A stretch of DNA of 64,000 bases. Source: Stenotrophomonas hibiscicola ATCC 19867 (GTDB taxonomy: Bacteria > Pseudomonadota > Gammaproteobacteria > Xanthomonadales > Xanthomonadaceae). The position numbers and the translations under genes were made by a program. The notes beneath the pieces are model-generated. The model was given only the letters and a program-made list of their open reading frames with translations. It searched no databases and was not told the DNA's origin. Positions 1 to 64,000 of this stretch are shown one piece after another; position 1 is the stretch's first letter, and every line of letters starts with the position of its first letter. The stretch covers positions 531,001 through 595,000 of the forward strand of contig NZ_KB907500.1 of assembly GCF_000382065.1 (NCBI RefSeq), given 5' to 3'.

Positions 1-75
1 GCCCACCCACACCGCCCCACCTTCGACAGGTTCACTCGGCTGTTGGCAACTGCGGCTTTGTTCCGCGCGGCTGTT

Positions 76-173
76 GGTAGGTGTCGACCTTGGTCGACAC
101 ATCTGTCAGATATCGAATGAGTCATCCACGCATGGCGTGGATCTACTGTATCGACCAAGGTCGACACCCACCG
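76..173. repeat. cluster of three SMAG-type palindromes
   Basis: Three short palindromes follow one another: GTAGGTGTCGAC..., paired about the centre ACCTTGGT (76-100); an ATCCACG/CGTGGAT palindrome ending in CTAC (123-147); and an inverted copy of the first (149-173). The terminal GTAG/CTAC tetranucleotide is the signature of the SMAG repeats of Stenotrophomonas. No gene is convincing in this stretch. Confidence 0.8.
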
Positions 174-214
174 AGGCAATACGTCGTTCCAACAGATCGC
201 GGAAAACTGTCGAA

Positions 215-316
215 GGCGGGGTGGGTCCGGTTGCGGGGGCGTGAGCCGCATGGATGCGGCGACCGAGCTTACAGGGACGTACTTGCAGCGGCCCCCGCAA
301 CCGGACCCACCCCGCC
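215..316. repeat. nested long inverted repeat, copy A
   Basis: A 26-nt left arm (215-240) is perfectly complementary to the right arm (291-316). The 50-nt centre (241-290) holds an inner palindrome, GCCGCATGGATGCGGC, at 245-260. The centre is shared, after reverse complementing, with copies B and C and directly with copy D. The flanks (GGCTATCCGTGGGATGG, reversed, beyond 316, and a GATCGCGG segment near 197) also match copy B, so A and B are parts of a larger composite repeat. Bases 1-503 contain no gene I can support. Confidence 0.85.
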
Positions 317-334
317 ATCCCACGGATAGCCCGC

Positions 335-380
335 TGTCGCTGTTGCTGTTGCTTCGGCTGTTGCCGTTGCCTCTGCGTGT
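335..380. repeat. degenerate GCTGTTGC microsatellite-like tract
   Basis: Bases 335-380 repeat imperfect units of the type GCTGTTGC and GCTGTTGCCGTTGCC. The tract lies between copy A and a GCAGGGCTGCGCCCTGC palindrome that is also found near copy B. It is probably part of the same composite repeat. Confidence 0.5.
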
Positions 381-503
381 GCAGGGCGCAGCCCTGCAGC
401 CCCCCCTTCCCTGAGCATTCCGCGCAGTGGTTTGAGCGCCGCGCACACGCCAGCCACGGCACGCTAGGCCAACGGAACCGCCCGTCATCCACCGAGACCC
501 CTC

Positions 504-1478
504 ATGACCCTGCGTCGCCTGCCACTGCACGCCACCCTGCTGCTGGCCCTGTCCTCGTTGCCACTGGCCGCCCTGGCCGAAGCCACCTCGCCCGCCCCCA
601 CCCAGCAGGTGCCCGGCGTCTACCACCAGCGCGTCGGTGCGCTGCAGGTCACCGCCCTGTTCGATGGCGTGGTCGCGCTGGGCCGGCAGGAAGTGGTGGA
701 CGTGCCGCCCACCCTGGTCAGCCGCCTGCTGGAAGGCCGCTACGTGCCCGAAGACAAGAAAGGCCTGCAGACCGCGATCAACGCCTTCCTGGTGCGCCAG
801 GGCAACCACCTGACTTTGGTCGACACCGGCACCGCGCAGTGCTTTGGCCCCGGCCTGGGCCAGGTGCTGGGCAATCTGCGCGCCTCCGGCGTCGACCCGA
901 CCGAGGTGGATGAGGTGCTGCTGACCCACGCCCATCCGGACCACCTGTGTGGCGTGCTCGATGCACAGGGCAAGCCGGCCTATCCCAATGCCACGGTGTG
1001 GCTGTCCAAGGCCGATGCCGATTACTGGCTCAACCCCGCCAGCGAGGCCACCGCGCCGAAGGGCGTGCGCTTCGCCTTCCCACTGGCACGCAACGCGGTG
1101 GCGCCGTATCAGGCCAGCGGCCACCTGCGCACCTTCAGCCCCGGCGATGCCCTGCCCGGCGGCGCGGTGGCGATGGACACCCATGGCCACACCCCCGGCC
1201 ATGTCTCCTACCGGTTCCACAGCCAGGGCCAGTCACTGCTGGTATGGGGCGATGTGCTGCACTTCCACGCGGTGCAGTTCGCGCATCCGGAAGCGGCATT
1301 TGAGGCGGATTCGGACCGCAAGGCGGCCATCGCCAGCCGTCGCGGGCTGCTGCAGCAGGCCACCGCCAACGGTTGGTGGGTGGCCGGTGCGCACCTGCCG
1401 TTCCCGGGCCTGGGCCATGTGCGTGGCGAGGGCAAGGCCTATGCGTGGGTGCCGGCGGAGTATTCGCCGTTGAAATGA
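504..1478 (+). CDS. secreted MBL-fold metallo-hydrolase
   Basis: A 324-aa metallo-beta-lactamase-superfamily protein with a signal peptide (residues 1-25, hydrophobic core, cleavage near ALA-EA). The metal-binding motif THAHPDH lies at residues 141-147 (H142, H144, D146, H147). Further ligands are likely H229 or H233 in HGHTPGH and D250 in VWGD. This arrangement is usual for periplasmic MBL hydrolases of the lactonase/glyoxalase type. The substrate cannot be read from sequence, and it is not clearly a class B3 beta-lactamase. The ATG at 504 gives the complete signal peptide. The gene is monocistronic and converges on engB across a SMAG dimer. Confidence 0.9.
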   Translation: MTLRRLPLHATLLLALSSLPLAALAEATSPAPTQQVPGVYHQRVGALQVTALFDGVVALGRQEVVDVPPTLVSRLLEGRYVPEDKKGLQTAINAFLVRQGNHLTLVDTGTAQCFGPGLGQVLGNLRASGVDPTEVDEVLLTHAHPDHLCGVLDAQGKPAYPNATVWLSKADADYWLNPASEATAPKGVRFAFPLARNAVAPYQASGHLRTFSPGDALPGGAVAMDTHGHTPGHVSYRFHSQGQSLLVWGDVLHFHAVQFAHPEAAFEADSDRKAAIASRRGLLQQATANGWWVAGAHLPFPGLGHVRGEGKAYAWVPAEYSPLK

Positions 1479-1483
1479 CCCGT

Positions 1484-1558
1484 GTAGAGCCGAGCCCATG
1501 CTCGGCTACCGCGCTCAGCGTGCCGGGATTCCACAGCCGAGCGTAGGCTCGGCTCTAC
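1484..1558. repeat. SMAG dimer (head-to-head REP)
   Basis: GTAGAGCCGAGC... at 1484 and its inverted partner ending GGCTCTAC at 1558 can fold into a long cruciform between two convergent genes. It could help end or stabilise the transcripts of both; it has no U-tract. Confidence 0.9.
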
Positions 1559-1576
1559 AGGAAGGCAGGGGATGCC

Positions 1577-2179
1577 TTACTCCAGCCCCAGCCAGCCGCC
1601 GATCACGCCACGGGCTTCGTCCACGCCGGTACGGTCTTCGCCGGAGAACACCTGCACGCTGACGCTGTCACCGTAGGCCGATTGCAGCTCCTTGCGCACC
1701 TTCTGCAGGGACTGCATCTGCTGGCTGCGGCTGAGCTTGTCCGCCTTGGTCAGCAACGCGTGCGCCGGCAGGCCGCGCTGCACGGCGTAGGACAGCATCT
1801 GCCGGTCGTAGTCCTTCAGCGGATGGCGGATGTCCATCACCACCACCAGCCCCTTCAGGGCTTCGCGGGTGCGGAAGTACTTGTCGATGAAGGCCTGCCA
1901 GTGCGCCTGCAGGTCCAGCGGCACCTTGGCGTAGCCGTAACCGGGCAGGTCGACCAGATGCGCTTCCGGGGTGACCTGGAAGAACACCAGCTGCTGGGTG
2001 CGGCCAGGGGTCTTGGAGACACGGGCCAAGGCGTTCTGGCGGGTCAGCGCGTTGAGCGCACTGGACTTGCCAGCGTTGGAGCGGCCGGCGAAGGCCACTT
2101 CAGCCCCTTCGTCGGGCGGCAGCTGCCGCACGTTGTGGGCCGAAAGGTGGTAACGGGCGCGTTCGATGAGCAATGACAT
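1577..2179 (-). CDS. engB: ribosome biogenesis GTPase EngB/YsxC
   Basis: A 200-aa TrmE-Era-EngA-EngB-type GTPase needed for assembly of the large ribosomal subunit in other bacteria. The P-loop GRSNAGKS is at residues 32-39, the switch motif around KTPGRTQ follows, G3 is DLPGYG and G4 is TKADK. The length is normal for the family (about 195-210). The frame stays open far upstream, but that part is antisense to cytochrome c4; the ATG at 2179 fits the N-terminus of other EngB proteins. It is divergent from cytochrome c4. Confidence 0.96.
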   Translation of the reverse strand: MSLLIERARYHLSAHNVRQLPPDEGAEVAFAGRSNAGKSSALNALTRQNALARVSKTPGRTQQLVFFQVTPEAHLVDLPGYGYAKVPLDLQAHWQAFIDKYFRTREALKGLVVVMDIRHPLKDYDRQMLSYAVQRGLPAHALLTKADKLSRSQQMQSLQKVRKELQSAYGDSVSVQVFSGEDRTGVDEARGVIGGWLGLE

Positions 2180-2254
2180 ATGCCTAGGATCGCATGTTGC
2201 GACGCCGCGCGCCCGTGCCGGCGGCCGTTGCGGGCATTTTGCTGCACTGCTGCG

Positions 2255-2284
2255 TTGACCGTGTGCTGAAACGGCGTTGATAAT
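2255..2284 (+). promoter_or_regulatory. probable sigma-70 promoter of cytochrome c4
   Basis: TTGACC (2255-2260) and GATAAT (2279-2284) are separated by 18 nt and lie about 50 nt before the ATG of the cytochrome gene. Both hexamers match the consensus in five of six positions. Confidence 0.55.
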
Positions 2285-2335
2285 CCGGGCGATGCCGGCG
2301 GCCGCCGCCCGGCCCGGTCCATACGGAGCTTCAGC

Positions 2336-3136
2336 ATGCGCCACGCTCGCGTTCTTGCCGTATCCGCCCTTGCCACTGCTGTAGTCGTTGCCGCTGCTGC
2401 GTTCGCGCAGACCACGTTGACCCCGCTGCCCGACAACGGGCCGATCAATACCGCCTCGCTGGAGGTGGATTTCAGCAAGACCCACTGGGGCGATGCCAAG
2501 GCCGGCCAGGCCAAGGCCTCGGCCTGCGCGGCCTGTCATGGCGTCGACGGCAATTCCACGGTGGAGATGTATCCGTCCATTGCCGGCCAGAGCGAACGCT
2601 ACGTGGCCCAGCAGATGGCGCTGATCGCCAATGGCCAGCGCAGTTCCGGCGCAGCAGTGGCGATGGTGCCGTTCGTGCAGAACCTCACCCCGCAGGACAT
2701 GCGTGATATCGGCGCCTACTTCGCCACGCAGAAAGCCAACGCCGGCATCGCCGATGACACGGCGGTCACCGAGGGCCCCTACAAGGGCATGAAGTTCTAC
2801 GAGATCGGCCAGCAGCTGTACCGCGGCGGCGATGCCAAGCGCGGCCTGCCGGCCTGCATGGCCTGCCATGGCCCCAGCGGTGCCGGCAATCCCGGCCCGG
2901 CCTATCCGCATCTCGGTGGCCAGCACGCCAGCTATGTCGCGCGCCGCCTGCAGGAGTATCAGGCCGGCCAGACCAACGAGACCGACAAGGCACACTTCCA
3001 GATCATGGCCACGGTCGCGCAGAAGCTGAGCGAGCAGGAGGTGCAGGCGCTGTCGAGCTACCTGCAGGGCCTGCACAACAAGGCCGACGACGTGGCCGCT
3101 GCAGCTACGCCGACGCAACCGGCTGCCGCCCCCTGA
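2336..3136 (+). CDS. di-haem cytochrome c4
   Basis: A 266-aa periplasmic electron carrier with a signal peptide (1-24) and two CxxCH haem sites: CAACH (64-68) and CMACH (174-178). The two halves are homologous class I cytochrome c domains, as in cytochrome c4, which passes electrons to terminal oxidases. Distal methionines are likely in the AMVPF and QIMAT segments. An Ala/Pro-rich tail ends the protein. The start is supported by CGGAGC upstream. The two DsbA-like proteins that follow may serve disulfide or haem-site thiol chemistry; this is inferred from neighbourhood only. Confidence 0.95.
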   Translation: MRHARVLAVSALATAVVVAAAAFAQTTLTPLPDNGPINTASLEVDFSKTHWGDAKAGQAKASACAACHGVDGNSTVEMYPSIAGQSERYVAQQMALIANGQRSSGAAVAMVPFVQNLTPQDMRDIGAYFATQKANAGIADDTAVTEGPYKGMKFYEIGQQLYRGGDAKRGLPACMACHGPSGAGNPGPAYPHLGGQHASYVARRLQEYQAGQTNETDKAHFQIMATVAQKLSEQEVQALSSYLQGLHNKADDVAAAATPTQPAAAP

Positions 3137-3192
3137 CCACCACTGGTCGGCCTGGGCCGCCACGTCGGCCCACGGCTGCGGTATGTTCCTTC

Positions 3193-3223
3193 ACGCCGGC
3201 GGCTGCGCCGGCGTTGCTTTTTT
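3193..3223 (+). terminator. rho-independent terminator after cytochrome c4
   Basis: Arms ACGCCGGCG (3193-3201) and CGCCGGCGT (3206-3214) are followed by TGC and a run of six T (3218-3223). It separates cytochrome c4 from the first dsbA-like gene. Confidence 0.85.
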
Positions 3224-3241
3224 CAACGGAGATGCGTGTCG

Positions 3242-3892
3242 ATGAGGTTGATTTCCCGCCTGCTGTTGTCCGTGCTGGTACTGCTGCCGCTGGCAGCCTG
3301 CGCCGCCACCCCCGCCAATGCCCCGCTGGTCGAGGGCAAAGACTACGAGCGCATCGCGCAGCCGGGCCCGTTCCAGCCGTTGGCCGGCAAGATCGAGGTG
3401 GTCGAGGTCTTCGGCTACACCTGCCCGCATTGCGCCCACTTTGAACCGCAACTGGAAGCCTGGGCGGCCAAGCTGCCGGCCGACGTGCGCTTCACCCCGG
3501 TCCCGGCCGCCTTCGGTGGCGCCTGGGATGCATGGGCCCTGGCCTACTACGCCGCCGACGAAGTCGGCGTGGCCAAGCGCAGCCACGCGGCGGTCTTCAA
3601 GGCCCTGCACCAGGATGGCTCGCTGCCGATGCAGAACGTTTCGGCCGATGAGCTTGCCACCTTCTACAAGGCCTACGGGGTGACCCCGGACCGTTATCTG
3701 CAGGCCCTGCGCGGCGATGCCGTACAGAAGAAGGTCGATGCCGCCCGCGCGTTCGCCCAGCGCACCAGGATCCCGGGTACCCCGGCGCTGATCATCAATG
3801 GCCAGTATCTGGTGCGCGGCAACAGCTTCGACGACCAGCTGCGCATCGCCTCGGCCCTGATCGCCCAGGCCCGCGCCGCCCGCGGCCGCTGA
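3242..3892 (+). CDS. dsbA: DsbA-like thiol:disulfide oxidoreductase (CPHC)
   Basis: A 216-aa thioredoxin-fold protein. The active site FGYTCPHC has cysteines at 61 and 64, the same CPHC dipeptide as E. coli DsbA, and the cis-Pro loop is RIPGTPAL. A helical insertion lies between them, as in DsbA. The N-terminus ends in LPLAAC (C20), a possible lipobox, so it may be a lipid-anchored oxidase of envelope proteins. The ATG at 3242 is 10 nt from the GGAG; a GTG at 3236 is an alternative. The next gene is a paralogue with a different active-site dipeptide. Confidence 0.92.
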   Translation: MRLISRLLLSVLVLLPLAACAATPANAPLVEGKDYERIAQPGPFQPLAGKIEVVEVFGYTCPHCAHFEPQLEAWAAKLPADVRFTPVPAAFGGAWDAWALAYYAADEVGVAKRSHAAVFKALHQDGSLPMQNVSADELATFYKAYGVTPDRYLQALRGDAVQKKVDAARAFAQRTRIPGTPALIINGQYLVRGNSFDDQLRIASALIAQARAARGR

Positions 3893-3999
3893 ACCAACAC
3901 ACACCATCGACACGGCGCTGTCGCCGCCGCATGTCATCATTTCCCCCTGGCTGGCGCCTGGCGCCGGCCCCCACCTTTCCAGATGCTGGAGACGTTTCC

Positions 4000-4830
4000 A
4001 TGAAGATCCGTTACGCCCTCGCCCTCGCAGCGCTGCTGCCGATCCTGGCGGCCTGCAAGGCCGACGACGGCAGCACCAACACCACCGCGGCGCCGGCCGA
4101 ACCGGCTGCAGCTCCGGCGGCCACCGAACCGGCCGCTCCGACCGCGGGCAGCGAAGGCACCGCTCCGGCTGCCGCCGAAGGTGAAAAGGCCCCGGCCGAA
4201 GCCGCCCCCGCCGCGGCGCCGGCCCCGACCACTGCCGCGCTGACCGGCCCGGCCCCGGTGGAAGGCGCCGATTACCAGGTGATCCCGAACGGCCAGCCGT
4301 TCCAGCCGGCTGCCGGCAAGATCGAAGTGACCGAGATCTTCGGCTACGTCTGCCCGGCCTGCGCCGCATTCCAGCCGCTGGTCGGCCCGTGGAAGGCCGG
4401 CCTGCCCAGCGACGTGAACTTCGTCTACGTGCCGGCCATGTTCGGCGGCACCTGGGATGACTACGCCCGTGCCTTCTACGCCGCGCAGACCCTGGGCGTG
4501 CAGGAAAAGACCCACGAAGCGCTGTACGCCGCCATCCACTCGCAGAAGACCCTGAAGGGCGAGCGCGGCCGTGACTCGGTGGAAGACATCGCCAAGTTCT
4601 ACGCCGCCTACGGCGTCGATCCGAAGCAGTTCGCCGCCACCATGGGCAGCTTCGCGGTGAATGCCAAGACCAACTCGGCCAAGCAGTTCGCCCAGCGCAG
4701 CCAGATCAGCGGCACCCCGTCGATCATCGTCAACGGCAAGTACCTGGTGAAGGGCAAGAGCTTCCCGGACATGCTGCGCATTGCCGACCACCTGATCGCC
4801 CGCGAACGCGGTGCGGCCCAGGCTCACTGA
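4000..4830 (+). CDS. DsbA-like lipoprotein with CPAC site and Ala/Pro linker
   Basis: A 276-aa paralogue of the preceding gene. It has a lipobox ILAAC (C19), then a low-complexity Ala/Pro/Glu-rich linker (about 22-85), then a DsbA-fold domain with FGYVCPAC (C118, C121) and cis-Pro QISGTPSI. CPAC is not the classical DsbA dipeptide, so its redox potential and partner may differ from the CPHC neighbour. The linker probably spaces the domain away from the outer membrane. Earlier in-frame starts lack the lipoprotein signal; the ATG at 4000 follows GGAGAC. Confidence 0.9.
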   Translation: MKIRYALALAALLPILAACKADDGSTNTTAAPAEPAAAPAATEPAAPTAGSEGTAPAAAEGEKAPAEAAPAAAPAPTTAALTGPAPVEGADYQVIPNGQPFQPAAGKIEVTEIFGYVCPACAAFQPLVGPWKAGLPSDVNFVYVPAMFGGTWDDYARAFYAAQTLGVQEKTHEALYAAIHSQKTLKGERGRDSVEDIAKFYAAYGVDPKQFAATMGSFAVNAKTNSAKQFAQRSQISGTPSIIVNGKYLVKGKSFPDMLRIADHLIARERGAAQAH

Positions 4831-4853
4831 TCCAAAGGACGTTGTTCCCGGCC

Positions 4854-5621
4854 GTGAATTCCCCCCGCACACGGACCCTGCGTTTGCTGACGGCCAACAT
4901 CCAGGCCGGCTCAAGTACCCGCCGCTACAGCGACTATGTGACCCGCAGCTGGTCACATGCGCTGCCGGCGGGTCGCAAGCGCAGCAGCCTGGACGCGATC
5001 GCCACGCTGGCGCGCGACCATGACATCGTCGGCCTGCAGGAGGCCGACCCGGGCAGCCTGCGTTCGGGCTTCACCAACCAGACCCACTACCTGGCCCAAC
5101 GCGCCGGCTTCAACTACTGGAGTCACCAGCCGAACCGGCGCATGGGCGGGGTCGCATCCAGCGCCAATGGCCTGCTGAGCAAGCTGGAACCGGTTGAAGT
5201 GCAGGATCACGCCCTGCCCGGCCGCATCGGCGGGCGCGGCGTGCTGCTGGCCAAGTTCGGCGACGGCGCCGATGGCCTGGCGGTGGCAGTGGCGCATCTG
5301 TCGCTGGGCGCGGGCTCGCGGATGTCGCAGCTGGGCTTCATCGCCGAGCTGTTGTCCGACCACCCCAACGCGGTGTTGATGGGTGACTTCAACTGCCTGG
5401 CCGAACGCCCGGAAATGCAGGTGCTGTACCAGAAGACCCGGCTGCAGCCCCCGGGCTGCATCGTGCCGACTTTCCCCAGCTGGCGCCCCGACCGCGCCAT
5501 CGACCACATCCTGGTCAGCAGTGGCCTGCAGACCCGCACCGTGGAAGCCGTACCAGCCGCGTTCTCCGATCACCTCGCCCTGGCGATGCAGATCGACGTC
5601 CCGGCCGACGCCCTGCGCTGA
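4854..5621 (+). CDS. endonuclease/exonuclease/phosphatase-family protein
   Basis: About 255 aa with the DNase I-like/EEP fold: LRLLTANIQAG at the N-terminus (Asn metal site), GLQEAD (Glu), VAHLSLG (His), MGDFNC (Asp/Asn) and a C-terminal SDHLA (catalytic Asp-His). There is no signal peptide. Substrates in this superfamily range from DNA to phosphoinositides and cannot be assigned here. The start is uncertain: GTG 4854 gives the family-like N-terminus, TTG 4842 adds four residues, and an AAGGA lies at about 4835. It follows the dsbA pair by 23 nt and may be co-transcribed. Confidence 0.85.
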   Translation: MNSPRTRTLRLLTANIQAGSSTRRYSDYVTRSWSHALPAGRKRSSLDAIATLARDHDIVGLQEADPGSLRSGFTNQTHYLAQRAGFNYWSHQPNRRMGGVASSANGLLSKLEPVEVQDHALPGRIGGRGVLLAKFGDGADGLAVAVAHLSLGAGSRMSQLGFIAELLSDHPNAVLMGDFNCLAERPEMQVLYQKTRLQPPGCIVPTFPSWRPDRAIDHILVSSGLQTRTVEAVPAAFSDHLALAMQIDVPADALR

Positions 5622-5633
5622 CTCGCCGTTACG

Positions 5634-5732
5634 GTAGGTGCGGACCGTTGGTCCGCACGCTCTGCGCCGGGCGCCGCCCGGCGCCCCCTAAATCGGGGCA
5701 TAAACGACTTAATCCCCTCCGTCCCCTTTTTT
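5634..5732. repeat. SMAG element, GC palindrome and poly-T stretch
   Basis: GTAGGTGCGGAC... pairs about ACCGTTGGT (5634-5659), followed by a perfect GC-only palindrome, GCGCCGGGCG/CGCCCGGCGC (about 5667-5687). Then comes AATCGGGGCATAAACGACTT and CCCCTCCGTCCCC with seven T just before the stop of the convergent exporter gene. It probably ends transcription of one or both genes. Confidence 0.6.
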
Positions 5733-6602
5733 TCAGGCGGTGACGGGTGCCTTCAACCGCCGCGCGGTCATCGTGCTGCCCACCGAGGCCAGCACCGTGC
5801 AACCGATCGCCAGCCACTGCAATCCATGCAGGTGCTCGTGCAGCAGCAGCATCGCCCACAGCGCGGCCACCGCCGGCTCCATGCTGATCAGGATGCCAAA
5901 GGTCTCCTTCGGCAGGCGCTTGAGCGCCATCATTTCCAGCGACATCGGGATCGCGCTGGACACCAGTGCCACCAGCAGGCCCGCCGCCAGGATCTTCGGG
6001 TCGAGCAGCGCGGCACCGGCATGCACCACGCCCACCGGCACCACCACCAGCGACGCGGCCAGCAGCCCCAGCGACACCGAGTGCCCAGCGTGCAGATGAC
6101 CGGCACGCTTGCCGAACACGATGTACAGGCCCCAGCACGCCGCTGCGCCCATCGCATACAGCACGCCAGCCGGATCCAGCGCCGGGCCACCGCCCAGCGG
6201 CAGCAGCAGCAACAAACCCACCACCGCGCAGCCCACCCAGACGAAGTCGATGGGGCGTCGTGATGACAACATCGCCACCGTCAGCGGCCCGGTGAACTCG
6301 ATGGCCACCGCGATGCCGAAGGGAATCGTGCGCAGCGCCATGTAGAACAGCAGGTTCATCAGGCCCAGGGTGAGCCCGTAGCGCAGGATGGTGATCGCGT
6401 CCACGCGGCTGGTCTTCCAGCGCCATGGCCGCCAGAACATCAGCAGCAACAGTGCCGAGAAGCCCACGCGCAGCGCGCTGGTGCCCTGGGCGCCGATCAG
6501 CGGGAACAGGTGTTTTGCGTAGGAGGTGCCGATGGCCAACGAGGTGACCGAGCCGAGCAACGCCAGCGCCGGCAACATCGGCGCGAGTCGTGAGGTCTGC
6601 AT
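5733..6602 (-). CDS. rhtA: EamA/DMT-family exporter, RhtA-like
   Basis: A 289-aa inner-membrane protein with about ten hydrophobic helices in two EamA repeats. Segments such as LRYGLTLGLMNLLFYMALR and AVAIEFTGPLTVA resemble RhtA, which exports threonine/homoserine in E. coli. The Lrp/AsnC-type regulator transcribed divergently 72 bp away fits an amino-acid-responsive exporter; that link is inference. The ATG at 6602 is preferred over TTG at 6608. Confidence 0.85.
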   Translation of the reverse strand: MQTSRLAPMLPALALLGSVTSLAIGTSYAKHLFPLIGAQGTSALRVGFSALLLLMFWRPWRWKTSRVDAITILRYGLTLGLMNLLFYMALRTIPFGIAVAIEFTGPLTVAMLSSRRPIDFVWVGCAVVGLLLLLPLGGGPALDPAGVLYAMGAAACWGLYIVFGKRAGHLHAGHSVSLGLLAASLVVVPVGVVHAGAALLDPKILAAGLLVALVSSAIPMSLEMMALKRLPKETFGILISMEPAVAALWAMLLLHEHLHGLQWLAIGCTVLASVGSTMTARRLKAPVTA

Positions 6603-6674
6603 GCGCAAAGTCTATTGCGCCGGCGCCGAGCACTTGGCTCAATTGACAGCCTGTTCGTGCAACTTCTGCTCGCC

Positions 6675-7157
6675 ATGGCCATCGCTCCCGTGCTCGACAG
6701 CTTCGACCGCGCCATCCTCGACCTCCTGCAGCGGAATAACACCCTGCCGCAGCGCGAAATCGCCGAGGCCGTGCACCTGTCCACCCCGGCCGTGCAACGC
6801 CGCATCAAGCGCCTGCAGGACAGTGGCGTGATCGCCGCCAACGTGGCGGTAGTCGCCGCAGCCAAGGTCGGGCGACCGCTGACCATCATCGTCGAGGTGC
6901 GCGTGGTCAGCGAGCAGCGCGAACGCGTGGCGCCGTTCAAGCGCCGCGTGCAGGACGACCCGGCGGTGCAGCAGTGCTACTCGATCACCGGCGACGGCGA
7001 TTTCCTGCTGCTGGTGTCGGCCGCGTCGATGGAAGAGTACGAGGCGATCACCGAGCGGCTGTTCGGTGGCGATGACAACATCGAGCGCTTCCGCACCTCG
7101 GTAGCACTGGGCACGCTGAAGCGGAGTTTCGAGGTTCCGCTGCTGCCGGTCCTGTAG
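6675..7157 (+). CDS. Lrp/AsnC-family transcriptional regulator
   Basis: A 160-aa regulator. An N-terminal helix-turn-helix (about 10-60, with IAEAVHLSTPAVQRRIKRL) is followed by a RAM/AsnC ligand domain (about 70-155). It probably controls the divergent RhtA-like exporter in response to an amino acid, judged from gene arrangement. The ATG at 6675 puts the first helix at the family position. Its stop codon TAG (7155-7157) is supplied by the GTAG end of a SMAG element. Confidence 0.9.
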   Translation: MAIAPVLDSFDRAILDLLQRNNTLPQREIAEAVHLSTPAVQRRIKRLQDSGVIAANVAVVAAAKVGRPLTIIVEVRVVSEQRERVAPFKRRVQDDPAVQQCYSITGDGDFLLLVSAASMEEYEAITERLFGGDDNIERFRTSVALGTLKRSFEVPLLPVL

Positions 7158-7223
7158 CGTCGAGCCATGCTCGACTGCCTTTTGACCGCAAAACTGAAGC
7201 AGTCGAGCATGGCTGGACTCTAC
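7154..7223. repeat. SMAG dimer overlapping a stop codon
   Basis: GTAGCGTCGAGCCATGCTCGAC starts at 7154 and an inverted partner ends in CTAC at 7223. The first TAG is the stop codon of the Lrp-type gene. Confidence 0.9.
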
Positions 7224-7234
7224 ACTCCGAAACC

Positions 7235-7783
7235 ATGAGCACATCGCCCTCCCCCGCCCACCGCCTGCGCCGCTGGTTGCTGCGCCTGTGGCTGGCCATT
7301 GCCGTCGTTGCGATGATGGCGTTGTGGAACAGTCCCTGGGCCGCCGCACCGAAGATGCTGTGGGCAATCTCACGGATGCCGCCAGCCGCCGAACTGCCGG
7401 TGCCAGTGGACGGCGTGCGGCCACGCCAGATTGCCGATACCTTCGGTGCGCCGCGAGGCCGTGACCGCTCGCACGCCGGCATCGACATCTTCGCCAGCCG
7501 TGGTACGCCAGTGCGCAGCGCCACGGTCGGTGTCATCGCGGATGTCAGCGAACGTGGGCTCGGCGGGCGCCAGGTGTGGGTGATCGGGCCCGGACGCGAG
7601 CGCTACTACTACGCGCACCTGGAAAGCTGGGCCGATGGCCTGGCGCGTGGCCAGGTGGTCCAGCCCGGCGACCTGCTCGGCCATGTGGGCGACAGCGGCA
7701 ACGCCAAGGGCACGCCCCCGCACCTGCACTGGGGCATCTACGGCGCAGACGGCGCCCGCGACCCGCTGCCACTGCTGCGCTGA
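7235..7783 (+). CDS. M23-family (LytM) metallopeptidase
   Basis: A 182-aa protein with one N-terminal membrane segment (about 14-33) that anchors or exports it, then an M23 peptidase domain. Zinc ligands are HxxxD (H80, D84) and HLH (H163-H165); H128 is in YYYAHL. All catalytic positions of active LytM enzymes are present, so a peptidoglycan cross-link hydrolase is likely. The neighbours give no pathway. Confidence 0.9.
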   Translation: MSTSPSPAHRLRRWLLRLWLAIAVVAMMALWNSPWAAAPKMLWAISRMPPAAELPVPVDGVRPRQIADTFGAPRGRDRSHAGIDIFASRGTPVRSATVGVIADVSERGLGGRQVWVIGPGRERYYYAHLESWADGLARGQVVQPGDLLGHVGDSGNAKGTPPHLHWGIYGADGARDPLPLLR

Positions 7784-7824
7784 CCGCCATTGCGCACCCG
7801 CGCATCGATCTGTTCATGGTTTGT

Positions 7825-7846
7825 AAATAGGAATAGTTCGTATTAC
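7825..7846 (+). promoter_or_regulatory. possible Fur box upstream of siderophore receptor
   Basis: The AT-rich segment AAATAGGAATAGTTCGTATT stands out in a GC-rich context about 110 nt before the receptor start. It resembles degenerate Fur sites made of GATAAT-like hexamers. The match is partial. Confidence 0.4.
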
Positions 7847-7955
7847 CATTTCTTTCGTTTCCGGTGGCGCCAGGACGGCCTGCCCGCCCTCCCCCTACCC
7901 GTAGCGCCTCGCCTTCTGGATGCCGGCCGAGCGCGCGTGCTCGTCCAGGACCCCC

Positions 7956-10094
7956 ATGACCCGTTCCGCCTTCCGTACCCCGCAGCCGCAACGGCTGTCC
8001 GTTGCCGTGCTCGCCGTTCTCTGCGCCGTGGCCCCGGCCGCCTTCGCCGACACCGCCGCCGATCCGACCACCCTCGACAAGGTGGTGGTCAAGGGCGAAC
8101 GCGCCGAAGGCTATTCGGTGCGCCGCACCTCGGCCGGTACCCGCTTCGACCTGGCACCGCGCGAGATCCCGCAGTCGCTCAGCATCATCAGCCACCAGCG
8201 CATCGAAGATCAGAACCTGGACGACATCATCGACGTGCTGGCCAACACCACCGGCGTGACCAGTACCCAGTCCGACAGCGAGCGCACCGAGTTCTACGCA
8301 CGTGGGTTCTACATCGACGCCTACCAGTTCGATGGCCTGCCCACGCAGATGGTGCAGAACTGGAGCTACGGTGATTCCGGCCTGGACCTTGCGCTGTACG
8401 ACCGCGTGGAAGTGGTGCGTGGCGCCACCGGCCTGCTCAGTGGTGCCGGCAATCCGTCCGCGTCGGTGAACCTGATCCGCAAGCATGCCGACAGTGCCGA
8501 GCTGGCCGGCAGCGTGTCGGTGAACGTCGGCAGCTGGGGCCGCACCCGCACCACCGTGGACGTAGGCAGCGCGCTCAACGCCAGTGGCACGGTGCGCGGC
8601 CGCGTAATCGGCAGCTACCTGGACACCGATGGCCAGATGGACCGCTACAACCAGCGCAAGACGCTGGGCTATGCCGTCATCGACGCCGACCTGACCCCGG
8701 ACACGCAGCTGAGCGTGGGCTACGACTACCAGCAGAAGCGCGCCAATGGCGCGACCTGGGGCGGCTTCCCGATGTGGTACGCCGATGGCAGCCCGACGAA
8801 CTATCCGACCTCGTTCAATCCGTCGCCGGACTGGACCTACTGGGACACCACCAGCAAGCGTGCGTTCGCCACCCTGCAGCACGCCTTCAGCAACGGCTGG
8901 AAGTTCAAGATCGGCGCCACCCACGACCGCACCAAGGCCGACGACAAGCTGTTCTATCCGGCCTATACCGCATTCAACAAGACCACGGGCGCCGGCATCA
9001 CGCCGATGGCCGGCTTCTACAACACCGAGCGCAAGGTCGACGGCATTGATGGCTACATCGACGGTCCGTTCCAGCTGTTGGGCCGCGAACACCAGTTCAT
9101 GGCCGGCCTGAGCTACAACAAGCGCGAATTCGCCAACTACGGTGACTTCCAGATGGGCGGTCCCGGCACCGGCTGGAATCCCTTCAGCTCCTATCTCGAC
9201 TGGACCGGCAACATCGCCCAGCCGAACTGGAACCCGCTGGCGCTGGCCAGCCAGGGCACCATCACCCAGAAGGCCGGCTATGCCGCCGCGCGCCTGTCGC
9301 TGGCTGATCCGCTGAAGCTGATCCTCGGTGCGCGCTACACCCACTGGAAGAGCGAAGGCGAGAACGACGACCGCGAACACAAGGTGACCACCCCGTACGC
9401 CGGCCTGGTGTATGACATCAACGACACCTACTCCGCGTACGCCAGCTACACCGAGATCTTCCAGCCGCAGACCGCGCGCGACCGCAACGACCGTTATCTC
9501 GATCCGGTAGACGGCAAGAGCTACGAGGTGGGCGTCAAGGGCGCCTGGTTCGACAACCGTCTGAACGCCTCGTTGGCGGTGTTCCGCATCGAGCAGGACA
9601 ACGTCGCCCAGGTCACCAGCGAACCGATCATCGGCCGCCCGGGCGAGTTCGCCTCGATCGCTGCGCGCGGCACCGTGAGCCGTGGCTTCGAGTTCGAAGT
9701 GAACGGCGAACTGGCCCCGGGCTGGAATGCGACCTTCGGTGCTTCGCGCTATGTGGCCAAGGACATCAACGGTGCCGACATCAACACCAACCTGCCGCAG
9801 ACCGCGCTGAAGCTGTTCACCAGCTACACCCCGCAATCGCTGCAGGAATTGACCGTCGGCGGCGGTGCCAACTGGCAGAACCGCATCTACTACGCCGCAC
9901 CGGTGGTGGGCCGCTTCGAACAGGAAGGGTATGCGCTGGTCAGTGCCTTCGTGCGCTACCGCATCTCGCCGAAGTTCAGCGTGCAGGCCAACCTCAACAA
10001 CCTGCTGGACAAGAAGTACTACTCGCAGATCACCGGCTACGGTGCGTACGGCGATGGCCGGAATGGCTCGCTGACGTTCACCTGGGCGTTCTGA
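7956..10094 (+). CDS. TonB-dependent siderophore receptor
   Basis: A 712-aa outer-membrane receptor. A signal peptide ends at AFA-DT (about residue 32). A TonB box-like segment TLDKVVVKG is followed by a plug domain (REIPQSLSIIS, EVVRGATGLLSGAGNPSASVNLIRK) and a 22-strand barrel ending in TFTWAF with the terminal Phe needed for barrel assembly. The pattern matches the FpvA/FhuE-like TonB-siderophore family; the ligand is unknown. There is no N-terminal signalling (STN) domain, so no sigma-factor surface signalling is expected. Iron control through the upstream AT-rich site is inferred. The ATG at 7956 is preferred over 7920. Confidence 0.93.
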   Translation: MTRSAFRTPQPQRLSVAVLAVLCAVAPAAFADTAADPTTLDKVVVKGERAEGYSVRRTSAGTRFDLAPREIPQSLSIISHQRIEDQNLDDIIDVLANTTGVTSTQSDSERTEFYARGFYIDAYQFDGLPTQMVQNWSYGDSGLDLALYDRVEVVRGATGLLSGAGNPSASVNLIRKHADSAELAGSVSVNVGSWGRTRTTVDVGSALNASGTVRGRVIGSYLDTDGQMDRYNQRKTLGYAVIDADLTPDTQLSVGYDYQQKRANGATWGGFPMWYADGSPTNYPTSFNPSPDWTYWDTTSKRAFATLQHAFSNGWKFKIGATHDRTKADDKLFYPAYTAFNKTTGAGITPMAGFYNTERKVDGIDGYIDGPFQLLGREHQFMAGLSYNKREFANYGDFQMGGPGTGWNPFSSYLDWTGNIAQPNWNPLALASQGTITQKAGYAAARLSLADPLKLILGARYTHWKSEGENDDREHKVTTPYAGLVYDINDTYSAYASYTEIFQPQTARDRNDRYLDPVDGKSYEVGVKGAWFDNRLNASLAVFRIEQDNVAQVTSEPIIGRPGEFASIAARGTVSRGFEFEVNGELAPGWNATFGASRYVAKDINGADINTNLPQTALKLFTSYTPQSLQELTVGGGANWQNRIYYAAPVVGRFEQEGYALVSAFVRYRISPKFSVQANLNNLLDKKYYSQITGYGAYGDGRNGSLTFTWAF

Positions 10095-10124
10095 TCAGGC
10101 GCGGGGCACGATCGCCCCGCACCT

Positions 10125-10181
10125 GTAGAGCCGAGCCCACGCTCGGCTGATTCTCTGAGCCGAGCGTGGGCTCGGCTCTAC
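10125..10181. repeat. SMAG dimer between convergent receptor genes
   Basis: GTAGAGCCGAGC... (10125) pairs with ...GGCTCTAC (10181). It is preceded by a smaller GCGGGGC/GCCCCGC hairpin at about 10100-10120 that may end the receptor transcript. Confidence 0.9.
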
Positions 10182-10226
10182 ACCAGCAAGGCAGCGCCGG
10201 AACTGACCGGCACTGCCACCGTTACA

Positions 10227-13088
10227 TCAGAAGCGCAGGTCCGCGCGCAGGTACCAGTAGCGGCCACGCGGGATGTCATAGGTCGAAGCGTCGTAACCGT
10301 TCAACGAGCACGACAGGCAGATCGGCGGATCCTTGTCGAACACGTTGTTCAGGCCGGCCGTCAGCTGCAGCCCCTTCATCCAGTCGATCTTGTAGCCCAC
10401 CTGCATGTCATGGAAGGTGGTGGCCGACAGCGTATTGGTGCCCGCAGCCTGGTTGCTGCAGACCGGAAACACGGAAGCGTCACCGCAGTTTTCGGTCAGT
10501 TCGGAGATATGCCGCACGGTCCAGTTGGCGCTCCAGCGATCCAGCGTCCAGCCGATACTGGCATTGCTGGTCCATTCCGGAATCGAGCTGTCGGCCACTT
10601 CCACGCCCGGCTTCTGCGGCTGCTTCTGGCCCGCCGCACCGGTGGCTTCGTAGCGACCCACGAAGGTGTTCTTCCAGCCCAGCTTGAACTGACCGATCGA
10701 GCTCTGCGGCAACGTCCAGAACAGATCCACATCCCAGCCATCGGTCTTGATCGAACCCAGATTGGTCAGGCGGTTGTTGAAGCTGCTGACCGCGCCGGTG
10801 CTGGCACGGGTGATGCCGTTGCAGTAGATCGGGTCCAGCGTGTCCACGCACAGGTCCAGCTGGGTCTGCGCGTTGATTGCCTGGATCGCGCCGTCGATGG
10901 CATGGCGGTAGAAGGTCACTTCCACATCGAAGCGTTCCGACCACGAACTGTTGCTGCCAAACCATGGGCTCCACACGAAGCCTGCGCTGAAGCTGCGCGA
11001 GCGTTCCGGATCCAGCTCGCGGTTGCCGCCAGTGGTCACCGAGATCTGCGAGTTGGCCTGCTGGAACCCGGCCGGTACGCCCAGCGCAGCACAGTTGGCC
11101 GCGCTGCCACGCGGCGGCGTACCGCCCAGGCCCACCGAGCACGGATCGAACAGCTGCAGGTCGGCACGCGCGGCCGAGCCGTACAGCTCACCGATCGATG
11201 GTGCACGGAAGCCTTCGGCATAGGTCGTGCGCAGCACGAAGTCATCGGTCACCTGCCAGCGCAGGCCGTACTTGGGCGTGAATTCACCACCGAAGGTGGA
11301 GTAGTCCGAGTAGCGCCCGGCCAGGCTCAGGTCCAGCTTCTTGCCGAAGGTCGAATCGGCGAAGATCGGCACGCTCAACTCCAGATACGCCTCGTTGACG
11401 TCATAGGAGCCCGAGGTCGGCTGCGACGGCACGCCGTTGTAGTGGCCGGCCACCGTCAGCGGATCGGGCTGGTACGAACCCTCGTACTTGCGATACTCGA
11501 AGCCGGTAGCGAACGACACCGGGCCGGCCGGCAGCGTGAACAGGTCGCTGGACAGGTTGGCGGTGAACAGGCTCAGTTCGTTCTGGCTGCGGTCACGCAC
11601 CACCGGCTGGATCCACTTCAGCATGTCCGGGGTGATCGAACCGACACCGCCGAAGATGTTCAGCGGCACGCAGCCCGGCGTCGCCGCACAGACCGACGGA
11701 TCGCCCAACGCCATGTTGACGTTGTAGATGTTGTAGCTGCCGTAGTTGGTCTGTTCGGCCTTGTTCTTGCTGTACATGCCGTTGACGTCCCAGTACCAGC
11801 TGCGGTCAGCCGCCTGGAAGTTGCCGACGAAGCCGGTGGCGAAATAGGTGGTGTCCACTTCCTGCTTGAACACGCGCGCGCCGCCTTCCACCGGGCGGCG
11901 GCCGATCAGGCTCAGGTTGTCACCCGAGACCAGGTCGAAGCCGAACGGGTTGTACGGATTGAGCGCGGACACGGTGATGTTGTCGGCCAGCGGATTGCCG
12001 GTGGCGCCATCGGGGCCGAAGAACAGCGGCTCCGGGCCGGCCTGGTTGGTCGACTCACGACGGTTGCCCAGTGCCTTGACGTACCACTGCACGTTGTCGG
12101 TGATGTCGAAGCGGAACTGACCGAACAGGCCCTTACGCTCCGAGGGCGTCAGCACCATGTTGTACTCGGCGAAATTGAACCGGTCGGCGCTGGTGAAGCA
12201 GTGATAGTCATCGGTGCGCGCGCAGCCGGCGCTGCCGTCGTAGCGCGGGTTGCTCACGCCGGTATTGGGCACGATGTTCTGCACCGCGCCGGTGTTCGGG
12301 TCGGTGAACATGAAACGACCCTGCGGAATGCCACCGCTGCCGAACGCCAGCCCGGTGCCGGGAATCGGGAAGCGCGACTGCTCGCGGTCCTTGGCAAACA
12401 CCGGATCCTGCTTGGTCCAGCTGGCGCCCAGGAACAGGCTGAAGCGGTCGCCGCTCTTGCCCCAGGCCAGGTCCACGCCCTTCTGCGTGCCATCGCCCTT
12501 GCTGTACTCGCCATAATTCAGGGTCACCTGGCCGCCATCGAAGTCACGGCGGGTGATGATGTTGACCACGCCGGCAATGGCGTCGGAACCGTACAGCGAC
12601 GACGCGCCATCTTCCAGCACTTCGATGCGCTCGACGATGGCCAGCGGAATGGTATTGAGATCGGTGGCCGAGCCGACGCCGGATGCGGATGACTCATTGA
12701 CCCAGCGGATGCCGTCGACCAGCACCAGCACGCGCTTGGCGCCCAGGTGGCGCAGGTCCACCTGCGCCGAACCGGCACCTACACCACTGCCATCGGGCGG
12801 GAAGCCGAAGTTGCCGGACGAGTTGAACTTGGCGTTGAGCGCCGAACCGGAACCGGTGAGCTGCTGCAGCACTTCGCCGATCGAGGTCAGGCCGGTGCGT
12901 TCGATATCGCCGCGCGTCAGCGTCTGGATCGGCACCTGGCCTTCCACCTCAGCGCGCTTGATGCGGGTACCGGTGACTTCCACCGCATCCAGGTTGGTGG
13001 TGGATTGTGCAGCGGCACCCAACGGTGCCAGGGTCATCACGCACAGCGCGACGGCAACCGCCAAAGGGCGGTGGTGCAGGTGATTCAT
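10227..13088 (-). CDS. TonB-dependent receptor, substrate unknown
   Basis: A 953-aa outer-membrane receptor with a signal peptide (about 1-27, ending GAAAQ), a TonB box region [14 protein letters not shown], a plug domain ([52 protein letters not shown]) and a long barrel ending in LRADLRF. Many extracellular-loop cysteines occur in the second half (for example DPCSVG and LSCSLNG). The plug resembles the Xanthomonadaceae group of large receptors that take up complex substrates. The ATG at 13088 is preceded by GGAGAGAGA. Confidence 0.92.
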
Positions 13089-13347
13089 TCGCTCTCTCTC
13101 CAAAGGAATGTCGGGACATAGGCTGCCGCACTCCCTCCCTGCATGGCGGCGCCGTCTCCTTTGTAAACAAGTGGTAAAAATCGCGGCGTGACCGGCGACA
13201 CCTTTTCACGCAATCCTGACGAATGAACCGTCGGCATCCGCAATTAGTTCAGTATCTAGGAATTATTTTAAATTCCAGAATTTTGCCAGCTTGAACCACG
13301 AATCCGGCAGAGACTCAGACCTCCGACGCTCAAAGCGAGGTTCAATC

Positions 13348-14235
13348 GTGAAAGCAACTACTGCCAGACTGCAAGCAGCGATCATCGCACTTGTCTTCTT
13401 TTCATTTGCAGGTGAATCCGAAGCAGGCGGCCTCATCGAGTGCAACAATTGCGTATCGCCCAAATCCGTCGCTCTACAGTCTGGATCTGGCCTCACAGTG
13501 ATAATTGACTTCGAAAAAGCACAACTGACCGCATTCGATGTTGAATATGACCGGGAAATGAGAAAATGGAGAGCCCTTCCGACCCCTGTACCCAGCCAGA
13601 TCCAAATGGCATTTCTCCGGATTGTGGAAAGTGTATCTGGCGTTAGTGATCAGCCGAGCCGCGCTTTTCCAAATGCGGGGGGAGGCGCAATGGTTCCCCT
13701 CCACCCCGACAATCCGGGGAATTCCAATGGGATGCGATTTCCAGAGTCGTACAAATCGTCCGACGCGTTCGAGATCGTCAGCTCTGCGACCATGAGGACG
13801 CGACTAGGCCAGTATTTGGCCCTAGAAATCGCAGGAGCCAATACAAGCAACCCAGCGTGGAACAGCTTCGCGCTTTCCATACAGCAATTTTCGCTCAACT
13901 GGGCAAGCATAAAAGGGGGCGGATCAGTCAATATAGTAATTACTTGGAGAGACGGATCAAAAACCCTCTATCGAATCACCCCTGATAACGTAGCAGAGGC
14001 CAAATACCAGAAAGGTGAGAGCCGGGACGGCACTGGAAACAAAGTCCCAGATGAGACCATTGCAGATCCTGTCACGGCTCCTTCTTACGCTGGACAGTAT
14101 TACTTCCGCCACGACGGCGATGTCGATAAATGGGCCCGCTCTGCTCAGATGTATGGTGTGCCGGTCCAACGCGGGTCCAGCAGTCGAATTTCCTGCAGCT
14201 GGGACGGCCGCACAGTCTATTGCCAGCAATACTGA
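13348..14235 (+). CDS. secreted hypothetical protein in an AT-rich island
   Basis: A 295-aa protein of no family I recognise. The GTG at 13348 follows AAAGCGAGG by 7 nt and yields a signal peptide (hydrophobic run about 9-22, cleavage near SEAGG). The mature N-terminus has a CNNC pair, and a second pair lies in SCSWDGRTVYC near the C-terminus, so disulfides are likely. The middle is rich in Ser, Asn, Gly and Pro. Base composition and codon use (many AAA, AAT, ATA codons) are clearly more AT-rich than every neighbour, which suggests recent acquisition. Confidence 0.8.
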   Translation: MKATTARLQAAIIALVFFSFAGESEAGGLIECNNCVSPKSVALQSGSGLTVIIDFEKAQLTAFDVEYDREMRKWRALPTPVPSQIQMAFLRIVESVSGVSDQPSRAFPNAGGGAMVPLHPDNPGNSNGMRFPESYKSSDAFEIVSSATMRTRLGQYLALEIAGANTSNPAWNSFALSIQQFSLNWASIKGGGSVNIVITWRDGSKTLYRITPDNVAEAKYQKGESRDGTGNKVPDETIADPVTAPSYAGQYYFRHDGDVDKWARSAQMYGVPVQRGSSSRISCSWDGRTVYCQQY

Positions 14236-14240
14236 CTAAA

Positions 14241-14284
14241 GGTGGACGCTGTTGAGGCACACCGCCCCCCAACAGCGCCCCACC
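14241..14284. terminator. hairpin between convergent genes
   Basis: GGTGGACGCTGTTG (14241-14254) is largely complementary to CAACAGCGCCCCACC (14270-14284). It lies between the hypothetical secreted protein and exbD. There is no U-tract, so intrinsic termination is uncertain. Confidence 0.45.
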
Positions 14285-14288
14285 CATC

Positions 14289-14696
14289 TCACCGCACGAA
14301 AGCAATCCGCTCCATGCCGGTCGCCTCGGCCGCAGCCAATATCCGCGCCATGCCTTCGTACTCGGCCGCCGGATCGGTGGCGATGCGCAGCTCCGGCCGG
14401 TTGCCGGCATGTTCGCCCGCCTGTGCCTGCAGGCGCGCCTGCAGTTCGCCGATCGCCATCGGCTGGCCGTTCCAGCTGAGCTGGTTGGCAGCGTCCAGGC
14501 GCAGCTCGATCGGCGGTGGCGGTTCGGGACGGTCGACCACCCGATCGGTGGCCTGCGGCAATTGCACGGCAATCGGCCGGGCCACGATCGGCGCGGTCAC
14601 GATGAAGATGATCAACAGCACCAGCATCACATCCACCAGTGGCGTGACATTGATGTCCGCCAGCGGGCCGCTTCTTCCTGCGCTACTGAACGCCAT
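14289..14696 (-). CDS. exbD: ExbD/TolR-family biopolymer transport protein
   Basis: A 135-aa protein with one N-terminal membrane helix (about 22-42, VDVMLVLLIIFIVTAPIVA) that contains the Asp needed for proton use, then a periplasmic domain ending in MERIAFVR. ExbD works with ExbB and TonB to energise outer-membrane receptors. No exbB or tonB is adjacent, so this is an orphan copy; it might support the two receptors just upstream in the window. The ATG at 14696 follows GGGAGC. Confidence 0.9.
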   Translation of the reverse strand: MAFSSAGRSGPLADINVTPLVDVMLVLLIIFIVTAPIVARPIAVQLPQATDRVVDRPEPPPPIELRLDAANQLSWNGQPMAIGELQARLQAQAGEHAGNRPELRIATDPAAEYEGMARILAAAEATGMERIAFVR

Positions 14697-14847
14697 GTGC
14701 CGCTCCCTGCAGCCGGGCCGTTCGCCCAAGGCCGACGTTACGACGCCTCCCATCCGCTGCGGCAGTGGCCTGCGCGGGGTCATTCAGCTGTCGTTGCCGA
14801 CGCTCGGCGTGCACGCAATGCGAAACTGAATTCAGCCATCGCCCGCT

Positions 14848-16833
14848 ATGCTGGTCGCCATGACCCGACGCACTTCAACTGCCCTGTCCCTGCTGCCCTT
14901 GGCCACCACGCTGCTGATCGGCTGCGCCAACGCCCAGTCCCTCGACGCCCAGAACGCGCAGCTGAAGGCTGCGATCGCTGCCGCCGAACGCGGCCAGTTC
15001 GATCCCGGCCAGGCCGCTGCACTCAGCCGCCATCCGGCTTACGGATGGCTGGAGTACGCCAACCTGCGCCGCAACATCGACACCGTCGATACCGCGCAGG
15101 CACAGGCCTTCCTCAAGCGCTATGACGGCCAGGCCGTGGCCAACACGTTCCGCAGCGTGTGGCTGCCCTCGGTCGCACGCCGCCAGGACTGGCCCACCCT
15201 GCTCGCCAACTGGGTGCCCACCGACAACGCCGGCCTGCGCTGTGCGCAGCTGACCGCGCGTCAGGTGACCGGCAAGGTCGATCCGCAGTGGATCAGCGAG
15301 GCGCAGGACCTGTGGCGCAAGAACGGCAAGTCGCTGCCGGACAGCTGTGATGCCGTTTTCGCCGTGCTGCAGGCGCAGGGTGGCCTGAGCGACGCCCTGC
15401 GCTGGGAACGCATCGATGCCGCCGCCGACGCCCAGCAGCCGGCCGTGATGCGCAGTGCCGCACGTGGCCTGCCTGCCACCGACCTGGCGCTGGCGAACAA
15501 TTACGCTGCCTTTGTCGACAAGCCCAATGCCAGCGCGTTGAACTGGCCGCGCAACGAACGCAGCCGGCGCATCGCCACCGATGGCCTGGCCAAGCTGGCC
15601 AAGGCCGACCCGGCCGCCACCGAACAGCAGCTGCCGCAGTACGCCCAGGCGCTGGGCCTGAGTGCCGAGCAGCAGGGCCAGGTGCTGTACCAGATCGCAC
15701 TGTGGACGGTGGCTTCCTACCTGCCCGATTCGGCGCGCCGCCTCAATGCGGTGCCGGAATCGGCGTATGACGAACGCCTGCACGAATGGCGCGTGCGCGA
15801 AGCGATGTCGCGCGGCGATTGGCCAGCGGCACTGACAGCGATCCGCAAGATGGCCAGCAAGCAGCGCAGCGACCCGCGTTGGCGCTACTTCGAAGGCCGC
15901 ATGCTGGAGAAGACCGGCCAGGCCCAGCAGGCGCAGCCGTTGTTCCGCGAGGCCGCACGCGCACCGACCTTCCACGGTTTCCTGGCCGCCGACAAGCTGC
16001 AGCAGGGCTACACGCTGTGCCCGTGGAAGCCGAATGACAGCGCGCAGGCACAGGCAGCGGTCGCGCGCGATCCGGCCATCCAGCGCGCGATGGCGCTGTA
16101 CCAGATCGACCGTGCCGGCTGGGCCGTGGCCGAATGGAACAGCGCGCTGTCGCGCTTCGATGACACCCAGCGCCGCCTGGCGGTACGCGTTGCGCAGGAC
16201 AACGGCTGGTTCGACCGCGCCGTGTTCGCGCTCGGCAAGCAGCCGCAGGAACAGCGCCTGTACGACCTGCGTTTCCCGCTGCACCACGACGCCACCATAC
16301 GCCGCGAGTCGGCACGCAATGCCATCGACCCGGCCTGGGTGGCTGCGGAGATCCGAGCCGAAAGCACCTTCACTCCGCGTGCGCGCTCGCCTGCCAACGC
16401 CATGGGCCTGATGCAGGTGCTGCCGGCCACCGGTGCCGGTGTGGCCAAGTCGATCGGCCTGACCGGCTACGGCGGCGCCGACAGCCTGTACGACCCGGAC
16501 ACCAACATCGCCATCGGCACCGCCTACCTGCGCCAGCTGATGAACAAGTACGACGGCCTGCCGTACGTGACCATCGCCGCCTACAACGCCGGCCCGACCC
16601 CGACCGCACGATGGCAGGGCCAGCGCCCGGGCTTTGATCCGGACCTGTGGATCGAGACCATCAGCTACAAGGAAACCCGCGAGTACGTGGCCCGCGTGCT
16701 GGCCTTCAGCGTGATCTACGACTGGCGCCTCAATGGTGATGCGCTGCCGCTGAGCGACCGCCTGATGGGCCGCCTGGTGGACAAGCGCAAGAGCTTCAGC
16801 TGCGCGGCCAACGCCGAGCAGGGCGGCGATTGA
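14848..16833 (+). CDS. slt: soluble lytic murein transglycosylase (Slt70-like)
   Basis: A 661-aa enzyme that cleaves peptidoglycan glycan strands to 1,6-anhydro-muropeptides. A signal or lipoprotein leader (LLIGC) is followed by a long alpha-superhelical U/L domain, then a GEWL-like catalytic domain: the catalytic Glu is in AEIRAES (about residue 505), then NAMGLMQVLP and AAYNAGP. The length matches the family. ATG 14848 or ATG 14860 could be the start; neither has a clear ribosome-binding site. Confidence 0.93.
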   Translation: MLVAMTRRTSTALSLLPLATTLLIGCANAQSLDAQNAQLKAAIAAAERGQFDPGQAAALSRHPAYGWLEYANLRRNIDTVDTAQAQAFLKRYDGQAVANTFRSVWLPSVARRQDWPTLLANWVPTDNAGLRCAQLTARQVTGKVDPQWISEAQDLWRKNGKSLPDSCDAVFAVLQAQGGLSDALRWERIDAAADAQQPAVMRSAARGLPATDLALANNYAAFVDKPNASALNWPRNERSRRIATDGLAKLAKADPAATEQQLPQYAQALGLSAEQQGQVLYQIALWTVASYLPDSARRLNAVPESAYDERLHEWRVREAMSRGDWPAALTAIRKMASKQRSDPRWRYFEGRMLEKTGQAQQAQPLFREAARAPTFHGFLAADKLQQGYTLCPWKPNDSAQAQAAVARDPAIQRAMALYQIDRAGWAVAEWNSALSRFDDTQRRLAVRVAQDNGWFDRAVFALGKQPQEQRLYDLRFPLHHDATIRRESARNAIDPAWVAAEIRAESTFTPRARSPANAMGLMQVLPATGAGVAKSIGLTGYGGADSLYDPDTNIAIGTAYLRQLMNKYDGLPYVTIAAYNAGPTPTARWQGQRPGFDPDLWIETISYKETREYVARVLAFSVIYDWRLNGDALPLSDRLMGRLVDKRKSFSCAANAEQGGD

Positions 16834-16846
16834 TCACCCGATGACG

Positions 16847-16909
16847 GTAGCGCCGGGCCATGCCCGGCGGACGCCATGATGTGTCCCGCCGGCCAGCGGC
16901 CGGCACTAC
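16847..16909. repeat. SMAG dimer between slt and cca
   Basis: GTAGCGCCGGGCCATGCCCGGCG begins at 16847 and an inverted element, GCCGGCCAGCGGCCGGCACTAC, ends at 16909. The arms differ in sequence but both follow the GTAG/CTAC rule. Confidence 0.85.
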
Positions 16910-16926
16910 CGTGCGATCATCCCCCC

Positions 16927-18147
16927 ATGAAGATCTATCTTGTCGGCGGCGCCGTGCGCGACCGCCTGCTGCAGCGCCCTGCCGGCGACCGCGACTGGGT
17001 GGTGGTTGGCGCCACGCCCGCGCAGATGGAAGCGCAGGGCTACACCGCCGTCGGCCGCGATTTCCCGGTGTTCCTGCATCCGAAGACGGGTGAGGAATAC
17101 GCGCTGGCGCGCACCGAGCGCAAATCCGGCCGCGGCTATCGCGGCTTCGTGGTCGATGCCGATCCGGCGGTGACGCTGGAAGAAGACCTGCAGCGCCGCG
17201 ACTTCACCATCAATGCGATTGCCTGCGACGAAGACACCGGCACGCTGGTCGATCCCTATGGCGGTGTCCGCGACCTGGAACAGCGCGTGCTGCGCCATGT
17301 CGGGCCGGCCTTCGTCGAGGATCCGCTGCGCGTGCTGCGCGCGGCGCGCTTCATGGCCCGTTTTGCACCACTGGGCTTCAGCGTCGCCGAAGAGACCATG
17401 GCACTGATGCGCGAGGTCGCCGCCAGCGGTGAACTGGACGCGCTGGTGCCGGAACGCGTCTGGCAGGAACTGCGCAAGGCGCTGGTCAGTGAACGGCCCT
17501 CCGCCTTCCTGCGCACGCTGCACGATGCGCAGGCACTGGGCCCAATCCTGCCCGAACTGGAAGCACTGTACGGCGTACCGCAGCGTGCTGAATTCCACCC
17601 GGAAGTCGACACCGGCATCCACCAGGAAATGGTCAGCGACATGGCCGCGAAGCTCGCCCCCGGCGATGACCTGGTCGGCTTCGCTGCCCTCACCCACGAT
17701 CTCGGCAAGGGCCTGACCCCGCCGGAGGAATGGCCGCGCCACATCATGCACGAGCAGCGCGGCATCAAGCCGTTGAAGGCACTGTGTGCGCGGTTGAAGA
17801 TTCCCACCGAACACCAGCAGCTGGCCGAAGCGGTGTGCCGCGAGCACTTGAACGTGCACCGCATCGATGAACTGCGCGATGCCACCGTGCTGGAACTGCT
17901 GGGCCGCTGTGATGCGCTGCGCCGGCCGGAACGCGTGGCCCGCATCGCACTGTGCTGCGAGGCCGACAAGCGCGGCCGGCTCGGCTTCGAGGACGCCGAC
18001 TACCCACAGGGCGAAACGCTCAAGCGCCTGCACCAGGCGGCGCTGTCAGTGCAGGCACGGGATCTGGATACGACACACCTGAAGGGGCCGGCCATCGGCG
18101 AAGCGCTGGCCAAGGCGCGGGTGAAAGCCATCGCCTCCGCCCGCTGA
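16927..18147 (+). CDS. cca: multifunctional CCA-adding tRNA nucleotidyltransferase
   Basis: A 406-aa class II nucleotidyltransferase that builds or repairs the 3' CCA of tRNA. The GGAVRD motif is at residues 7-12 and the catalytic DxD at 21-23. [10 protein letters not shown] and [12 protein letters not shown] follow, with an HD domain (LTHDLGKG, about residue 255) carrying phosphatase and phosphodiesterase activity, as in gammaproteobacterial Cca. The length agrees with E. coli (412). The ATG at 16927 starts directly with the conserved [10 protein letters not shown]. Confidence 0.97.
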
Positions 18148-18190
18148 AGCACCTGGTGATGCCGGCTGCTGGCCGGCACCGATCGCCCGT

Positions 18191-18403
18191 CTATCGACGA
18201 CGCTTACGCGAGAAGTGGTCGACAGCATGAGCACCCAACAAGATGGGTTGCATCAAGAGGAACAGCCATCCACCCAGCCGGAGTGTCTCCACCGGATTGA
18301 ACCGGGTGATGAACGCAGCTACCAGTGCCAAACCCGCAACAAGGCCGACCTCATAGACCCACAGCGATCGGTTAGAACGCCTGCCCACGATGCTCCTCTC
18401 CAT
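18191..18403 (-). CDS. small membrane protein, function unknown
   Basis: Up to 70 aa with two hydrophobic helices (about 17-34 and 43-58) and a basic tail (HFSRKRRR). I recognise no family. ATG 18403 is possible, but GGAGAGGAG inside its first codons sits well for a GTG start at 18388 (65 aa). It is an isolated gene between SMAG elements. Confidence 0.6.
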   Translation of the reverse strand: MERSIVGRRSNRSLWVYEVGLVAGLALVAAFITRFNPVETLRLGGWLFLLMQPILLGAHAVDHFSRKRRR

Positions 18404-18447
18404 TGAACAGGACGCACTTGCAAGCCATCGCCGCCGTCCGGCACCAC

Positions 18448-18474
18448 GGGTAGTGCCGGCCGCTGGCCGGCAAC
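18448..18474. repeat. single SMAG element
   Basis: GTAGTGCCGGCCGCTGGCCGGCA with its GTAG end at 18450. A half-copy without GTAG lies at about 18161-18180. Confidence 0.8.
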
Positions 18475-18489
18475 CAGACACTCGCGGGA

Positions 18490-18924
18490 TCAGTGCGCCA
18501 TCCCACGGGTGATCGCCGCAGCCCGCTGCTTCAGCTGCGCCACCGCATCGGGAATCATCTCCATGCCCACGTCCAGGCCCGGGTTCAGCACCAGGCCGAC
18601 GCCGTCGCCGATACCGGCCAGCAGCGCGTGCACCGCGATCGGCATGGCATGCGCAAACTGCGGCAGCTGCTCGTGCCACAGGCCCGCGCGCTCGGGGGCG
18701 GTGAACACCGCGAACATCGGCTCGCCGCCCTCGCTGGTCAGCACCAGCGGCGAGATGCTCTCGTCCCAGGCGCCATCTTCGCCAATGGCCTTGTCCAGCA
18801 GCACGAACGCCGTCGAGGTCAGCAGGCCGTCGAGGAACTGCGACGCGGTCAGCGTGCCGTCCTGGGCCTGCAGCAGGCGCTCCTCGAGGTCGTTGAGGGG
18901 TTCGAACGGGGTGTCGTGGTCCAT
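18490..18924 (-). CDS. SseB-family protein
   Basis: A 144-aa cytoplasmic protein that resembles the SseB N-terminal domain: FVLLDK, PLVLTSEGGEPMFAVFT, and the GDGVGLVLNPG segment typical of that fold. The molecular role of stand-alone SseB-domain proteins is not established. It is followed on the same strand by the small membrane protein and preceded by a zinc-ribbon gene, with gaps of about 50-90 nt, so a loose operon is possible. Confidence 0.75.
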   Translation of the reverse strand: MDHDTPFEPLNDLEERLLQAQDGTLTASQFLDGLLTSTAFVLLDKAIGEDGAWDESISPLVLTSEGGEPMFAVFTAPERAGLWHEQLPQFAHAMPIAVHALLAGIGDGVGLVLNPGLDVGMEMIPDAVAQLKQRAAAITRGMAH

Positions 18925-18973
18925 GGTCGGTTCCGGTACGTGATTGCAGGGCAGACTTTAACAGGCCCTGTCC

Positions 18974-19309
18974 TCAACCGAGGAATCCGTGCCGCCACAG
19001 CCAGCCCAACGCCGCCAGACCGGCCACCACCACCAGCATCAGTGGCAGGCCGAAGCGGTGCCGCCACGGGATCGGCACCCCACCCAGCTGCTGGTCCATG
19101 GTGTCGGTGTCCAGCACCCAGCCGTGCCCGCACCGGGTGCAGGCCAGCTCGTAGCGGCGATGGTAGGTGAAGCCGAACAGCAGATCGATGCGCGCCATTT
19201 TGTAGCGCAGCTGCGGGGCGAATTCGGTTTCCGTCTGGCAGCGCAGGCAGTGGTGGGCTTCGGTGGGGCCGACGATCAGCACCCGTTCCTGTTGGCCGAT
19301 CAGGATCAT
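18974..19309 (-). CDS. zinc-ribbon membrane protein, function unknown
   Basis: A 111-aa protein with two CxxC pairs (CLRC about 21-24 and CTRC about 57-60) that should form a zinc ribbon in the cytoplasm, and one C-terminal hydrophobic segment (about 87-104, LPLMLVVVAGLAALGWLW). Its ATG overlaps the stop of the S41 peptidase gene (ATGA), so the two are translationally coupled. I recognise no named family. Confidence 0.8.
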   Translation of the reverse strand: MILIGQQERVLIVGPTEAHHCLRCQTETEFAPQLRYKMARIDLLFGFTYHRRYELACTRCGHGWVLDTDTMDQQLGGVPIPWRHRFGLPLMLVVVAGLAALGWLWRHGFLG

Positions 19310-20349
19310 GACCGGGTGCCCTGGCAGGCGGGCTGGGCCAGCAGCCAGGCTTGGGCGGCGGCCACGGTGGCGGCGTCACCCTCGACGCGCTGGTCGGGCT
19401 CGATCTTCAAGCCGTCGCCACGATCATTGCGGTCCCGCATCACGCTGGTGGTCAGCAGCAGGCGGCTGCCATCGGCAAGCGTGTGCACGACATTGCCAGT
19501 GGAGACACCCGCAGTGGGCTGACCGAAACTCCGCGTCTGCGGACGACCACGCCACGCCAGCGCCGAGGCCTCGCCCGAACTGCCGGTGCGCGGTCCGAAC
19601 AGCACTGCCACCGGCGCGCCGGGCTGCCGCAGCACATACCCGGACTGGCCGAAGTCCAGCACCGACTTGCCTGCACGCTGCACGGCGGTCGCGGTCAACG
19701 TCCAGCGCTCCGGCCCCTGTGCGGTTTCGAACGCCCCCACATCTTCGTTGTTCACCACCGAGGTGCGCAGCAGCGGTGCCATGCCCAGCAGCATCGGCCA
19801 CATGTTGCCACCGCTGTTGTCACGCAGGTCGACGATCCAGCCACAGCGCATGCCGTCGTCCTTGCTACGGATGACCTGCTGCCACCGCGCGGCGCGCTGG
19901 ATGTTCTGGCGGAACGCTTCCTGTGGCGTCGCGCCGGGCGTGGAGGCATATCCCTCGATGACCAGCCAGCCGATGCGCGCATCCACCGCATCGGCGGCCT
20001 TGGCCCTTTCCACGGCGGCGGCGCCGACCTGCTGCGCGCGCGCAAGGGATTCGCTCTGGCGCTGGGTCGTCGTCCATACGCCATGATTGCCCGTGCTGAC
20101 CGCAATGGCTTCGCGCAGTAACGCCAGCCGCTTCACGGGGTCGCCCTGCACCGATTGCAGTCGTGTGCGGGTTCCAGGCCAGTCCACCCGGTCGCGATAC
20201 AGCGCCTGCCGTTCAAGCAGGTCGAGGATCTCGGCCTCCGCCTCCGGTGAGGGCACTTCGATTGCCTTGGGCGTATCGGCCATGGCGTTGGCAGCCACCA
20301 GCGCGATCACCAGCGCACCAATGCGACGCACTCCCTTGCGAACCTGCAT
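19306..20349 (-). CDS. S41-family serine peptidase, NSR-like
   Basis: A 347-aa exported peptidase with a signal peptide (1-24, ending NAMAD). The tail-specific-protease fold is seen in CGWIVDLRDNSGGNMWPML and GPRTGSSGEASALA (catalytic Ser), then SFGQPTAG. The lysine used by Prc/CtpA (FGKG) is replaced by Gln. This matches the nisin-resistance-protein subgroup, which uses a His-Ser dyad; the candidate His is in STGNHGVWT. There is no PDZ domain. The substrate is unknown. It overlaps by 4 nt the zinc-ribbon membrane protein. Confidence 0.88.
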   Translation of the reverse strand: MQVRKGVRRIGALVIALVAANAMADTPKAIEVPSPEAEAEILDLLERQALYRDRVDWPGTRTRLQSVQGDPVKRLALLREAIAVSTGNHGVWTTTQRQSESLARAQQVGAAAVERAKAADAVDARIGWLVIEGYASTPGATPQEAFRQNIQRAARWQQVIRSKDDGMRCGWIVDLRDNSGGNMWPMLLGMAPLLRTSVVNNEDVGAFETAQGPERWTLTATAVQRAGKSVLDFGQSGYVLRQPGAPVAVLFGPRTGSSGEASALAWRGRPQTRSFGQPTAGVSTGNVVHTLADGSRLLLTTSVMRDRNDRGDGLKIEPDQRVEGDAATVAAAQAWLLAQPACQGTRS

Positions 20350-20632
20350 GTGACGTTTCCTTGTCGTTGAGGCAGGCGCACAGCATAGCCCGCAGGTGAT
20401 GGCTTTCGCCATGCGCGAACTGTCGTATCTGGCCCCGCCGCGGGTTGCAGCAAGACAGCGTGCACGCGATCAGTAAATTGCAACTTTGCCCATGTCATTG
20501 CCATGTAGAACGCGAGAAGGTTGCCTCCGTCGGCGCCTCCTGCGCTGGCCGGGATTGGCGTCCTGAATCAAACATCAAAGAGAACGGGTTGCCGTCGTTG
20601 CGGCAATCACGACAATGCACCGGCTCGCCTAT

Positions 20633-20717
20633 GGCGGGCGGTGCGTGGGGATCCTCGTGATCCGTCGGCTTTTTTTCTCTTTGATTTTGACCGGCACGCC
20701 AACCCGCACCGCCCGCC
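20633..20717. repeat. inverted repeat with inner hairpin and T-run
   Basis: GGCGGGCGGTGCG (20633-20645) is perfectly complementary to CGCACCGCCCGCC (20705-20717). Between them lie a GGATC/GATCC hairpin (20649-20663) and a run of seven T (20670-20676). The 410 bp between the S41 gene and the next gene hold no other feature I can support. The hairpin plus T-run could be a terminator reading rightward. Confidence 0.5.
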
Positions 20718-20760
20718 ACCTTGCATGCCGCAGGTGGCCTTGCTCCGTGAGGTTGCCGCC

Positions 20761-21195
20761 ATGAACAAACCCTTCCCCACCTATCCACGCCTGCATGCAC
20801 TGCTCGGTGCTGCACTGCCCGGCCTGCAGCTGTCCACTACGGCAGCCGAAGCGCTGGAAGATGCGCTCACCGAAGCCCACGAACAGGCGCCGCCCTCCTC
20901 GTTCTTCGCGCGGTTGCGCGGCATGGCGCGTGGCCACGCAGCCGATGATCAGGTGTGGCGCGAACGGCAACTCAGCGGGGCGCGCGGTCGGGAACTGGCC
21001 GAAGCGACGCGCTGCCTGGCGGCAGTGTCTGCGTGTGGGGGCGTGTTGCTGGCGGCGCAGTCGGCGCGCGAGATGGATGATTTGCAGGCGCAGTGTCCGC
21101 CACAGGTGGAGGAAGGGTTGCTGCATGCGGTGGTGGTGCTGGCCGATCATGCCGGGGCGCTGGTGGAACCGGATGCGTGCGCACCACTGTTGTAG
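20761..21195 (+). CDS. hypothetical cytoplasmic protein
   Basis: A 144-aa soluble, mostly helical protein without signal peptide or recognisable motif. It contains an Arg-rich stretch (RLRGMARG), a small apolar segment (CLAAVSACGGVLLAAQ) and an acidic C-terminal half. The ATG at 20761 is preceded by GAGGTTGCC. Codon use is similar to that of its neighbours. I do not recognise it. Confidence 0.6.
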   Translation: MNKPFPTYPRLHALLGAALPGLQLSTTAAEALEDALTEAHEQAPPSSFFARLRGMARGHAADDQVWRERQLSGARGRELAEATRCLAAVSACGGVLLAAQSAREMDDLQAQCPPQVEEGLLHAVVVLADHAGALVEPDACAPLL

Positions 21196-21223
21196 AACCG
21201 CGCCTATGCTCGGCTGCGCGGAG

Positions 21224-21497
21224 GTCATGGCGTCGGTGGGATTCGTGCCGACCAAGGTCGGCACCTACCAGAGCAACGTCGTGGTGTCGGTGGGATTCGT
21301 GCCGACCAAGGTCGGCACCTACCAGAGCAACGTCATGGCGTCGGTGGGATTCGTGCCGACCAAGGTCGGCACCTACCAGAGCAACGTCATGGCGTCGGCG
21401 GGATTCGTGCCGACCAAGGTCGGCACCTACCAGAGCAAGGCATGGCAGCGGAGAGAGTCGTGTCGACCAAGGTCGACACCCACCAGAACGAGTCATG
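21224..21497. repeat. tandem array of SMAG elements, 54-bp period
   Basis: Four nearly identical 54-bp units start at 21224, 21278, 21332 and 21386. A diverged fifth palindrome (about 21458-21484) uses TGTCGACC instead of TGCCGACC. Each unit carries the SMAG palindrome GTGCCGACCAAGGTCGGCAC followed by CTACC. The stretch lies 3' to the autotransporter gene and has no other content. The period is divisible by three, so a repetitive spurious frame exists. Confidence 0.9.
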
Positions 21498-21513
21498 ACA
21501 TCCGTACCGCGCG

Positions 21514-24500
21514 CTACCAGTCCGCGCGCAGGCCGATGTTGCCTTCGATGATGCGGCGCTTCTCGTTGCGGTCACCGCCCAGCTCGCGCGTGTAGTCGGC
21601 CACCGCGTACGCGCTGATGGTGCGGTTGAAGCGCCCTACCACGCCGACACCGGCTTCGAGCGCGCGTGAGCGCTGCGAATTGATGATCGTGTCGTCGTCG
21701 AAGCGGATGCGGTCCTCGCCGGAACGACCATGCCAGTAATTCAGCTTGAAATACGGCTGCCAGCCGTTGTCGGCCAGCTGGTAGTCGCCGGCCAGACGCA
21801 GGCCGATGCGGCCGGTCCAGGCGTTGTCGTTGTCGAAGCGCACGCTCGATACCTCATCGCGGCGGTCGTCCAGCGAGGTGCGCTGCCAGATCACCTGTAC
21901 CTGTGGCTCCAACCACCACGCCGACTGCCCAAACCGCAGCAGCGGCTTGCCGGCCTCCACCGACACGCTGGTGCCATCACCGCTCAAGCCGAAGCCAAGC
22001 CCGCGCGAGGAACGCACGCGGCCGTCGTAACGGCTCTGCATCGCCACGGCGTCGATGTAGCCACCGCTGCTGTCGGTGAAGGTCCAGTACAAGCCCACGT
22101 GCTTGTCGTCCAGGCGGTTCTGGCCCACCTGCACGTTCTCCCAGCCCAGTGCCAGGCCGGTGGTCTTGCCCTGCGCGCGGGTGCGGCCAACGAATACGCC
22201 GATCTGGTTGCGGTGGTTGTCAGGCGCCGCAGCCCACACGTCGAGGCCGGCCTGCAGGCCCATCACATCGCCATCGAAGCCGGGCTGCGCATCCCCCTTC
22301 CAGTGGATCTCGCTGCTCTGCCCCACCAACCGGCCCCAGGCGGTGCGGAATGCGCCCTGGTTGTACAGCAGGCGCTGCTCGCCCTGGCGCTCGTGGAAGG
22401 TACCCAGGCTGGCCAGCGAGGTCTCGCGCAGGAGCGGCGGCACCACGGCATAGGTGGCAGTCTCCACGCGGTACAGCGGCACCACTGCGCCCTCGGCGGG
22501 GCGTGCACCCGGCGGCGGCGGCGCACCGGTTCCGGGCAGCGCACCGCCGGCCACTGGCACGTCCGGCACGGCCGGATCGCTGGGTGGCGCCACCGGCGCG
22601 GGTTCCGGTGGCGGTGGTGGCGGCGCGGTCTCGCCCGCGGTCAGATCCGGATCGGTGGCGCCTTCGGGCGGCGGCGGCGGTGCCGGGGTGATCGGCGGCG
22701 GTGGGGCCACTGGAGGCGTCAGCGGTGGCGGTGTCGCGCTGCCGCCACCGTTGGGTGCCGGCGTCGGCCCGGTCACCAGCGTCGAACGCAGGTACCAGTT
22801 CTCGGCGGTACCGGCACTGACACCGCCCTTGAACAGGAAGTACTCGTAGGCACCGGCCGCAACCGGTGCGAACAGCGAAAACGCACCCGGCGCGGTGCGG
22901 CCGCCATTCAAGGCCTGCACCACCAGGATGCCATCGGCCAGCGTGGCGGCGCCGCTGCCGCCGGCATTGAGCACGCCGATGCCGGTGGTCCCGGTGGCAG
23001 TACCGCCGTCGATCACCAGACGGTCGCTGGTGGAGTTGTCCGCGCCCAGCACGGTACGCAGGTACAGGCCACCACCGTCTCCGCGGTAGTTGCCACGCAC
23101 GGTGAACACGTCGCCCGCGCCGGTACCGTTCAGGTCGATGCGCCCGGCATTGACCATCTCCACCAGTGCGCCACTGTTGAACGGACGGATGGCATGGCCG
23201 CCACTGCCCGCATACACGGTACTGGTGTCATCAACGGTGAGCGTGCCGGTGTCGGTTGCGCTGTCGCCCAGCACCAGGTCGCCATCGAAGCTCAGCTCGG
23301 TGCTGTTGGTCAGGCTGATCGTCTCCCAGTTCTGGAAGCGGCCCACGCCCGTGGTCTTGACGTTGCTGAGGTTGAGCTGGTCGATGCCACTGCCGCCGTC
23401 GAACAGCGGCACCGCACCTAGGTTGCCCTGGTTGAGGTTGCTGAGGTTGGCCACGTCGTTGTCCGGGCCCATGTCGATCGCGCCGTAGACGATGCCGCCG
23501 CCATTCCAGTTGAAGGTGTCATCGCCGGTACTGAGCAGTACCTGCCCGCGCACGGTGCCGTCGGTAATGGTCACGCTGTCGTTGCCGCCGCTGACGCTTA
23601 TGTTGCCGCCGATGTAGGCGGTACCCGAGATGATGATGGTATCGGTGTCGAAACCGGTCACCACATTGCCATCCACGGTGCCGCCGGACTGGTCCCACAG
23701 GTTCTTGTCCAGCTTCATGTTGACACGGCCGATGCGGCCACCAGTCATCCACGCCTGGTCGCCATCCTCGAACGCGCCGATGATGCGGCCACCACTCATG
23801 CGGAAGGTATCGATGTTGTCGCCCTGCTGCAGCGCGCCGATCGTGCCGCCACTCATGACGAAATCATCGCGGCCACTGCCTTGCGCTACCACGCCGGTGA
23901 CGGTGCCGCCGGTGACGGTCATCTGGTCATCGCCGTTGCCCTGGTCGACGCTGTCGATGGTGCCATTGCCCAGCAGCAGCACATCGTTGCCATCCCCTTG
24001 CAGGACGCCGCCGCTGATGCTGCCGGCCTGCATGTCCAGGCGGTCGTTGCCTGAATCGAACTGTACGCCGGTGCGCCCGCTGATCGTACCGCGGTTGACC
24101 AGCACGCTGTCGCCCGCACCGACGAACTGCAGGGCGGTGTTGTTGCCGGTGCTGATGCTGCCCGCATTTTCGACACGGCTGCCGCCACCGAGCTGGACCG
24201 CCACACCGCCCACCGAACTGATCGTGCCCAGGTTGGACAACAGATGCCCACCGGCACCAACAAGCGAAATCGCGCTGCTGCCACCGCTCTGCTGCAGTTG
24301 TGCCGTGTTGGCGATATTGATGGTGATGCCGGCCGCGCCATTGGCCGTGATGGGAACAGTCTGCGGGTTCGGCGCATTGGCATCGCAGGTGACCGTCTGG
24401 CCGGCGACGGGGGCGGCGCTGTCACAGCCGGCCCAGGCGACGCTGGCACTCAGCAGCATGACGGACGGGACAGCCAGGGCCTGCAGCACGGAAACGGTGA

Positions 24501-24540
24501 GGCGGCGCGGACGGAAAGCGCGCGGAACGGCACGGGACAT
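21514..24540 (-). CDS. type V autotransporter (beta-helix passenger, beta-barrel)
   Basis: A 1008-aa autotransporter. An extended signal peptide (about 1-37, ending VAWAG) is followed by a passenger (about 40-600) with about 20 short repeats of the type GNDxxxMSGGTIxG, predicting a right-handed beta-helix. A Pro-rich linker (about 605-705) leads to an autotransporter beta-barrel (about 715-1008) ending in NIGLRADW. The passenger lacks an obvious protease triad and may be an adhesin or surface fibre. AGGAG precedes the ATG by 7 nt. Confidence 0.92.
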   Translation of the reverse strand: MSRAVPRAFRPRRLTVSVLQALAVPSVMLLSASVAWAGCDSAAPVAGQTVTCDANAPNPQTVPITANGAAGITINIANTAQLQQSGGSSAISLVGAGGHLLSNLGTISSVGGVAVQLGGGSRVENAGSISTGNNTALQFVGAGDSVLVNRGTISGRTGVQFDSGNDRLDMQAGSISGGVLQGDGNDVLLLGNGTIDSVDQGNGDDQMTVTGGTVTGVVAQGSGRDDFVMSGGTIGALQQGDNIDTFRMSGGRIIGAFEDGDQAWMTGGRIGRVNMKLDKNLWDQSGGTVDGNVVTGFDTDTIIISGTAYIGGNISVSGGNDSVTITDGTVRGQVLLSTGDDTFNWNGGGIVYGAIDMGPDNDVANLSNLNQGNLGAVPLFDGGSGIDQLNLSNVKTTGVGRFQNWETISLTNSTELSFDGDLVLGDSATDTGTLTVDDTSTVYAGSGGHAIRPFNSGALVEMVNAGRIDLNGTGAGDVFTVRGNYRGDGGGLYLRTVLGADNSTSDRLVIDGGTATGTTGIGVLNAGGSGAATLADGILVVQALNGGRTAPGAFSLFAPVAAGAYEYFLFKGGVSAGTAENWYLRSTLVTGPTPAPNGGGSATPPPLTPPVAPPPPITPAPPPPPEGATDPDLTAGETAPPPPPPEPAPVAPPSDPAVPDVPVAGGALPGTGAPPPPGARPAEGAVVPLYRVETATYAVVPPLLRETSLASLGTFHERQGEQRLLYNQGAFRTAWGRLVGQSSEIHWKGDAQPGFDGDVMGLQAGLDVWAAAPDNHRNQIGVFVGRTRAQGKTTGLALGWENVQVGQNRLDDKHVGLYWTFTDSSGGYIDAVAMQSRYDGRVRSSRGLGFGLSGDGTSVSVEAGKPLLRFGQSAWWLEPQVQVIWQRTSLDDRRDEVSSVRFDNDNAWTGRIGLRLAGDYQLADNGWQPYFKLNYWHGRSGEDRIRFDDDTIINSQRSRALEAGVGVVGRFNRTISAYAVADYTRELGGDRNEKRRIIEGNIGLRADW

Positions 24541-24736
24541 ACAGCACTCCTGGACAAGGGATCAGGAACTGCGGATATGCGGTACTGCGCAGGCAGTCTG
24601 CCGTGTGGTGAACGGTTTCGATAGGTGAAATTGCGTGGCGGCCATCACAGTTCAGTTGCGAACTTGATCGGCCATCACCCCACCTCCACGTGGCTGAAAT
24701 TATTCATCTTTGCAGCGGTCACAGGCCGCGCGGAGA

Positions 24737-24759
24737 GCATCCACGCATGGCGTGGATGA
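24737..24759. repeat. ATCCACG/CGTGGAT palindrome
   Basis: ATCCACGCATGGCGTGGAT is the same palindrome seen at 125, 37143 and 46900. Here it lacks the CTAC end. It lies just after the nagX stop. Confidence 0.7.
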
Positions 24760-24766
24760 GGTGCCA

Positions 24767-25834
24767 TCAGATCTTCAGATAGATCTTCCGCCGGTCCAGC
24801 CACCATGCTACGCCCCACCACAGCGCGACAAACACCAGCGCCTGCAGCATGGACGCCAGCTCCAGCGCCTGCGGCATTGCGGTGGCCAGTCGCTGCCAGA
24901 CCCACCCCCAAACCCCGGTAGCCATCAGCACCACCGACATCACCGATGCGCCCAGATACGCCGTGATCGCATTGACGCCGAAGCGCCGGCCCAGCGCCGG
25001 CCAGCCCTTCTGGTCGATCAACAGGTGGCCCAGCCACAGCGCCAGCGCCGCCAGGCCACCGGTCCACAGCACGTAGCTGGGCGTCCACAGCTGCTTGTTC
25101 AACGGCAGCACCACCGCCAGCAGCAGGCCCAACACCGCAGTCGCCACACCCAGCCCAGCCAGCGCCGCGGCACGTCCGCTGCGCAGCAGGCCTCCGGCCA
25201 ACAGCCCGAGCACGGTACTGGCCAGCGCGCCCAGCGTGCTCAGCAATCCTTCCGGGTCATGGCCCAGCCCGGCATCGGCGTGCCATTGATAGATCCACGG
25301 CGCGAACAACGCGGTATCCAGGCGGCTGGCCGGGTTGGTCCATGGCGCCAGGTCACCGATGCCCAGCAGCAACACGGTGTACCCCACCAGCAGCGCGATC
25401 AGAGCGCCCACCTGCACGCGCGGCCGCGCGTAGACCGCCAGCACGCCCACCAACGCCGCACACACCGCGATGCGTTGCAGCACGCCCCAGATGCGGAAGT
25501 GATGGGTATCCAACGCCCACCAGATCAGCAGGTGCAGCAGCGCACCGGCCAGCACGATGCGCAGCGCGCGCTCCAGCACGCCGCGCGCCAGTGCAGGTCG
25601 CGCCGACACGTCCAGCGCGCGCGGCGCTACGCTGAACGCCATCGACACGCCCACCAGGAACAGGAAGAACGGGAACACCAGATCGGTGGGCGTGCAGCCA
25701 TGCCATTCCGAATGGCGCAGCGGTGCGAACACCGCACTCCAGTCGCCCGGGTTGTTGACCAGCAGCATCGCCGCCACGGTGATGCCACGCAGGGCGTCGA
25801 TCGAGCCCAGTCGGCGTGGCGGCGTCGCGTTCAT
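24767..25834 (-). CDS. nagX: NagX, membrane acyltransferase-like protein of GlcNAc locus
   Basis: A 355-aa integral membrane protein with about ten helices, related to the heparan-alpha-glucosaminide N-acetyltransferase (HGSNAT)/DUF5009 family: RLGSIDALRGITVAAMLLVNNP, then HSEWHGCTPTDLVFP with the conserved His, and FLFLVGVSM. NagX occurs in many proteobacterial GlcNAc gene sets; its exact reaction is not settled. Its ATG overlaps the nagA stop by 1 nt, so it is the last gene of the nag operon. Confidence 0.88.
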   Translation of the reverse strand: MNATPPRRLGSIDALRGITVAAMLLVNNPGDWSAVFAPLRHSEWHGCTPTDLVFPFFLFLVGVSMAFSVAPRALDVSARPALARGVLERALRIVLAGALLHLLIWWALDTHHFRIWGVLQRIAVCAALVGVLAVYARPRVQVGALIALLVGYTVLLLGIGDLAPWTNPASRLDTALFAPWIYQWHADAGLGHDPEGLLSTLGALASTVLGLLAGGLLRSGRAAALAGLGVATAVLGLLLAVVLPLNKQLWTPSYVLWTGGLAALALWLGHLLIDQKGWPALGRRFGVNAITAYLGASVMSVVLMATGVWGWVWQRLATAMPQALELASMLQALVFVALWWGVAWWLDRRKIYLKI

Positions 25835-26982
25835 CAGGCGGCCTCGTACTGTCCGGCAATCCAGGTGCCACGCACCTGCAGGGCATCATCCAGCAGCACC
25901 AGGTCGGCCTGGTAGCCCTCGGCGATGTGGCCCAGGCGATCATCGACGTTGAGGAACTGCGCCGGGTAGGTCGAGGCCATGCGTGCCGCTTCGGCCAGTG
26001 ACTGGCCAAGCAGCTGCACGGTGTTGCGCACCGCCGTGGCCATGTCCAGCGCCGAGCCCGCCAGCGAACCGGCGGCATTGCGCACCACGCCATCAATGGC
26101 GGTAATGGTTTCGCCATACAGCACGTAACTGGGATCGTCGGCACCGACCGGCGGCATCGCATCGGTCACCAGCAGTAGGCGACCGCGCGGCTTGGCAGCC
26201 AGCGCCACGCGCAGGCTGGCCGGGTGCACATGCACGCCATCTACGATGATGCCGATCCAGCTATCGCGGTCTTCCAGTGCAGCACCCACCGCGCCCGGCT
26301 CGCGGCCCTGCAGCGGCGACATCGCGTTGTACAGATGGGTAAAGCCACGCACACCGGAATCCAGGCCGGCGCGGATCTCCTCGTAGGTGCCTGCAGTGTG
26401 GCCAGCGGCAACGATCACGCCACGCTCGACCAGCGCGCGGATCGTCTCCAGCGGCACGCGTTCCGGCGCCAGCGTCAGCAGGGTCACGCCGTTGTCGAGC
26501 GATGCCGCCAGCGCGATCTCGTCTTCATCCGGCACGCGGAACTTGCTGGCATCGTGCGTGCCCTTGCGCGCCGGCGCGATGTACGGGCCTTCCAGGTGGA
26601 TGCCGATCACGCCCGGCACGCCCTGCGCGATGGCCTCGCGCATCGCAGCGATGGCTTCGCGCATCACCGCCACGTCATCGCTGATCAGCGTCGGCAGCAT
26701 CGCGGTGGTACCGAAACGACGATGCGCCTGCGCAATGGTGCGCAGCGCCGCCACGTCCGGCGTGTTGTTGAACAGCGCGCCGCCACCACCATTGACCTGC
26801 ACGTCGATGAAGCCGGGCAGCAGCCAGCCACCGCCCAGGTCTACTTGCTCGGCAGCGTGGCCGAGCTGCGGCGCGGCATCGGGCAGCAGCGCGCTGATGC
26901 GGCCATCTTCGATCACCACTGCCAGATCGTCGCGGAACTCATCTTCCGCCAGGATGCGGGCATTGCGCAGCACGGTTGCCAT
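25834..26982 (-). CDS. nagA: N-acetylglucosamine-6-phosphate deacetylase
   Basis: A 382-aa amidohydrolase that converts GlcNAc-6-P to GlcN-6-P plus acetate. The first metal motif is in the Q-x-N form, GFIDVQVNGGGG (about 57-68), as in E. coli NagA. Other active-site residues are E131 (HLEGP), H195 (AAGHT), H216 (THLYNAM) and the catalytic D274 (VTDAM). The length matches E. coli (382). The ATG at 26982 overlaps the upstream gene's stop by 1 nt; the long upstream extension of the frame overlaps that gene and is not used. Confidence 0.97.
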   Translation of the reverse strand: MATVLRNARILAEDEFRDDLAVVIEDGRISALLPDAAPQLGHAAEQVDLGGGWLLPGFIDVQVNGGGGALFNNTPDVAALRTIAQAHRRFGTTAMLPTLISDDVAVMREAIAAMREAIAQGVPGVIGIHLEGPYIAPARKGTHDASKFRVPDEDEIALAASLDNGVTLLTLAPERVPLETIRALVERGVIVAAGHTAGTYEEIRAGLDSGVRGFTHLYNAMSPLQGREPGAVGAALEDRDSWIGIIVDGVHVHPASLRVALAAKPRGRLLLVTDAMPPVGADDPSYVLYGETITAIDGVVRNAAGSLAGSALDMATAVRNTVQLLGQSLAEAARMASTYPAQFLNVDDRLGHIAEGYQADLVLLDDALQVRGTWIAGQYEAA

Positions 26983-28010
26983 CACACCGTCTCCGTCACC
27001 TTGTTCAGGTGCGGCGGCAGGTCCGGGTTGAAGCCACGACGCAATGCCAGCGCATTGATTGCGCGGTAGAAGCTCTGCACGGTCAACAACGGTGCGCACA
27101 ACGGATGCGGCGCTGCAGCCACCGGCAGGTTGCCGCCGGCCCCGGCCAGCCACACCTGCGCGCCCCGGGCAGAAAATTCCTCGACCACCGCGCGGGTGCC
27201 GGCGCCGGTTTCATCGGGCTGCGCGAAGGCCAGCACGGGGAATCCACGGTCAACCAGCGCCATCGGGCCGTGCTTGACCTCGGCCGAGCTGTAGGCTTCG
27301 GCATGCAGGCTGCAGGTTTCCTTGAACTTCAGCGCCGCTTCCTGGGCCGCGCCCAGGCCCAGGCCACGGCCGAGCACGAACAGGTTGGTGGCCTCGACCA
27401 GGCCTTCGGTCACCGCACTCCAGTCGCACTGCCAGGCCTCGCGCATCGCGTCCGGCAGCAGGTCCAGTGCGGCGCGAAGGCTGCTGTCCTGCTTCCAGTA
27501 CGCAGCCAGCTGCAGCAGTGCGGCCAGCGACGCCAGGTAGCTCTTGGTCGCCGCCACGCTCTTTTCGGCACCGGCATGCAGCGGAATGACCGTATCGGCC
27601 AGCAGCGCCAGCGGCGAATCCTCGACGTTGACCAGCGCGATCACGCGCGCACCGGCGGCCTTGGCGGCCTCGGCGTTGCGCAGCAGGTCCGGGCTCTTGC
27701 CCGACTGCGAGATGACGATGAACAGTGCGCCGCGCAGCTGCAGGGGTGCGGCATAGACCGACCCCACCGACGGCGAGGCCGATGCGACCACCAGGCCCAG
27801 CTGGGTTTCCAGCAGGTACTTGCCATAGGTGGCGGCATGATCGGAACTGCCGCGTGCGCAGGTGACCACGAACGGGGGCGGCGCAGCACGCAGGCTGGCG
27901 GCCAGGGATTCCAGGGTGGCGTGGTTGCGCGAGAACTGGCGGGCAACCACGTCAGCCGCTTCAGCGGCCTCGGCGAACATCAGGGTGGACGTGGGGTCTG
28001 ACAGCGACAT
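26982..28010 (-). CDS. nagB-II: SIS-domain glucosamine-6-phosphate deaminase, NagB-II type
   Basis: A 342-aa protein with two SIS sugar-isomerase domains (about 45-185 and 205-325): TCARGSSDHAATYGKYLLE, ISQSGKSPDLL, ATKSYLASLA and AYSSAEVKHGPMALVD. It resembles the isomerase half of GlmS without the glutaminase domain. This is the NagB-II enzyme that replaces classical NagB in many proteobacterial GlcNAc loci, giving fructose 6-phosphate and ammonia. It lies 7 nt after nagR and overlaps nagA. Confidence 0.92.
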   Translation of the reverse strand: MSLSDPTSTLMFAEAAEAADVVARQFSRNHATLESLAASLRAAPPPFVVTCARGSSDHAATYGKYLLETQLGLVVASASPSVGSVYAAPLQLRGALFIVISQSGKSPDLLRNAEAAKAAGARVIALVNVEDSPLALLADTVIPLHAGAEKSVAATKSYLASLAALLQLAAYWKQDSSLRAALDLLPDAMREAWQCDWSAVTEGLVEATNLFVLGRGLGLGAAQEAALKFKETCSLHAEAYSSAEVKHGPMALVDRGFPVLAFAQPDETGAGTRAVVEEFSARGAQVWLAGAGGNLPVAAAPHPLCAPLLTVQSFYRAINALALRRGFNPDLPPHLNKVTETV

Positions 28011-28017
28011 GGCAGGC

Positions 28018-29085
28018 TCAGGCAGGATCGGAAGGAAGGGGGCGTGCGCCGGCCGGGCGCATCGGCGCGGTCGAACCGCGCACCACCAGCTGCGGCACGA
28101 AGCCCTGGTTGTGCAGCGGTGCCGGCGCATCGTCGTAGGCGTCGCTGCGCAGCTGCGCGATCAGCAGGCGCGCGGCATGGCGGGCGATGTCCTCGGTGGC
28201 CTGCTTGGCGGTGGTCAGCGGCGGCCACGACTGGCGCGAGAACGGGCTGTCCTCGAAGCCGGCAATGGACAGGTCGTAGGGCACGTTCATGCCGGCCGAC
28301 TTGGCGGCGGCCAGCACGCCGGCAGCGATTTCGTCGTTGGAACCGAAGATGGCGGTGGGCGGCTCGCGCAGCGCCAGCAGGCGGCGCGCGCCGCGGAAAC
28401 CATCGTCGAAGGTGTAGTCGCCCTGCACCACCAGATGCTTGTCCACGGTCATGCCGTAGTCCTTCAGCGCGGCTTCGTAACCGGCGTAGCGTTCGCCCGA
28501 GGAGCGGTGCGAGCTGCCGCCCCAGAGGAAGCCGATGCGCTGGTGGCCCAGCTGGATCAGGTGCTCGGTGATCTCGTAGGCCGCCTCGCGGTCGTCGACG
28601 AACACGCAGGCGCCGTCGGCCGGGTCTTCAGTGGCGGCGATGATGCGCACCAGCTTGATGCCACGCGCGCTCAGCGCCTGGATCAGGTCGCGGCGCTCGG
28701 ACATCGGCGCGGTCAGCACCAGCCCCGCCAGCCGCGAGCGCTGCACCCAGTCGGCCAGTTCATCGGCCAGCAACGGCGAGCTCGAATCACAGGGATGGAT
28801 CTGCAGGCCGAAACCGGTCTCGCGGCACGCGGCCAGTACGCCGTTCTGCACGCCGATGATGTGGTACGGGTTCGGGTTGTCGTAGACCAGCCCGATCACG
28901 AAGGTAGTGCCGCTGCGCAGGTTGCGCGCGGACGGATCGGGTTCATAGTCGAGCTCGGCAATGGCACGCAGCACCCGCGCGCGGGTGGCCTGCATCACCG
29001 AGGGCTCGTTGTTGATCACGCGCGAGACCGTCTTCAGCGAGACCTTGGCTTTCTCCGCAACGTCCTTGATGGTCGCTCTGCGCAT
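28018..29085 (-). CDS. nagR: LacI-family repressor of the GlcNAc regulon
   Basis: A 355-aa LacI/GalR regulator. The helix-turn-helix and hinge are at residues 1-60 (TIKDVAEKAKVSLKTVSRVIN, then PDPSARNLRSG), and a periplasmic-binding-protein-like effector domain follows (about 62-340). Because it sits inside the nag operon and two palindromes with a central CG lie in the divergent control region, it is very likely NagR, with a GlcNAc-derived effector. The ATG at 29085 is preferred over one 33 nt upstream because LacI proteins begin close to the helix-turn-helix. Confidence 0.92.
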   Translation of the reverse strand: MRRATIKDVAEKAKVSLKTVSRVINNEPSVMQATRARVLRAIAELDYEPDPSARNLRSGTTFVIGLVYDNPNPYHIIGVQNGVLAACRETGFGLQIHPCDSSSPLLADELADWVQRSRLAGLVLTAPMSERRDLIQALSARGIKLVRIIAATEDPADGACVFVDDREAAYEITEHLIQLGHQRIGFLWGGSSHRSSGERYAGYEAALKDYGMTVDKHLVVQGDYTFDDGFRGARRLLALREPPTAIFGSNDEIAAGVLAAAKSAGMNVPYDLSIAGFEDSPFSRQSWPPLTTAKQATEDIARHAARLLIAQLRSDAYDDAPAPLHNQGFVPQLVVRGSTAPMRPAGARPLPSDPA

Positions 29086-29124
29086 GGGTTTTCCCTGGGG
29101 TTGGCTGCCGTCCATCATCGCCGA

Positions 29125-30414
29125 TCAGACCTTATCCTGCGGCAGGCCGGCGCGGTGGCCGACCACCGAATAGAACAGGATGTACAGGTAGCACGGCACC
29201 ATCAGCAGCACGAACACCAGCTGGAAGTCGATGTGCTGCTTGAGCACGGCGAACAGCTGCGGAATGATCGCACCGCCGGCGATGCCCATCACCAGCAGGG
29301 CCGAGCCGGTCTCGGTGAAGCGGCCCAGGCCGCGGATCGCCAGCGGGAAGATCGCCGGCCACATCATGGCATTGGCGAAGCCCAGCAGGGCCACGAAGGC
29401 CACCGATACGTAGCCGTGGGTGGCCCAGGCGCCGAGGCAGAACACCACGCCCAGCACCGCCGAAATGGTCAGGTAGCGCGACTGCGAAACCACCTTGGGG
29501 ATCACCAGCAGGCCGACCACGTAGCCGATGAGCATCGCGCCGAGGGTGAGCGAGGTGAACATCTTGGTCTGGTCCAGCGGCAGGTCGAAACCATGACCGT
29601 AGGTACCGATCGCATCACCGGCCATCACTTCCACGCCGACGTAGACGAACAGGCAGAGCACGCCCAGCCACAGGTGCGGGAACTGGAAGATGCTGCTGCG
29701 CTCGGCTGCGCCGGCGGCCGTCGGGGTGGCGTTGGCCTCGGAGGACTTGATCTCCGGCAGCGGCGAGAACAATACGGCGACGGCCAGCAGCACCAGCAGG
29801 CCCGCCATGGCCAGGTACGGCGCATGGATCTTGGCGGCGAACTCATTGAGCAGGGCCACTTTGGTGACCGCGTCGGCCGCCTGTACCTGCTTGTCCAGGT
29901 CACCGATGCCATGCAGTACCAGGGTGCCGATCAGCACCGGTGCGAGCATGCCGGCGATCTTGTTGCAGATGCCCATCAGCGCGATGCGGCGTGCCGCAGT
30001 TTCAATCGGGCCGAGGATGGAGATGTAGGGATTGATCGCCGTCTGCAGCAGGGCCAGCCCGCTGCCGATCACGAACAGGCCGCCGAGCGCACCCGGGTAC
30101 CAGCGCTGGGTCGCGAACTCACCGAACAGCGCGGCCCCCCCGGCCATCACCAGCAGGCTCAGGCTCAGGCCCTTCTTCATGCCGGTGCGGCGCAGGATCC
30201 AGGACGCCGGCAGGGCCAGGAAGAAATAGGACAGGTAGAACACCATCAGCACCAGGAAGGCACCGACCTCGCTGAGTTCGAAGGCCAACTTGACGAAGGT
30301 GATCAGCGGGCCGTTGAGCCAGGTGAAGAAGCCGATCAGGAAGAACAACACGCCAACGATGGCGATGGAGGTGGCCACGTTCGGGCGCGCGCTTGCAGCG
30401 GGGACGGCGGACAT
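29125..30414 (-). CDS. nagP: GlcNAc transporter NagP (FucP-family MFS)
   Basis: A 429-aa sugar:proton symporter with about 12 membrane helices. FFTWLNGPLITFVK and SGLALLQTAINPYIS are signatures of the FucP/GluP subfamily, and WPAIFPLAIRGLGRFT follows. In Xanthomonas and Shewanella loci this subfamily member is NagP, the inner-membrane GlcNAc permease. It is the first gene of the minus-strand operon; AGGAG lies 9 nt before the ATG. The N-terminal extension seen in the open frame runs into the control region and is not used. Confidence 0.93.
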   Translation of the reverse strand: MSAVPAASARPNVATSIAIVGVLFFLIGFFTWLNGPLITFVKLAFELSEVGAFLVLMVFYLSYFFLALPASWILRRTGMKKGLSLSLLVMAGGAALFGEFATQRWYPGALGGLFVIGSGLALLQTAINPYISILGPIETAARRIALMGICNKIAGMLAPVLIGTLVLHGIGDLDKQVQAADAVTKVALLNEFAAKIHAPYLAMAGLLVLLAVAVLFSPLPEIKSSEANATPTAAGAAERSSIFQFPHLWLGVLCLFVYVGVEVMAGDAIGTYGHGFDLPLDQTKMFTSLTLGAMLIGYVVGLLVIPKVVSQSRYLTISAVLGVVFCLGAWATHGYVSVAFVALLGFANAMMWPAIFPLAIRGLGRFTETGSALLVMGIAGGAIIPQLFAVLKQHIDFQLVFVLLMVPCYLYILFYSVVGHRAGLPQDKV

Positions 30415-30467
30415 CAGGAGGGCTCCTGCGGCGACGGCCGCAGAACGCGGCGTCGAAGAGTGGCTGG

Positions 30468-30481
30468 GAACAACGTTGTCA
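30468..30481. promoter_or_regulatory. NagR-like operator upstream of nagP
   Basis: GAACAACGTTGTCA matches 12 of 14 positions of the palindromic pattern TGACAnCGnTGTCA, remembered for NagR sites in Shewanella-type GlcNAc regulons. It is 54 nt before the nagP start. Confidence 0.65.
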
Positions 30482-30642
30482 CATTCTTTCGATGGACAGC
30501 CGCGGTTTGTCAACTTCCACGCGCAGCCCTGTGAACCTCGTGCTGCACTGCGCAAGTCCGCCGCGGTACGCGCCGCTGATTGCGCGGCAGTCCTAGAGCC
30601 ACGTGCGGCAATGGTTCCCACGTGAAACCCGCACTCACACCA

Positions 30643-30656
30643 TGTAAACGTTTACT
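30643..30656. promoter_or_regulatory. LacI-type palindrome TGTAAACGTTTACT
   Basis: The inner 12 bases form a perfect palindrome with central CG, the usual operator form of LacI-family proteins, but the half-site differs from the two NagR-like sites. It lies midway between nagP and glk and may bind a second LacI-type regulator. Confidence 0.55.
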
Positions 30657-30666
30657 GCACGCCGCG

Positions 30667-30688
30667 TTCGTTGCAACGCAGCAACGAA
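30667..30688. promoter_or_regulatory. perfect inverted repeat in nag control region
   Basis: TTCGTTGC and GCAACGAA are separated by AACGCA. It may be a protein-binding site or a leader hairpin. Function unknown. Confidence 0.4.
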
Positions 30689-30704
30689 AGTGTCACGAAC
30701 TCGT

Positions 30705-30718
30705 TGACATCGTTGTCA
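30705..30718. promoter_or_regulatory. NagR-like operator upstream of glucokinase
   Basis: TGACATCGTTGTCA fits TGACAnCGnTGTCA in every defined position. It overlaps a possible -35 element TTGACA (30704-30709), so binding should block the glk promoter. Together with the site at 30468 it would control both divergent arms. Confidence 0.75.
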
Positions 30719-30789
30719 GCGCGGTTACAGACTCCGCCACAATCGCCGCCCCGGTTCCGGGCCGGCCCCACCTGACAGCAGGAGCCCGC

Positions 30790-31806
30790 GTGACCGCCAG
30801 CCACCCCGCCCCGGCCCATGTCCTGTCCCGCGTTGCGCGCTCGTTCCTGGCCGCCGACGTCGGTGGCACCCATGTGCGCGTGGCCCGGGTCCAGGCCAGC
30901 GGCGATGCCGCCCACCCGGTGCAGGTGCTGGAGTACCGCAAGTACCGCAACGCCGACCATGCCGGTCTCAGCGCGATCCTGTCCGACTTCCTGGGCGAAG
31001 GCCCGCGGCCCACGCACTGCGTGGTCGCCAGCGCCGGCTACGCCCGCGAGGACGGCACCGTGATCACCGCCAACCTGCCGTGGCCGCTGTCGGCGCGCCA
31101 GGTGGAAGCCGACGTCGGCCTGCAGCGGGTCTACATCGTCAACGACTTCGAAGCAGTGGCCTACGCCGCCGCGCAGGTGGACGCCAGTGGCGTGCTGCAC
31201 CTGTGCGGGCCGGAAAGCGCCGCACGCGGTCCGACCCTGGTGGTCGGCCCCGGTACCGGTCTGGGCGCCGCGCTGTGGATCCCCACCGCGCACGGCCCAG
31301 TGGTTCTGCCCACCGAGGCCGGCCAGCCGACTCTGGCGGCCAGCACCGAACTGGAAATGGCCATCGTCCGCCACATGCAGCGCGACCGCGCGCACGTGTC
31401 GATCGAGCATGCGATCTCCGGCCCCGGCCTGATGAACCTGTACCGAGCCGTGTGTGCACTGCAGGGGCAGGCGCCGACCCTGGCAAGCCCCGACGCAGTC
31501 ACCGCCGCCGCCATGGCCGATACCGATGCGCATGCGCGCCAGGCGCTGGACGTGTTCTGTGGCCTGCTCGGCAGCACCATCGGCGACATGGCGCTGTTCT
31601 ACGGCGCCCACGGTGGCGTCTACCTGGCCGGCGGCATCCTGCCGCAGATCCGCGAATACCTGCACGCCAGCACCTTCGTCGAACGCTACCTGCAGAAGGG
31701 GCCGATGGGCGAAGCGCTGGCACGCATCCCGGTGAAGGTCGTCGAACACGGCCAGCTGGGCGTGGTCGGCGCTGCCAGCTGGTACCTGCAGCAATCGGCC
31801 GCCTGA
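30790..31806 (+). CDS. glk: glucokinase-family sugar kinase in the GlcNAc locus
   Basis: A 338-aa cytoplasmic kinase of the Glk family: FLAADVGGTHVRVARV (phosphate-binding loop), NDFEAVAY (catalytic Asp), GPGTGLGAALW, and a C-terminal adenosine motif (GGVYLAGGILPQI). Its place in the nag locus suggests it phosphorylates GlcNAc, GlcN or glucose; the true substrate is inferred. The GTG at 30790 follows AGGAG by 6 nt; earlier in-frame codons run through the operator region. Confidence 0.9.
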   Translation: MTASHPAPAHVLSRVARSFLAADVGGTHVRVARVQASGDAAHPVQVLEYRKYRNADHAGLSAILSDFLGEGPRPTHCVVASAGYAREDGTVITANLPWPLSARQVEADVGLQRVYIVNDFEAVAYAAAQVDASGVLHLCGPESAARGPTLVVGPGTGLGAALWIPTAHGPVVLPTEAGQPTLAASTELEMAIVRHMQRDRAHVSIEHAISGPGLMNLYRAVCALQGQAPTLASPDAVTAAAMADTDAHARQALDVFCGLLGSTIGDMALFYGAHGGVYLAGGILPQIREYLHASTFVERYLQKGPMGEALARIPVKVVEHGQLGVVGAASWYLQQSAA

Positions 31807-31947
31807 CACCGCAACAGGCTTCAACGCAATCGCAGCACGCAGTACGTGGCACGCCAACGCGGGACTTCGCCGCCGCCCCGCGCATGTCAAGGCAACCGTA
31901 ACCGAACACCGCCGCCGGCACCCAATCGAATGATGAGGAGAGACATC

Positions 31948-34647
31948 ATGAACACCCGCAAGACCCTGCTTTCGGCCGCCATCGTCAGCTGCATCGCCTT
32001 CAGTGTGCACGCGCAGCAGGCGGCCCCGACCGCCACCGATCTGGACACCGTGACCGTTACCGGCATCCGTGGCTCGATGGAAAAGTCGCTGGACACCAAG
32101 CGCGAAGCCAATGCGCGCGTGGAAGTGGTCACTGCCGAAGACGTGGGCAAGCTGCCCGCGCATAACGTGGCCGATACCCTGCAGCGCCTGCCGGGCGTGA
32201 ACATCAGCTCGTCCAGCGCCGATGAAGGCGGTTTCGACGAAGCCGACCGTGTCAGCCTGCGCGGCACCAGCCCGAGCCTGACCCAGACCCTGATCAACGG
32301 CCACAGCGTCGGCTCGGCCGACTGGTTCGTGCTCAGCCAAGGTAGCAATGTCGGCCGCAGCGTCAGCTACACCCTGCTGCCGTCGGAACTGGTGCGCTCG
32401 GTGGAGGTGAACAAGTCCTCGCAGGCCAAGCTGCAGGACGGCGGCACCACCGGCACCGTCAACATCCTCACCCGCAAGCCGCTGGAATTTTCCAAGCAGA
32501 TCACCGCTGAAGCCTCGATCGGCGCGGTGCGCTCGGACCAGGCCAAGTCGACCGACCCGCAGCTGTCGGGCCTGTTCAACTACAAGAACGACGACGGCAC
32601 CTTCGGCGTGATGGTGCAGGGGTTCAGCCAGAAGCGTGAACTGCGTCGTGAAGCGCAGGAAATCCCGTCGGGCTTCTTCAAGATCGACCCGAACGGCACC
32701 GTAGCCAAGTCCAACCCGGACCTGGCCGGTGTCTATGCGCCCGCCCTGCTCGGCTCGACCCTGTTCGAGCAGACCCGCGAGCGCAAGGGTGGCCTGATCT
32801 CACTGCAGTTCAAGCCGGCCGACAATCTGACGCTGGGCCTGGAAGGCTTCAGTTCCAAGATGGAAGCCAACAACTACAACCGCAACTTCATGTTGTGGGG
32901 TAGCAAGATCATGGGCGACGACAAGGACGACGCCGGCGTGATCACCCGCCCGGGCCAGGCCCCGCTGCCAGGCTATGTGGTCAAGGATGGCGTGCTGACC
33001 AACGCCAACTTCGCAGGCGTCGCCGGTACGCCGTACGCGGTGTACGACATGATCTATCGCGAGGCCACCGCCAAGAGCAACTACATCACCCTCGATGCCG
33101 ACTGGCAGATCAACGACAGCCTCAACGCCAAGATCCAGGCCGGCAGCACCAAGGGCACCGGCACCACGCCGCGCCAGTTCATCGCGGAAGTGACCGTGGC
33201 TGACGGCGGCGGCGCCAACTGGACCACCCACGGCAACGGTTCGCCGGTGGACTGGAACGTCGGCGGCGACATCAGCCCGAACGGCGTGACCAGCTTCGGC
33301 ACCTGGGGCAACCAGGAAGTCACTGCCGAAGACAAGGAAAAGTGGTTCACGGCGGACTTCAATCAGTACTTCAACGATGGCGGCGTGCTGAACTCGCTCG
33401 ACTTCGGCGTGCGCTATGCCGACCACAAGCGCGAGGCGCTGTCGCCGGAAGGCGCAACGCCGGGCGCGATCTGGGACGCACTGAAGGGCGCCCCCACCGG
33501 CAGCTTCCCGGGTGGCTTCGCCGGCGGCATCGGCGGCAATTTCCCGCGCAACATCTGGTACTACACCCCCGGTGCGCTGAAGGACGCAGTGCTCAACAAC
33601 TCCACCTGGCTGGCCGGCAATGACGGCCCGACCGGTCGCCACAACTATGGCGCCGAGTGGAAGGTGGCCGAAAAGAACTTCGCCGGCTATGTCCAGGCCA
33701 ACTTCAGCGGCGACCGTTGGAGCGGCAACGTCGGCCTGCGCTACGTCAACATCAAGCAGGACATCGACACCTACCAGGCGGTCAGCGATATCGCCAACGC
33801 CGACGTCAGCAGCCTGTTCGGCAAATGGAAGGCGCTGTCGTTCGAAAACAAGCACGACCGCATCCTGCCCAGCGCGAACCTGAAGTTCGATCTGGCCGAT
33901 GACCTGGTGTTCCGCTTCGCCGCGTCGCAGACCCAGACCCTGCCGGACTTCTCGGCACTGGGCGCATCGTCCTGGGGTTCGGACCTGACCAAGGTCGGCG
34001 GTGGCGGCAACCCGAAGCTGAAGCCGGTGCTGTCGACCAACTTCGACGCCAACCTGGAGTGGTACTTCATGCCGCGCGGCCTGGTGTCGCTGGGCGCGTA
34101 CTCGATGAACCTGAAGGACTACGTGGCCTTCGGCACCCAGACCCAGATGCTGTACAGCGAGCTGAGCAACCAGCTGGAGGCCTATCAGGTCGCCGTGCCG
34201 GTCAACGCCGACGGCAAGGTCTACGGCATGGAGTTCGCCTACGAACAGCCGCTGGGTGAGAACTTCGGCCTGAACGCCAACTACACCTACGCCGACGGCA
34301 GCACCTCCCACACCTGGGAAGACGGCAGCAACAACCTGCTGGGTACCTCGAAGAACACCTACAACGTGGGTGCCTACTTCGAGAATGATACCTTCGGTGC
34401 GCGCGTCAGCTACACCTACCGGTCCTCGTTCCTGATCGGTCTAAAGGGCGCGAGCCCGTACTACCAGGATGATTTCGGCACACTGTCGCTGTCGCTCAGC
34501 TACAAGGCGACCGACTGGATGAGCGTGAGCTTCGATGCGCTGAACCTCAACAACCCGACCCTGAAGTACTACCAGAGCGCCTCGATCCCGAGCGCGTTCT
34601 ATGAGAACGGTCGCCAGTACTACCTCAACTTCCGCTTCAAGTACTGA
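31948..34647 (+). CDS. TonB-dependent receptor for GlcNAc oligosaccharides (inferred)
   Basis: An 899-aa outer-membrane receptor of the type common in Xanthomonas and Caulobacter: signal peptide (about 1-23), TonB box LDTVTVTGIRGSMEKSL, plug with DVGKLPAHNVADTLQRLPGV and VEVNKSSQAKLQDGGTTGTV, and a barrel ending in YYLNFRFKY. Its position between glucokinase and GH20 hexosaminidase suggests uptake of chito-oligosaccharides or GlcNAc-containing glycans. The GAGGAG at 31935-31940 supports the ATG at 31948. Confidence 0.92.
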   Translation: MNTRKTLLSAAIVSCIAFSVHAQQAAPTATDLDTVTVTGIRGSMEKSLDTKREANARVEVVTAEDVGKLPAHNVADTLQRLPGVNISSSSADEGGFDEADRVSLRGTSPSLTQTLINGHSVGSADWFVLSQGSNVGRSVSYTLLPSELVRSVEVNKSSQAKLQDGGTTGTVNILTRKPLEFSKQITAEASIGAVRSDQAKSTDPQLSGLFNYKNDDGTFGVMVQGFSQKRELRREAQEIPSGFFKIDPNGTVAKSNPDLAGVYAPALLGSTLFEQTRERKGGLISLQFKPADNLTLGLEGFSSKMEANNYNRNFMLWGSKIMGDDKDDAGVITRPGQAPLPGYVVKDGVLTNANFAGVAGTPYAVYDMIYREATAKSNYITLDADWQINDSLNAKIQAGSTKGTGTTPRQFIAEVTVADGGGANWTTHGNGSPVDWNVGGDISPNGVTSFGTWGNQEVTAEDKEKWFTADFNQYFNDGGVLNSLDFGVRYADHKREALSPEGATPGAIWDALKGAPTGSFPGGFAGGIGGNFPRNIWYYTPGALKDAVLNNSTWLAGNDGPTGRHNYGAEWKVAEKNFAGYVQANFSGDRWSGNVGLRYVNIKQDIDTYQAVSDIANADVSSLFGKWKALSFENKHDRILPSANLKFDLADDLVFRFAASQTQTLPDFSALGASSWGSDLTKVGGGGNPKLKPVLSTNFDANLEWYFMPRGLVSLGAYSMNLKDYVAFGTQTQMLYSELSNQLEAYQVAVPVNADGKVYGMEFAYEQPLGENFGLNANYTYADGSTSHTWEDGSNNLLGTSKNTYNVGAYFENDTFGARVSYTYRSSFLIGLKGASPYYQDDFGTLSLSLSYKATDWMSVSFDALNLNNPTLKYYQSASIPSAFYENGRQYYLNFRFKY

Positions 34648-34681
34648 TCCAGCGGCGGCATCATCGCCGAGTCGTGCACGC

Positions 34682-34717
34682 ACGCCGGGCCTGGGTCATT
34701 CCGGGCCCGGCGTTTTT
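34682..34717 (+). terminator. rho-independent terminator after the receptor
   Basis: ACGCCGGGCC (34682-34691) pairs with GGCCCGGCGT in the segment ending at 34713, followed by a T-run. It separates the receptor from the hexosaminidase, which therefore probably has its own promoter or relies on read-through. Confidence 0.9.
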
Positions 34718-34758
34718 CATGTATAGCGTTCATCGCACCGTTCCAAGGAGTCGTTCCG

Positions 34759-37110
34759 ATGGTCAAGCCTTCCCGCGCCCGGATGCGCAGCGCGCTGCTG
34801 GGCAGCCTGATTGCCCTGCTGCCGGCACTGCCGGCGCTGGCCGCCGATCCCACGCCGGCCACCGAAGCACCCGGCCCGCAGCTACGCACCGGCAGCCTGA
34901 TGCTGATTCCCGCGCCAGCCACCGTGCAGCGCGGCCAGGGCAGCGGCATCACCGTACGCGCCGATACCGCGCTGCACGCCGAAGGCGAAGCCGCGCAGCG
35001 CGTCGCCACCCAGTTCGCCGACCTGCTGGCGCGCAGTGGCGGTCCGCGCCTTACGCCGGCCAAGGGCAAGACGGCAGCCGCCCCGGGCGGCATCCGCTTC
35101 CAGATCGTGCCCACCTTCCGTGACAGCGGCGAGAGCTACACGCTGGAAAGCACCGCGCAGGGCGTGGTGATCCAGGCCGGCAACGAAACCGGCCTGTTCT
35201 ACGGCGCAACCACGCTTGCCCAGCTGGCCACGGGCGGAAGCAACGGCGTGCTTCCCGCAGTGCAGATCCAGGACGCGCCGCGCTTCAGCTGGCGCGGTTT
35301 CATGCTCGACTCGGCACGGCATTTCCAGAGCCTGGACGAGATCAAGCGCGTGCTCGATGCGATGGCCGCGCACAAGCTCAATACCTTCCATTGGCACCTG
35401 ACCGATGACCAGGGCTGGCGCATGGAGATCAAGCGCTACCCGAAGCTGACCGACATGGGCAGCTGCCGCCTGCCGGCCGGTGATGGCGGCATCGATCCGG
35501 TCAGCGGCCAGGAGCATCCGTACTGCGGCTTCTACACCCAGGAGCAGATCCGCGAAGTGATCACCTATGCCGCCAAGCTGCATATCCAGGTGATTCCGGA
35601 AATCGATGTACCGGGCCACGCGACGGCTGCGATTGCCGCGTATCCGGAGCTGGGCACCATCGATACGCCGCTGAAGCCGATCAGCGAATGGGGCGTGTTC
35701 CCGAACCTGTTCAACGTGGAAGACAGCACCGTCACCTTCCTCGAGAACGTGCTGGAAGAAGTGATCGCGCTGTTCCCGGCCAGGTACGTGCACGTCGGTG
35801 GCGACGAGGCGGTGAAGGACCAGTGGGAAGCGTCGAAGCAGGTGCAGCAGCGCATGCGTGCGCTGGGCATCAAGGATGAAATGGCCATGCAGAGCCACAT
35901 CATCAAGCGCTTGGAGACCTTCCTGGAGAAGCACGACCGGCGCCTGATCGGGTGGGATGAAATCCTCGAAGGCGGCCTGCCACCGCAGGCCACAGTGATG
36001 TCGTGGCAGGGCACCGAAGGTGGCCTGGCCGCGGCCAGTGCTGGCCATGACGTGGTCATGTCGCCGGTGGGCTACCTCTATCTGGATTACCTGCAGACGG
36101 CCTCGCCGAACGAACCGCCGGGCCGCCCGGCCCAGGTCAACCTCGGCAAGTTGTACAACTACGAGCCGGTGCCGGCCCAGCTGGCGGCCGACAAGCGCCA
36201 GCACATTCTCGGTCTGCAGGCCAACATGTTCACCGAGCACACGCGCACCTACGCACGCCTGCAGCACAACCTGTTCCCGCGCCTGGCGGCAGTGGCCGAG
36301 ACCGGCTGGAGCACGCCGGAACATCGCGACTTCCGCGATTTCCTCGCGCGCCTGCCCGCGCAGCTGCAGCGCTACCGCGCCTGGGGCCTGGCCTACGCGC
36401 AGACCCCGTTCGAAGTGGGCGTGGACTACACCAACAACCGCGCCGCCAACACGGTGACCGTGTCGCTGGCCAATCCGCTGGGCTATGAAGTGCGCTACAG
36501 CACCGATGGCCAGCCGGTGACGGCGCAGTCGCCGCTGTACCAGCAGCCGCTGACCGCGCAGCTGCCCGCTACCGTGCAGGCCGCCGCGTTCTACCAGGGC
36601 CAGACGCTGGCGGCGAAGCCGACGGTCGCCGCGTTCAGCGCACAATCGCTGCTCAGCCGCCGCAGCGATGAGCTGCTCAGCTGCGTGGGCAAGAAGGGGC
36701 TGGTGCTGCGCCTGGAGGACGATGGCCCGCGCGAAGGAAACCGCGCGGTGTTCAACGTGGATATCTTCCAGCCCTGCTGGCGCTGGCCGCAGGCGCAGCT
36801 GGACGGCGTCGGCAGCGTGGAAGTCCGTGCCGGGCGCATCCCCTATTACTTCCAGCTGGCCCACGACGAGCCGAAGCGTCGCTTCGAAAAAGCGAGGCGC
36901 GCGCATGGCGAGATGCAGGTGCGTCGCGGAGATTGCAGCGGCAAGGTGCTGGCCGAAGTACCGCTGCCGGCCACGCCCGATGCCGATGGCTTCGTGACGC
37001 TGCGTGCGGCGCTGCCGAAGGGGACGCAGGGCACCGGTGACCTGTGCATCAACTTCACCGGCGACACGCGCCCGGCGATGTGGGTGCTGGATGAGGTCAC
37101 ACTCAGGTAG
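34759..37110 (+). CDS. beta-N-acetylhexosaminidase, GH20 family
   Basis: A 783-aa exported enzyme with a signal peptide (about 1-29, ending ALAAD), a GH20b N-terminal domain (about 45-170) and a GH20 catalytic barrel. DSARHFQS, FHWHLTDDQGWRMEIK and the catalytic Asp-Glu pair D349-E350 in VHVGGDE are present, and PEIDVPGHA lies at 280-288. A C-terminal chitobiase-type domain follows. It releases GlcNAc from chito-oligosaccharides or glycans in the periplasm or outside. AAGGAG is 10 nt before the ATG. The stop TAG (37108-37110) belongs to a SMAG GTAG. Confidence 0.95.
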   Translation: MVKPSRARMRSALLGSLIALLPALPALAADPTPATEAPGPQLRTGSLMLIPAPATVQRGQGSGITVRADTALHAEGEAAQRVATQFADLLARSGGPRLTPAKGKTAAAPGGIRFQIVPTFRDSGESYTLESTAQGVVIQAGNETGLFYGATTLAQLATGGSNGVLPAVQIQDAPRFSWRGFMLDSARHFQSLDEIKRVLDAMAAHKLNTFHWHLTDDQGWRMEIKRYPKLTDMGSCRLPAGDGGIDPVSGQEHPYCGFYTQEQIREVITYAAKLHIQVIPEIDVPGHATAAIAAYPELGTIDTPLKPISEWGVFPNLFNVEDSTVTFLENVLEEVIALFPARYVHVGGDEAVKDQWEASKQVQQRMRALGIKDEMAMQSHIIKRLETFLEKHDRRLIGWDEILEGGLPPQATVMSWQGTEGGLAAASAGHDVVMSPVGYLYLDYLQTASPNEPPGRPAQVNLGKLYNYEPVPAQLAADKRQHILGLQANMFTEHTRTYARLQHNLFPRLAAVAETGWSTPEHRDFRDFLARLPAQLQRYRAWGLAYAQTPFEVGVDYTNNRAANTVTVSLANPLGYEVRYSTDGQPVTAQSPLYQQPLTAQLPATVQAAAFYQGQTLAAKPTVAAFSAQSLLSRRSDELLSCVGKKGLVLRLEDDGPREGNRAVFNVDIFQPCWRWPQAQLDGVGSVEVRAGRIPYYFQLAHDEPKRRFEKARRAHGEMQVRRGDCSGKVLAEVPLPATPDADGFVTLRAALPKGTQGTGDLCINFTGDTRPAMWVLDEVTLR

Positions 37111-37228
37111 GTGCCAACCTTGGTTGGCGCTTTGCGGCCGGATCCACGCATGGCGTGGATCTACTGTAGAGCCGAGCCCATGCTCGGCTTTCCGGTTGAA
37201 AGGCAGCCGAGCATGGGCTCGGCTCTAC
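37107..37228. repeat. SMAG cluster: one monomer, one ATCCACG palindrome, one dimer
   Basis: GTAGGTGCCAACC... (37107-37130) supplies the stop codon of the hexosaminidase gene. An ATCCACG/CGTGGAT palindrome with CTAC end (37142-37164) and a full dimer from GTAG 37166 to CTAC 37228 follow. They fill the gap between two convergent genes. Confidence 0.9.
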
Positions 37229-37235
37229 AGGAACC

Positions 37236-37628
37236 TCACCCGCGCCAGCGCAGCAGCACGTCGCGCAGCGGGGTCAGGGCCGTGGCCATGCCGACCAGCA
37301 CGCCCACCGTGTTGGCGATGGCGTCCATCGGGTCGGCCATGCGGTTGCTGGTCAGTGCGCCCTGCGCGAACTCGATGCCGATGCCCATCAACACCAGGGC
37401 CACGCCCACCCACAGCAGCGGCCTGCCGCGGCGGAACAGCTGCACGGCGCTGCCGGCCAGGATGAAGTAGGCGACGAAGTGCTCGCCCTTGTCGCTGTTT
37501 TCCGGCAACGGAATCGGCGGCGGTGGAATCAGGCAGACCACGATCACCAGCAGTACTGCCGTCGCCCACAGCCCGGCCCACAACCGCGGCCGCCGCAGCG
37601 GCTTGATCGCCGGCAACGCCTCGCTCAC
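37236..37628 (-). CDS. VanZ-family membrane protein
   Basis: A 130-aa protein with about four hydrophobic helices (near 18-36, 50-65, 71-88 and 103-123) and the VanZ-like motifs SDKGEHFVAYFILAG and GIGIEFAQG. Function in this family is poorly known. The GTG start overlaps the stop of the upstream methyltransferase by 4 nt (GTGA), so the genes are coupled. Confidence 0.85.
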   Translation of the reverse strand: MSEALPAIKPLRRPRLWAGLWATAVLLVIVVCLIPPPPIPLPENSDKGEHFVAYFILAGSAVQLFRRGRPLLWVGVALVLMGIGIEFAQGALTSNRMADPMDAIANTVGVLVGMATALTPLRDVLLRWRG

Positions 37629-38809
37629 AGGCGCCAGCTCAGGTCACCCAGCTCGAAGGCCGGTTCGAAGTCGACGCCACGCTGCAGGCCGATGGCCTGG
37701 AAGCGCTCGCCCATCTCGGTCGGCAGGGTCAGCTTCTTTACCTGGTCGCGCAGCTGGATGCGGCCGACCTCGTCGGTACGCTCCTCGGCCAGCAGCAGCA
37801 CCTGGTCCAGGCCGTTACCGAGCAGGAAGCTGGCCTGGCTGCAGTAGCCGGCCAGCTCGAAACCGCCGTGCATGCCGGCCTCGGCCATCGCGGTGAAATC
37901 CACCGACGCGGTGATGTCCTGCAGGCCCGGCCAGCGGTGCACGTCGTTGTGCACGTGATGGCGGTAGAACGCACGCACGGTGCCCTCGTCGCGGTCGTGC
38001 TGGTAGAACTCGCTGCGACTGTAGCCGTAGTCGACGAACAGCATCGCACCACGCTGCATGCCACCAGCCACCGCCTGCAGCCAGTACGGCAGCTGCGGCA
38101 ACACTTCGGAACGGTAGCCCTCGGCGAAAGGCTTTTCCAGGTAGCGCTCGATATGGCGCACCGCACCGTTGAGCAGGATGTCGGCCGGCTGCGCGCCACG
38201 GATGAAATTGCCTTCGGCGTCCAGCTCGACGGTTTCCTCGTAGACCTCGCCATCGCGGATCAGGAAGCGCGGGGTCGGCAGCGCGTCGATCACCTCGTTG
38301 GCGAACACCACGCCTTCCCAGTCCTCGTCGAACGGGCGGTCGACCCAGTCCACGCGCGCGGCCAGCTCGGCCGGCAGGTTCTGCTGCAGACGCTGCTGCT
38401 GGCGCTCGCGCAGATCGGCACTGGGTTCGAGGATGGCGTAGCGCGACGGCAGCGCATCCAGCTCGGCCAGGCGCAGCAGCACTGCCTCGGCGAAGGCGCC
38501 GGTGCCGCCGCCCAGCTCCAGCATCCGCGCCTGCGCGCCGAGCTGGGCGAACACCGGTGCCAGCGCATTGGCCACGCTGCCGGCAAACAGGCTGCCGAGC
38601 TCGGGCGCGGTGGTGAAGTCACCGCCGCCACCGAACTTGCTGGCGCCGGCGCTGTAATAGCCCCAGCCCGGGGTGTACAGGCACAGCTCCATGAAGCGCG
38701 AGAAGGGCATGGCCCCGCCCTGCGCGAGGATTTCAGCACGCAGGGCGGCCGCCAGCTGGTCGCTGTGGGCCAGGGCATCGGCTTCGGGCAGGGGGAAGGT
38801 GGGCTGCAT
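37625..38809 (-). CDS. class I SAM-dependent methyltransferase, MidA/NDUFAF7-like
   Basis: A 394-aa member of the COG1565/DUF185 family: ILAQGGAMPFSRFMELCLYTPGWGYYS, FTTAPELGSLFAG, the SAM-binding MLELGGGTGAFAEAVL, and FANEVIDALPTPRF. Mitochondrial NDUFAF7 methylates an arginine of a complex I subunit; bacterial targets are uncertain. The open frame extends past 39000, but that part is antisense to the divergent pteridine reductase. The ATG at 38809 matches the family start. Confidence 0.92.
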   Translation of the reverse strand: MQPTFPLPEADALAHSDQLAAALRAEILAQGGAMPFSRFMELCLYTPGWGYYSAGASKFGGGGDFTTAPELGSLFAGSVANALAPVFAQLGAQARMLELGGGTGAFAEAVLLRLAELDALPSRYAILEPSADLRERQQQRLQQNLPAELAARVDWVDRPFDEDWEGVVFANEVIDALPTPRFLIRDGEVYEETVELDAEGNFIRGAQPADILLNGAVRHIERYLEKPFAEGYRSEVLPQLPYWLQAVAGGMQRGAMLFVDYGYSRSEFYQHDRDEGTVRAFYRHHVHNDVHRWPGLQDITASVDFTAMAEAGMHGGFELAGYCSQASFLLGNGLDQVLLLAEERTDEVGRIQLRDQVKKLTLPTEMGERFQAIGLQRGVDFEPAFELGDLSWRL

Positions 38810-38867
38810 GGCGTGTTCGAATGCGGTGACAATGTGCACAGGATAGCTGAGCCTTGGAGGACCCTCG

Positions 38868-39605
38868 ATGAGCGATACCCACCCCGTGGTCCTGATCACC
38901 GGCAGCGCGCGCCGGATCGGCGCGGCCATCGCCCGCCAGTTCCACGCCTGTGGCTGGTCGGTGGTACTGCATGCCAACACCTCCAGCGCCGAACTGCAGC
39001 AGGCCGCGTTCGATTTCGACAATGTGCGGCCGGGCAGCGTGCTGGCCCTGCAGGCCGACCTGCGTGACGCCGACGCCCTGCCCGACCTGGTGGAACAGGC
39101 CGTCACCCACTTCGGCCGCCTGGACGCGCTGGTCAACAACGCCTCCAACTTCTTCCCCACCCCGCTCGGCCAGGTCACCGCCGAGGCGATGGACGCACTG
39201 TATGCAGTCAATGCACGTGCGCCGCTGCTGCTGTCACAAGCGGCGGCGCCCTACCTGCGCCGCCAGCAGGGCTGCATCGTCAACCTGACCGACCTGCACG
39301 GCACCGATCCGATGCGCGACCACATCGCCTACACCATGGCCAAGGCCGCGCTGGAGATGGCCACCCGCGCACTGGCACTGGAGCTGGCGCCGAAGGTGCG
39401 GGTCAACGCGGTGGCGCCGGGTGCGATCCTGTGGCCGGAACAGGGCAAGGACGATTTCGCGCGCGAGGCGCTGCTGGCGCGCACGCCGCTGGCGCGGATC
39501 GGCACGGTCGAGGAGATCGCCGAAGCGGTGTACTGGCTGGTGGCCGAAGCCAGCTTCGTCACCGGCCACACCCTGCGCGTGGATGGTGGGCGCACCGTCA
39601 GCTGA
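38868..39605 (+). CDS. pteridine reductase (SDR family)
   Basis: A 245-aa short-chain dehydrogenase that reduces dihydrofolate or pterins with NADPH in related enzymes. The cofactor motif has an Arg, TGSARRIGAAIA (about 11-22), as in PTR1 and FolM; then NNASNF, and the catalytic Tyr-Lys in YTMAKAAL. The folK gene 77 nt beyond its end, on the other strand, supports a folate/pterin role. GGAG lies 8 nt before the ATG. It may be called folM, but that symbol is not certain for this lineage. Confidence 0.9.
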   Translation: MSDTHPVVLITGSARRIGAAIARQFHACGWSVVLHANTSSAELQQAAFDFDNVRPGSVLALQADLRDADALPDLVEQAVTHFGRLDALVNNASNFFPTPLGQVTAEAMDALYAVNARAPLLLSQAAAPYLRRQQGCIVNLTDLHGTDPMRDHIAYTMAKAALEMATRALALELAPKVRVNAVAPGAILWPEQGKDDFAREALLARTPLARIGTVEEIAEAVYWLVAEASFVTGHTLRVDGGRTVS

Positions 39606-39610
39606 AATGT

Positions 39611-39662
39611 TGCCGGCCAGCGGCCGGCACCACCGGTAGCGCCGGGCCATGCCCGGCGAGCG
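39611..39662. repeat. two SMAG elements
   Basis: A GCCGGCCAGCGGCCGGC palindrome (about 39611-39630) and GTAGCGCCGGGCCATGCCCGGCG (about 39636-39658). They lie between the convergent pteridine reductase and folK genes. Confidence 0.8.
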
Positions 39663-39681
39663 CAGCGGCAACAACAACCGA

Positions 39682-40167
39682 TCATTCCAGGTCCACCACC
39701 TCGAACGCCTCGCCAAACTGCGCGTGCGCCCGCCACAGCGTGGCCAGGTCCTGCCCGCTGACCGGGTCGATGAAGCCCGGCGCGATGTCCGCCAGCGGCT
39801 TCAGCACGAAGGCATGCTTCAGTTCCGGGCGCGGAATGCGCAGGTGGCCGGGGCCTTCCACCACCAGGTCGCCGTAGAACACCACGTCGATGTCCAGGGT
39901 CCGGTCGGAGAAGCGCGGCCCGCTGCGATCGCGGCCGTGCGCGTCTTCCAGCGCATGCAGCCAGTCGTCCAGTTCCTGCAGCGGCAGATCGGTCTCGATC
40001 GCCGCCGCATTGTTGAGGAAGGCCGGGCCATCGAAGCCGACCGCGGCAGTACGGTAGGCCGGCGAGACCTGCAGCGCGCCGAAGCGCTCGCGCAGGGCCG
40101 TCACCGCGGCGTGGAGGTAGCGGCGGGGCTGGACGTTGCTGCCCAGGCTCAGGAGCACGGTCGTCAT
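39682..40167 (-). CDS. folK: 6-hydroxymethyl-7,8-dihydropterin pyrophosphokinase
   Basis: A 161-aa HPPK that transfers pyrophosphate from ATP in folate synthesis. Family motifs are LSLGSNVQPR at the N-terminus, PAFLNNAAAIET, the signature RSGPRFSDRTLDIDVVFYGD and IPRPELKHAFVLKPL. The length is normal. The ATG at 40167 begins immediately before the conserved LSLGSN. It diverges from the Anbu-type gene, 89 nt away. Confidence 0.96.
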   Translation of the reverse strand: MTTVLLSLGSNVQPRRYLHAAVTALRERFGALQVSPAYRTAAVGFDGPAFLNNAAAIETDLPLQELDDWLHALEDAHGRDRSGPRFSDRTLDIDVVFYGDLVVEGPGHLRIPRPELKHAFVLKPLADIAPGFIDPVSGQDLATLWRAHAQFGEAFEVVDLE

Positions 40168-40256
40168 GCGGTTCAGGTGGCAGCGATGGGGGCGTGGACA
40201 TGCCGTCGTCACGGCGGCCTGCCTACAATCCGGGACGCACATGATAGGGCACCGAC

Positions 40257-41000
40257 ATGACCTATTGCGTTGGAATCGAGGTGGACGAGGGCCTGGTCTT
40301 CGCTGCCGACACCCGGACCAATGCCTCGCTGGACGATGTGCGCGTGCATCGCAAGCTGCACGTGTTCGAATATCCCGGCCAGGCAGCCTACGTGCTGATG
40401 GCGGCTGGCAACCTGGCCACCACCCAGCTGCTGGTGTCGCGCCTGGGCCGCGACGCCGCAGAGCGGCGCGTGCCCAACCTGCGCGACATGACTCACCTGT
40501 TCGAAGCCGCCGCGTATGTGGGTCAGCTGCTGGTGGACAGCCAGGTGCACAGCAGCCACAGCGAACACGGCCATGACGGGGTCAACACCCAGGCCACGCT
40601 GATCTTCGGCGGCCAGATCGCCGGCGAGCGGCCCGGGCTGTACATGATCTACCCGCTCGGCAACGCCATTGCCGCCTCGCCGGAGACGCCCTACCTGCAG
40701 ATCGGTGAATCCAAGTACGGCAAGCCGATCCTGGATCGCATCCTCAGCCCGACCACGCGGCTGGAGGACGCCGCGCGCACGGCCATCGTCTCGCTGGACT
40801 CCACCATCCGGTCCAACCTGTCGGTGGGCCTGCCGATCGACCTGGCGCTGCTGCGCGACGGTGAACTGCGTATCGGTCGGCAACTGCGGCTGGGCGCGGA
40901 TTCAGCGCTGTATGCCGATATCCACCAGAACTGGTCACGGCGCCTGGAACAGGCGGTGGACGCCCTGCCGCGGTTCCCCTGGGAAACCGACGAACGGTAG
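40257..41000 (+). CDS. Anbu-type proteasome-like protein
   Basis: A 247-aa Ntn-hydrolase-fold protein related to HslV and 20S proteasome beta subunits. It begins MTYCVGIEVDEGLVFAADTRTN, so a Thr next to the initiator Met is in place as possible nucleophile, and SLDSTIRSNLSVGLPIDLALL is near the C-terminus. This pattern fits Anbu (ancestral beta subunit). Anbu genes usually sit with transglutaminase-like, alpha-E and ATP-grasp genes; none is present here. The stop TAG lies in a SMAG GTAG. Confidence 0.88.
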   Translation: MTYCVGIEVDEGLVFAADTRTNASLDDVRVHRKLHVFEYPGQAAYVLMAAGNLATTQLLVSRLGRDAAERRVPNLRDMTHLFEAAAYVGQLLVDSQVHSSHSEHGHDGVNTQATLIFGGQIAGERPGLYMIYPLGNAIAASPETPYLQIGESKYGKPILDRILSPTTRLEDAARTAIVSLDSTIRSNLSVGLPIDLALLRDGELRIGRQLRLGADSALYADIHQNWSRRLEQAVDALPRFPWETDER

Positions 41001-41068
41001 TGCCGGCCGCTGGCCGGCGACCGCGTTGATACCAGCACACAGGGATGCCGGCCAGCGGCCGGCGCTAC
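40997..41068. repeat. SMAG dimer overlapping a stop codon
   Basis: GTAGTGCCGGCCGCTGGCCGGC begins at 40997 and an inverted copy ends in CTAC at 41068. TAG at 40998-41000 is the stop of the proteasome-like gene. Confidence 0.9.
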
Positions 41069-41075
41069 CGGGGCA

Positions 41076-42587
41076 TCAGCCCAGCGCTTCTGCCACGGCG
41101 CGGAATACCTGCTGCATCTGCAGCGGCTTGTGCAGTACATGCACCTCCACTCCGGCCGGGAAGGCGTCGGCCGAGACCGGCACCGCAGGGTCTTCCAGCA
41201 CCAGCGCCGGGCCGCGGTAACCGAGCGCAGCCATCTCGCCCAGCAGCTGGCTGGCCGGCAGCAGCTTGGAGCCGGCATCGGCAATCACCAGCGCCGGCAT
41301 TGCCTCCTGCTGCATCCAGCGCAGCGCCGCCGGGCCATCGGAGGCCAACTGCAGCTGGTAGCCCTGGCTGGACAGCGCGTTGCCGAGCAGCGACAGGCGC
41401 GTGGCTTCCCCATCGACCACCAGGATCGACTGGCCGCTACCCAAGGCCACCAGCTGTTCGATCGGCTCGCTGCCGTCGATGATCTCGTGCATCGGCAGGC
41501 GCAGTTCGAAGCAGGTGCCCTGTCCCGGCTGGCTGCTGACATGGATGCTGCCACCAGCGCCCTCAACAATGCGCTTGCAGGAGATCAGGCCCAGGCCAGT
41601 GCCATCTGCCTTGGTGGTGAAGAATGGATTGAACAGGTGCGACAGCGTGTCCGCATCCATGCCAATGCCTTCATCGGCAACGCAGATACGCATCCAGTCC
41701 ACGCCATCGCGCTGGCCGGCATGGCTGGCGGTCAGGCTCAGTCGGCCGCCGTTGGGCATCGCCTGGATCGCATTGAGTGCCAGGTTCAGCATGACCTGCT
41801 GCAGTTCGGTGTAGTTCGCATCCACTACCAGGCCTTCGTCCTGCACCTGCAGTTCCAGGCGCACGGCATCGGGCACGTTGCTGCGCAACAGCAGGGCCAC
41901 CGCATCGAACAGGCCCTTGATCTCGATACGCTCGCTCGGCTTGCGCGAACCGCGCACGAACGACAGCATCGATTCGGCCATCTCGTGGCCGCGGCGGCCA
42001 CACTCGGCAATTACGTCGGCCAGGTGGTGCAACTGCGGATCGTCGGTACGCGCCTTCAACAGGTCCGGCATGATCAGCAGCGGCTGCAGGATGTTGCGCA
42101 GGTCATGGCTGAGGCCGGCGGCGAGCAGCGACAGGCTTTCCAGGCGCTGCGCGCGCATCAGTTCGGTCTCCACCCGTGCGCGCTCTACGGCGCTGCGGGC
42201 ATCGCGGATCGCACGCGCCACCGCCGACGGCAGGCGCGCCGGCTGGTGCTTGATGATGTAATCGTTGGCGCCTTTCTGCAGCGCCGCCACCGCGTTCTCC
42301 TCACCCATGGTGCCGGAGACGAAGATGAAAGGGACTTCCGGCGCCGTCTCGCGCACGATGCGCAGCGCATCATCACCGGAAAACCCCGGCATGCTCAGGT
42401 CGGACAGCACGATGTCCGGCTGGAACGCGGCCAGTGCCTGGCGCAGCTCCGCCTCGCTCTCGACGCGCTCGAAACGAGCGTCCAGGCCCGCATCGAGCAT
42501 CTGTTCGGACATCAGCTCGGCATCTTCCGGTGAGTCCTCCACCAGCAGGATGCGCAGCGCCCCCAGGGCAGGACCGGTCAGGGGCAT
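41076..42587 (-). CDS. hybrid response regulator/histidine kinase
   Basis: A 503-aa soluble protein. A receiver domain (about 11-130, phospho-Asp D63 in LSDLSMP) leads to a kinase core with H161 in GLSHDLRN, an N box (LNLALNAIQAMP), G boxes (DEGIGM, GTGLGLIS), and a second, more degenerate receiver (about 386-503, D437, K487 in HKP). There is no membrane segment, so it probably takes signal from the neighbouring response regulator or kinase. It ends a three-gene operon, 4 nt after the response regulator gene. Confidence 0.92.
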   Translation of the reverse strand: MPLTGPALGALRILLVEDSPEDAELMSEQMLDAGLDARFERVESEAELRQALAAFQPDIVLSDLSMPGFSGDDALRIVRETAPEVPFIFVSGTMGEENAVAALQKGANDYIIKHQPARLPSAVARAIRDARSAVERARVETELMRAQRLESLSLLAAGLSHDLRNILQPLLIMPDLLKARTDDPQLHHLADVIAECGRRGHEMAESMLSFVRGSRKPSERIEIKGLFDAVALLLRSNVPDAVRLELQVQDEGLVVDANYTELQQVMLNLALNAIQAMPNGGRLSLTASHAGQRDGVDWMRICVADEGIGMDADTLSHLFNPFFTTKADGTGLGLISCKRIVEGAGGSIHVSSQPGQGTCFELRLPMHEIIDGSEPIEQLVALGSGQSILVVDGEATRLSLLGNALSSQGYQLQLASDGPAALRWMQQEAMPALVIADAGSKLLPASQLLGEMAALGYRGPALVLEDPAVPVSADAFPAGVEVHVLHKPLQMQQVFRAVAEALG

Positions 42588-42591
42588 GGGC

Positions 42592-43032
42592 TCACTCGAG
42601 TTCCGGTGCCTGGTTGATCAACGCCCAGAACTTGCCCAGGGTCTGCACCGCACCGAAGAACTGGTCCACGTCCACCGGCTTGACCACGTAGGCATTGACC
42701 CCCATGTCCCAGCTGCGGGCCAAATCACTTTCCTCGCGCGAGGACGACAGGATCACCACCGGCAGGCGCTTGAGTTCTTCGTGCTCGCGGATCTGCCGCA
42801 GCACTTCCAGGCCGTCCATGCGCGGCATCTTGATGTCCAGCAGCAGCACCGCCGGCAGGCCTTCCTCGCGGTTGGCGAAGGCGCCGCGGCGCAGCAGGTA
42901 GTCCATCACTTCCACGCCATCCTCGACGTGCACGATGGGATTGGCCAGACGCGCCTCTTCCAGGGCGTCGATCGCCATTTCGGCATCGGCCGGGCTGTCT
43001 TCGGCGAGAAGAATGGTGCGCAGAGTCGTCAT
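42592..43032 (-). CDS. single-domain response regulator (Rcp1-like)
   Basis: A 146-aa stand-alone receiver: acidic pocket AEDSP (10-14), phospho-Asp D66 in LLLDIKMP, and conserved Lys K118 in VVKPVD. There is no output domain. This type usually passes phosphate within a relay, as partners of phytochrome-like kinases do. Its ATG overlaps the stop of the kinase gene upstream by 4 nt, which predicts that the two form a pair. Confidence 0.93.
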   Translation of the reverse strand: MTTLRTILLAEDSPADAEMAIDALEEARLANPIVHVEDGVEVMDYLLRRGAFANREEGLPAVLLLDIKMPRMDGLEVLRQIREHEELKRLPVVILSSSREESDLARSWDMGVNAYVVKPVDVDQFFGAVQTLGKFWALINQAPELE

Positions 43033-44846
43033 GCAGAGGGACCTTGTTTGTCCGCGTCGGTCGCGGGGGGCAGGTAGAAGTGGAAGGTGGCGCCGACGTC
43101 CGGTTCGGCCTCGGCCCAGATACGGCCGCCATGGCGGGTGAGCACGCGACGGACGCTGGCCAGGCCGATACCGGTTCCGGGGTAGTCGCTGGCCTTGTGC
43201 AGGCGCTGGAACACACCGAACAGCTTTCCGGCATAGGCCATGTCAAAGCCTGCACCATTGTCGCTGACCGTGAACTGATGGCCGCCGTCGGGCTGGGGCT
43301 GGTAATCCACGCGGATCTTCGCCGGTTCGCGGTTGCCCGAGTACTTCACCGCGTTGCCAAGCAGGTTCAGCCAGACCTGGCGGATCATGTTCTCGTCACC
43401 CACCACGATCGGCAGCGGCGCGATGTTCCACTCCACCTGGTGCACGTGGCCGCTGGCCTCAGCCTCGGCCTGCAGATTGGAATCGAGCATGGCGCGGGTA
43501 TCGGCCACCAGCGACTGCATGTCCACCGCCTGGTGCCGCATTGCCGCACGGCCCAGCCGCGAATAGACCAGCAGGTCGTCGATCAGCGCGGCCATGCGCC
43601 GCGCCGAACTGGAGATCACTTCCAGGTAATGGCGGCTCTTGTCATCGGCCGCATCGCCGAGATGGCGCGACAGCTTGTCGGAGAATCCAGCCACGTGGCG
43701 CAGCGGCGCCCGCAGATCGTGCGAGACCGAGTAACTGAAGGCTTCCAGTTCCCTGTTGACCTCGGACACCTGTGCAACCTTGCCTTCCAGCTGGCGGTTC
43801 AGTTCCTCCACACGCAGCTGCACCGCACGCTGCACGGTGACGTCGCTGACCGTGAGCAACACCACTTCGTCATCGGTGTCCGGCAGCGGCATGCGCCGCG
43901 CGTTGAGCAGCATGTAGCGCACCAAGCCATCGGCGGTGCGCTGTTCATGCTCGAAGTCCCAGAGTTCCCGGCCGCGCAGCAGCACATCGGACAGTCGCTG
44001 GCGCATCACCGGGTCTTGCCACGCACCGTTGCCGACGTTATCCAGCACCAGGCCCTCGGCGCGCTCATCCTGCAGACCATACAGCTCGGCGAAAGCAGGA
44101 TTGTGCAGCTGCACGCGCAGATCGCGGTCGAGCAGCACGATCGGCTCGCGCACCGTCTGCAGCACCGACGCTGCACGCGCGGCCGAACGCAATGACTGCC
44201 GCTCGGCGTGCAGGCGGCGGCCGATCTGCCGCTGCAGCAGCCACAGCACCAGGCCGAGCAACGCCAGCTGGACCACCAGCGAACTCCACGACACCAACTC
44301 GGTCTGCTTGCGCTGGCGGGCGGCCTGCTCGGCGCGCTGTGCCAGCAGCTTCTGCTCGCTGGCCTGCAGTTCCTCCACCAGCCCGCGGATCGGATAACGC
44401 GTGCTCAGGTCCTGCACCAGCTCGCGCTGGTCACTGTTGGGCTCTGACTTTGCCAGTTCGCGGGCAAGCGCCATGCGCCCTTCCAGCATCGACTCGATGC
44501 GGCCGATGCGGATCAGCTGCTCAGGATTGTCGCGGGTCATCCGGCCCAGTTCAGCCAGGCGACCGGGAAGTTCATTGGCTTTGGCCATGCGCTCGCGCAG
44601 GCCAGGCGCGTCCACGCCCTTGGACAGGGTCAGCGCGGCCGATTCGACATCGCGTACATCGGCCTGCAGCTGCTGCAAGGCCACGCCGACAGCCTGGGTA
44701 TGATTGACCCAGGCCATCGCATCTTCGCTGTCCTGCTGCAGGTGGCGCAGTGTCAACCACGGCACCACGATGATCGCTGCGGCGGCCAGCGCCAGGGCGG
44801 GCATCCGCCAGCGGTCCCAGATGTCATCACTGAAAACCAGCGCCAT
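43029..44846 (-). CDS. membrane sensor histidine kinase (CHASE3-PAS-HisKA-HATPase)
   Basis: A 605-aa inner-membrane kinase. TM1 (about 16-34) and TM2 (about 186-204) flank a helical periplasmic domain of CHASE3 type. A PAS domain follows (about 228-340, PIVLLDRDLRVQLHNPAFAELYG). A coiled-coil linker leads to H376 in SYSVSHDLRAPLRH, then the N box LLGNAVKYS and G boxes DNGAGF and GTGIGLA. The organisation resembles kinases paired with Rcp1-like regulators, which is the next gene. The stimulus is unknown. Confidence 0.93.
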   Translation of the reverse strand: MALVFSDDIWDRWRMPALALAAAAIIVVPWLTLRHLQQDSEDAMAWVNHTQAVGVALQQLQADVRDVESAALTLSKGVDAPGLRERMAKANELPGRLAELGRMTRDNPEQLIRIGRIESMLEGRMALARELAKSEPNSDQRELVQDLSTRYPIRGLVEELQASEQKLLAQRAEQAARQRKQTELVSWSSLVVQLALLGLVLWLLQRQIGRRLHAERQSLRSAARAASVLQTVREPIVLLDRDLRVQLHNPAFAELYGLQDERAEGLVLDNVGNGAWQDPVMRQRLSDVLLRGRELWDFEHEQRTADGLVRYMLLNARRMPLPDTDDEVVLLTVSDVTVQRAVQLRVEELNRQLEGKVAQVSEVNRELEAFSYSVSHDLRAPLRHVAGFSDKLSRHLGDAADDKSRHYLEVISSSARRMAALIDDLLVYSRLGRAAMRHQAVDMQSLVADTRAMLDSNLQAEAEASGHVHQVEWNIAPLPIVVGDENMIRQVWLNLLGNAVKYSGNREPAKIRVDYQPQPDGGHQFTVSDNGAGFDMAYAGKLFGVFQRLHKASDYPGTGIGLASVRRVLTRHGGRIWAEAEPDVGATFHFYLPPATDADKQGPSA

Positions 44847-44987
44847 AGTTCCTCATCAACACGGCCGCAATGCATGGGCCGTACCCGGCCCCAGTGCGGC
44901 GGAACCGGCAATATAGCGCAGGCGGGTCAAAACTCTGGAGTTTCCAGCGCCGCTGGCTGAACGGCTGGTACTTCGGCGCTGTACGGC

Positions 44988-45075
44988 CGAGCCCACGGTC
45001 GACTGGAACCCAACGGCAGCCGAGCACGGCTCGGCTTCACGCGGGAGTGGGCGCCCCATACCGGGGCGCCCACTC
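44988..45075. repeat. degenerate SMAG pair plus strong hairpin
   Basis: A diverged SMAG pair (about 44988-45040) precedes a perfect 13-bp inverted repeat, GAGTGGGCGCCCC/GGGGCGCCCACTC (45045-45057 and 45063-45075). The hairpin lies 7 nt after the stop of the BON gene and could end its transcript, though it has no U-tract. Confidence 0.65.
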
Positions 45076-45082
45076 CGCCAGG

Positions 45083-45466
45083 TCAGCGCTTGGCAGCAGT
45101 GCTGACCTTCAGTGCAGCGGCATCGACGCGGGTCACGCCCTTGATGCCCTTGGCAGTGGCAACCGCCTTGTCCTTCTCGGCCTGGGAGGCCACCGCGCCG
45201 CTCAGGCTGACAACGCCGTTCACGGTTTCCACCTTGATCTCCGTGCCCGGAACGTTGCTGCTGGCCAGCAGGTCGGCCTTCACCTTGGTGGTGATCCAGG
45301 TATCGGTCACAGGCTCATTGGAGTCATGGCGATCAGCATGCGTGGCCGGATGGCTGCTGGTCGGCGGGCTCTTGGCAGCGGGATCCTTGGCAAATGCAGC
45401 CGAGGAGGACAGCGCCAGGCCCAGCGTCAAGGCAGAAGCAATCAGTGTGCGGGAGGTATTGCTCAT
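45083..45466 (-). CDS. periplasmic BON-domain protein
   Basis: A 127-aa protein with a signal peptide (about 1-26, ending AFAKD), a short Ser/His/Pro-rich linker (about 27-50) and one BON domain (about 55-122: DTWITTKVKADLLA, VETVNGVVSLSGAV). It is related to the OsmY type of envelope-stress proteins, which carry two BON domains; only one is present here. Confidence 0.9.
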   Translation of the reverse strand: MSNTSRTLIASALTLGLALSSSAAFAKDPAAKSPPTSSHPATHADRHDSNEPVTDTWITTKVKADLLASSNVPGTEIKVETVNGVVSLSGAVASQAEKDKAVATAKGIKGVTRVDAAALKVSTAAKR

Positions 45467-45635
45467 CGTGTCGTACTCCTTCGGGATGTGCTGCCAGTCT
45501 GGACAAGCCGCCGTAGAGCAGGCGTGGCGCTGCGGTCATGCCGCCGTGAATCGGACTGTTCCCTGGGGCAACGGTTCAGTTTGGCCTGCCACCACCCGTC
45601 GTATACCCTGCCCTTCCCACAGCCGGAGCTCTGCC

Positions 45636-46679
45636 ATGCGCCCCGACCTGCAACTGGCCCTGATCGGCTACGGCGTCGCCGGCCGCGTCTTCCATGCGCC
45701 GCTGATCCAGCACACACCCGGGCTGGCGCTGCACAGCATCGTCAGTTCGCAGCGCGACACATTGCTGCGCGCGTTCAGCGACGTGCACGTGCGTGCGATG
45801 CCGCAGGACGTGTTCGACGATCCGGCCGTGGACGCAGTGGTGATTGCCACACCGAACGCGCAGCACGCGGCGCTTGCAATCGCGGCGCTGGCCGCCGGCA
45901 AGCACGTGCTGGTCGACAAGCCGTTTGCACTGGATGTCGCTGAAGCCGAAGCGGTACTGGCTGCGGCACGCAGCGCCGGCCGCATCGCCACCGTGTTCCA
46001 GAACCGGCGCTTCGATGCGGATTTCCTCACCCTGCAGGCACTGCTGGCCGAAGGCGCACTGGGCGACGTGGTCGAGTGCCATGCGCATTTCGACCGTTAC
46101 CGGCCGCAGGTGCGCGATCGCTGGCGCGAGCAGGACGGGCCCGGTAGTGGCCTGTGGTACGACCTGGGTCCGCATGTGCTGGACCAGATGCTGGTGCTGT
46201 TCGGCTGGCCCAAGGCGATCGATGCGGATCTTGCCGTGCTGCGCCAAGGCGGCAGCGGCATCGATTACTTCCACGCCGTGCTGCACTACCCGCGGCATCG
46301 CGCGATCCTCCATTCCGGTTCATTGGTCGCGGCACAGACCCCGCACTTCAGCGTGCATGGCAGCAAGGCAAGCTGGATCAAGCACGGCCTGGACGTGCAG
46401 GAGGCGCAGCTGCGCCGCGGTGTGGCACCCGGTGCGCCAGGCTGGGGTATCGATCCGCGGCATGGTGAGCTGGTGCGCTGCGATGCCGAAGACAACGTGC
46501 AGCGCACGACGGTGGACAACCTGCCTGGCGACTACCGGCGGCTGTATGCGCAGTTCGCCGCGGCGATGCACGGCGACGGCGAAGCTACGGTCAGCCCGGT
46601 GCAGGCACTGCAGTTGATGCGGTTGCTGCAGGCGGGCATGGACAGTGCGCGCGAAGGGCGGCGAATCGCGTTGGGGTGA
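45636..46679 (+). CDS. Gfo/Idh/MocA-family oxidoreductase
   Basis: A 347-aa NAD(P)-dependent oxidoreductase with an N-terminal Rossmann fold (IGYGVAGRVFHAPLI about 9-23), the family motif HVLVDKPFALD, a substrate domain with WYDLGPHVLDQML, and a C-terminal end typical of YdgJ/YceM-like enzymes. The substrate is probably a sugar or cyclitol and is not predictable. The open frame starts 546 nt upstream but that part is antisense to the BON gene; ATG 45636 follows CGGAG. Confidence 0.92.
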   Translation: MRPDLQLALIGYGVAGRVFHAPLIQHTPGLALHSIVSSQRDTLLRAFSDVHVRAMPQDVFDDPAVDAVVIATPNAQHAALAIAALAAGKHVLVDKPFALDVAEAEAVLAAARSAGRIATVFQNRRFDADFLTLQALLAEGALGDVVECHAHFDRYRPQVRDRWREQDGPGSGLWYDLGPHVLDQMLVLFGWPKAIDADLAVLRQGGSGIDYFHAVLHYPRHRAILHSGSLVAAQTPHFSVHGSKASWIKHGLDVQEAQLRRGVAPGAPGWGIDPRHGELVRCDAEDNVQRTTVDNLPGDYRRLYAQFAAAMHGDGEATVSPVQALQLMRLLQAGMDSAREGRRIALG

Positions 46680-46710
46680 TCGGCAGGGCTGCGCCCTGCA
46701 CCCGCAGAAG

Positions 46711-46735
46711 CGGTAGTGCCGGCCGCTGGCCGGCA
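46711..46735. repeat. single SMAG element
   Basis: GTAGTGCCGGCCGCTGGCCGGCA starts at 46712 in the 350-bp gap after the oxidoreductase gene. A GCAGGGCTGCGCCCTGC palindrome at about 46684-46700 is also present near copy A (about 380-396). Confidence 0.8.
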
Positions 46736-46768
46736 ACCTCAACAGCAAAAGCCGGCTATCCGTGGGAT

Positions 46769-46865
46769 GGCGGGGTGGGTCGGGTTGCGGGGGACGCCGT
46801 AAATCCGTCCCTGGAGGCTTGGCCGCGGCATCCATGCCGCAGACACCCCCGCAACCGCCCCCACC
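46769..46865. repeat. nested long inverted repeat, copy B
   Basis: The left arm (about 46774-46793) pairs with the right arm (46846-46865) with three adjacent mismatches. The 52-nt centre (46794-46845) carries an inner palindrome, GCGGCATCCATGCCGC. It shares arms and flanks with copy A in the opposite orientation, and the centre is closely similar to that of copy C. An ATCCACG palindrome (about 46899-46918) follows, as in copy A. Confidence 0.85.
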
Positions 46866-46983
46866 TGGCCTTCGGCACTTTCCCGCGATCTGCCAGTAGA
46901 TCCACGCCATGCGTGGATGACGTGCAAACAATCGGAAAATGCTTTTGCAGAGTCGAGCCATGCTCGACTGCCCCTGGCGCCAT

Positions 46984-47023
46984 GGGGGTCAGCGCCCTTT
47001 CCTGCGGAAAGGGGTCCGACCCC
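46984..47023. repeat. GGGGTC/GACCCC inverted repeat with CCCTTTCC-GGAAAGGG stem
   Basis: A 40-nt imperfect palindrome directly after the stop of gnd. The pairing segments are GGGGTC/GACCCC and CCCTTTCC/GGAAAGGG. It may be a repeat family of its own and could stabilise or end the gnd mRNA. Confidence 0.75.
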
Positions 47024-47029
47024 GATTGC

Positions 47030-47935
47030 TTACGACTTCTTGATGGCGTGCCCACCGAACTCGTTGCGCATCGCCGACAGCAGGCGGTCGGTGAACGAGT
47101 TGGATTCGCGCGAACGCAGGCGTTCCAGCAGCGACAAGGTGATCACCGGGGCCGGCACGTCCAGCGCGATGGCTTCGGCGACGGTCCAGCGGCCTTCACC
47201 GGAATCCTCCACATACGGCGCGATGCCATCCAGCGACGGATTGCGCTTGAGTGCTTCGGTACTCAGGTCCAGCAGCCACGAACGCACCACGCTGCCGTGC
47301 CGCCAGACTTCGGCCACCTGGGCAAGGTCCAGCTCCATCTCCTGCTTGCGCTCCATCAGCGCGAAGCCTTCGGCGTAAGCCTGCATCATTCCGTACTCGA
47401 TACCGTTGTGCACCATTTTGGTGAAGTGGCCAGCGCCGGATGGGCCGACACGCGCCCAGCCGCGGTCCTCGGCCGGTGCCAGCGTACGCAGCAGCGGCGC
47501 GATCTGCTCCACCACCGGCGCTTTGCCACCGACCATCAGGCTGTAGCCTTCCTGCAGGCCCCACACGCCTCCGCTGGTGCCGCAGTCGACGTAGCCCAGG
47601 CCGTCCTCGGCCAGCGCCTTGGCGCGGCGGATCGAGTCCTGATAGTTGGAGTTGCCGCCGTCGATGACGATGTCACCCTCGGCCAGGTGCGGGGTCAGCT
47701 GGCCCAGCGTCTGGTCGACGGTTTCGCCGGCCGGTACCATCAGCCACACCACGCGCGGCACCGGCAGCGCGGCCACCGCGGCGGCCAGCGAATCAACCAC
47801 CTCCAGGCCGGCCTCGGCGGCGCGCTGGCGGGCGCCTTCGCCCGGGTCGTAGCCGACCACGCGGTGGCCGCCGCGATGCAGGCGCTGGGCCATGTTGGCG
47901 CCCATGCGGCCGAGGCCGATCATTGCAATATCCAT
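47030..47935 (-). CDS. gnd: 6-phosphogluconate dehydrogenase, decarboxylating (short type)
   Basis: A 301-aa enzyme of the pentose phosphate pathway that oxidatively decarboxylates 6-phosphogluconate to ribulose 5-phosphate. The Rossmann motif is IGLGRMGANMA (6-16); DGGNSNYQDS, CGTSGGVWG and the catalytic segment GAGHFTKMVHNGIEYGMMQ follow. The length is that of the short NAD-type (YqeC/GndA-like) enzymes, not the 470-aa E. coli form. A hairpin repeat lies right after the stop. Confidence 0.94.
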   Translation of the reverse strand: MDIAMIGLGRMGANMAQRLHRGGHRVVGYDPGEGARQRAAEAGLEVVDSLAAAVAALPVPRVVWLMVPAGETVDQTLGQLTPHLAEGDIVIDGGNSNYQDSIRRAKALAEDGLGYVDCGTSGGVWGLQEGYSLMVGGKAPVVEQIAPLLRTLAPAEDRGWARVGPSGAGHFTKMVHNGIEYGMMQAYAEGFALMERKQEMELDLAQVAEVWRHGSVVRSWLLDLSTEALKRNPSLDGIAPYVEDSGEGRWTVAEAIALDVPAPVITLSLLERLRSRESNSFTDRLLSAMRNEFGGHAIKKS

Positions 47936-47945
47936 TGTTTCACCT

Positions 47946-49205
47946 TCAGTTGGGGTCTAGGGTCAGGCTGCCTGGCCTGCCGGTAGCCGCGCAGTGGCGC
48001 AGCTGCGCCTCGCGCCAACGCCGGTAGAGCGTGGTATGCAGATTGTGCACCGCCAGGTCGATCGAAAAGGGGGTTCGCGGGTTGCGGTCAAGCAGGCGGG
48101 CGATGTGGTAGCCGATGGGACGTATACCGCGCGGATGCACATAGATCACGAACTGCTGGTAGAACGGATCGTCCAGCAGGCGGTCCATGCGTGCCAGCGT
48201 GGCGTGGTAGCGCGGCGCAAGCGCCGCGCGCACCTCAGGGTCGCGCTCGAACAGCAGGCGTTCGAAGTAGCGCTGGCCGGTGCGCGGGATGTCCTGCGCG
48301 AGTTTCCATAGTTCGACGTTGCGCTGGTCGTACCAGGCCAGGCCGCCATGCGTGGCCAGCGCCCGCGCAGCGTCCTCGCCCACGTCGACCACCACGAAGT
48401 TCTCGGCCTGGTTGCTCAGGTCATCCAGCGTGCCCTTGTCGTATGCATGCTCGATGAAACCAGGCACACCGACGAACGCCTGGCGCCCCATCGTCGAGGT
48501 ACGCACTGCCTTGCCATCGGCGAAGAAATCGCCGGCATGCGCGCCAAGCAGGATGCTGTCGGTCCCATGCAGGGCGAGAAAGGTGCCGATCGACAGCTCA
48601 TCCGCAGAGAACTCCGTATCGAAGGCAGCATCGCCATACAGCTCGCGCTGGGTGGCCAGCTGCGCGACCTGGCGGCCGACACCGCATTCGGCACGCACGG
48701 CACCGTTGTAGAACGCCTGCAGCGCCTTGCTGTTGCCCGCGCTGGGAACGAAACCGCGGCCAAGACTGTGCGTACGCTGCCAGCCTTGAGCGCGCGGGCC
48801 CTGCAGGCCGAAACCGATCCAGCCCATCTGCAGGCCGGAGAAGCGGAAGCGGGTGTTGGCCTGCAATGCCGAGGCGGCGCGTTGCGTGGCCGCCCCCAGC
48901 TGGAACGCATAGGCGCAGATCGTGGCCGGATCGTCCAGCAACTGCTGCAGCAGCGCCTGGCGTGCAGCAGTGGGCATGTGCGCCGGCCAGCGCACGTGCA
49001 GATCGCCTGCTGCCTGCGCCTCGGCCAGCGACGCACGGGTGCACACCGCGCCACCATGCACCTGCGGCTCCTTCAGCGCGGCCTCGTCGAAGCGCCAGCC
49101 CAGCTGCAGCAGCAGCCCCTGGGCGCAGTCGCCGGCTGTGGCCGCCACGCCCATCACAGGCGCGAGCAACAGGGCCGCGCCCATCAGCCAGCCGTGCACG
49201 TTCAC
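47946..49205 (-). CDS. secreted protein of unknown function
   Basis: A 419-aa protein with a signal peptide (about 1-22, ending GVAATA) and several cysteines. The central segment ALQAFYNGAVRAECGVG vaguely recalls the FxNGAxxAxEC motif around the catalytic Cys of Bacillus transglutaminase Tgl, but the rest is not alignable by eye, so I do not assign an enzyme. The GTG start overlaps the stop of the upstream DUF2242 lipoprotein gene by 4 nt, so the two products probably act together in the envelope. Confidence 0.75.
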   Translation of the reverse strand: MNVHGWLMGAALLLAPVMGVAATAGDCAQGLLLQLGWRFDEAALKEPQVHGGAVCTRASLAEAQAAGDLHVRWPAHMPTAARQALLQQLLDDPATICAYAFQLGAATQRAASALQANTRFRFSGLQMGWIGFGLQGPRAQGWQRTHSLGRGFVPSAGNSKALQAFYNGAVRAECGVGRQVAQLATQRELYGDAAFDTEFSADELSIGTFLALHGTDSILLGAHAGDFFADGKAVRTSTMGRQAFVGVPGFIEHAYDKGTLDDLSNQAENFVVVDVGEDAARALATHGGLAWYDQRNVELWKLAQDIPRTGQRYFERLLFERDPEVRAALAPRYHATLARMDRLLDDPFYQQFVIYVHPRGIRPIGYHIARLLDRNPRTPFSIDLAVHNLHTTLYRRWREAQLRHCAATGRPGSLTLDPN

Positions 49206-49795
49206 CCTTGGTCCGTGCGGACCGGCGCGGGCTCAGGAACTGCTGCGGGTGGTGGCGGCGGTGGCGTGCCCGCAGCCTGTGGCAGGTACTGCTGCAGGCG
49301 CTGGAAGAAACGGCGATAGAAATCGGCGTCGGTAACCGTGCTGCTCGCCACTTTCACCAGCGAATCGTCATTGCTGCCGAACGGCAGTGATACCGAGCCC
49401 AGTGCACCGACGCCGACACTGGCGGACGTCGGGCTCTTCTTCAACGCATAACGGTCCTGCACGGCGCTTACGAACACCAACGCCTGATCGCCCCGGGGCG
49501 CACAGGAGATGCGCAGCACCAGCTGCTCATGGTCGTCTTCGCGCGGCTGGAAGTTCTTGTTGCCTTCCACCTGTGCGTCATCGGCACGGGCGATGGCGTA
49601 CCCCTGGCTGAGCAGGGTGCGTCGCGCCGCTTCACAGGCATCGCCGGGGCGGCCATCGACGGTACGCGAGAACGTGTCGCCGGAATCGAAGGATTCGCGC
49701 AGCAGCGTGCTGTCGGCGGCACGGCCACCACAGGCCGACAGGATCAGGGCGCTGCCAAGCGCCACAACAGCACTGGAAACGAGGGAGGACCGCAT
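49202..49795 (-). CDS. DUF2242-family lipoprotein
   Basis: A 197-aa outer-membrane lipoprotein: lipobox LILSAC with Cys at about 22, then the DUF2242 pattern CEAARRTLLSQGYAIA, FQPREDDHEQLV, AVQDRYALKKSPTSASVGV, GSVSLPFGSNDDSLVKVASSTV and DFYRRFFQRL. A Pro-rich tail (about 176-195) ends it. The function of the family is unknown. It is translationally coupled to the next secreted protein. Confidence 0.88.
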   Translation of the reverse strand: MRSSLVSSAVVALGSALILSACGGRAADSTLLRESFDSGDTFSRTVDGRPGDACEAARRTLLSQGYAIARADDAQVEGNKNFQPREDDHEQLVLRISCAPRGDQALVFVSAVQDRYALKKSPTSASVGVGALGSVSLPFGSNDDSLVKVASSTVTDADFYRRFFQRLQQYLPQAAGTPPPPPPAAVPEPAPVRTDQG

Positions 49796-49900
49796 GGGTG
49801 CTCCTGCGAGGACGGTACCGGCAAGGGTAGCCCCGTTGCTGTGTGCGGCAGGTCGAAAGCACCCGCGTCAGGCGGCCCCGTTTGCAGCCGGTTCATGCAC

Positions 49901-49933
49901 GAAAAAAGCAGAAGGGCCGGCAATGCCGGCCCT
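49901..49933 (-). terminator. rho-independent terminator after prc
   Basis: On the minus strand AGGGCCGGC and GCCGGCCCT form a stem with a 3-nt loop (49913-49933), followed by TCTGC and six T (to 49901). It lies just after the prc stop. Confidence 0.85.
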
Positions 49934-49957
49934 CGGGTATCACATACCGTGTCCGGC

Positions 49958-52135
49958 TCAGTCCGCCCAGCGACCGGCGCCGGTCGACTGCGGCAGCACC
50001 TGTGCCGACAGCGGGCGGTCGTTGGCCAGCAGGTTCACCGCATCGGCCAGGATGGACGCCGACTCGCGCAGCAGCGGGTCCGGGCGCTTCTCGGCCGCCT
50101 TCTCGCGCGCGGCGTCCTTGACGATGTCGCGCTCGTTGCCCGTCAGGCCGTCATCGCTGCTGTCATCGGCCAGCGGGTCCAGGGCCAGGCCCAGCTCCTT
50201 GCGCTGCAGCTGGCGTTCCTTGCGCTGGGCATCCTGGCGCTCACGCTCGGCGCGGCGCGTGGCCTCGTTGAGCGAGATGTACTTCTTGGCCGCCTCGGTG
50301 CGGAACTGTTCCACGTCCTCGTTCCACCACTGGAACTCCTTGTCGGTGGCGATGCGTGCGTCGTGGCGGGTTTCCAGCTTCGGCAGCAGCGGCGCGAAGT
50401 TGCCGTACTGGGTGTGCGGCACGGCGGCGATGCGGGTCCACGGCAGGGCGTTGTCGTAGGTGCTCTCGCCGAACTCGGTGGCGTCGACACTGGCCGGGAA
50501 GGCCAGGTCGGGCACCACGCCCTTGTGCTGGGTGCTGCTGCCGCTGATGCGGAAGAACTGGGCGATGGTCAGCTTGACCTGGCCAAAGCGCTGGGTCTCG
50601 CCGCTCGGCCAACGGTCGAGGTCGACGATGTTCTGAACGGTGCCCTTGCCGAAGCTGGTTTCACCGATCACCAGGCCACGACCGTAGTCTTGGATGGCAC
50701 CAGCAAAAATTTCCGAGGCCGAGGCCGAACCGCGGTTGATCAGCACCGCCAGCGGGCCATCCCACGCCACGCCCTGGTTGCGGTCGCTGTTGACGGTGAC
50801 GCGGCCACCAGACTCGCGCACCTGCACCACCGGGCCCTGCTCGATGAACAGGCCGGTCAGTTCGATGGCTTCATCCAGCGAACCGCCGCCGTTGTTGCGC
50901 AGGTCCAGCACCACGCCGTCCAGCTTGTCGTTCTTGAAGCCGGCCAGCAGCTTGGCCACGTCGCGGGTGGCCGAGGCGTAGTCGGCCGCATTGCGGCGAC
51001 GGCCTTCGAAGTCCTGGTAGAAGGTCGGCAGCTTGATCACGCCGATCCTGCGTGCCGGCTCGCCATTGGCGGCCGGGATGGTCATGGTCTCTCCCTTCGC
51101 GGCCTGTTCGGCCAGGCGCACCTTCTGGCGGGTCAGCACCAGGGTGTGGTGCTTGCCGTCGGCACCCTCGGCGGCCGGAATGAATTCCAGCTTCACCTGG
51201 GTATCCTTGGCACCGCGGATCTTGGCCACGACGTCGTCGATGCGCCAGCCGATCACGTCCTCGACCAGGCCGGACTTGCCCTGGCCGACGCCGACGATGC
51301 GGTCACCCGGCTTCAGCGTGCCATCCACTGCAGCCGGGCCACCGGCGATGATCTCGCGGATCACCACCATGTCGTCCTGCCGCTGCAGCTGCGCACCGAT
51401 GCCTTCCAGCGAAAGCGACATCGCCTGGTTGAAGTTCTCGGCGGTGCGCGGGGTGAAGTAGTCGGTGTGCGGATCGACAGCGCTGGTGTAGGCGTTCATG
51501 AAGAACTGGAAGACATCCTCACCCTTCAGCTCGTTGACCGACTTTTCAAGCGTGGCATAGCGCTTGTCCAGCGTCTTGCGGATGTCATCGGGCTTCTTGC
51601 CGGCCAGCTTAAGGCGCAGCCAGTCATTCTTCACCGACTTGCGCCACAGCTCATCCAGCTCGGCGCTGCTGGCGGCCCACGGCACCTTCTTGCGGTCGTA
51701 CTCGAAGCGCTCGTCGGTGGTGAAGTCCGGTTCCTGCTTGAGCAGCTTGCGCGCGTAGGCCACGCGCTCGCCGACGCGCTGCTTGTAGACCGCAAACACC
51801 TGGAATGCCGGCTCCAGCTCGCCGCCGCGAATGGCGGAGGAAATGTTGGCTTCGAACGGCGCAAAGCGCGCCACGTCGGCCTGGGTGAAGTACTGCTTGC
51901 CGCCGTCCAGCGTCTCCAGGTAGCGCTTGAACACGTCCTTGGACGTGGCCTCGTCCAGCGCGCGCGGGCGGTAGGCATAACGGCTGTCGGACAGCAGGCC
52001 GTACACCAGCTTGGAGGTGGTCACCTGATCGGCGGTTACCGCAGCGGGCAATGCCGGCGAGTCGGCCTTGGCCGCCAGCGCCAGCGGCGCCACCAGCGCC
52101 AGGGCCATCAGGAATGCGGGGGCTTTGAATTTCAT
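49958..52135 (-). CDS. prc: carboxy-terminal processing protease Prc/Tsp
   Basis: A 725-aa periplasmic S41 protease that degrades or trims proteins from their C-termini. It has a signal peptide (about 1-22), a helical N-terminal domain (about 30-230), a PDZ domain (VGVGQGKSGLVEDV), then the protease core: DLRNNGGGSLDEAIEL, the catalytic Ser in RGSASASEIFAGA, and the Lys in ETSFGKGTVQN. A C-terminal DUF3340-type region follows. Unlike the S41 gene at 19.3 kb it has the full Ser-Lys dyad. The ATG at 52135 gives a complete signal peptide. Confidence 0.96.
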   Translation of the reverse strand: MKFKAPAFLMALALVAPLALAAKADSPALPAAVTADQVTTSKLVYGLLSDSRYAYRPRALDEATSKDVFKRYLETLDGGKQYFTQADVARFAPFEANISSAIRGGELEPAFQVFAVYKQRVGERVAYARKLLKQEPDFTTDERFEYDRKKVPWAASSAELDELWRKSVKNDWLRLKLAGKKPDDIRKTLDKRYATLEKSVNELKGEDVFQFFMNAYTSAVDPHTDYFTPRTAENFNQAMSLSLEGIGAQLQRQDDMVVIREIIAGGPAAVDGTLKPGDRIVGVGQGKSGLVEDVIGWRIDDVVAKIRGAKDTQVKLEFIPAAEGADGKHHTLVLTRQKVRLAEQAAKGETMTIPAANGEPARRIGVIKLPTFYQDFEGRRRNAADYASATRDVAKLLAGFKNDKLDGVVLDLRNNGGGSLDEAIELTGLFIEQGPVVQVRESGGRVTVNSDRNQGVAWDGPLAVLINRGSASASEIFAGAIQDYGRGLVIGETSFGKGTVQNIVDLDRWPSGETQRFGQVKLTIAQFFRISGSSTQHKGVVPDLAFPASVDATEFGESTYDNALPWTRIAAVPHTQYGNFAPLLPKLETRHDARIATDKEFQWWNEDVEQFRTEAAKKYISLNEATRRAERERQDAQRKERQLQRKELGLALDPLADDSSDDGLTGNERDIVKDAAREKAAEKRPDPLLRESASILADAVNLLANDRPLSAQVLPQSTGAGRWAD

Positions 52136-52281
52136 TGACGTGCTCGAAGGCGCCTTGCCAAGGGGGAGACTGCGGGGTGTTAAGACACCACGACAGTGCC
52201 GAAAGTTGCCGGGTTTGTCACCCGGCCGCGCTCGGTGGAAAACCAGCCTAGCCGGGCCGGTGTAGCAAATTGTGAATGCAT

Positions 52282-52343
52282 GTAGAGCCGAGCCCATGCT
52301 CGGCTGGCCGGCAGCAAGCAGCCGAGCATGGGCTCGGCTCCAC
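52282..52343. repeat. SMAG dimer
   Basis: GTAGAGCCGAGCCC... starts at 52282 and its inverted partner ends at 52343 (final bases CCAC instead of CTAC). It lies between prc and lipA. Confidence 0.85.
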
Positions 52344-52413
52344 GGCAGGCAGAGGTGTGCGGATCAAGGGTCCGCACCCACAGGAGAAGTAGCTCCCACC
52401 CACCGGCAGGGTG

Positions 52414-53424
52414 TCAGGAAATGCCGGCGCCCTTGGCCTGGACGTCGGCGTGGTACGACGAGCGCACCATCGGGCCGGAGGCCACGTGGCTGAATCCCAG
52501 CTCGTAGCCGTAGTCCTCCAGCGCCTTGTAGTCCTCGGGAGTCCAGTACTTCAGTACCGGGTGGTGATGCGCGGTCGGCTGCAGGTACTGGCCGATGGTG
52601 ATCATGTCCACATCGTGCGCGCGCAGGTCGCGCATGGTGGCCTTGATCTGTTCGAAGTCTTCGCCCAGACCCAGCATGATGCCGCTCTTGGTCGGCACGC
52701 CCGGGTGCTGCGCCTTGAAGTTCTTCAGCAGGTTCAGCGACCACTGGTAGTCCGCACCCGGGCGCACATTGCGGTACAGGTCCGGTACGGTTTCGATGTT
52801 GTGGTTGAACACATCCGGCGGGTTCTGCGCCAGGATCTCCAGCGCGCGCTCCATGCGGCCCTTGCCACGGAAGTCCGGCGTCAGCACTTCGATGCGGGTA
52901 CCCGGCGACTTTTCGCGGATGGCGGTGATGCAGTCGACGAAGTGCTGGGCACCGCCGTCACGCAGGTCATCGCGGTCGACGCTGGTCACCACCACGTACT
53001 TCAGGCCCATGTCGGCCACGGTCTGGCCGAGGCTGGCCGGTTCGTTGGCATCCGGCGGCTTCGGGCGGCCATGGGCCACGTCGCAGAACGAGCAGCGGCG
53101 GGTGCAGACCTCGCCGAGGATCATGAAGGTGGCGGTGCCATGGCCGAAGCATTCGTGGATGTTCGGGCAGCTGGCTTCCTCGCATACGGTCACCAGGCGG
53201 TTTTCGCGCAGCTTGGCCTTCAGGTTCTGCACGGCATTTCCCGAGGGAATGCGCACGCGGATCCATGACGGCTTGCGCAGCACCGGCGCGTCGGCGAACT
53301 GCACCGGCGAGCGGTTGATCTTGTCACCGCCCAGCTGCTTGACCCCGGCCTGCAACGGCGCGGCGGATGGGGAGTCGCCCTGCACGATCTGCAGGGGAAT
53401 GGAACGGGCGGTGGTTTCAGTCAT
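52414..53424 (-). CDS. lipA: lipoyl synthase
   Basis: A 336-aa radical SAM enzyme that inserts two sulfurs into octanoyl groups. Its auxiliary cluster motif is [12 protein letters not shown] and its radical SAM motif is [23 protein letters not shown] and GLGEDFEQI are typical of the family, and the conserved Ser near the C-terminus is present in VRSSYHAD. The ATG at 53424 follows GGAAC. It lies 17 nt after lipB and is the last gene of ybeD-lipB-lipA. Confidence 0.97.
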
Positions 53425-53441
53425 GGCAGTTCCGGGAGCGG

Positions 53442-54152
53442 TCAGGCGGCCGCAGAAAGATCGGGCAGTTCGTGCGTGGGCTGGAGCAGCAGGCCGAACT
53501 GGCGGGCCAGGTGCTCCAGCAGTACCGGCTTGACGGCCTCCATGCCGGAGGGCCCGCCCAAGTCTACTACCGAGGTCACCTGCAACCCCTGATAGCCACA
53601 GGGATTGATGCGGTGGAAGGGTTCCAGGTCCATGGCCACGTTGAAGGCCAGTCCATGGAAGGTGCAGCCGCGCCGCACACGGATGCCGAGCGCAGCGATC
53701 TTGGCACCACCGACGTAGACGCCCGGGGCGCCCTCGCGGCGTTCGGCACCGATGTTCCACTCGGCCAGCGTATCGATGAGGGCCTGCTCGATGCGGCACA
53801 CGTAGTCGCGGACCCCGATCCCCAGCCGCGGCAGGCGCAGCAGCGGATAGACCACGATCTGGCCGGGACCGTGGTAGGTCACCTGGCCACCTCGGTCCAC
53901 GTGCAGCACCGGGATCTCACCCGGTGCCAGCACGTGCTCGTCCTTGCCGGCCTGGCCCAGGGTGAACACCGGGTCGTGCTCGACCACCCACAGCTCGTCG
54001 GCATCGTTGTCGCTGCGCTGGTCGGTGAAGCGCTGCATGGCGCGCCATACCGGCTCGTAGGCCTGGCGGCCGAGGTCACGGACCACCGCCGGACGCGGCG
54101 CGCGGTGTTCCGGGGCGGCTTCGGCCGGGCAGCTGTCGGCTACAGCGTCCAC
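53442..54152 (-). CDS. lipB: octanoyl-ACP:protein octanoyltransferase
   Basis: A 236-aa transferase that moves octanoate from ACP to the lipoyl domains before LipA acts. [19 protein letters not shown] carries the conserved Tyr-His, [22 protein letters not shown] the catalytic Lys, and [13 protein letters not shown] the catalytic Cys. The GTG at 54152 overlaps the ybeD stop by 13 nt and gives an N-terminal tail of about 20 residues that is longer than usual; a later start is possible. Confidence 0.95.
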
Positions 54153-54418
54153 TTCACTTCCGGGTGGTCGCGCAGCGCCTGGTGCGCCAGGTCGTACTGC
54201 TCGCGGCTTTCGGCCTTGAACACGATGCGGACGGAGACGTACTTGCCGTTGGAGGAGTGCTTCCAGCTGATGCGTTCGTTGACCACATCGATGCCGGCAG
54301 CCAGCAGCAGGCGGGGGAGCTCATGTTCCAGGCCGCGGTTGGCCGGGCCCATGGCGCTGAGCTCGAACTGGCCGGGGAACTGGAAGCCGTGGTCGGGGTT
54401 GTCGGACTTGATTTCCAT
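54140..54418 (-). CDS. ybeD: YbeD/DUF493-family protein
   Basis: A 92-aa ferredoxin-like-fold protein with [24 protein letters not shown] at the start and [34 protein letters not shown] at the end, as in E. coli YbeD. It is widely found next to lipB and was proposed as an allosteric regulator in lipoate metabolism; its role is not proven. It is the first gene of the lipoate operon. Confidence 0.93.
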
Positions 54419-54681
54419 GGAGCCATTATCGGGCCGCAGGGCAACAAACCCAAGAGTATTCATCAACGTCAAAGGGCGCACTGGTGAGTCGCTGCGTTGC
54501 AGCTGAACAGACGTTCAGCATTGGTCATTGCCCCGAAGCCCGCTACAGGAGGGTTCAGAATTGTCCTCACGAGACAATGTCGTTTTCGGAACAGACAAGT
54601 GATTCGAACGCGCTCGTTCCGTCACGTCCCCGCGAGTACCGTGTCGCGGCATATAACGACAGACAGAACAAAGCCCTCCCA

Positions 54682-55755
54682 ATGAGTCCCCCTTCCCACC
54701 GCCGCCTTGCGGCCCTCGGCCTGTACGGCCTGCTGGCTGCTGCCCTCCCGCTTGCCGCCCAGGCGGCCGAACAATGTGGCCCGGACGCGATGCGCGACCA
54801 TCCGCCGCAGGTCAATTTCCGCGTCGACAACGACCTGTTCGGCGGCCGCCACCAGGATCAGGGCTATACCAACGGTGCGCTGTTGACCCTGGTCTCCCCC
54901 AATCTGGTCGATTACACCGACGACCCCTGCCTGCCACGCATGGCGCGCTGGGTGAACCGGTACCTGGAAGGGCTGCATCCGGGCAGGTTCGAACAGCAGA
55001 ACATGATCTTCAGCATCGGCCAGGGGATTTTCACCCCAACCGATTTCAGCCGCAGGGACCTGATCGAGGACGACCGCCCTTACGCCGGCGTGCTGATCGC
55101 AAACTTCGGTTTCAATGCGCGCAGCGGCAACCGCCTGCAGACCACCCAGCTGACACTGGGCGTGGTCGGCCCGTGGGCGCAGGGCAAGCAGGTGCAGAAT
55201 GCCGTGCATGAAGTGTTGGGCGACGAGAAATTCAAGGGTTGGGACAACCAGCTGCACAACGAACCACTGTTCATGCTGACCCATGAGCGCATGCGCCGCT
55301 GGCCGGGCGATGCCAGCGTCAATGCCGACGGTTGGGGTTGGGACGCGATCAGCCACTACGGCGGGTCGATCGGCAACCTGGAAACCAAGGCCAATTTGGG
55401 CGGTGAAGTGCGCTTCGGCTGGAAGCTGCCGGATGACTTCGGCAGCACGCCGTTGCGCCCGGCAGGTGAGAACACGGCGCCGACCCGCGGCGGCCGCCCA
55501 AGCGGGTGGTCCTGGCACCTGTTCGCGACCTCCGACGCTGCCTGGGTGATCCGCGACATCACGCTAGATGGCAACACCTTCCGCAACAGCCACAGCGTGG
55601 ACAAGCGCCATGTGGTGGCCTACGGCGGGTACGGCGTGGCGGTGATGTACGGCCGCTGGAAGTTCGCTGCCGCGCGCTACCACAGCACGCGCGAATTCAA
55701 CGGCCAGCGCCAATCGCCGGTGTTCGGCAGCTTCACCATCAGCCGCTCGCTGTAG
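54682..55755 (+). CDS. lpxR: LpxR-like lipid A 3'-O-deacylase
   Basis: A 357-aa outer-membrane beta-barrel with a signal peptide (about 1-27, ending AQAAE). The LpxR pattern is clear: FRVDNDLFGGRHQDQGYTNGALLTL near the N-terminus (active-site Asn, Asp), then SIGQGIFTPTDFSRRDLIEDDRPYAGVL, and WGWDAISHYGGSIGNLE with the catalytic His region. The barrel ends in FGSFTISRSL. LpxR removes the 3' acyloxyacyl chain of lipid A. The ATG at 54682 is chosen because it starts the signal peptide; the open frame extends 198 nt upstream. Confidence 0.88.
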   Translation: MSPPSHRRLAALGLYGLLAAALPLAAQAAEQCGPDAMRDHPPQVNFRVDNDLFGGRHQDQGYTNGALLTLVSPNLVDYTDDPCLPRMARWVNRYLEGLHPGRFEQQNMIFSIGQGIFTPTDFSRRDLIEDDRPYAGVLIANFGFNARSGNRLQTTQLTLGVVGPWAQGKQVQNAVHEVLGDEKFKGWDNQLHNEPLFMLTHERMRRWPGDASVNADGWGWDAISHYGGSIGNLETKANLGGEVRFGWKLPDDFGSTPLRPAGENTAPTRGGRPSGWSWHLFATSDAAWVIRDITLDGNTFRNSHSVDKRHVVAYGGYGVAVMYGRWKFAAARYHSTREFNGQRQSPVFGSFTISRSL

Positions 55756-55777
55756 GCGAGGGGCTGAGGGTGAAGCG

Positions 55778-55914
55778 GGTAGGTGCCGACCGTTGGTCGG
55801 CACACCGGTTACTGCATCGCTCGCTGCAAGTGAGGCGCTGCCGGTAGTGCCGGCCGCTGGCCGGCTCTCGCATTTCCGGATGGATTCATGGGGAGCCGGC
55901 CAGCGGCCGGCACT
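55778..55914. repeat. SMAG monomer followed by SMAG dimer
   Basis: GTAGGTGCCGACCGTTGGTCGGCAC (55779-55803) and a dimer from GTAGTGCCGGCC (55844) to an inverted GCCGGCCAGCGGCCGGC copy ending near 55914. They lie between the convergent lpxR and dacC genes. Confidence 0.85.
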
Positions 55915-55944
55915 CCCCCCATCCGCATCCGACATCCCGGAACG

Positions 55945-55970
55945 AAAAGGCCGGCATACGCCGGCCTTTT
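55945..55970. terminator. bidirectional rho-independent terminator
   Basis: AAAAGGCCGGC and GCCGGCCTTTT flank a short loop, so each strand has a stem followed by a T-run. It serves lpxR rightward and dacC leftward. Confidence 0.9.
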
Positions 55971-55993
55971 CATTCACCACGCCGGGGCGTGGA

Positions 55994-57214
55994 TCATTCC
56001 GATTCCCACCACATCCAGAAGCTGTCCCACAGGCGCTTGAAGAAGCCGGCCTGTTCGACGGCAGTCACGGCGACCAGCGGCGCTTCGGCGACGACCTTGC
56101 CGTCCAGCGTGACCTTCACGGTGCCGATCTGCTGGCCGGCAGTGAACGGTGCCTCCAGGGTCTTGGGCACGTCGATGCTCGGCTTCAGGTCGTTGTAGCG
56201 GCCGCGCGGCACGCTGACCAGCATCGGCTGCGCCACGCCCAGCTGCACCTTGTCGGCGGTGCCCTTCCAGACCTTGTGCTCGGCCACGGGCTTGCCCGGC
56301 TCGTACAGGCGGTGGGTCTCGAAGAAGCGGAAACCCCAGTTCAGCAGGGCCAGGCTGTCATCAGCGCGCTGCTTTTCCGACGCACCACCCAATACCACGG
56401 CGATCAGGCGCTGGTCGCCGCGCTGCGCCGAACTCATCAGGCAGTAACCGGCTTCGGAGGTGTGGCCGGTCTTGATGCCGTCGACGCTGCCATCTCGCCA
56501 CAGCAGCAGGTTGCGGTTCGGCTGCTTGATGTTGCCGACCTGGAATTCCTTGATCTTGTTGTACGCGTAGGTTTCCGGGTAATCACGCACCATCGCGCGG
56601 CCCAGCAGTGCCAGGTCATAGGCGGTGCTGTGGTGGCCTTCGGCGGTCAGGCCGTGGGCGTTGACGAAGTGCGAGTTCTTCATGCCGATCTTGGCGGCGT
56701 AGCTGTTCATCAGCGACGCGAAGGCTTCTTCGCTGCCGGCCACGTGCTCGGCCAGGGCGATCGCGGCGTCATTGCCGGACTGGATCGCCATGCCCTTTTC
56801 CATGTCTTCCAGGCGTGCGGTCTGGTTGACCGGGAAGCCGCTGTAGCTGCCATCGGTGCCGGCGCCGCCTTCGCGCCAGGCGCGCTCGCTCATCATCACC
56901 TGGTCATCCGCACGGACCTTGCCGTTCTTGACCTCGGCGGCAACCACGTAGGACGTCATCACCTTGGTGATGCTGGCCGGGGCCAGCTGCTCGTGGATGT
57001 TTTCGCCAGCCAGCACCTGGCCGGTGGCGTAGTCCATCAGCACCCAGGCCTTGGATACGCTCGGCACCGGCGCCGGGGGGGTGGCAACGGTGGCCGGGGC
57101 GGCAGCGGCGGCGGCAGGCGCAGGCGTAGCCGGGGTCGGAAGCGGCGTCTGGGCGGAAGCCAGGCCCACCACCAGGGTGGCGGCCAGGGCGGTGGCGGCG
57201 GAACGGAAATTCAT
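55994..57214 (-). CDS. dacC: D-alanyl-D-alanine carboxypeptidase (PBP5/6 type)
   Basis: A 406-aa penicillin-binding protein that trims the terminal D-Ala of peptidoglycan stem peptides. It has a signal peptide (1-21), an unusual Pro/Ala linker (about 23-50), a transpeptidase-fold domain with S81-x-x-K84 (SITK), S146-G-N and KTG in GIKTGHTSEAGYC, a PBP5 C-terminal domain, and an amphipathic C-terminal anchor (FFKRLWDSFWMWWESE). It lies in the elongasome block downstream of rlpA. Confidence 0.95.
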   Translation of the reverse strand: MNFRSAATALAATLVVGLASAQTPLPTPATPAPAAAAAAPATVATPPAPVPSVSKAWVLMDYATGQVLAGENIHEQLAPASITKVMTSYVVAAEVKNGKVRADDQVMMSERAWREGGAGTDGSYSGFPVNQTARLEDMEKGMAIQSGNDAAIALAEHVAGSEEAFASLMNSYAAKIGMKNSHFVNAHGLTAEGHHSTAYDLALLGRAMVRDYPETYAYNKIKEFQVGNIKQPNRNLLLWRDGSVDGIKTGHTSEAGYCLMSSAQRGDQRLIAVVLGGASEKQRADDSLALLNWGFRFFETHRLYEPGKPVAEHKVWKGTADKVQLGVAQPMLVSVPRGRYNDLKPSIDVPKTLEAPFTAGQQIGTVKVTLDGKVVAEAPLVAVTAVEQAGFFKRLWDSFWMWWESE

Positions 57215-57314
57215 TGGACAGCAGGCTCCAGGGGACGGCCAGGAATGGAGGGTGGAACGAAGCGGCCATTGTAAGGCCGGGCGAGCCTGGGCCGGCAGCA
57301 CCAGCCCAGGCGGG

Positions 57315-58586
57315 TCAATCCTTGACGATCTGCGGCGAACCCAAGCCCAGACCGGCGATGCGGCCGACAAGTTCCGCGGCACTGGCATGGTCGCTGGCGG
57401 GAACGCGCAGCCGGAACAGGGTGCGGCCACCGGCGGCGATGTCGCTGATGGTCGCGCCGACAATGCCGGCCGCGTTGAGCTGGCCCATCGCGCGGTTGGC
57501 ATTGTCGCGGCTGGAGAAGCTGGCGACCTGCACCATCACCGCGCCGACCACCTGCTGCGACAGGCTGGGGGCTGCTGCGGTGGCGGGCACCGTACGCACT
57601 GCGGCCGGCGCGACCGTGCGCGGCGCGGCGCTGGCGACTGCAACCGGCGCCATTGTGGGGCTGCGCACCGGCGGTGCGCTCGGCGGCAGGCTGCTGACCG
57701 CCACGTCCGGCACCGCGCTGGCCACGCCCTGTGTGGTGGCCGGCTGGCCACGCGCAGGCGTGGCGTCGGCCGGAAGGCGCTTGACCAGGCGATCGATGTC
57801 GCTGTCGGCGGTGGCACGCGCAGCCGTTACCGGGCGCGTACTGGCCGCCGCGACAGCCGTTTCGGCGGCACGGCGCTCGCGGCGCGACGGCTTCTGCGCT
57901 AGCAGGTTGCCCTCGCCCGGCTGCAACGCGCGCACCTCCACATTGCCGGTACCGCGCTGGGTGATGCCCAGCCGCACTGCGGCGGCATAACTGAGGTCGA
58001 CCACACGGCCATCATGGAACGGGCCACGGTCGTTGACGCGCACAATCACCGACTCGCCGTTGTCCAGGTTGGTCACACGGGCGAAGCTGGGCAGCGGCAG
58101 CGTCTTGTGCGCGGCGGTGAACTGGTACATGTCGTAGACCTCGCGGTTGGAGGTCAGGCGGCCGTGGAACTTGGCGCCGTAGTACGACGCGGTACCGCGC
58201 TCGACATAGTTGCGGGTGTCGTCGAGCACCTTGTACGACTTGCCCAGCACCACGTACGGCGACTTGTTGCCGATGGCCGAACGCTCTTCGGCGGTCACTT
58301 CCGGCTCGGGAATGCAGGCGACGTTGGGAATGTAGTCCGGGGTGCTGTCGCGCACGCCTGGCTTGTACAGCCCCCCGGCGGTGTAGTTGCCGCGCGTGTT
58401 CGGGTCTTCCTTGGCCGCGGCATAGGGCGAGCCTTCCGGGCAATGCGCCGGGCGCGAGCCCCGACCCTGCACCACCGTGCCGCTGGGCTTGCCACCGTGG
58501 CCGGCCGTGGCCGGCTTCTTCGGCGCACTGCTGCAGGCAGCCAGCGCGAGGACGATCAAGCTCGGGACCAGCCATCTGATGTTCAT
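57315..58586 (-). CDS. rlpA: RlpA-family septal-ring lipoprotein with SPOR domain
   Basis: A 423-aa lipoprotein: lipobox VLALAAC, a double-psi beta-barrel domain (about 125-230) with ASYYGAKFHGRLTSNREVYD, VTNLDNGESVIVRVNDRGPF and VVDLSYAAAVRLG, then an Ala/Pro/Val-rich linker and a C-terminal SPOR domain (about 345-420) that binds denuded glycan. In Pseudomonas RlpA is a lytic transglycosylase of naked glycans. The ATG overlaps the mltB stop by 4 nt. Confidence 0.93.
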   Translation of the reverse strand: MNIRWLVPSLIVLALAACSSAPKKPATAGHGGKPSGTVVQGRGSRPAHCPEGSPYAAAKEDPNTRGNYTAGGLYKPGVRDSTPDYIPNVACIPEPEVTAEERSAIGNKSPYVVLGKSYKVLDDTRNYVERGTASYYGAKFHGRLTSNREVYDMYQFTAAHKTLPLPSFARVTNLDNGESVIVRVNDRGPFHDGRVVDLSYAAAVRLGITQRGTGNVEVRALQPGEGNLLAQKPSRRERRAAETAVAAASTRPVTAARATADSDIDRLVKRLPADATPARGQPATTQGVASAVPDVAVSSLPPSAPPVRSPTMAPVAVASAAPRTVAPAAVRTVPATAAAPSLSQQVVGAVMVQVASFSSRDNANRAMGQLNAAGIVGATISDIAAGGRTLFRLRVPASDHASAAELVGRIAGLGLGSPQIVKD

Positions 58587-59728
58587 GCCGGGGGCAGCTC
58601 CTGTCCGGCGATGGCCTGCGACAACTGGAACACGGCCATCGCGTACATCTTCGAGAGGTTGTAGCGGGTGATCGCGTAGTAGTTCTGGAAGCCCAGCCAG
58701 TACTGCTTGCCGGTGCTGCCCTCAAGCGTGATCGGCGTTGCGGTGGCGCCCGGCTGCACCGCAGCGCTGGGCTGGTAGCCGCGCTGGGCCAGGTCGGCCA
58801 GCGACCAGGTCGGCATCCATTCGGTCGGGTTGAACTCCTCGCGACCCGGCGCCAGCGTGGCCGGTACGGCCACCTGGCCACCACGGACCCAGCCGCCCTT
58901 CTTCACGAAATAATTGGCGATGGACGAGAACACATCGTCGTAGCTGGTGAACAGGTCGCGACGGCCATCGCCATTACCGTCCACGGCGTAATCGAGATAG
59001 CTGGACGGCATGAACTGGCCCATGCCCATCGCACCGGCATAGCTGCCCTTGAGCGTGGTGATGTCCAGCTTTTCCTCACGGCCCAGCTCGAACAGCTTGG
59101 CCAGCTCATCGCGGAAGAACAGCTCGCGGCGCACTTCGCGTTCCAGCTTGGCCGGGTCGCCACTGCGCGGGTAGTAGAACGCCAGCGTGTACAGCGCATC
59201 GAGCACGCGGTGGTTGCCGGCATTTTTCCCGTAACTGGTCTCCACGCCGATGATCGCCACGATCACCTCGGCCGGCACGCCGGTGCGCTGCTGCACGCGA
59301 TCCAGTTCGACACGATGCTGGGCCAGGAACGCGCGGCCGCCATCGATGCGTGCCTTGCTGATGAACATCGGCCGGTATTCGTTCCACGGTTTGACCCGTT
59401 CGGCCGGACGCGACATGGCGGCGATGATCGGCTGGCGCACCTGCGCCTGGTCGAGCACGCTGCTGATCTGCTCCGGCCTCAGGCCATAGCGCTTGGCGGT
59501 ATCGGCAATGAAGCGGGCCCGTGCAACCTCGAACGGCACCGGGGTGAGATCGACCGGCGGTGCGGTGGCGGCAGCGGCTTCAGGCGCGGCCTCGGCCGGA
59601 CCATGGGCCTTGGCGGACGGCTGGCGCGGCGTGCTGCTGGCCTGCGGCGAAGACGGTGGGGACTTCGGCTGGGTCGCGCAGGCGACCAGGCCGAGGGTGA
59701 GCATGCAGGCCAGAGTGCGTCGAATCAT
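58583..59728 (-). CDS. mltB: lytic murein transglycosylase B
   Basis: A 381-aa lipoprotein (lipobox LGLVACAT) with an MltB/SLT-2 domain: the catalytic Glu is in IIGVETSYGKNAGNHRVLDAL, followed by YAGAMGMGQFMPSSYLDYAVDGNGDG. A low-complexity Ala/Pro linker separates the lipobox from the enzyme. It cleaves glycan strands in the envelope and is translationally coupled to rlpA. No SPOR or LysM domain is present. Confidence 0.95.
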   Translation of the reverse strand: MIRRTLACMLTLGLVACATQPKSPPSSPQASSTPRQPSAKAHGPAEAAPEAAAATAPPVDLTPVPFEVARARFIADTAKRYGLRPEQISSVLDQAQVRQPIIAAMSRPAERVKPWNEYRPMFISKARIDGGRAFLAQHRVELDRVQQRTGVPAEVIVAIIGVETSYGKNAGNHRVLDALYTLAFYYPRSGDPAKLEREVRRELFFRDELAKLFELGREEKLDITTLKGSYAGAMGMGQFMPSSYLDYAVDGNGDGRRDLFTSYDDVFSSIANYFVKKGGWVRGGQVAVPATLAPGREEFNPTEWMPTWSLADLAQRGYQPSAAVQPGATATPITLEGSTGKQYWLGFQNYYAITRYNLSKMYAMAVFQLSQAIAGQELPPA

Positions 59729-59852
59729 CGTCGCAGGTTAGCAGGTCATGGATGAATTAAAACCCCTAACACCATGAATCACAACGATTTGCCCCCGTTC
59801 AGCGGGAAATGTGAAGACGTCGTGATCGGGCTTCCCCATTCAGATAGAGGTG

Positions 59853-59888
59853 GCCGGTTGCGTCCCCATCCCCGCAGACGCAACCGGC
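59853..59888. repeat. 12-bp perfect hairpin with C-rich loop
   Basis: GCCGGTTGCGTC and GACGCAACCGGC enclose CCCATCCCCGCA. A second self-complementary stretch, GACCGGATCCGGTC, follows at 59889-59902. It lies in a 940-bp gene-free region and could be part of a small RNA or a leader. Confidence 0.45.
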
Positions 59889-60061
59889 GACCGGATCCGG
59901 TCGGTACCTGCGCGGCTGCCGCTCCCCAGTGACAGTTCCCCGCGCTCCCTGTACCCGTTGGATCAGTACTGCTCCCGCCCGACGCCCCCTCGCGCTGCAT
60001 CGATTGACGGCGCGCCGTGCCGAACGGGCCGCCATTGTGCAGGCCGATTACGACAAGTCCA

Positions 60062-60075
60062 TTGATCAAGATCAA
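60062..60075. promoter_or_regulatory. perfect FNR/Anr-type box
   Basis: TTGATCAAGATCAA matches TTGATnnnnATCAA exactly. Leftward, a -10-like CACAAT (complement of 60034-60039) is at the spacing of an Anr-activated promoter with the box near -41. The predicted transcript would start near 60027, about 300 nt before mltB. No obvious open reading frame begins there. Confidence 0.6.
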
Positions 60076-60259
60076 CGCGGCGTAAAAATGTGAACCAGCT
60101 AACGTTTTTTGCGGACTTTGGTCAGCGGGTGTGCTGTCGTGCAGCGTTGTGAGAACGCTTCCATAACCGGCGTTGCGCAGAGTCAGGAAGTTTCCAGCCG
60201 TCGGCTCAGCCCCTCGTGGGTGGTGTCTGGGTGGTCGCGGAAAGGAGAAGCCGCGGGTG

Positions 60260-60363
60260 GGCCGGTCGGGTTGGGTGCGCGGGGGACGCCGTGAATCCGT
60301 CCCTGGAGGCTTGGCAGCCGCATCCATGCGGCTGACACCCCCGCGTACCCAACCCGACCGGCC
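60260..60363. repeat. nested long inverted repeat, copy C
   Basis: Arms 60260-60285 and 60338-60363 pair over 26 positions with one G-T (G-U in RNA) pair. The 52-nt centre (60286-60337) has an inner palindrome, AGCCGCATCCATGCGGCT. The centre is nearly the same as in copy B, but the arms differ. Confidence 0.88.
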
Positions 60364-60503
60364 TCTGACAGATTTCGGAGGTCTGCCACCCACGGAGAAG
60401 AAAAAGAAGATCAAAAGATCGCGACGCTGCGCTTGCTCGTGACCCGAGCATGGATCGGCTCTACACAAGGCAATGAAGCGACCCGCCAGGCCGACCTGTC
60501 CGT

Positions 60504-60607
60504 GGCCGGGTAGATGGGCTGCGCAGGGGCGTGAGCCGCATGGATGCGGCGACCGAGCTTACATGGATGTACTTGCAGCGTCCCCTGCGCGGCCCATCTA
60601 CCCGGCC
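60504..60607. repeat. nested long inverted repeat, copy D
   Basis: Arms of 26 nt (about 60504-60529 and 60582-60607) pair with one U-G-type mismatch. The 50-nt centre (60531-60580) is nearly identical to that of copy A. It is inverted relative to copy C, about 140 bp away. Apart from copies C and D, the Anr-type box and the hairpin near 59.86 kb, the region 59729-60666 has nothing I can call a gene. Confidence 0.88.
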
Positions 60608-60666
60608 CCACCCATGAACTGCTTTGCGCGGTCATCCACGAGGGGCTGCGCCGTTGGCTGGAAACC

Positions 60667-61761
60667 CTATCCCCCGTGCACGGGTCGGTGCCCGCGCACC
60701 GCCATCACCAGCCCGATACCCGCCAGCAGCGACACCGCCGAGGTACCGCCATAACTGATCAACGGCATCGGAATGCCCACCACCGGCAGCAGGCCGGAAA
60801 TCATCCCGCCGTTCACCAGTACGTACACGAAGAACGCCAACCCCAGGCTGCCGGCCAGCAACCTTGCGTGCGTGTCGCGGGCGTGCACCGCGATCCACAG
60901 GCAGCGGCCGACCACGAACAGGTACAGCGCAAACACGGTGGCCACGCCGATCCAGCCGAACTCTTCGGCCAGCACCGAGAACGCGAAGTCCGTGGTGTAC
61001 TCAGGCAGGAAGTCCAGCGTGGCCTGGGTGCCCTGCCCCCAGCCACGACCCTGCCAGCCACCGGAACCGATCGCGATGCGTGACTGCAGGATGTTCCAGC
61101 CGGTGCCGAGCGGGTCTGCCGCCGGATCGAGGAAGGTCAGCACGCGATCCTTCTGGTACTGACGCAACAGACCGAACCATGCCAGGGGTGCGGCCACCGC
61201 AAGCCCTGTTGCCCCGGTCGCCACCCATCCCCAGTGCAGGCCCGCCAGCAACAAGGCGAACACGCCGCTGGCGGTGACCAGCGTTGCGGTACCGAGGTTG
61301 GGCTGCATCAGGATCAGTACTGCAGGCATGCCGATCAGCACCGCAGCCGTCAGTACCGTGCGTGGCGACGGCGGCAGCGGTTGGCGATGCAGGTACCAGG
61401 CCATCATCAGCGGCAGGCTGAGCTTGAGCAGTTCGGACGGTTGCAGGTAGAACACGCCGAGGTTGAGCCAGCGCTGCCCGTATTTGCCGGTGCCGACCAC
61501 GTAGACCGCCATCAGCGGCAGCATCGACAACGCATACAACGCTGGTGTCCACGCCCGCAGGCGCAGCAGCGAAACACGCGACAGCAGCCACATCGCCACC
61601 AGGCCACCGGCAAAGCGCGCCGCCTGCCCGGCCACGGGGCCGGACACGCTGTGCAGCACCGCCAGGCCGACGCCCATCAGGATCAACAACGCAACCAGCA
61701 ACGGCAGATCGATCGTGCGCACCGCCTCACGGCAGCCGCCAAGCAGTCGTTTCCATTCCAC
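60667..61761 (-). CDS. RodA-family peptidoglycan glycosyltransferase, first paralogue
   Basis: A 364-aa SEDS protein with about ten membrane helices: GKYGQRWLNLGVFYLQPSE, the conserved catalytic-region Asp in PEYTTDFAFSVLAEEFG, and GIPMPLISYGGTSAV at the end. All hallmark residues of an active RodA are kept. It is closely related to the next gene and is strikingly similar to it at DNA level near the 3' end, so it is a tandem duplicate. The GTG at 61761 has no clear ribosome-binding site. It is separated from the second rodA by a SMAG dimer. Confidence 0.9.
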   Translation of the reverse strand: MEWKRLLGGCREAVRTIDLPLLVALLILMGVGLAVLHSVSGPVAGQAARFAGGLVAMWLLSRVSLLRLRAWTPALYALSMLPLMAVYVVGTGKYGQRWLNLGVFYLQPSELLKLSLPLMMAWYLHRQPLPPSPRTVLTAAVLIGMPAVLILMQPNLGTATLVTASGVFALLLAGLHWGWVATGATGLAVAAPLAWFGLLRQYQKDRVLTFLDPAADPLGTGWNILQSRIAIGSGGWQGRGWGQGTQATLDFLPEYTTDFAFSVLAEEFGWIGVATVFALYLFVVGRCLWIAVHARDTHARLLAGSLGLAFFVYVLVNGGMISGLLPVVGIPMPLISYGGTSAVSLLAGIGLVMAVRGHRPVHGG

Positions 61762-61814
61762 ACGGCCACGGTAGCAATGCGTGCTTGCGTGAAGCTGTCA
61801 GCGCGGTGCCGCAT

Positions 61815-61880
61815 TTGTAGAGTCGAGCCATGCCCGACTGCCTTTCATACAGCAGAAGCAGCCGAGCATGGCTCGGCTCT
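61815..61880. repeat. SMAG dimer between the two rodA copies
   Basis: GTAGAGTCGAGCC... at 61815 and an inverted partner ending CTAC at 61880. It may uncouple transcription of the two paralogues. Confidence 0.9.
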
Positions 61881-61909
61881 ACAAGAATCAGGAGCAGGAA
61901 GCGCGGCGG

Positions 61910-63022
61910 CTAGCCGTAGCCGCCGTGCACCGGGTTGTGGCTGCGCACCGCCATCACCAGGCCGAAGCCGGCCAGCAGTGACACCGCCGAGGTACCGCCG
62001 TAACTGATCAGCGGCATCGGCACGCCCACCACCGGCAGCAGGCCGGAAATCATCCCGCCGTTGACCAGTACGTAGACGAAGAATGCCAGTCCGGTGGCCC
62101 CGGCAAGCAGGCGCGAATAGGAATCGCGCGATTGGCTGGCAATCCACAGGCAACGCCCGATCACCAGCAGGTACAGCGCCAGCACGGTGGCCACGCCGAT
62201 CCAGCCGAATTCCTCGCTCAGCACCGAGAACGCGAAGTCGGTGGTCTGCTCGGGAATGAAGTTCAGGTGCGACTGCGAGCCCTCGCCCCAGCCCTTGCCA
62301 TCGAAGCCCCCGGAACCGATCGCGATCTTCGACTGGATGATGTTCCAGCCGGCGCCAAGCGCGTCCATTTCCGGGTCCAGGAACATCATGATGCGGTCCT
62401 TCTGGTACGGCCGCAGCAGCCAGAACCAGGCCACCGGCGCGACCGCGGCCACGCCGCCTACGCCCAGCCCGACCCACCACCACGGCAGGCCTGCCAGCAG
62501 CAGCACGAACACGCCACTGGCGGCGATCAGCACACCGGTGCCGAAGTCCGGCTGCAGCATCACCAGGCCGGTCGGTACGCCGATGATGACCAAGGCCACG
62601 AGCACGGTATTGAAGCGCGGTGGCAGCGGCATCCTGTGCAGGTACCAGGCCACCATCATCGGCAGGCTCACCTTCAGCAGCTCGGCCGGCTGCAGGTAGA
62701 AGAACTTCAGGTCCAGCCACTGCCGGCCATACTTGCCGGTGCCGAGCACGAACACCGCCAGCAACGGAATCATCGAGATCGCATAGATCATCGGCGTGGC
62801 CGAGCGGATGCGCAGGATAGGCACGCGCGAGATGCCCCACAGCGCCGCCATGCCCACCGCGAAGCGCGCGCCCTGGGCCATCACCAGGCTGTCGCCTCCG
62901 GCACTCTTCAGGGTCGCCAGGCCGATCACCATCAGCGCGCCGAGGGCCAGGCACAGCACCCAGTCCAGCGTACTGAAGAAGCGGCGCAGCATGTCGCCGG
63001 CCCAACGCAGGAACACTCTCAT
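61910..63022 (-). CDS. rodA: rod shape-determining protein RodA
   Basis: A 370-aa SEDS glycosyltransferase of the elongasome with about ten helices, GKYGRQWLDLKFFYLQPAE, PEQTTDFAFSVLSEEFG (catalytic-region Asp) and GVPMPLISYGGTSAV. It polymerises lipid II together with PBP2. Its ATG overlaps the mrdA stop by 4 nt, as expected for the RodA-PBP2 pair; this makes it the canonical copy of the two paralogues. Confidence 0.95.
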   Translation of the reverse strand: MRVFLRWAGDMLRRFFSTLDWVLCLALGALMVIGLATLKSAGGDSLVMAQGARFAVGMAALWGISRVPILRIRSATPMIYAISMIPLLAVFVLGTGKYGRQWLDLKFFYLQPAELLKVSLPMMVAWYLHRMPLPPRFNTVLVALVIIGVPTGLVMLQPDFGTGVLIAASGVFVLLLAGLPWWWVGLGVGGVAAVAPVAWFWLLRPYQKDRIMMFLDPEMDALGAGWNIIQSKIAIGSGGFDGKGWGEGSQSHLNFIPEQTTDFAFSVLSEEFGWIGVATVLALYLLVIGRCLWIASQSRDSYSRLLAGATGLAFFVYVLVNGGMISGLLPVVGVPMPLISYGGTSAVSLLAGFGLVMAVRSHNPVHGGYG

Positions 63023-64000
63023 CGTGCGGGCTCCGCAGGGGTCAGCCGTGGCGTGGCCGGCAACGCGGCGGCCTGCGCATCCGGCTGCGGCGCGGGTGCA
63101 GGCGCCGGTGCAGGCACGCCGATCAGCACCGGATGTTCTCCCACCTGTGCAGCGGCAAGGTCGCCGGCCTGGCGCGCGCTCGCGTCTTCGTTGTCGAACG
63201 CGGTGGCGCCGATGGCAGTGGTGCCGCGCTCGCTGTCCAGCGGCTGCATGCCTTCGGGCATCTTGCCCAGCAGGTAGGCATCGAACACCTTGCGGGCGAT
63301 CGGCGCCGCGGCTGAACCACCGTAGCCACCGCCTTCCACCGCCACCGCAATCGCGATCACCGGGTTTTCGACCGGCGCGAAGCCAACGAACAGCGCGCGG
63401 TGGCGCAGGTGCATCGGCAGGCTCTTCGGGTTCACTGCAGCAGTGCCCTTGCGGCTGATGACCTGTGCGGTACCGGTCTTGCCGGCCATCACGTACGGCG
63501 CACCCACCGCCACGCGCCAGCCGCTGCCGCCGGGCCGCATGGTCGCCATCATGCCCTCGCGCACGGCCTGCACGTTGTTGGGGTTGGGGCTGATCGGCTT
63601 GCTTTCGCCGGCCGGCATTGCCGTCCAGTCGCTGTCGAATCCTTCGCGCTGCTGGATCACCAGGTGCGGGGTGCGCAGCTGGCCGTCGGCCAGCGCGCTG
63701 ACGCCGCGCGCCAGCTGCAGCGGGGTGACCTTCCAGTCGCCCTGGCCGATGCTGATGTTGACCGTGTCGCCCGGGAACCAGGCTTCCTTGCGGGTCTTCC
63801 GCTTGTAGGCCGGCGACGGCAGGATGCCGCCGATTTCGCCGGTGAGGTCGATGCCGGTCGGCTGGCCGAAGCCGTAGTACTCCATGTAATGGTCGAAGCG
63901 CTCGATGCCCAGGTCCAGCGCCAGCTTGTAGTAATAGGTATTGACCGATTCGGCGATCGACTTGCGCAGGTCGGTCCAGCCGTGGCCGCCGCGATGCGCA
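63019..64000 (-). CDS. mrdA: penicillin-binding protein 2 (partial, 3' part)
   Basis: The C-terminal 326 residues or so of the elongasome transpeptidase PBP2; the gene runs off the window at 64000. The SxN motif is in KSIAESVNTYYYKLA, then EYYGFGQPTGIDLTGE, INIGQG-like NISIGQGDW, and the KTG box in VMAGKTGTAQVI. The tail is Pro/Ala-rich and longer than the catalytic domain needs. The frame remains open to the window edge, so the ATG at 63885 is internal. It is coupled to rodA. Confidence 0.95.
   Translation of the reverse strand, partial: AHRGGHGWTDLRKSIAESVNTYYYKLALDLGIERFDHYMEYYGFGQPTGIDLTGEIGGILPSPAYKRKTRKEAWFPGDTVNISIGQGDWKVTPLQLARGVSALADGQLRTPHLVIQQREGFDSDWTAMPAGESKPISPNPNNVQAVREGMMATMRPGGSGWRVAVGAPYVMAGKTGTAQVISRKGTAAVNPKSLPMHLRHRALFVGFAPVENPVIAIAVAVEGGGYGGSAAAPIARKVFDAYLLGKMPEGMQPLDSERGTTAIGATAFDNEDASARQAGDLAAAQVGEHPVLIGVPAPAPAPAPQPDAQAAALPATPRLTPAEPAR

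Follow-up and report, generated by a model that had tools for sequence, protein, structure and literature searches.

The window analysed here is a stretch of 64,000 nucleotides of the Stenotrophomonas hibiscicola ATCC 19867 genome, and the features of interest lie near its right end, in the interval that separates a rodA-type gene from an ORF that we take to be mltB (lytic transglycosylase). Upstream of this interval, positions 60667-63022 of the minus strand carry two tandem genes of 364 and 370 amino acids, presumably both RodA-like, the second of which adjoins the RNA described below. The rodA-mltB interval is of variable size, ranging from 319 to 1326 nt between genomes. In our window the part between rodA and the box holds nested inverted repeats (60190-60665), whose outer arms occupy 60190-60222 and 60633-60665 (33 nt, 88%). 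Two REP-like hairpins of 26 nt, 96% complementary, are found at 60260-60363 and 60504-60607. Several microRNA-type Rfam matches at 60216-60624, all of them below the gathering score, represent these REP-like inverted repeats and were rejected. The features that concern us lie on the mltB side of the repeats and are collected in Table 1.

Table 1. Features between the repeats and mltB, with positions in the window
Feature	Position	Strand	Remarks
FNR/ANR box TTGATCTTGATCAA (minus-strand reading)	60062..60075	-	-41.5 from predicted start; exact palindrome
-10 element CACAAT	60034..60039	-	ACAAT/ACACT 37 nt from box start in relatives
Predicted FNR-dependent small RNA	59840..60027	-	about 185-190 nt; both ends inferred
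Hairpin 1, loop UGGGGAG	59916..59935	-	loop is + strand 59922-59928; stem in 17 printed local folds
Hairpin 2, loop GGGGAUGGGG	59853..59888	-	loop is + strand 59864-59873; terminator-like
mltB, next gene downstream	58583..59728	-	ORF of 381 aa; probably own promoter

The box, TTGATCAAGATCAA at 60062-60075, is an exact palindrome and the sole match in the window when up to one mismatch is allowed. A site of this kind is not improbable within the window by itself, because 34 of 100 window shuffles contained at least one match at the same tolerance. A generic promoter and terminator scan of 59500-60500 reported nothing, and the 299-nt leader folds modestly better than its shuffles (z -1.81). The case therefore rests on comparison between genomes. 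For this purpose, leader DNA was searched against 61 genomes of the genus, mltB was located in each fetched locus and its upstream region was inspected. A perfect box was present 287 to 524 nt before mltB in 54 of 55 loci; further loci were added afterwards, namely G004 (missed by BLAST), G012, G029 and G042, then G216 and G218. The consensus TTGATNNNNATCAA is perfect in 58 of 61 orthologous RNA-bearing loci, its ten specified bases being conserved to 97-100% and the two central ones to only 52%. The imperfect cases keep the RNA: G029 and G042 have two mismatches each and G003 has lost the box, and the -10 element is retained in all three despite this.

The centre of CACAAT (minus strand, 60039-60034) is 32 bp away from the centre of the box. 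With any distance above 30 nt allowed, ACAAT or ACACT began exactly 37 nt from the start of the box in every one of the 54 box-bearing loci, while the selection of the 61 loci itself imposed the 37-nt register. The fixed position of the -10 element puts the predicted start near 60027 and the box at -41.5, which would be a class II arrangement. The geometry of an FNR/ANR promoter, a site around -41.5 together with a fixed -10, is thus found here relative to a start that is predicted. The first-pass annotation had named both a perfect Anr/FNR box and a -10-like CACAAT leftward of it, and the comparison, which shows the putative promoter and its box to be conserved, agrees on both counts.

Further, the box has appropriate company in the genome. 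Exact TTGATNNNNATCAA sites number nine genome-wide, against none for the reversed-pattern control. Examination of the flanks placed seven of the other eight boxes just before genes expected for an oxygen-responsive regulator; the remaining one (contig C3, 59862) is without a clear gene. Pfam confirmed, from partial proteins, cytochrome bd oxidase subunit I (cydA), an OmpW-family protein, a bacterial globin, a hemerythrin and a zinc alcohol dehydrogenase as neighbours of boxes, and a CydD-like gene lies on the opposite side of the cydA box. A NarK-like transporter and a cytochrome-c-like protein, at two boxes, were identified by eye and were not named by Pfam. The candidate regulators are encoded as well. 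Among ten HTH_Crp_2 matches in the genome, two CRP-family proteins (L031 and L032) have clustered cysteines close to the N terminus, another cysteine further on and a recognition helix of the ExxSR type, as judged by eye; we take these to be the hallmarks of FNR-type oxygen sensors. Judged by its sequence and neighbourhoods, the box is a member of a genuine FNR/ANR regulon.

The box had initially been considered an orphan, with no gene directly downstream. This was wrong, since a conserved RNA gene lies behind it in 88 of 91 Stenotrophomonas genomes, as counted from direct views and from the pattern of the two hairpin loops. The loop pair occurs in 84 of 91 genomes; the matches of G003 and G216 lie elsewhere, which leaves 82, and six carriers of variant loops recognized by synteny (G003, G004, G018, G051, G216 and G218) were added. 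As for the three remaining genomes, G015 and G016 have no mltB locus in their assemblies. In G233 the region 5´ of mltB differs and no RNA was seen upstream of mltB; its locus (L174) was dropped from the set of 61.

Across the genus, conservation extends on the mltB side of the box as far as hairpin 2, and much less on the opposite side (mean ungapped identity over 45 nt in the same register 0.68 vs 0.44), which argues for leftward transcription. A rightward promoter or transcript was rejected, as that flank is the less conserved one and contains the inverted-repeat elements. A protein-coding gene was rejected too. Some ORF of at least 15 aa is present inside the RNA in 20 of 59 loci, but the sampled ORFs differ from one another and are not common to the genomes in the sampled list; no ORF looks conserved over the 59 loci, in agreement with the earlier impression that no convincing one follows the box.

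Two hairpins are common to the loci. The covariance model R1 scores above threshold in all 59 loci, 35 of whose sequences were used to build it. In hairpin 2, 99.7% of cells are paired over 54 distinct sequences, with compensatory changes in 8 of 13 pairs. Pairing over the whole structure, 86%, falls to 27-51% when the partners are slid by 1-3 columns; the alignment was fitted to the covariance model and is to this extent biased in favour of the structure. Since the groups differ in the lengths of its loop and stem, hairpin 1 is paired in only 44.7% of cells in a single alignment register; all 17 local folds shown have a stem around its GGGG core. When the hairpins are folded in isolation to minimum energy, the G-rich core is left fully open in only 14 of 59 cases for hairpin 1 and 16 of 59 for hairpin 2, weak inner pairs being responsible for the partly closed loops, and the mean unpaired probability of the core is 0.63 and 0.74, respectively.

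The loops themselves are almost invariant. Hairpin 1 displays UGGGGAG in 56 of 59 loci; hairpin 2 contains GGGAUGGG in 58 of 59 (GGGAUG likewise in 58 of 59) and the full GGGGAUGGG in 50 of 59. This tally omits G216 and G218, in which the loop of hairpin 1 reads GGGGGAG. Hairpin 2 had been noticed before as a hairpin with a C-rich loop: the hairpin is real, but its loop is C-rich only on the plus strand and G-rich in the predicted transcript, and we regard the latter as a pointer to function. The 3´ end is less clear. Four or more T follow hairpin 2 in 11 of 59 loci, mostly divergent ones, and the tail in the S. maltophilia group is CCUCUAUCU, without a U-run terminator, so termination is uncertain in this group.

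Rfam 15 contains no family that scores above the gathering threshold in 59500-60800 (E up to 5), nor did any reach it in seven RNA loci; a searched plasmid collection gave no match, and no description of the RNA was found in open-licence PMC literature. The small RNA behind the box is, in this sense, previously undescribed, and it belongs to nearly the whole genus. The comparison strongly supports the idea of an anaerobically induced sRNA transcribed leftward with its start at about 60027, and shows the predicted RNA, hairpin 2 and the invariant loops to be shared between genomes; induction at low oxygen would be the expected consequence of the box. Existence of the RNA and its putative control by FNR are well supported, and that a genuine FNR-driven RNA is made at this locus seems to us very probable.

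Outside the genus the situation is different. Among named species genomes, the exact hairpin-2 pattern matches 33 stretches, of which 31 are titled Stenotrophomonas. One of the two other records comes from Xanthomonas chitinilytica; the second (L201), a contig titled Bacillus subtilis SK7B5 that carries the Stenotrophomonas hairpin, is probably a contaminant or wrongly labelled. In other genera, 26 mltB loci (L088-L113) were inspected and none had a box within the 900 nt upstream; two of them have a site about 1.3 kb upstream, one exact and one with a mismatch. The rodA-mltB interval is short in those genera where rodA was seen. Searching 149 genomes of the family under strict filters, R1 recovered all six that belong to the genus and outside it only weak matches (E 0.0036 or worse), which is not proof of absence; two of these, checked for context (L078 and L079), had no box. 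By a count made by eye, the loop-pair pattern matches in 16 of 143 genomes of other genera vs 9 of 143 for the reversed pattern, which is near background. With no mltB-proximal box, weak R1 matches and a loop-pair frequency of this order, we rejected the presence of the same RNA in other genera.

The G-rich loops suggest a partner. sX13 is described as a Xanthomonas sRNA with C-rich loops, a repressor of mRNAs that carry G-rich motifs close to their start codons; its gene adjoins polA, it was reported also in S. maltophilia, it is constitutive and abundant in Xanthomonas, and it controls virulence, motility and hfq there (PMC3771888). In the S. hibiscicola genome, too, we found sX13 beside polA; across the genus, 59 of 61 genomes contain it. 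In the Rfam structure, loop 1 of sX13 reads CAUCCCCU and loop 2 reads CCUCCCCA. The stretch CCCAUCCCC, i.e. loop 1 with two stem bases, is the exact complement of GGGGAUGGG in hairpin 2, and the hairpin-1 loop UGGGGAG is complementary in every base to CUCCCCA in loop 2, so each hairpin loop of the RNA has 7-nt complementarity to one sX13 loop. CCCAUCCCCU and CUCCCCA follow each other in this order in 49 of 50 fetched sX13 copies, the exception being a weak second match in G039. Pairing of hairpin 1 with loop 2 and of hairpin 2 with loop 1 is the antiparallel order needed for two simultaneous contacts.

How easily could such a match arise? Both loops matched over 7 nt in a fraction of 0.0006 of 20,000 letter shuffles, and of 0.0023 when GGGG was kept whole. 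Of the 64 NGGGGNN heptamers a single one fits sX13 loop 2, and the RNA has precisely this one; the same applies to GGGGNNN and loop 1. The calculated energies of the cognate loop duplexes are -12.2 and -12.6 kcal/mol, those of the other pairs -9.1 to -10.2. For comparison, of 505 hairpin loops in the window two are complementary to an sX13 loop over 7 nt, hairpin 2 being one of them. Some caution about the match is required, as G-rich loops are able to pair with any CCCC. Because the loops of both RNAs hardly vary, compensatory change between them cannot be shown. The comparison shows the complementarity to sX13 to be shared, and specific complementarity to the active region of an sRNA, as expected for the sponge class, is what we find. 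Many RNAs of the S. maltophilia group have an extra, variable AGGGGG in the 5´ part, which could meet sX13 loop 3; a further G4 run is present in 49 of 59 RNAs. Two observations are added here for completeness. A hairpin loop CAAGGGGGAGACT at window position 52159 (plus strand) is a 7-nt complement of sX13 loop 3, and in one locus (L155, G033:C392) the sX13 region seems to be partly duplicated around a stretch of N, probably an assembly effect.

We propose the following model. At low oxygen, an FNR-type regulator would activate the class II promoter at the box. Throughout Stenotrophomonas, this promoter would make a small non-coding RNA of about 150-190 nt between the rodA-type gene and mltB. 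The RNA would fold into two hairpins that display UGGGGAG and GGGGAUGGG, and these loops may grip loops 2 and 1 of sX13 in a double kissing complex. With two of its three loops occupied, sX13 would be sequestered, and repression of mRNAs with G-rich translation-initiation regions would be relieved. From the sequences, we consider it rather likely that the RNA is an FNR-activated, trans-encoded antagonist (sponge) of sX13. The complete picture of a genus-wide oxygen switch, in which a dedicated FNR-made antagonist frees sX13-repressed G-rich translation enhancers through two loop-loop contacts, we hold to be about evenly balanced between true and false.

The main alternative is an FNR-activated sRNA that acts directly on C-rich mRNA sites, the sX13 match being a by-product of its G-rich loops. 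A conserved promoter and RNA are equally expected in this case, and FNR/Anr-driven sRNAs that act on mRNAs are known, e.g. SicX (PMC10247376). It is nevertheless unlikely, since the bases flanking GGGG are, in nearly all loci, exactly the ones needed for pairing with sX13 (U..AG in 56 of 59, GGGAUG in 58 of 59), whereas the chance that a flank set fits a given sX13 loop is 1 in 64.

The first-pass annotation had offered, as its second option, a long regulated leader of mltB. FNR-dependent readthrough would then raise or lower mltB-rlpA-dacC at low oxygen. mltB does lie directly downstream on the same strand in 59 of 59 loci, most of which lack a strong terminator. The stretch between RNA and mltB, however, varies in length and sequence between genomes: the box-mltB distance ranges from 287 to 524 nt and the spacer cannot be aligned between groups. 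Moreover, a compact promoter-like element, CTGCTAACCT, is conserved directly at mltB in the alignments, with ATG a few bases on, and in some relatives hairpin 2 is followed by a U-run. We therefore consider the leader improbable, though less so for the S. maltophilia group, in which the RNA has no U-run terminator.

A third possibility is that the RNA sequesters RsmA/CsrA and titrates it at low oxygen by the GGA of its loops. One CsrA-family gene is present in the genome and both hairpin loops contain GGA. The core consensus of RsmA/CsrA is ANGGA, and it occurs at a loop in 0 of 59 loci, on which ground we rejected this candidate; total GGA is only slightly above shuffles (8 RNAs), and RsmA binding would give no reason for the constant U..AG and AUG flanks. 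We judge the proposal quite improbable, even if there is a precedent in RsmU, described as an RsmA-binding RNA outside the known families, which derives from the 3´ UTR of ComEA mRNA and is confined to Xanthomonas (PMC7694677); by this description, the Stenotrophomonas RNA lies at a different locus. Finally, the same loop complementarity, together with the constitutive and abundant expression of sX13 reported for Xanthomonas (PMC3771888), would let sX13 regulate the RNA, e.g. by promoting its decay, which is highly improbable because the RNA has no conserved protein worth regulating and sX13 is family-wide and older than the RNA.

Returning to sX13 antagonism, several known systems resemble it in one respect or another. 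SprY, a trans-encoded structured sRNA of Staphylococcus aureus, is described as titrating RNAIII by base pairing and thereby changing the effect on the mRNA targets of its partner (PMC9266662). RNAIII in turn is likened to sX13 in having C-rich loops that bind ribosome-binding sites (PMC3771888). SprY differs from the Stenotrophomonas RNA in organism and sequence, which are unrelated; the review of SprY leaves the condition of its expression open, whereas the Stenotrophomonas RNA would have an FNR promoter and, we infer, two loops per RNA in contact. CJnc180 antagonises CJnc190 in Campylobacter jejuni (PMC8687705), but it is a cis-encoded antisense RNA, whereas the partner of the Stenotrophomonas RNA is encoded elsewhere in the genome and the contact would be loop-loop. 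SicX of Pseudomonas aeruginosa is likewise made from an Anr/FNR-type promoter under low oxygen, but acts on the ubiUVT leader (PMC10247376); its sequence, locus and proposed partner are other ones. As far as can be told from their descriptions, none of the three shares the sequence or locus of our RNA. sX13 itself (Rfam RF02232) has similar architecture, being a multi-hairpin RNA of Hfq-independent type from Xanthomonadaceae with functional apical loops. Its loops are complementary and C-rich, its locus is polA and its expression constitutive, so that we see in it a proposed partner, not a relative.

If our assumptions are true, the RNA would be an sX13 sponge, of which we found no description in open-licence PMC literature, and FNR would be directly linked to the titration of an sRNA. 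Among the post-transcriptional regulators of Xanthomonadaceae, sX13 is a major one, and Stenotrophomonas lacks a type III secretion system; with an oxygen-controlled antagonist, sX13 would gain an off switch that depends on conditions, and a physiological role open to testing. The case is also an example of how comparative genomics can start from a single orphan box and arrive at an RNA-RNA circuit absent from Rfam.

Two minor observations concern the borders of the region. Just before mltB, at window positions 59729-59785, a block TTCATGG..TTAGGGGTTTTAATTCATC..GACCTGCTAACCT is strongly conserved; since its -10-like TAACCT is followed within a few bases by ATG, mltB mRNA may be leaderless. On the other border, a GTG-N10-CAC dyad lies some 30 nt to the right of the box, on its upstream side. 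It has the one fixed offset of -30 in 19 of 61 loci, which belong for the most part to one group, and could possibly be the site of a second regulator; as a control, spacers of N8, N9, N11 or N12 together occur in 6 of 61 loci.
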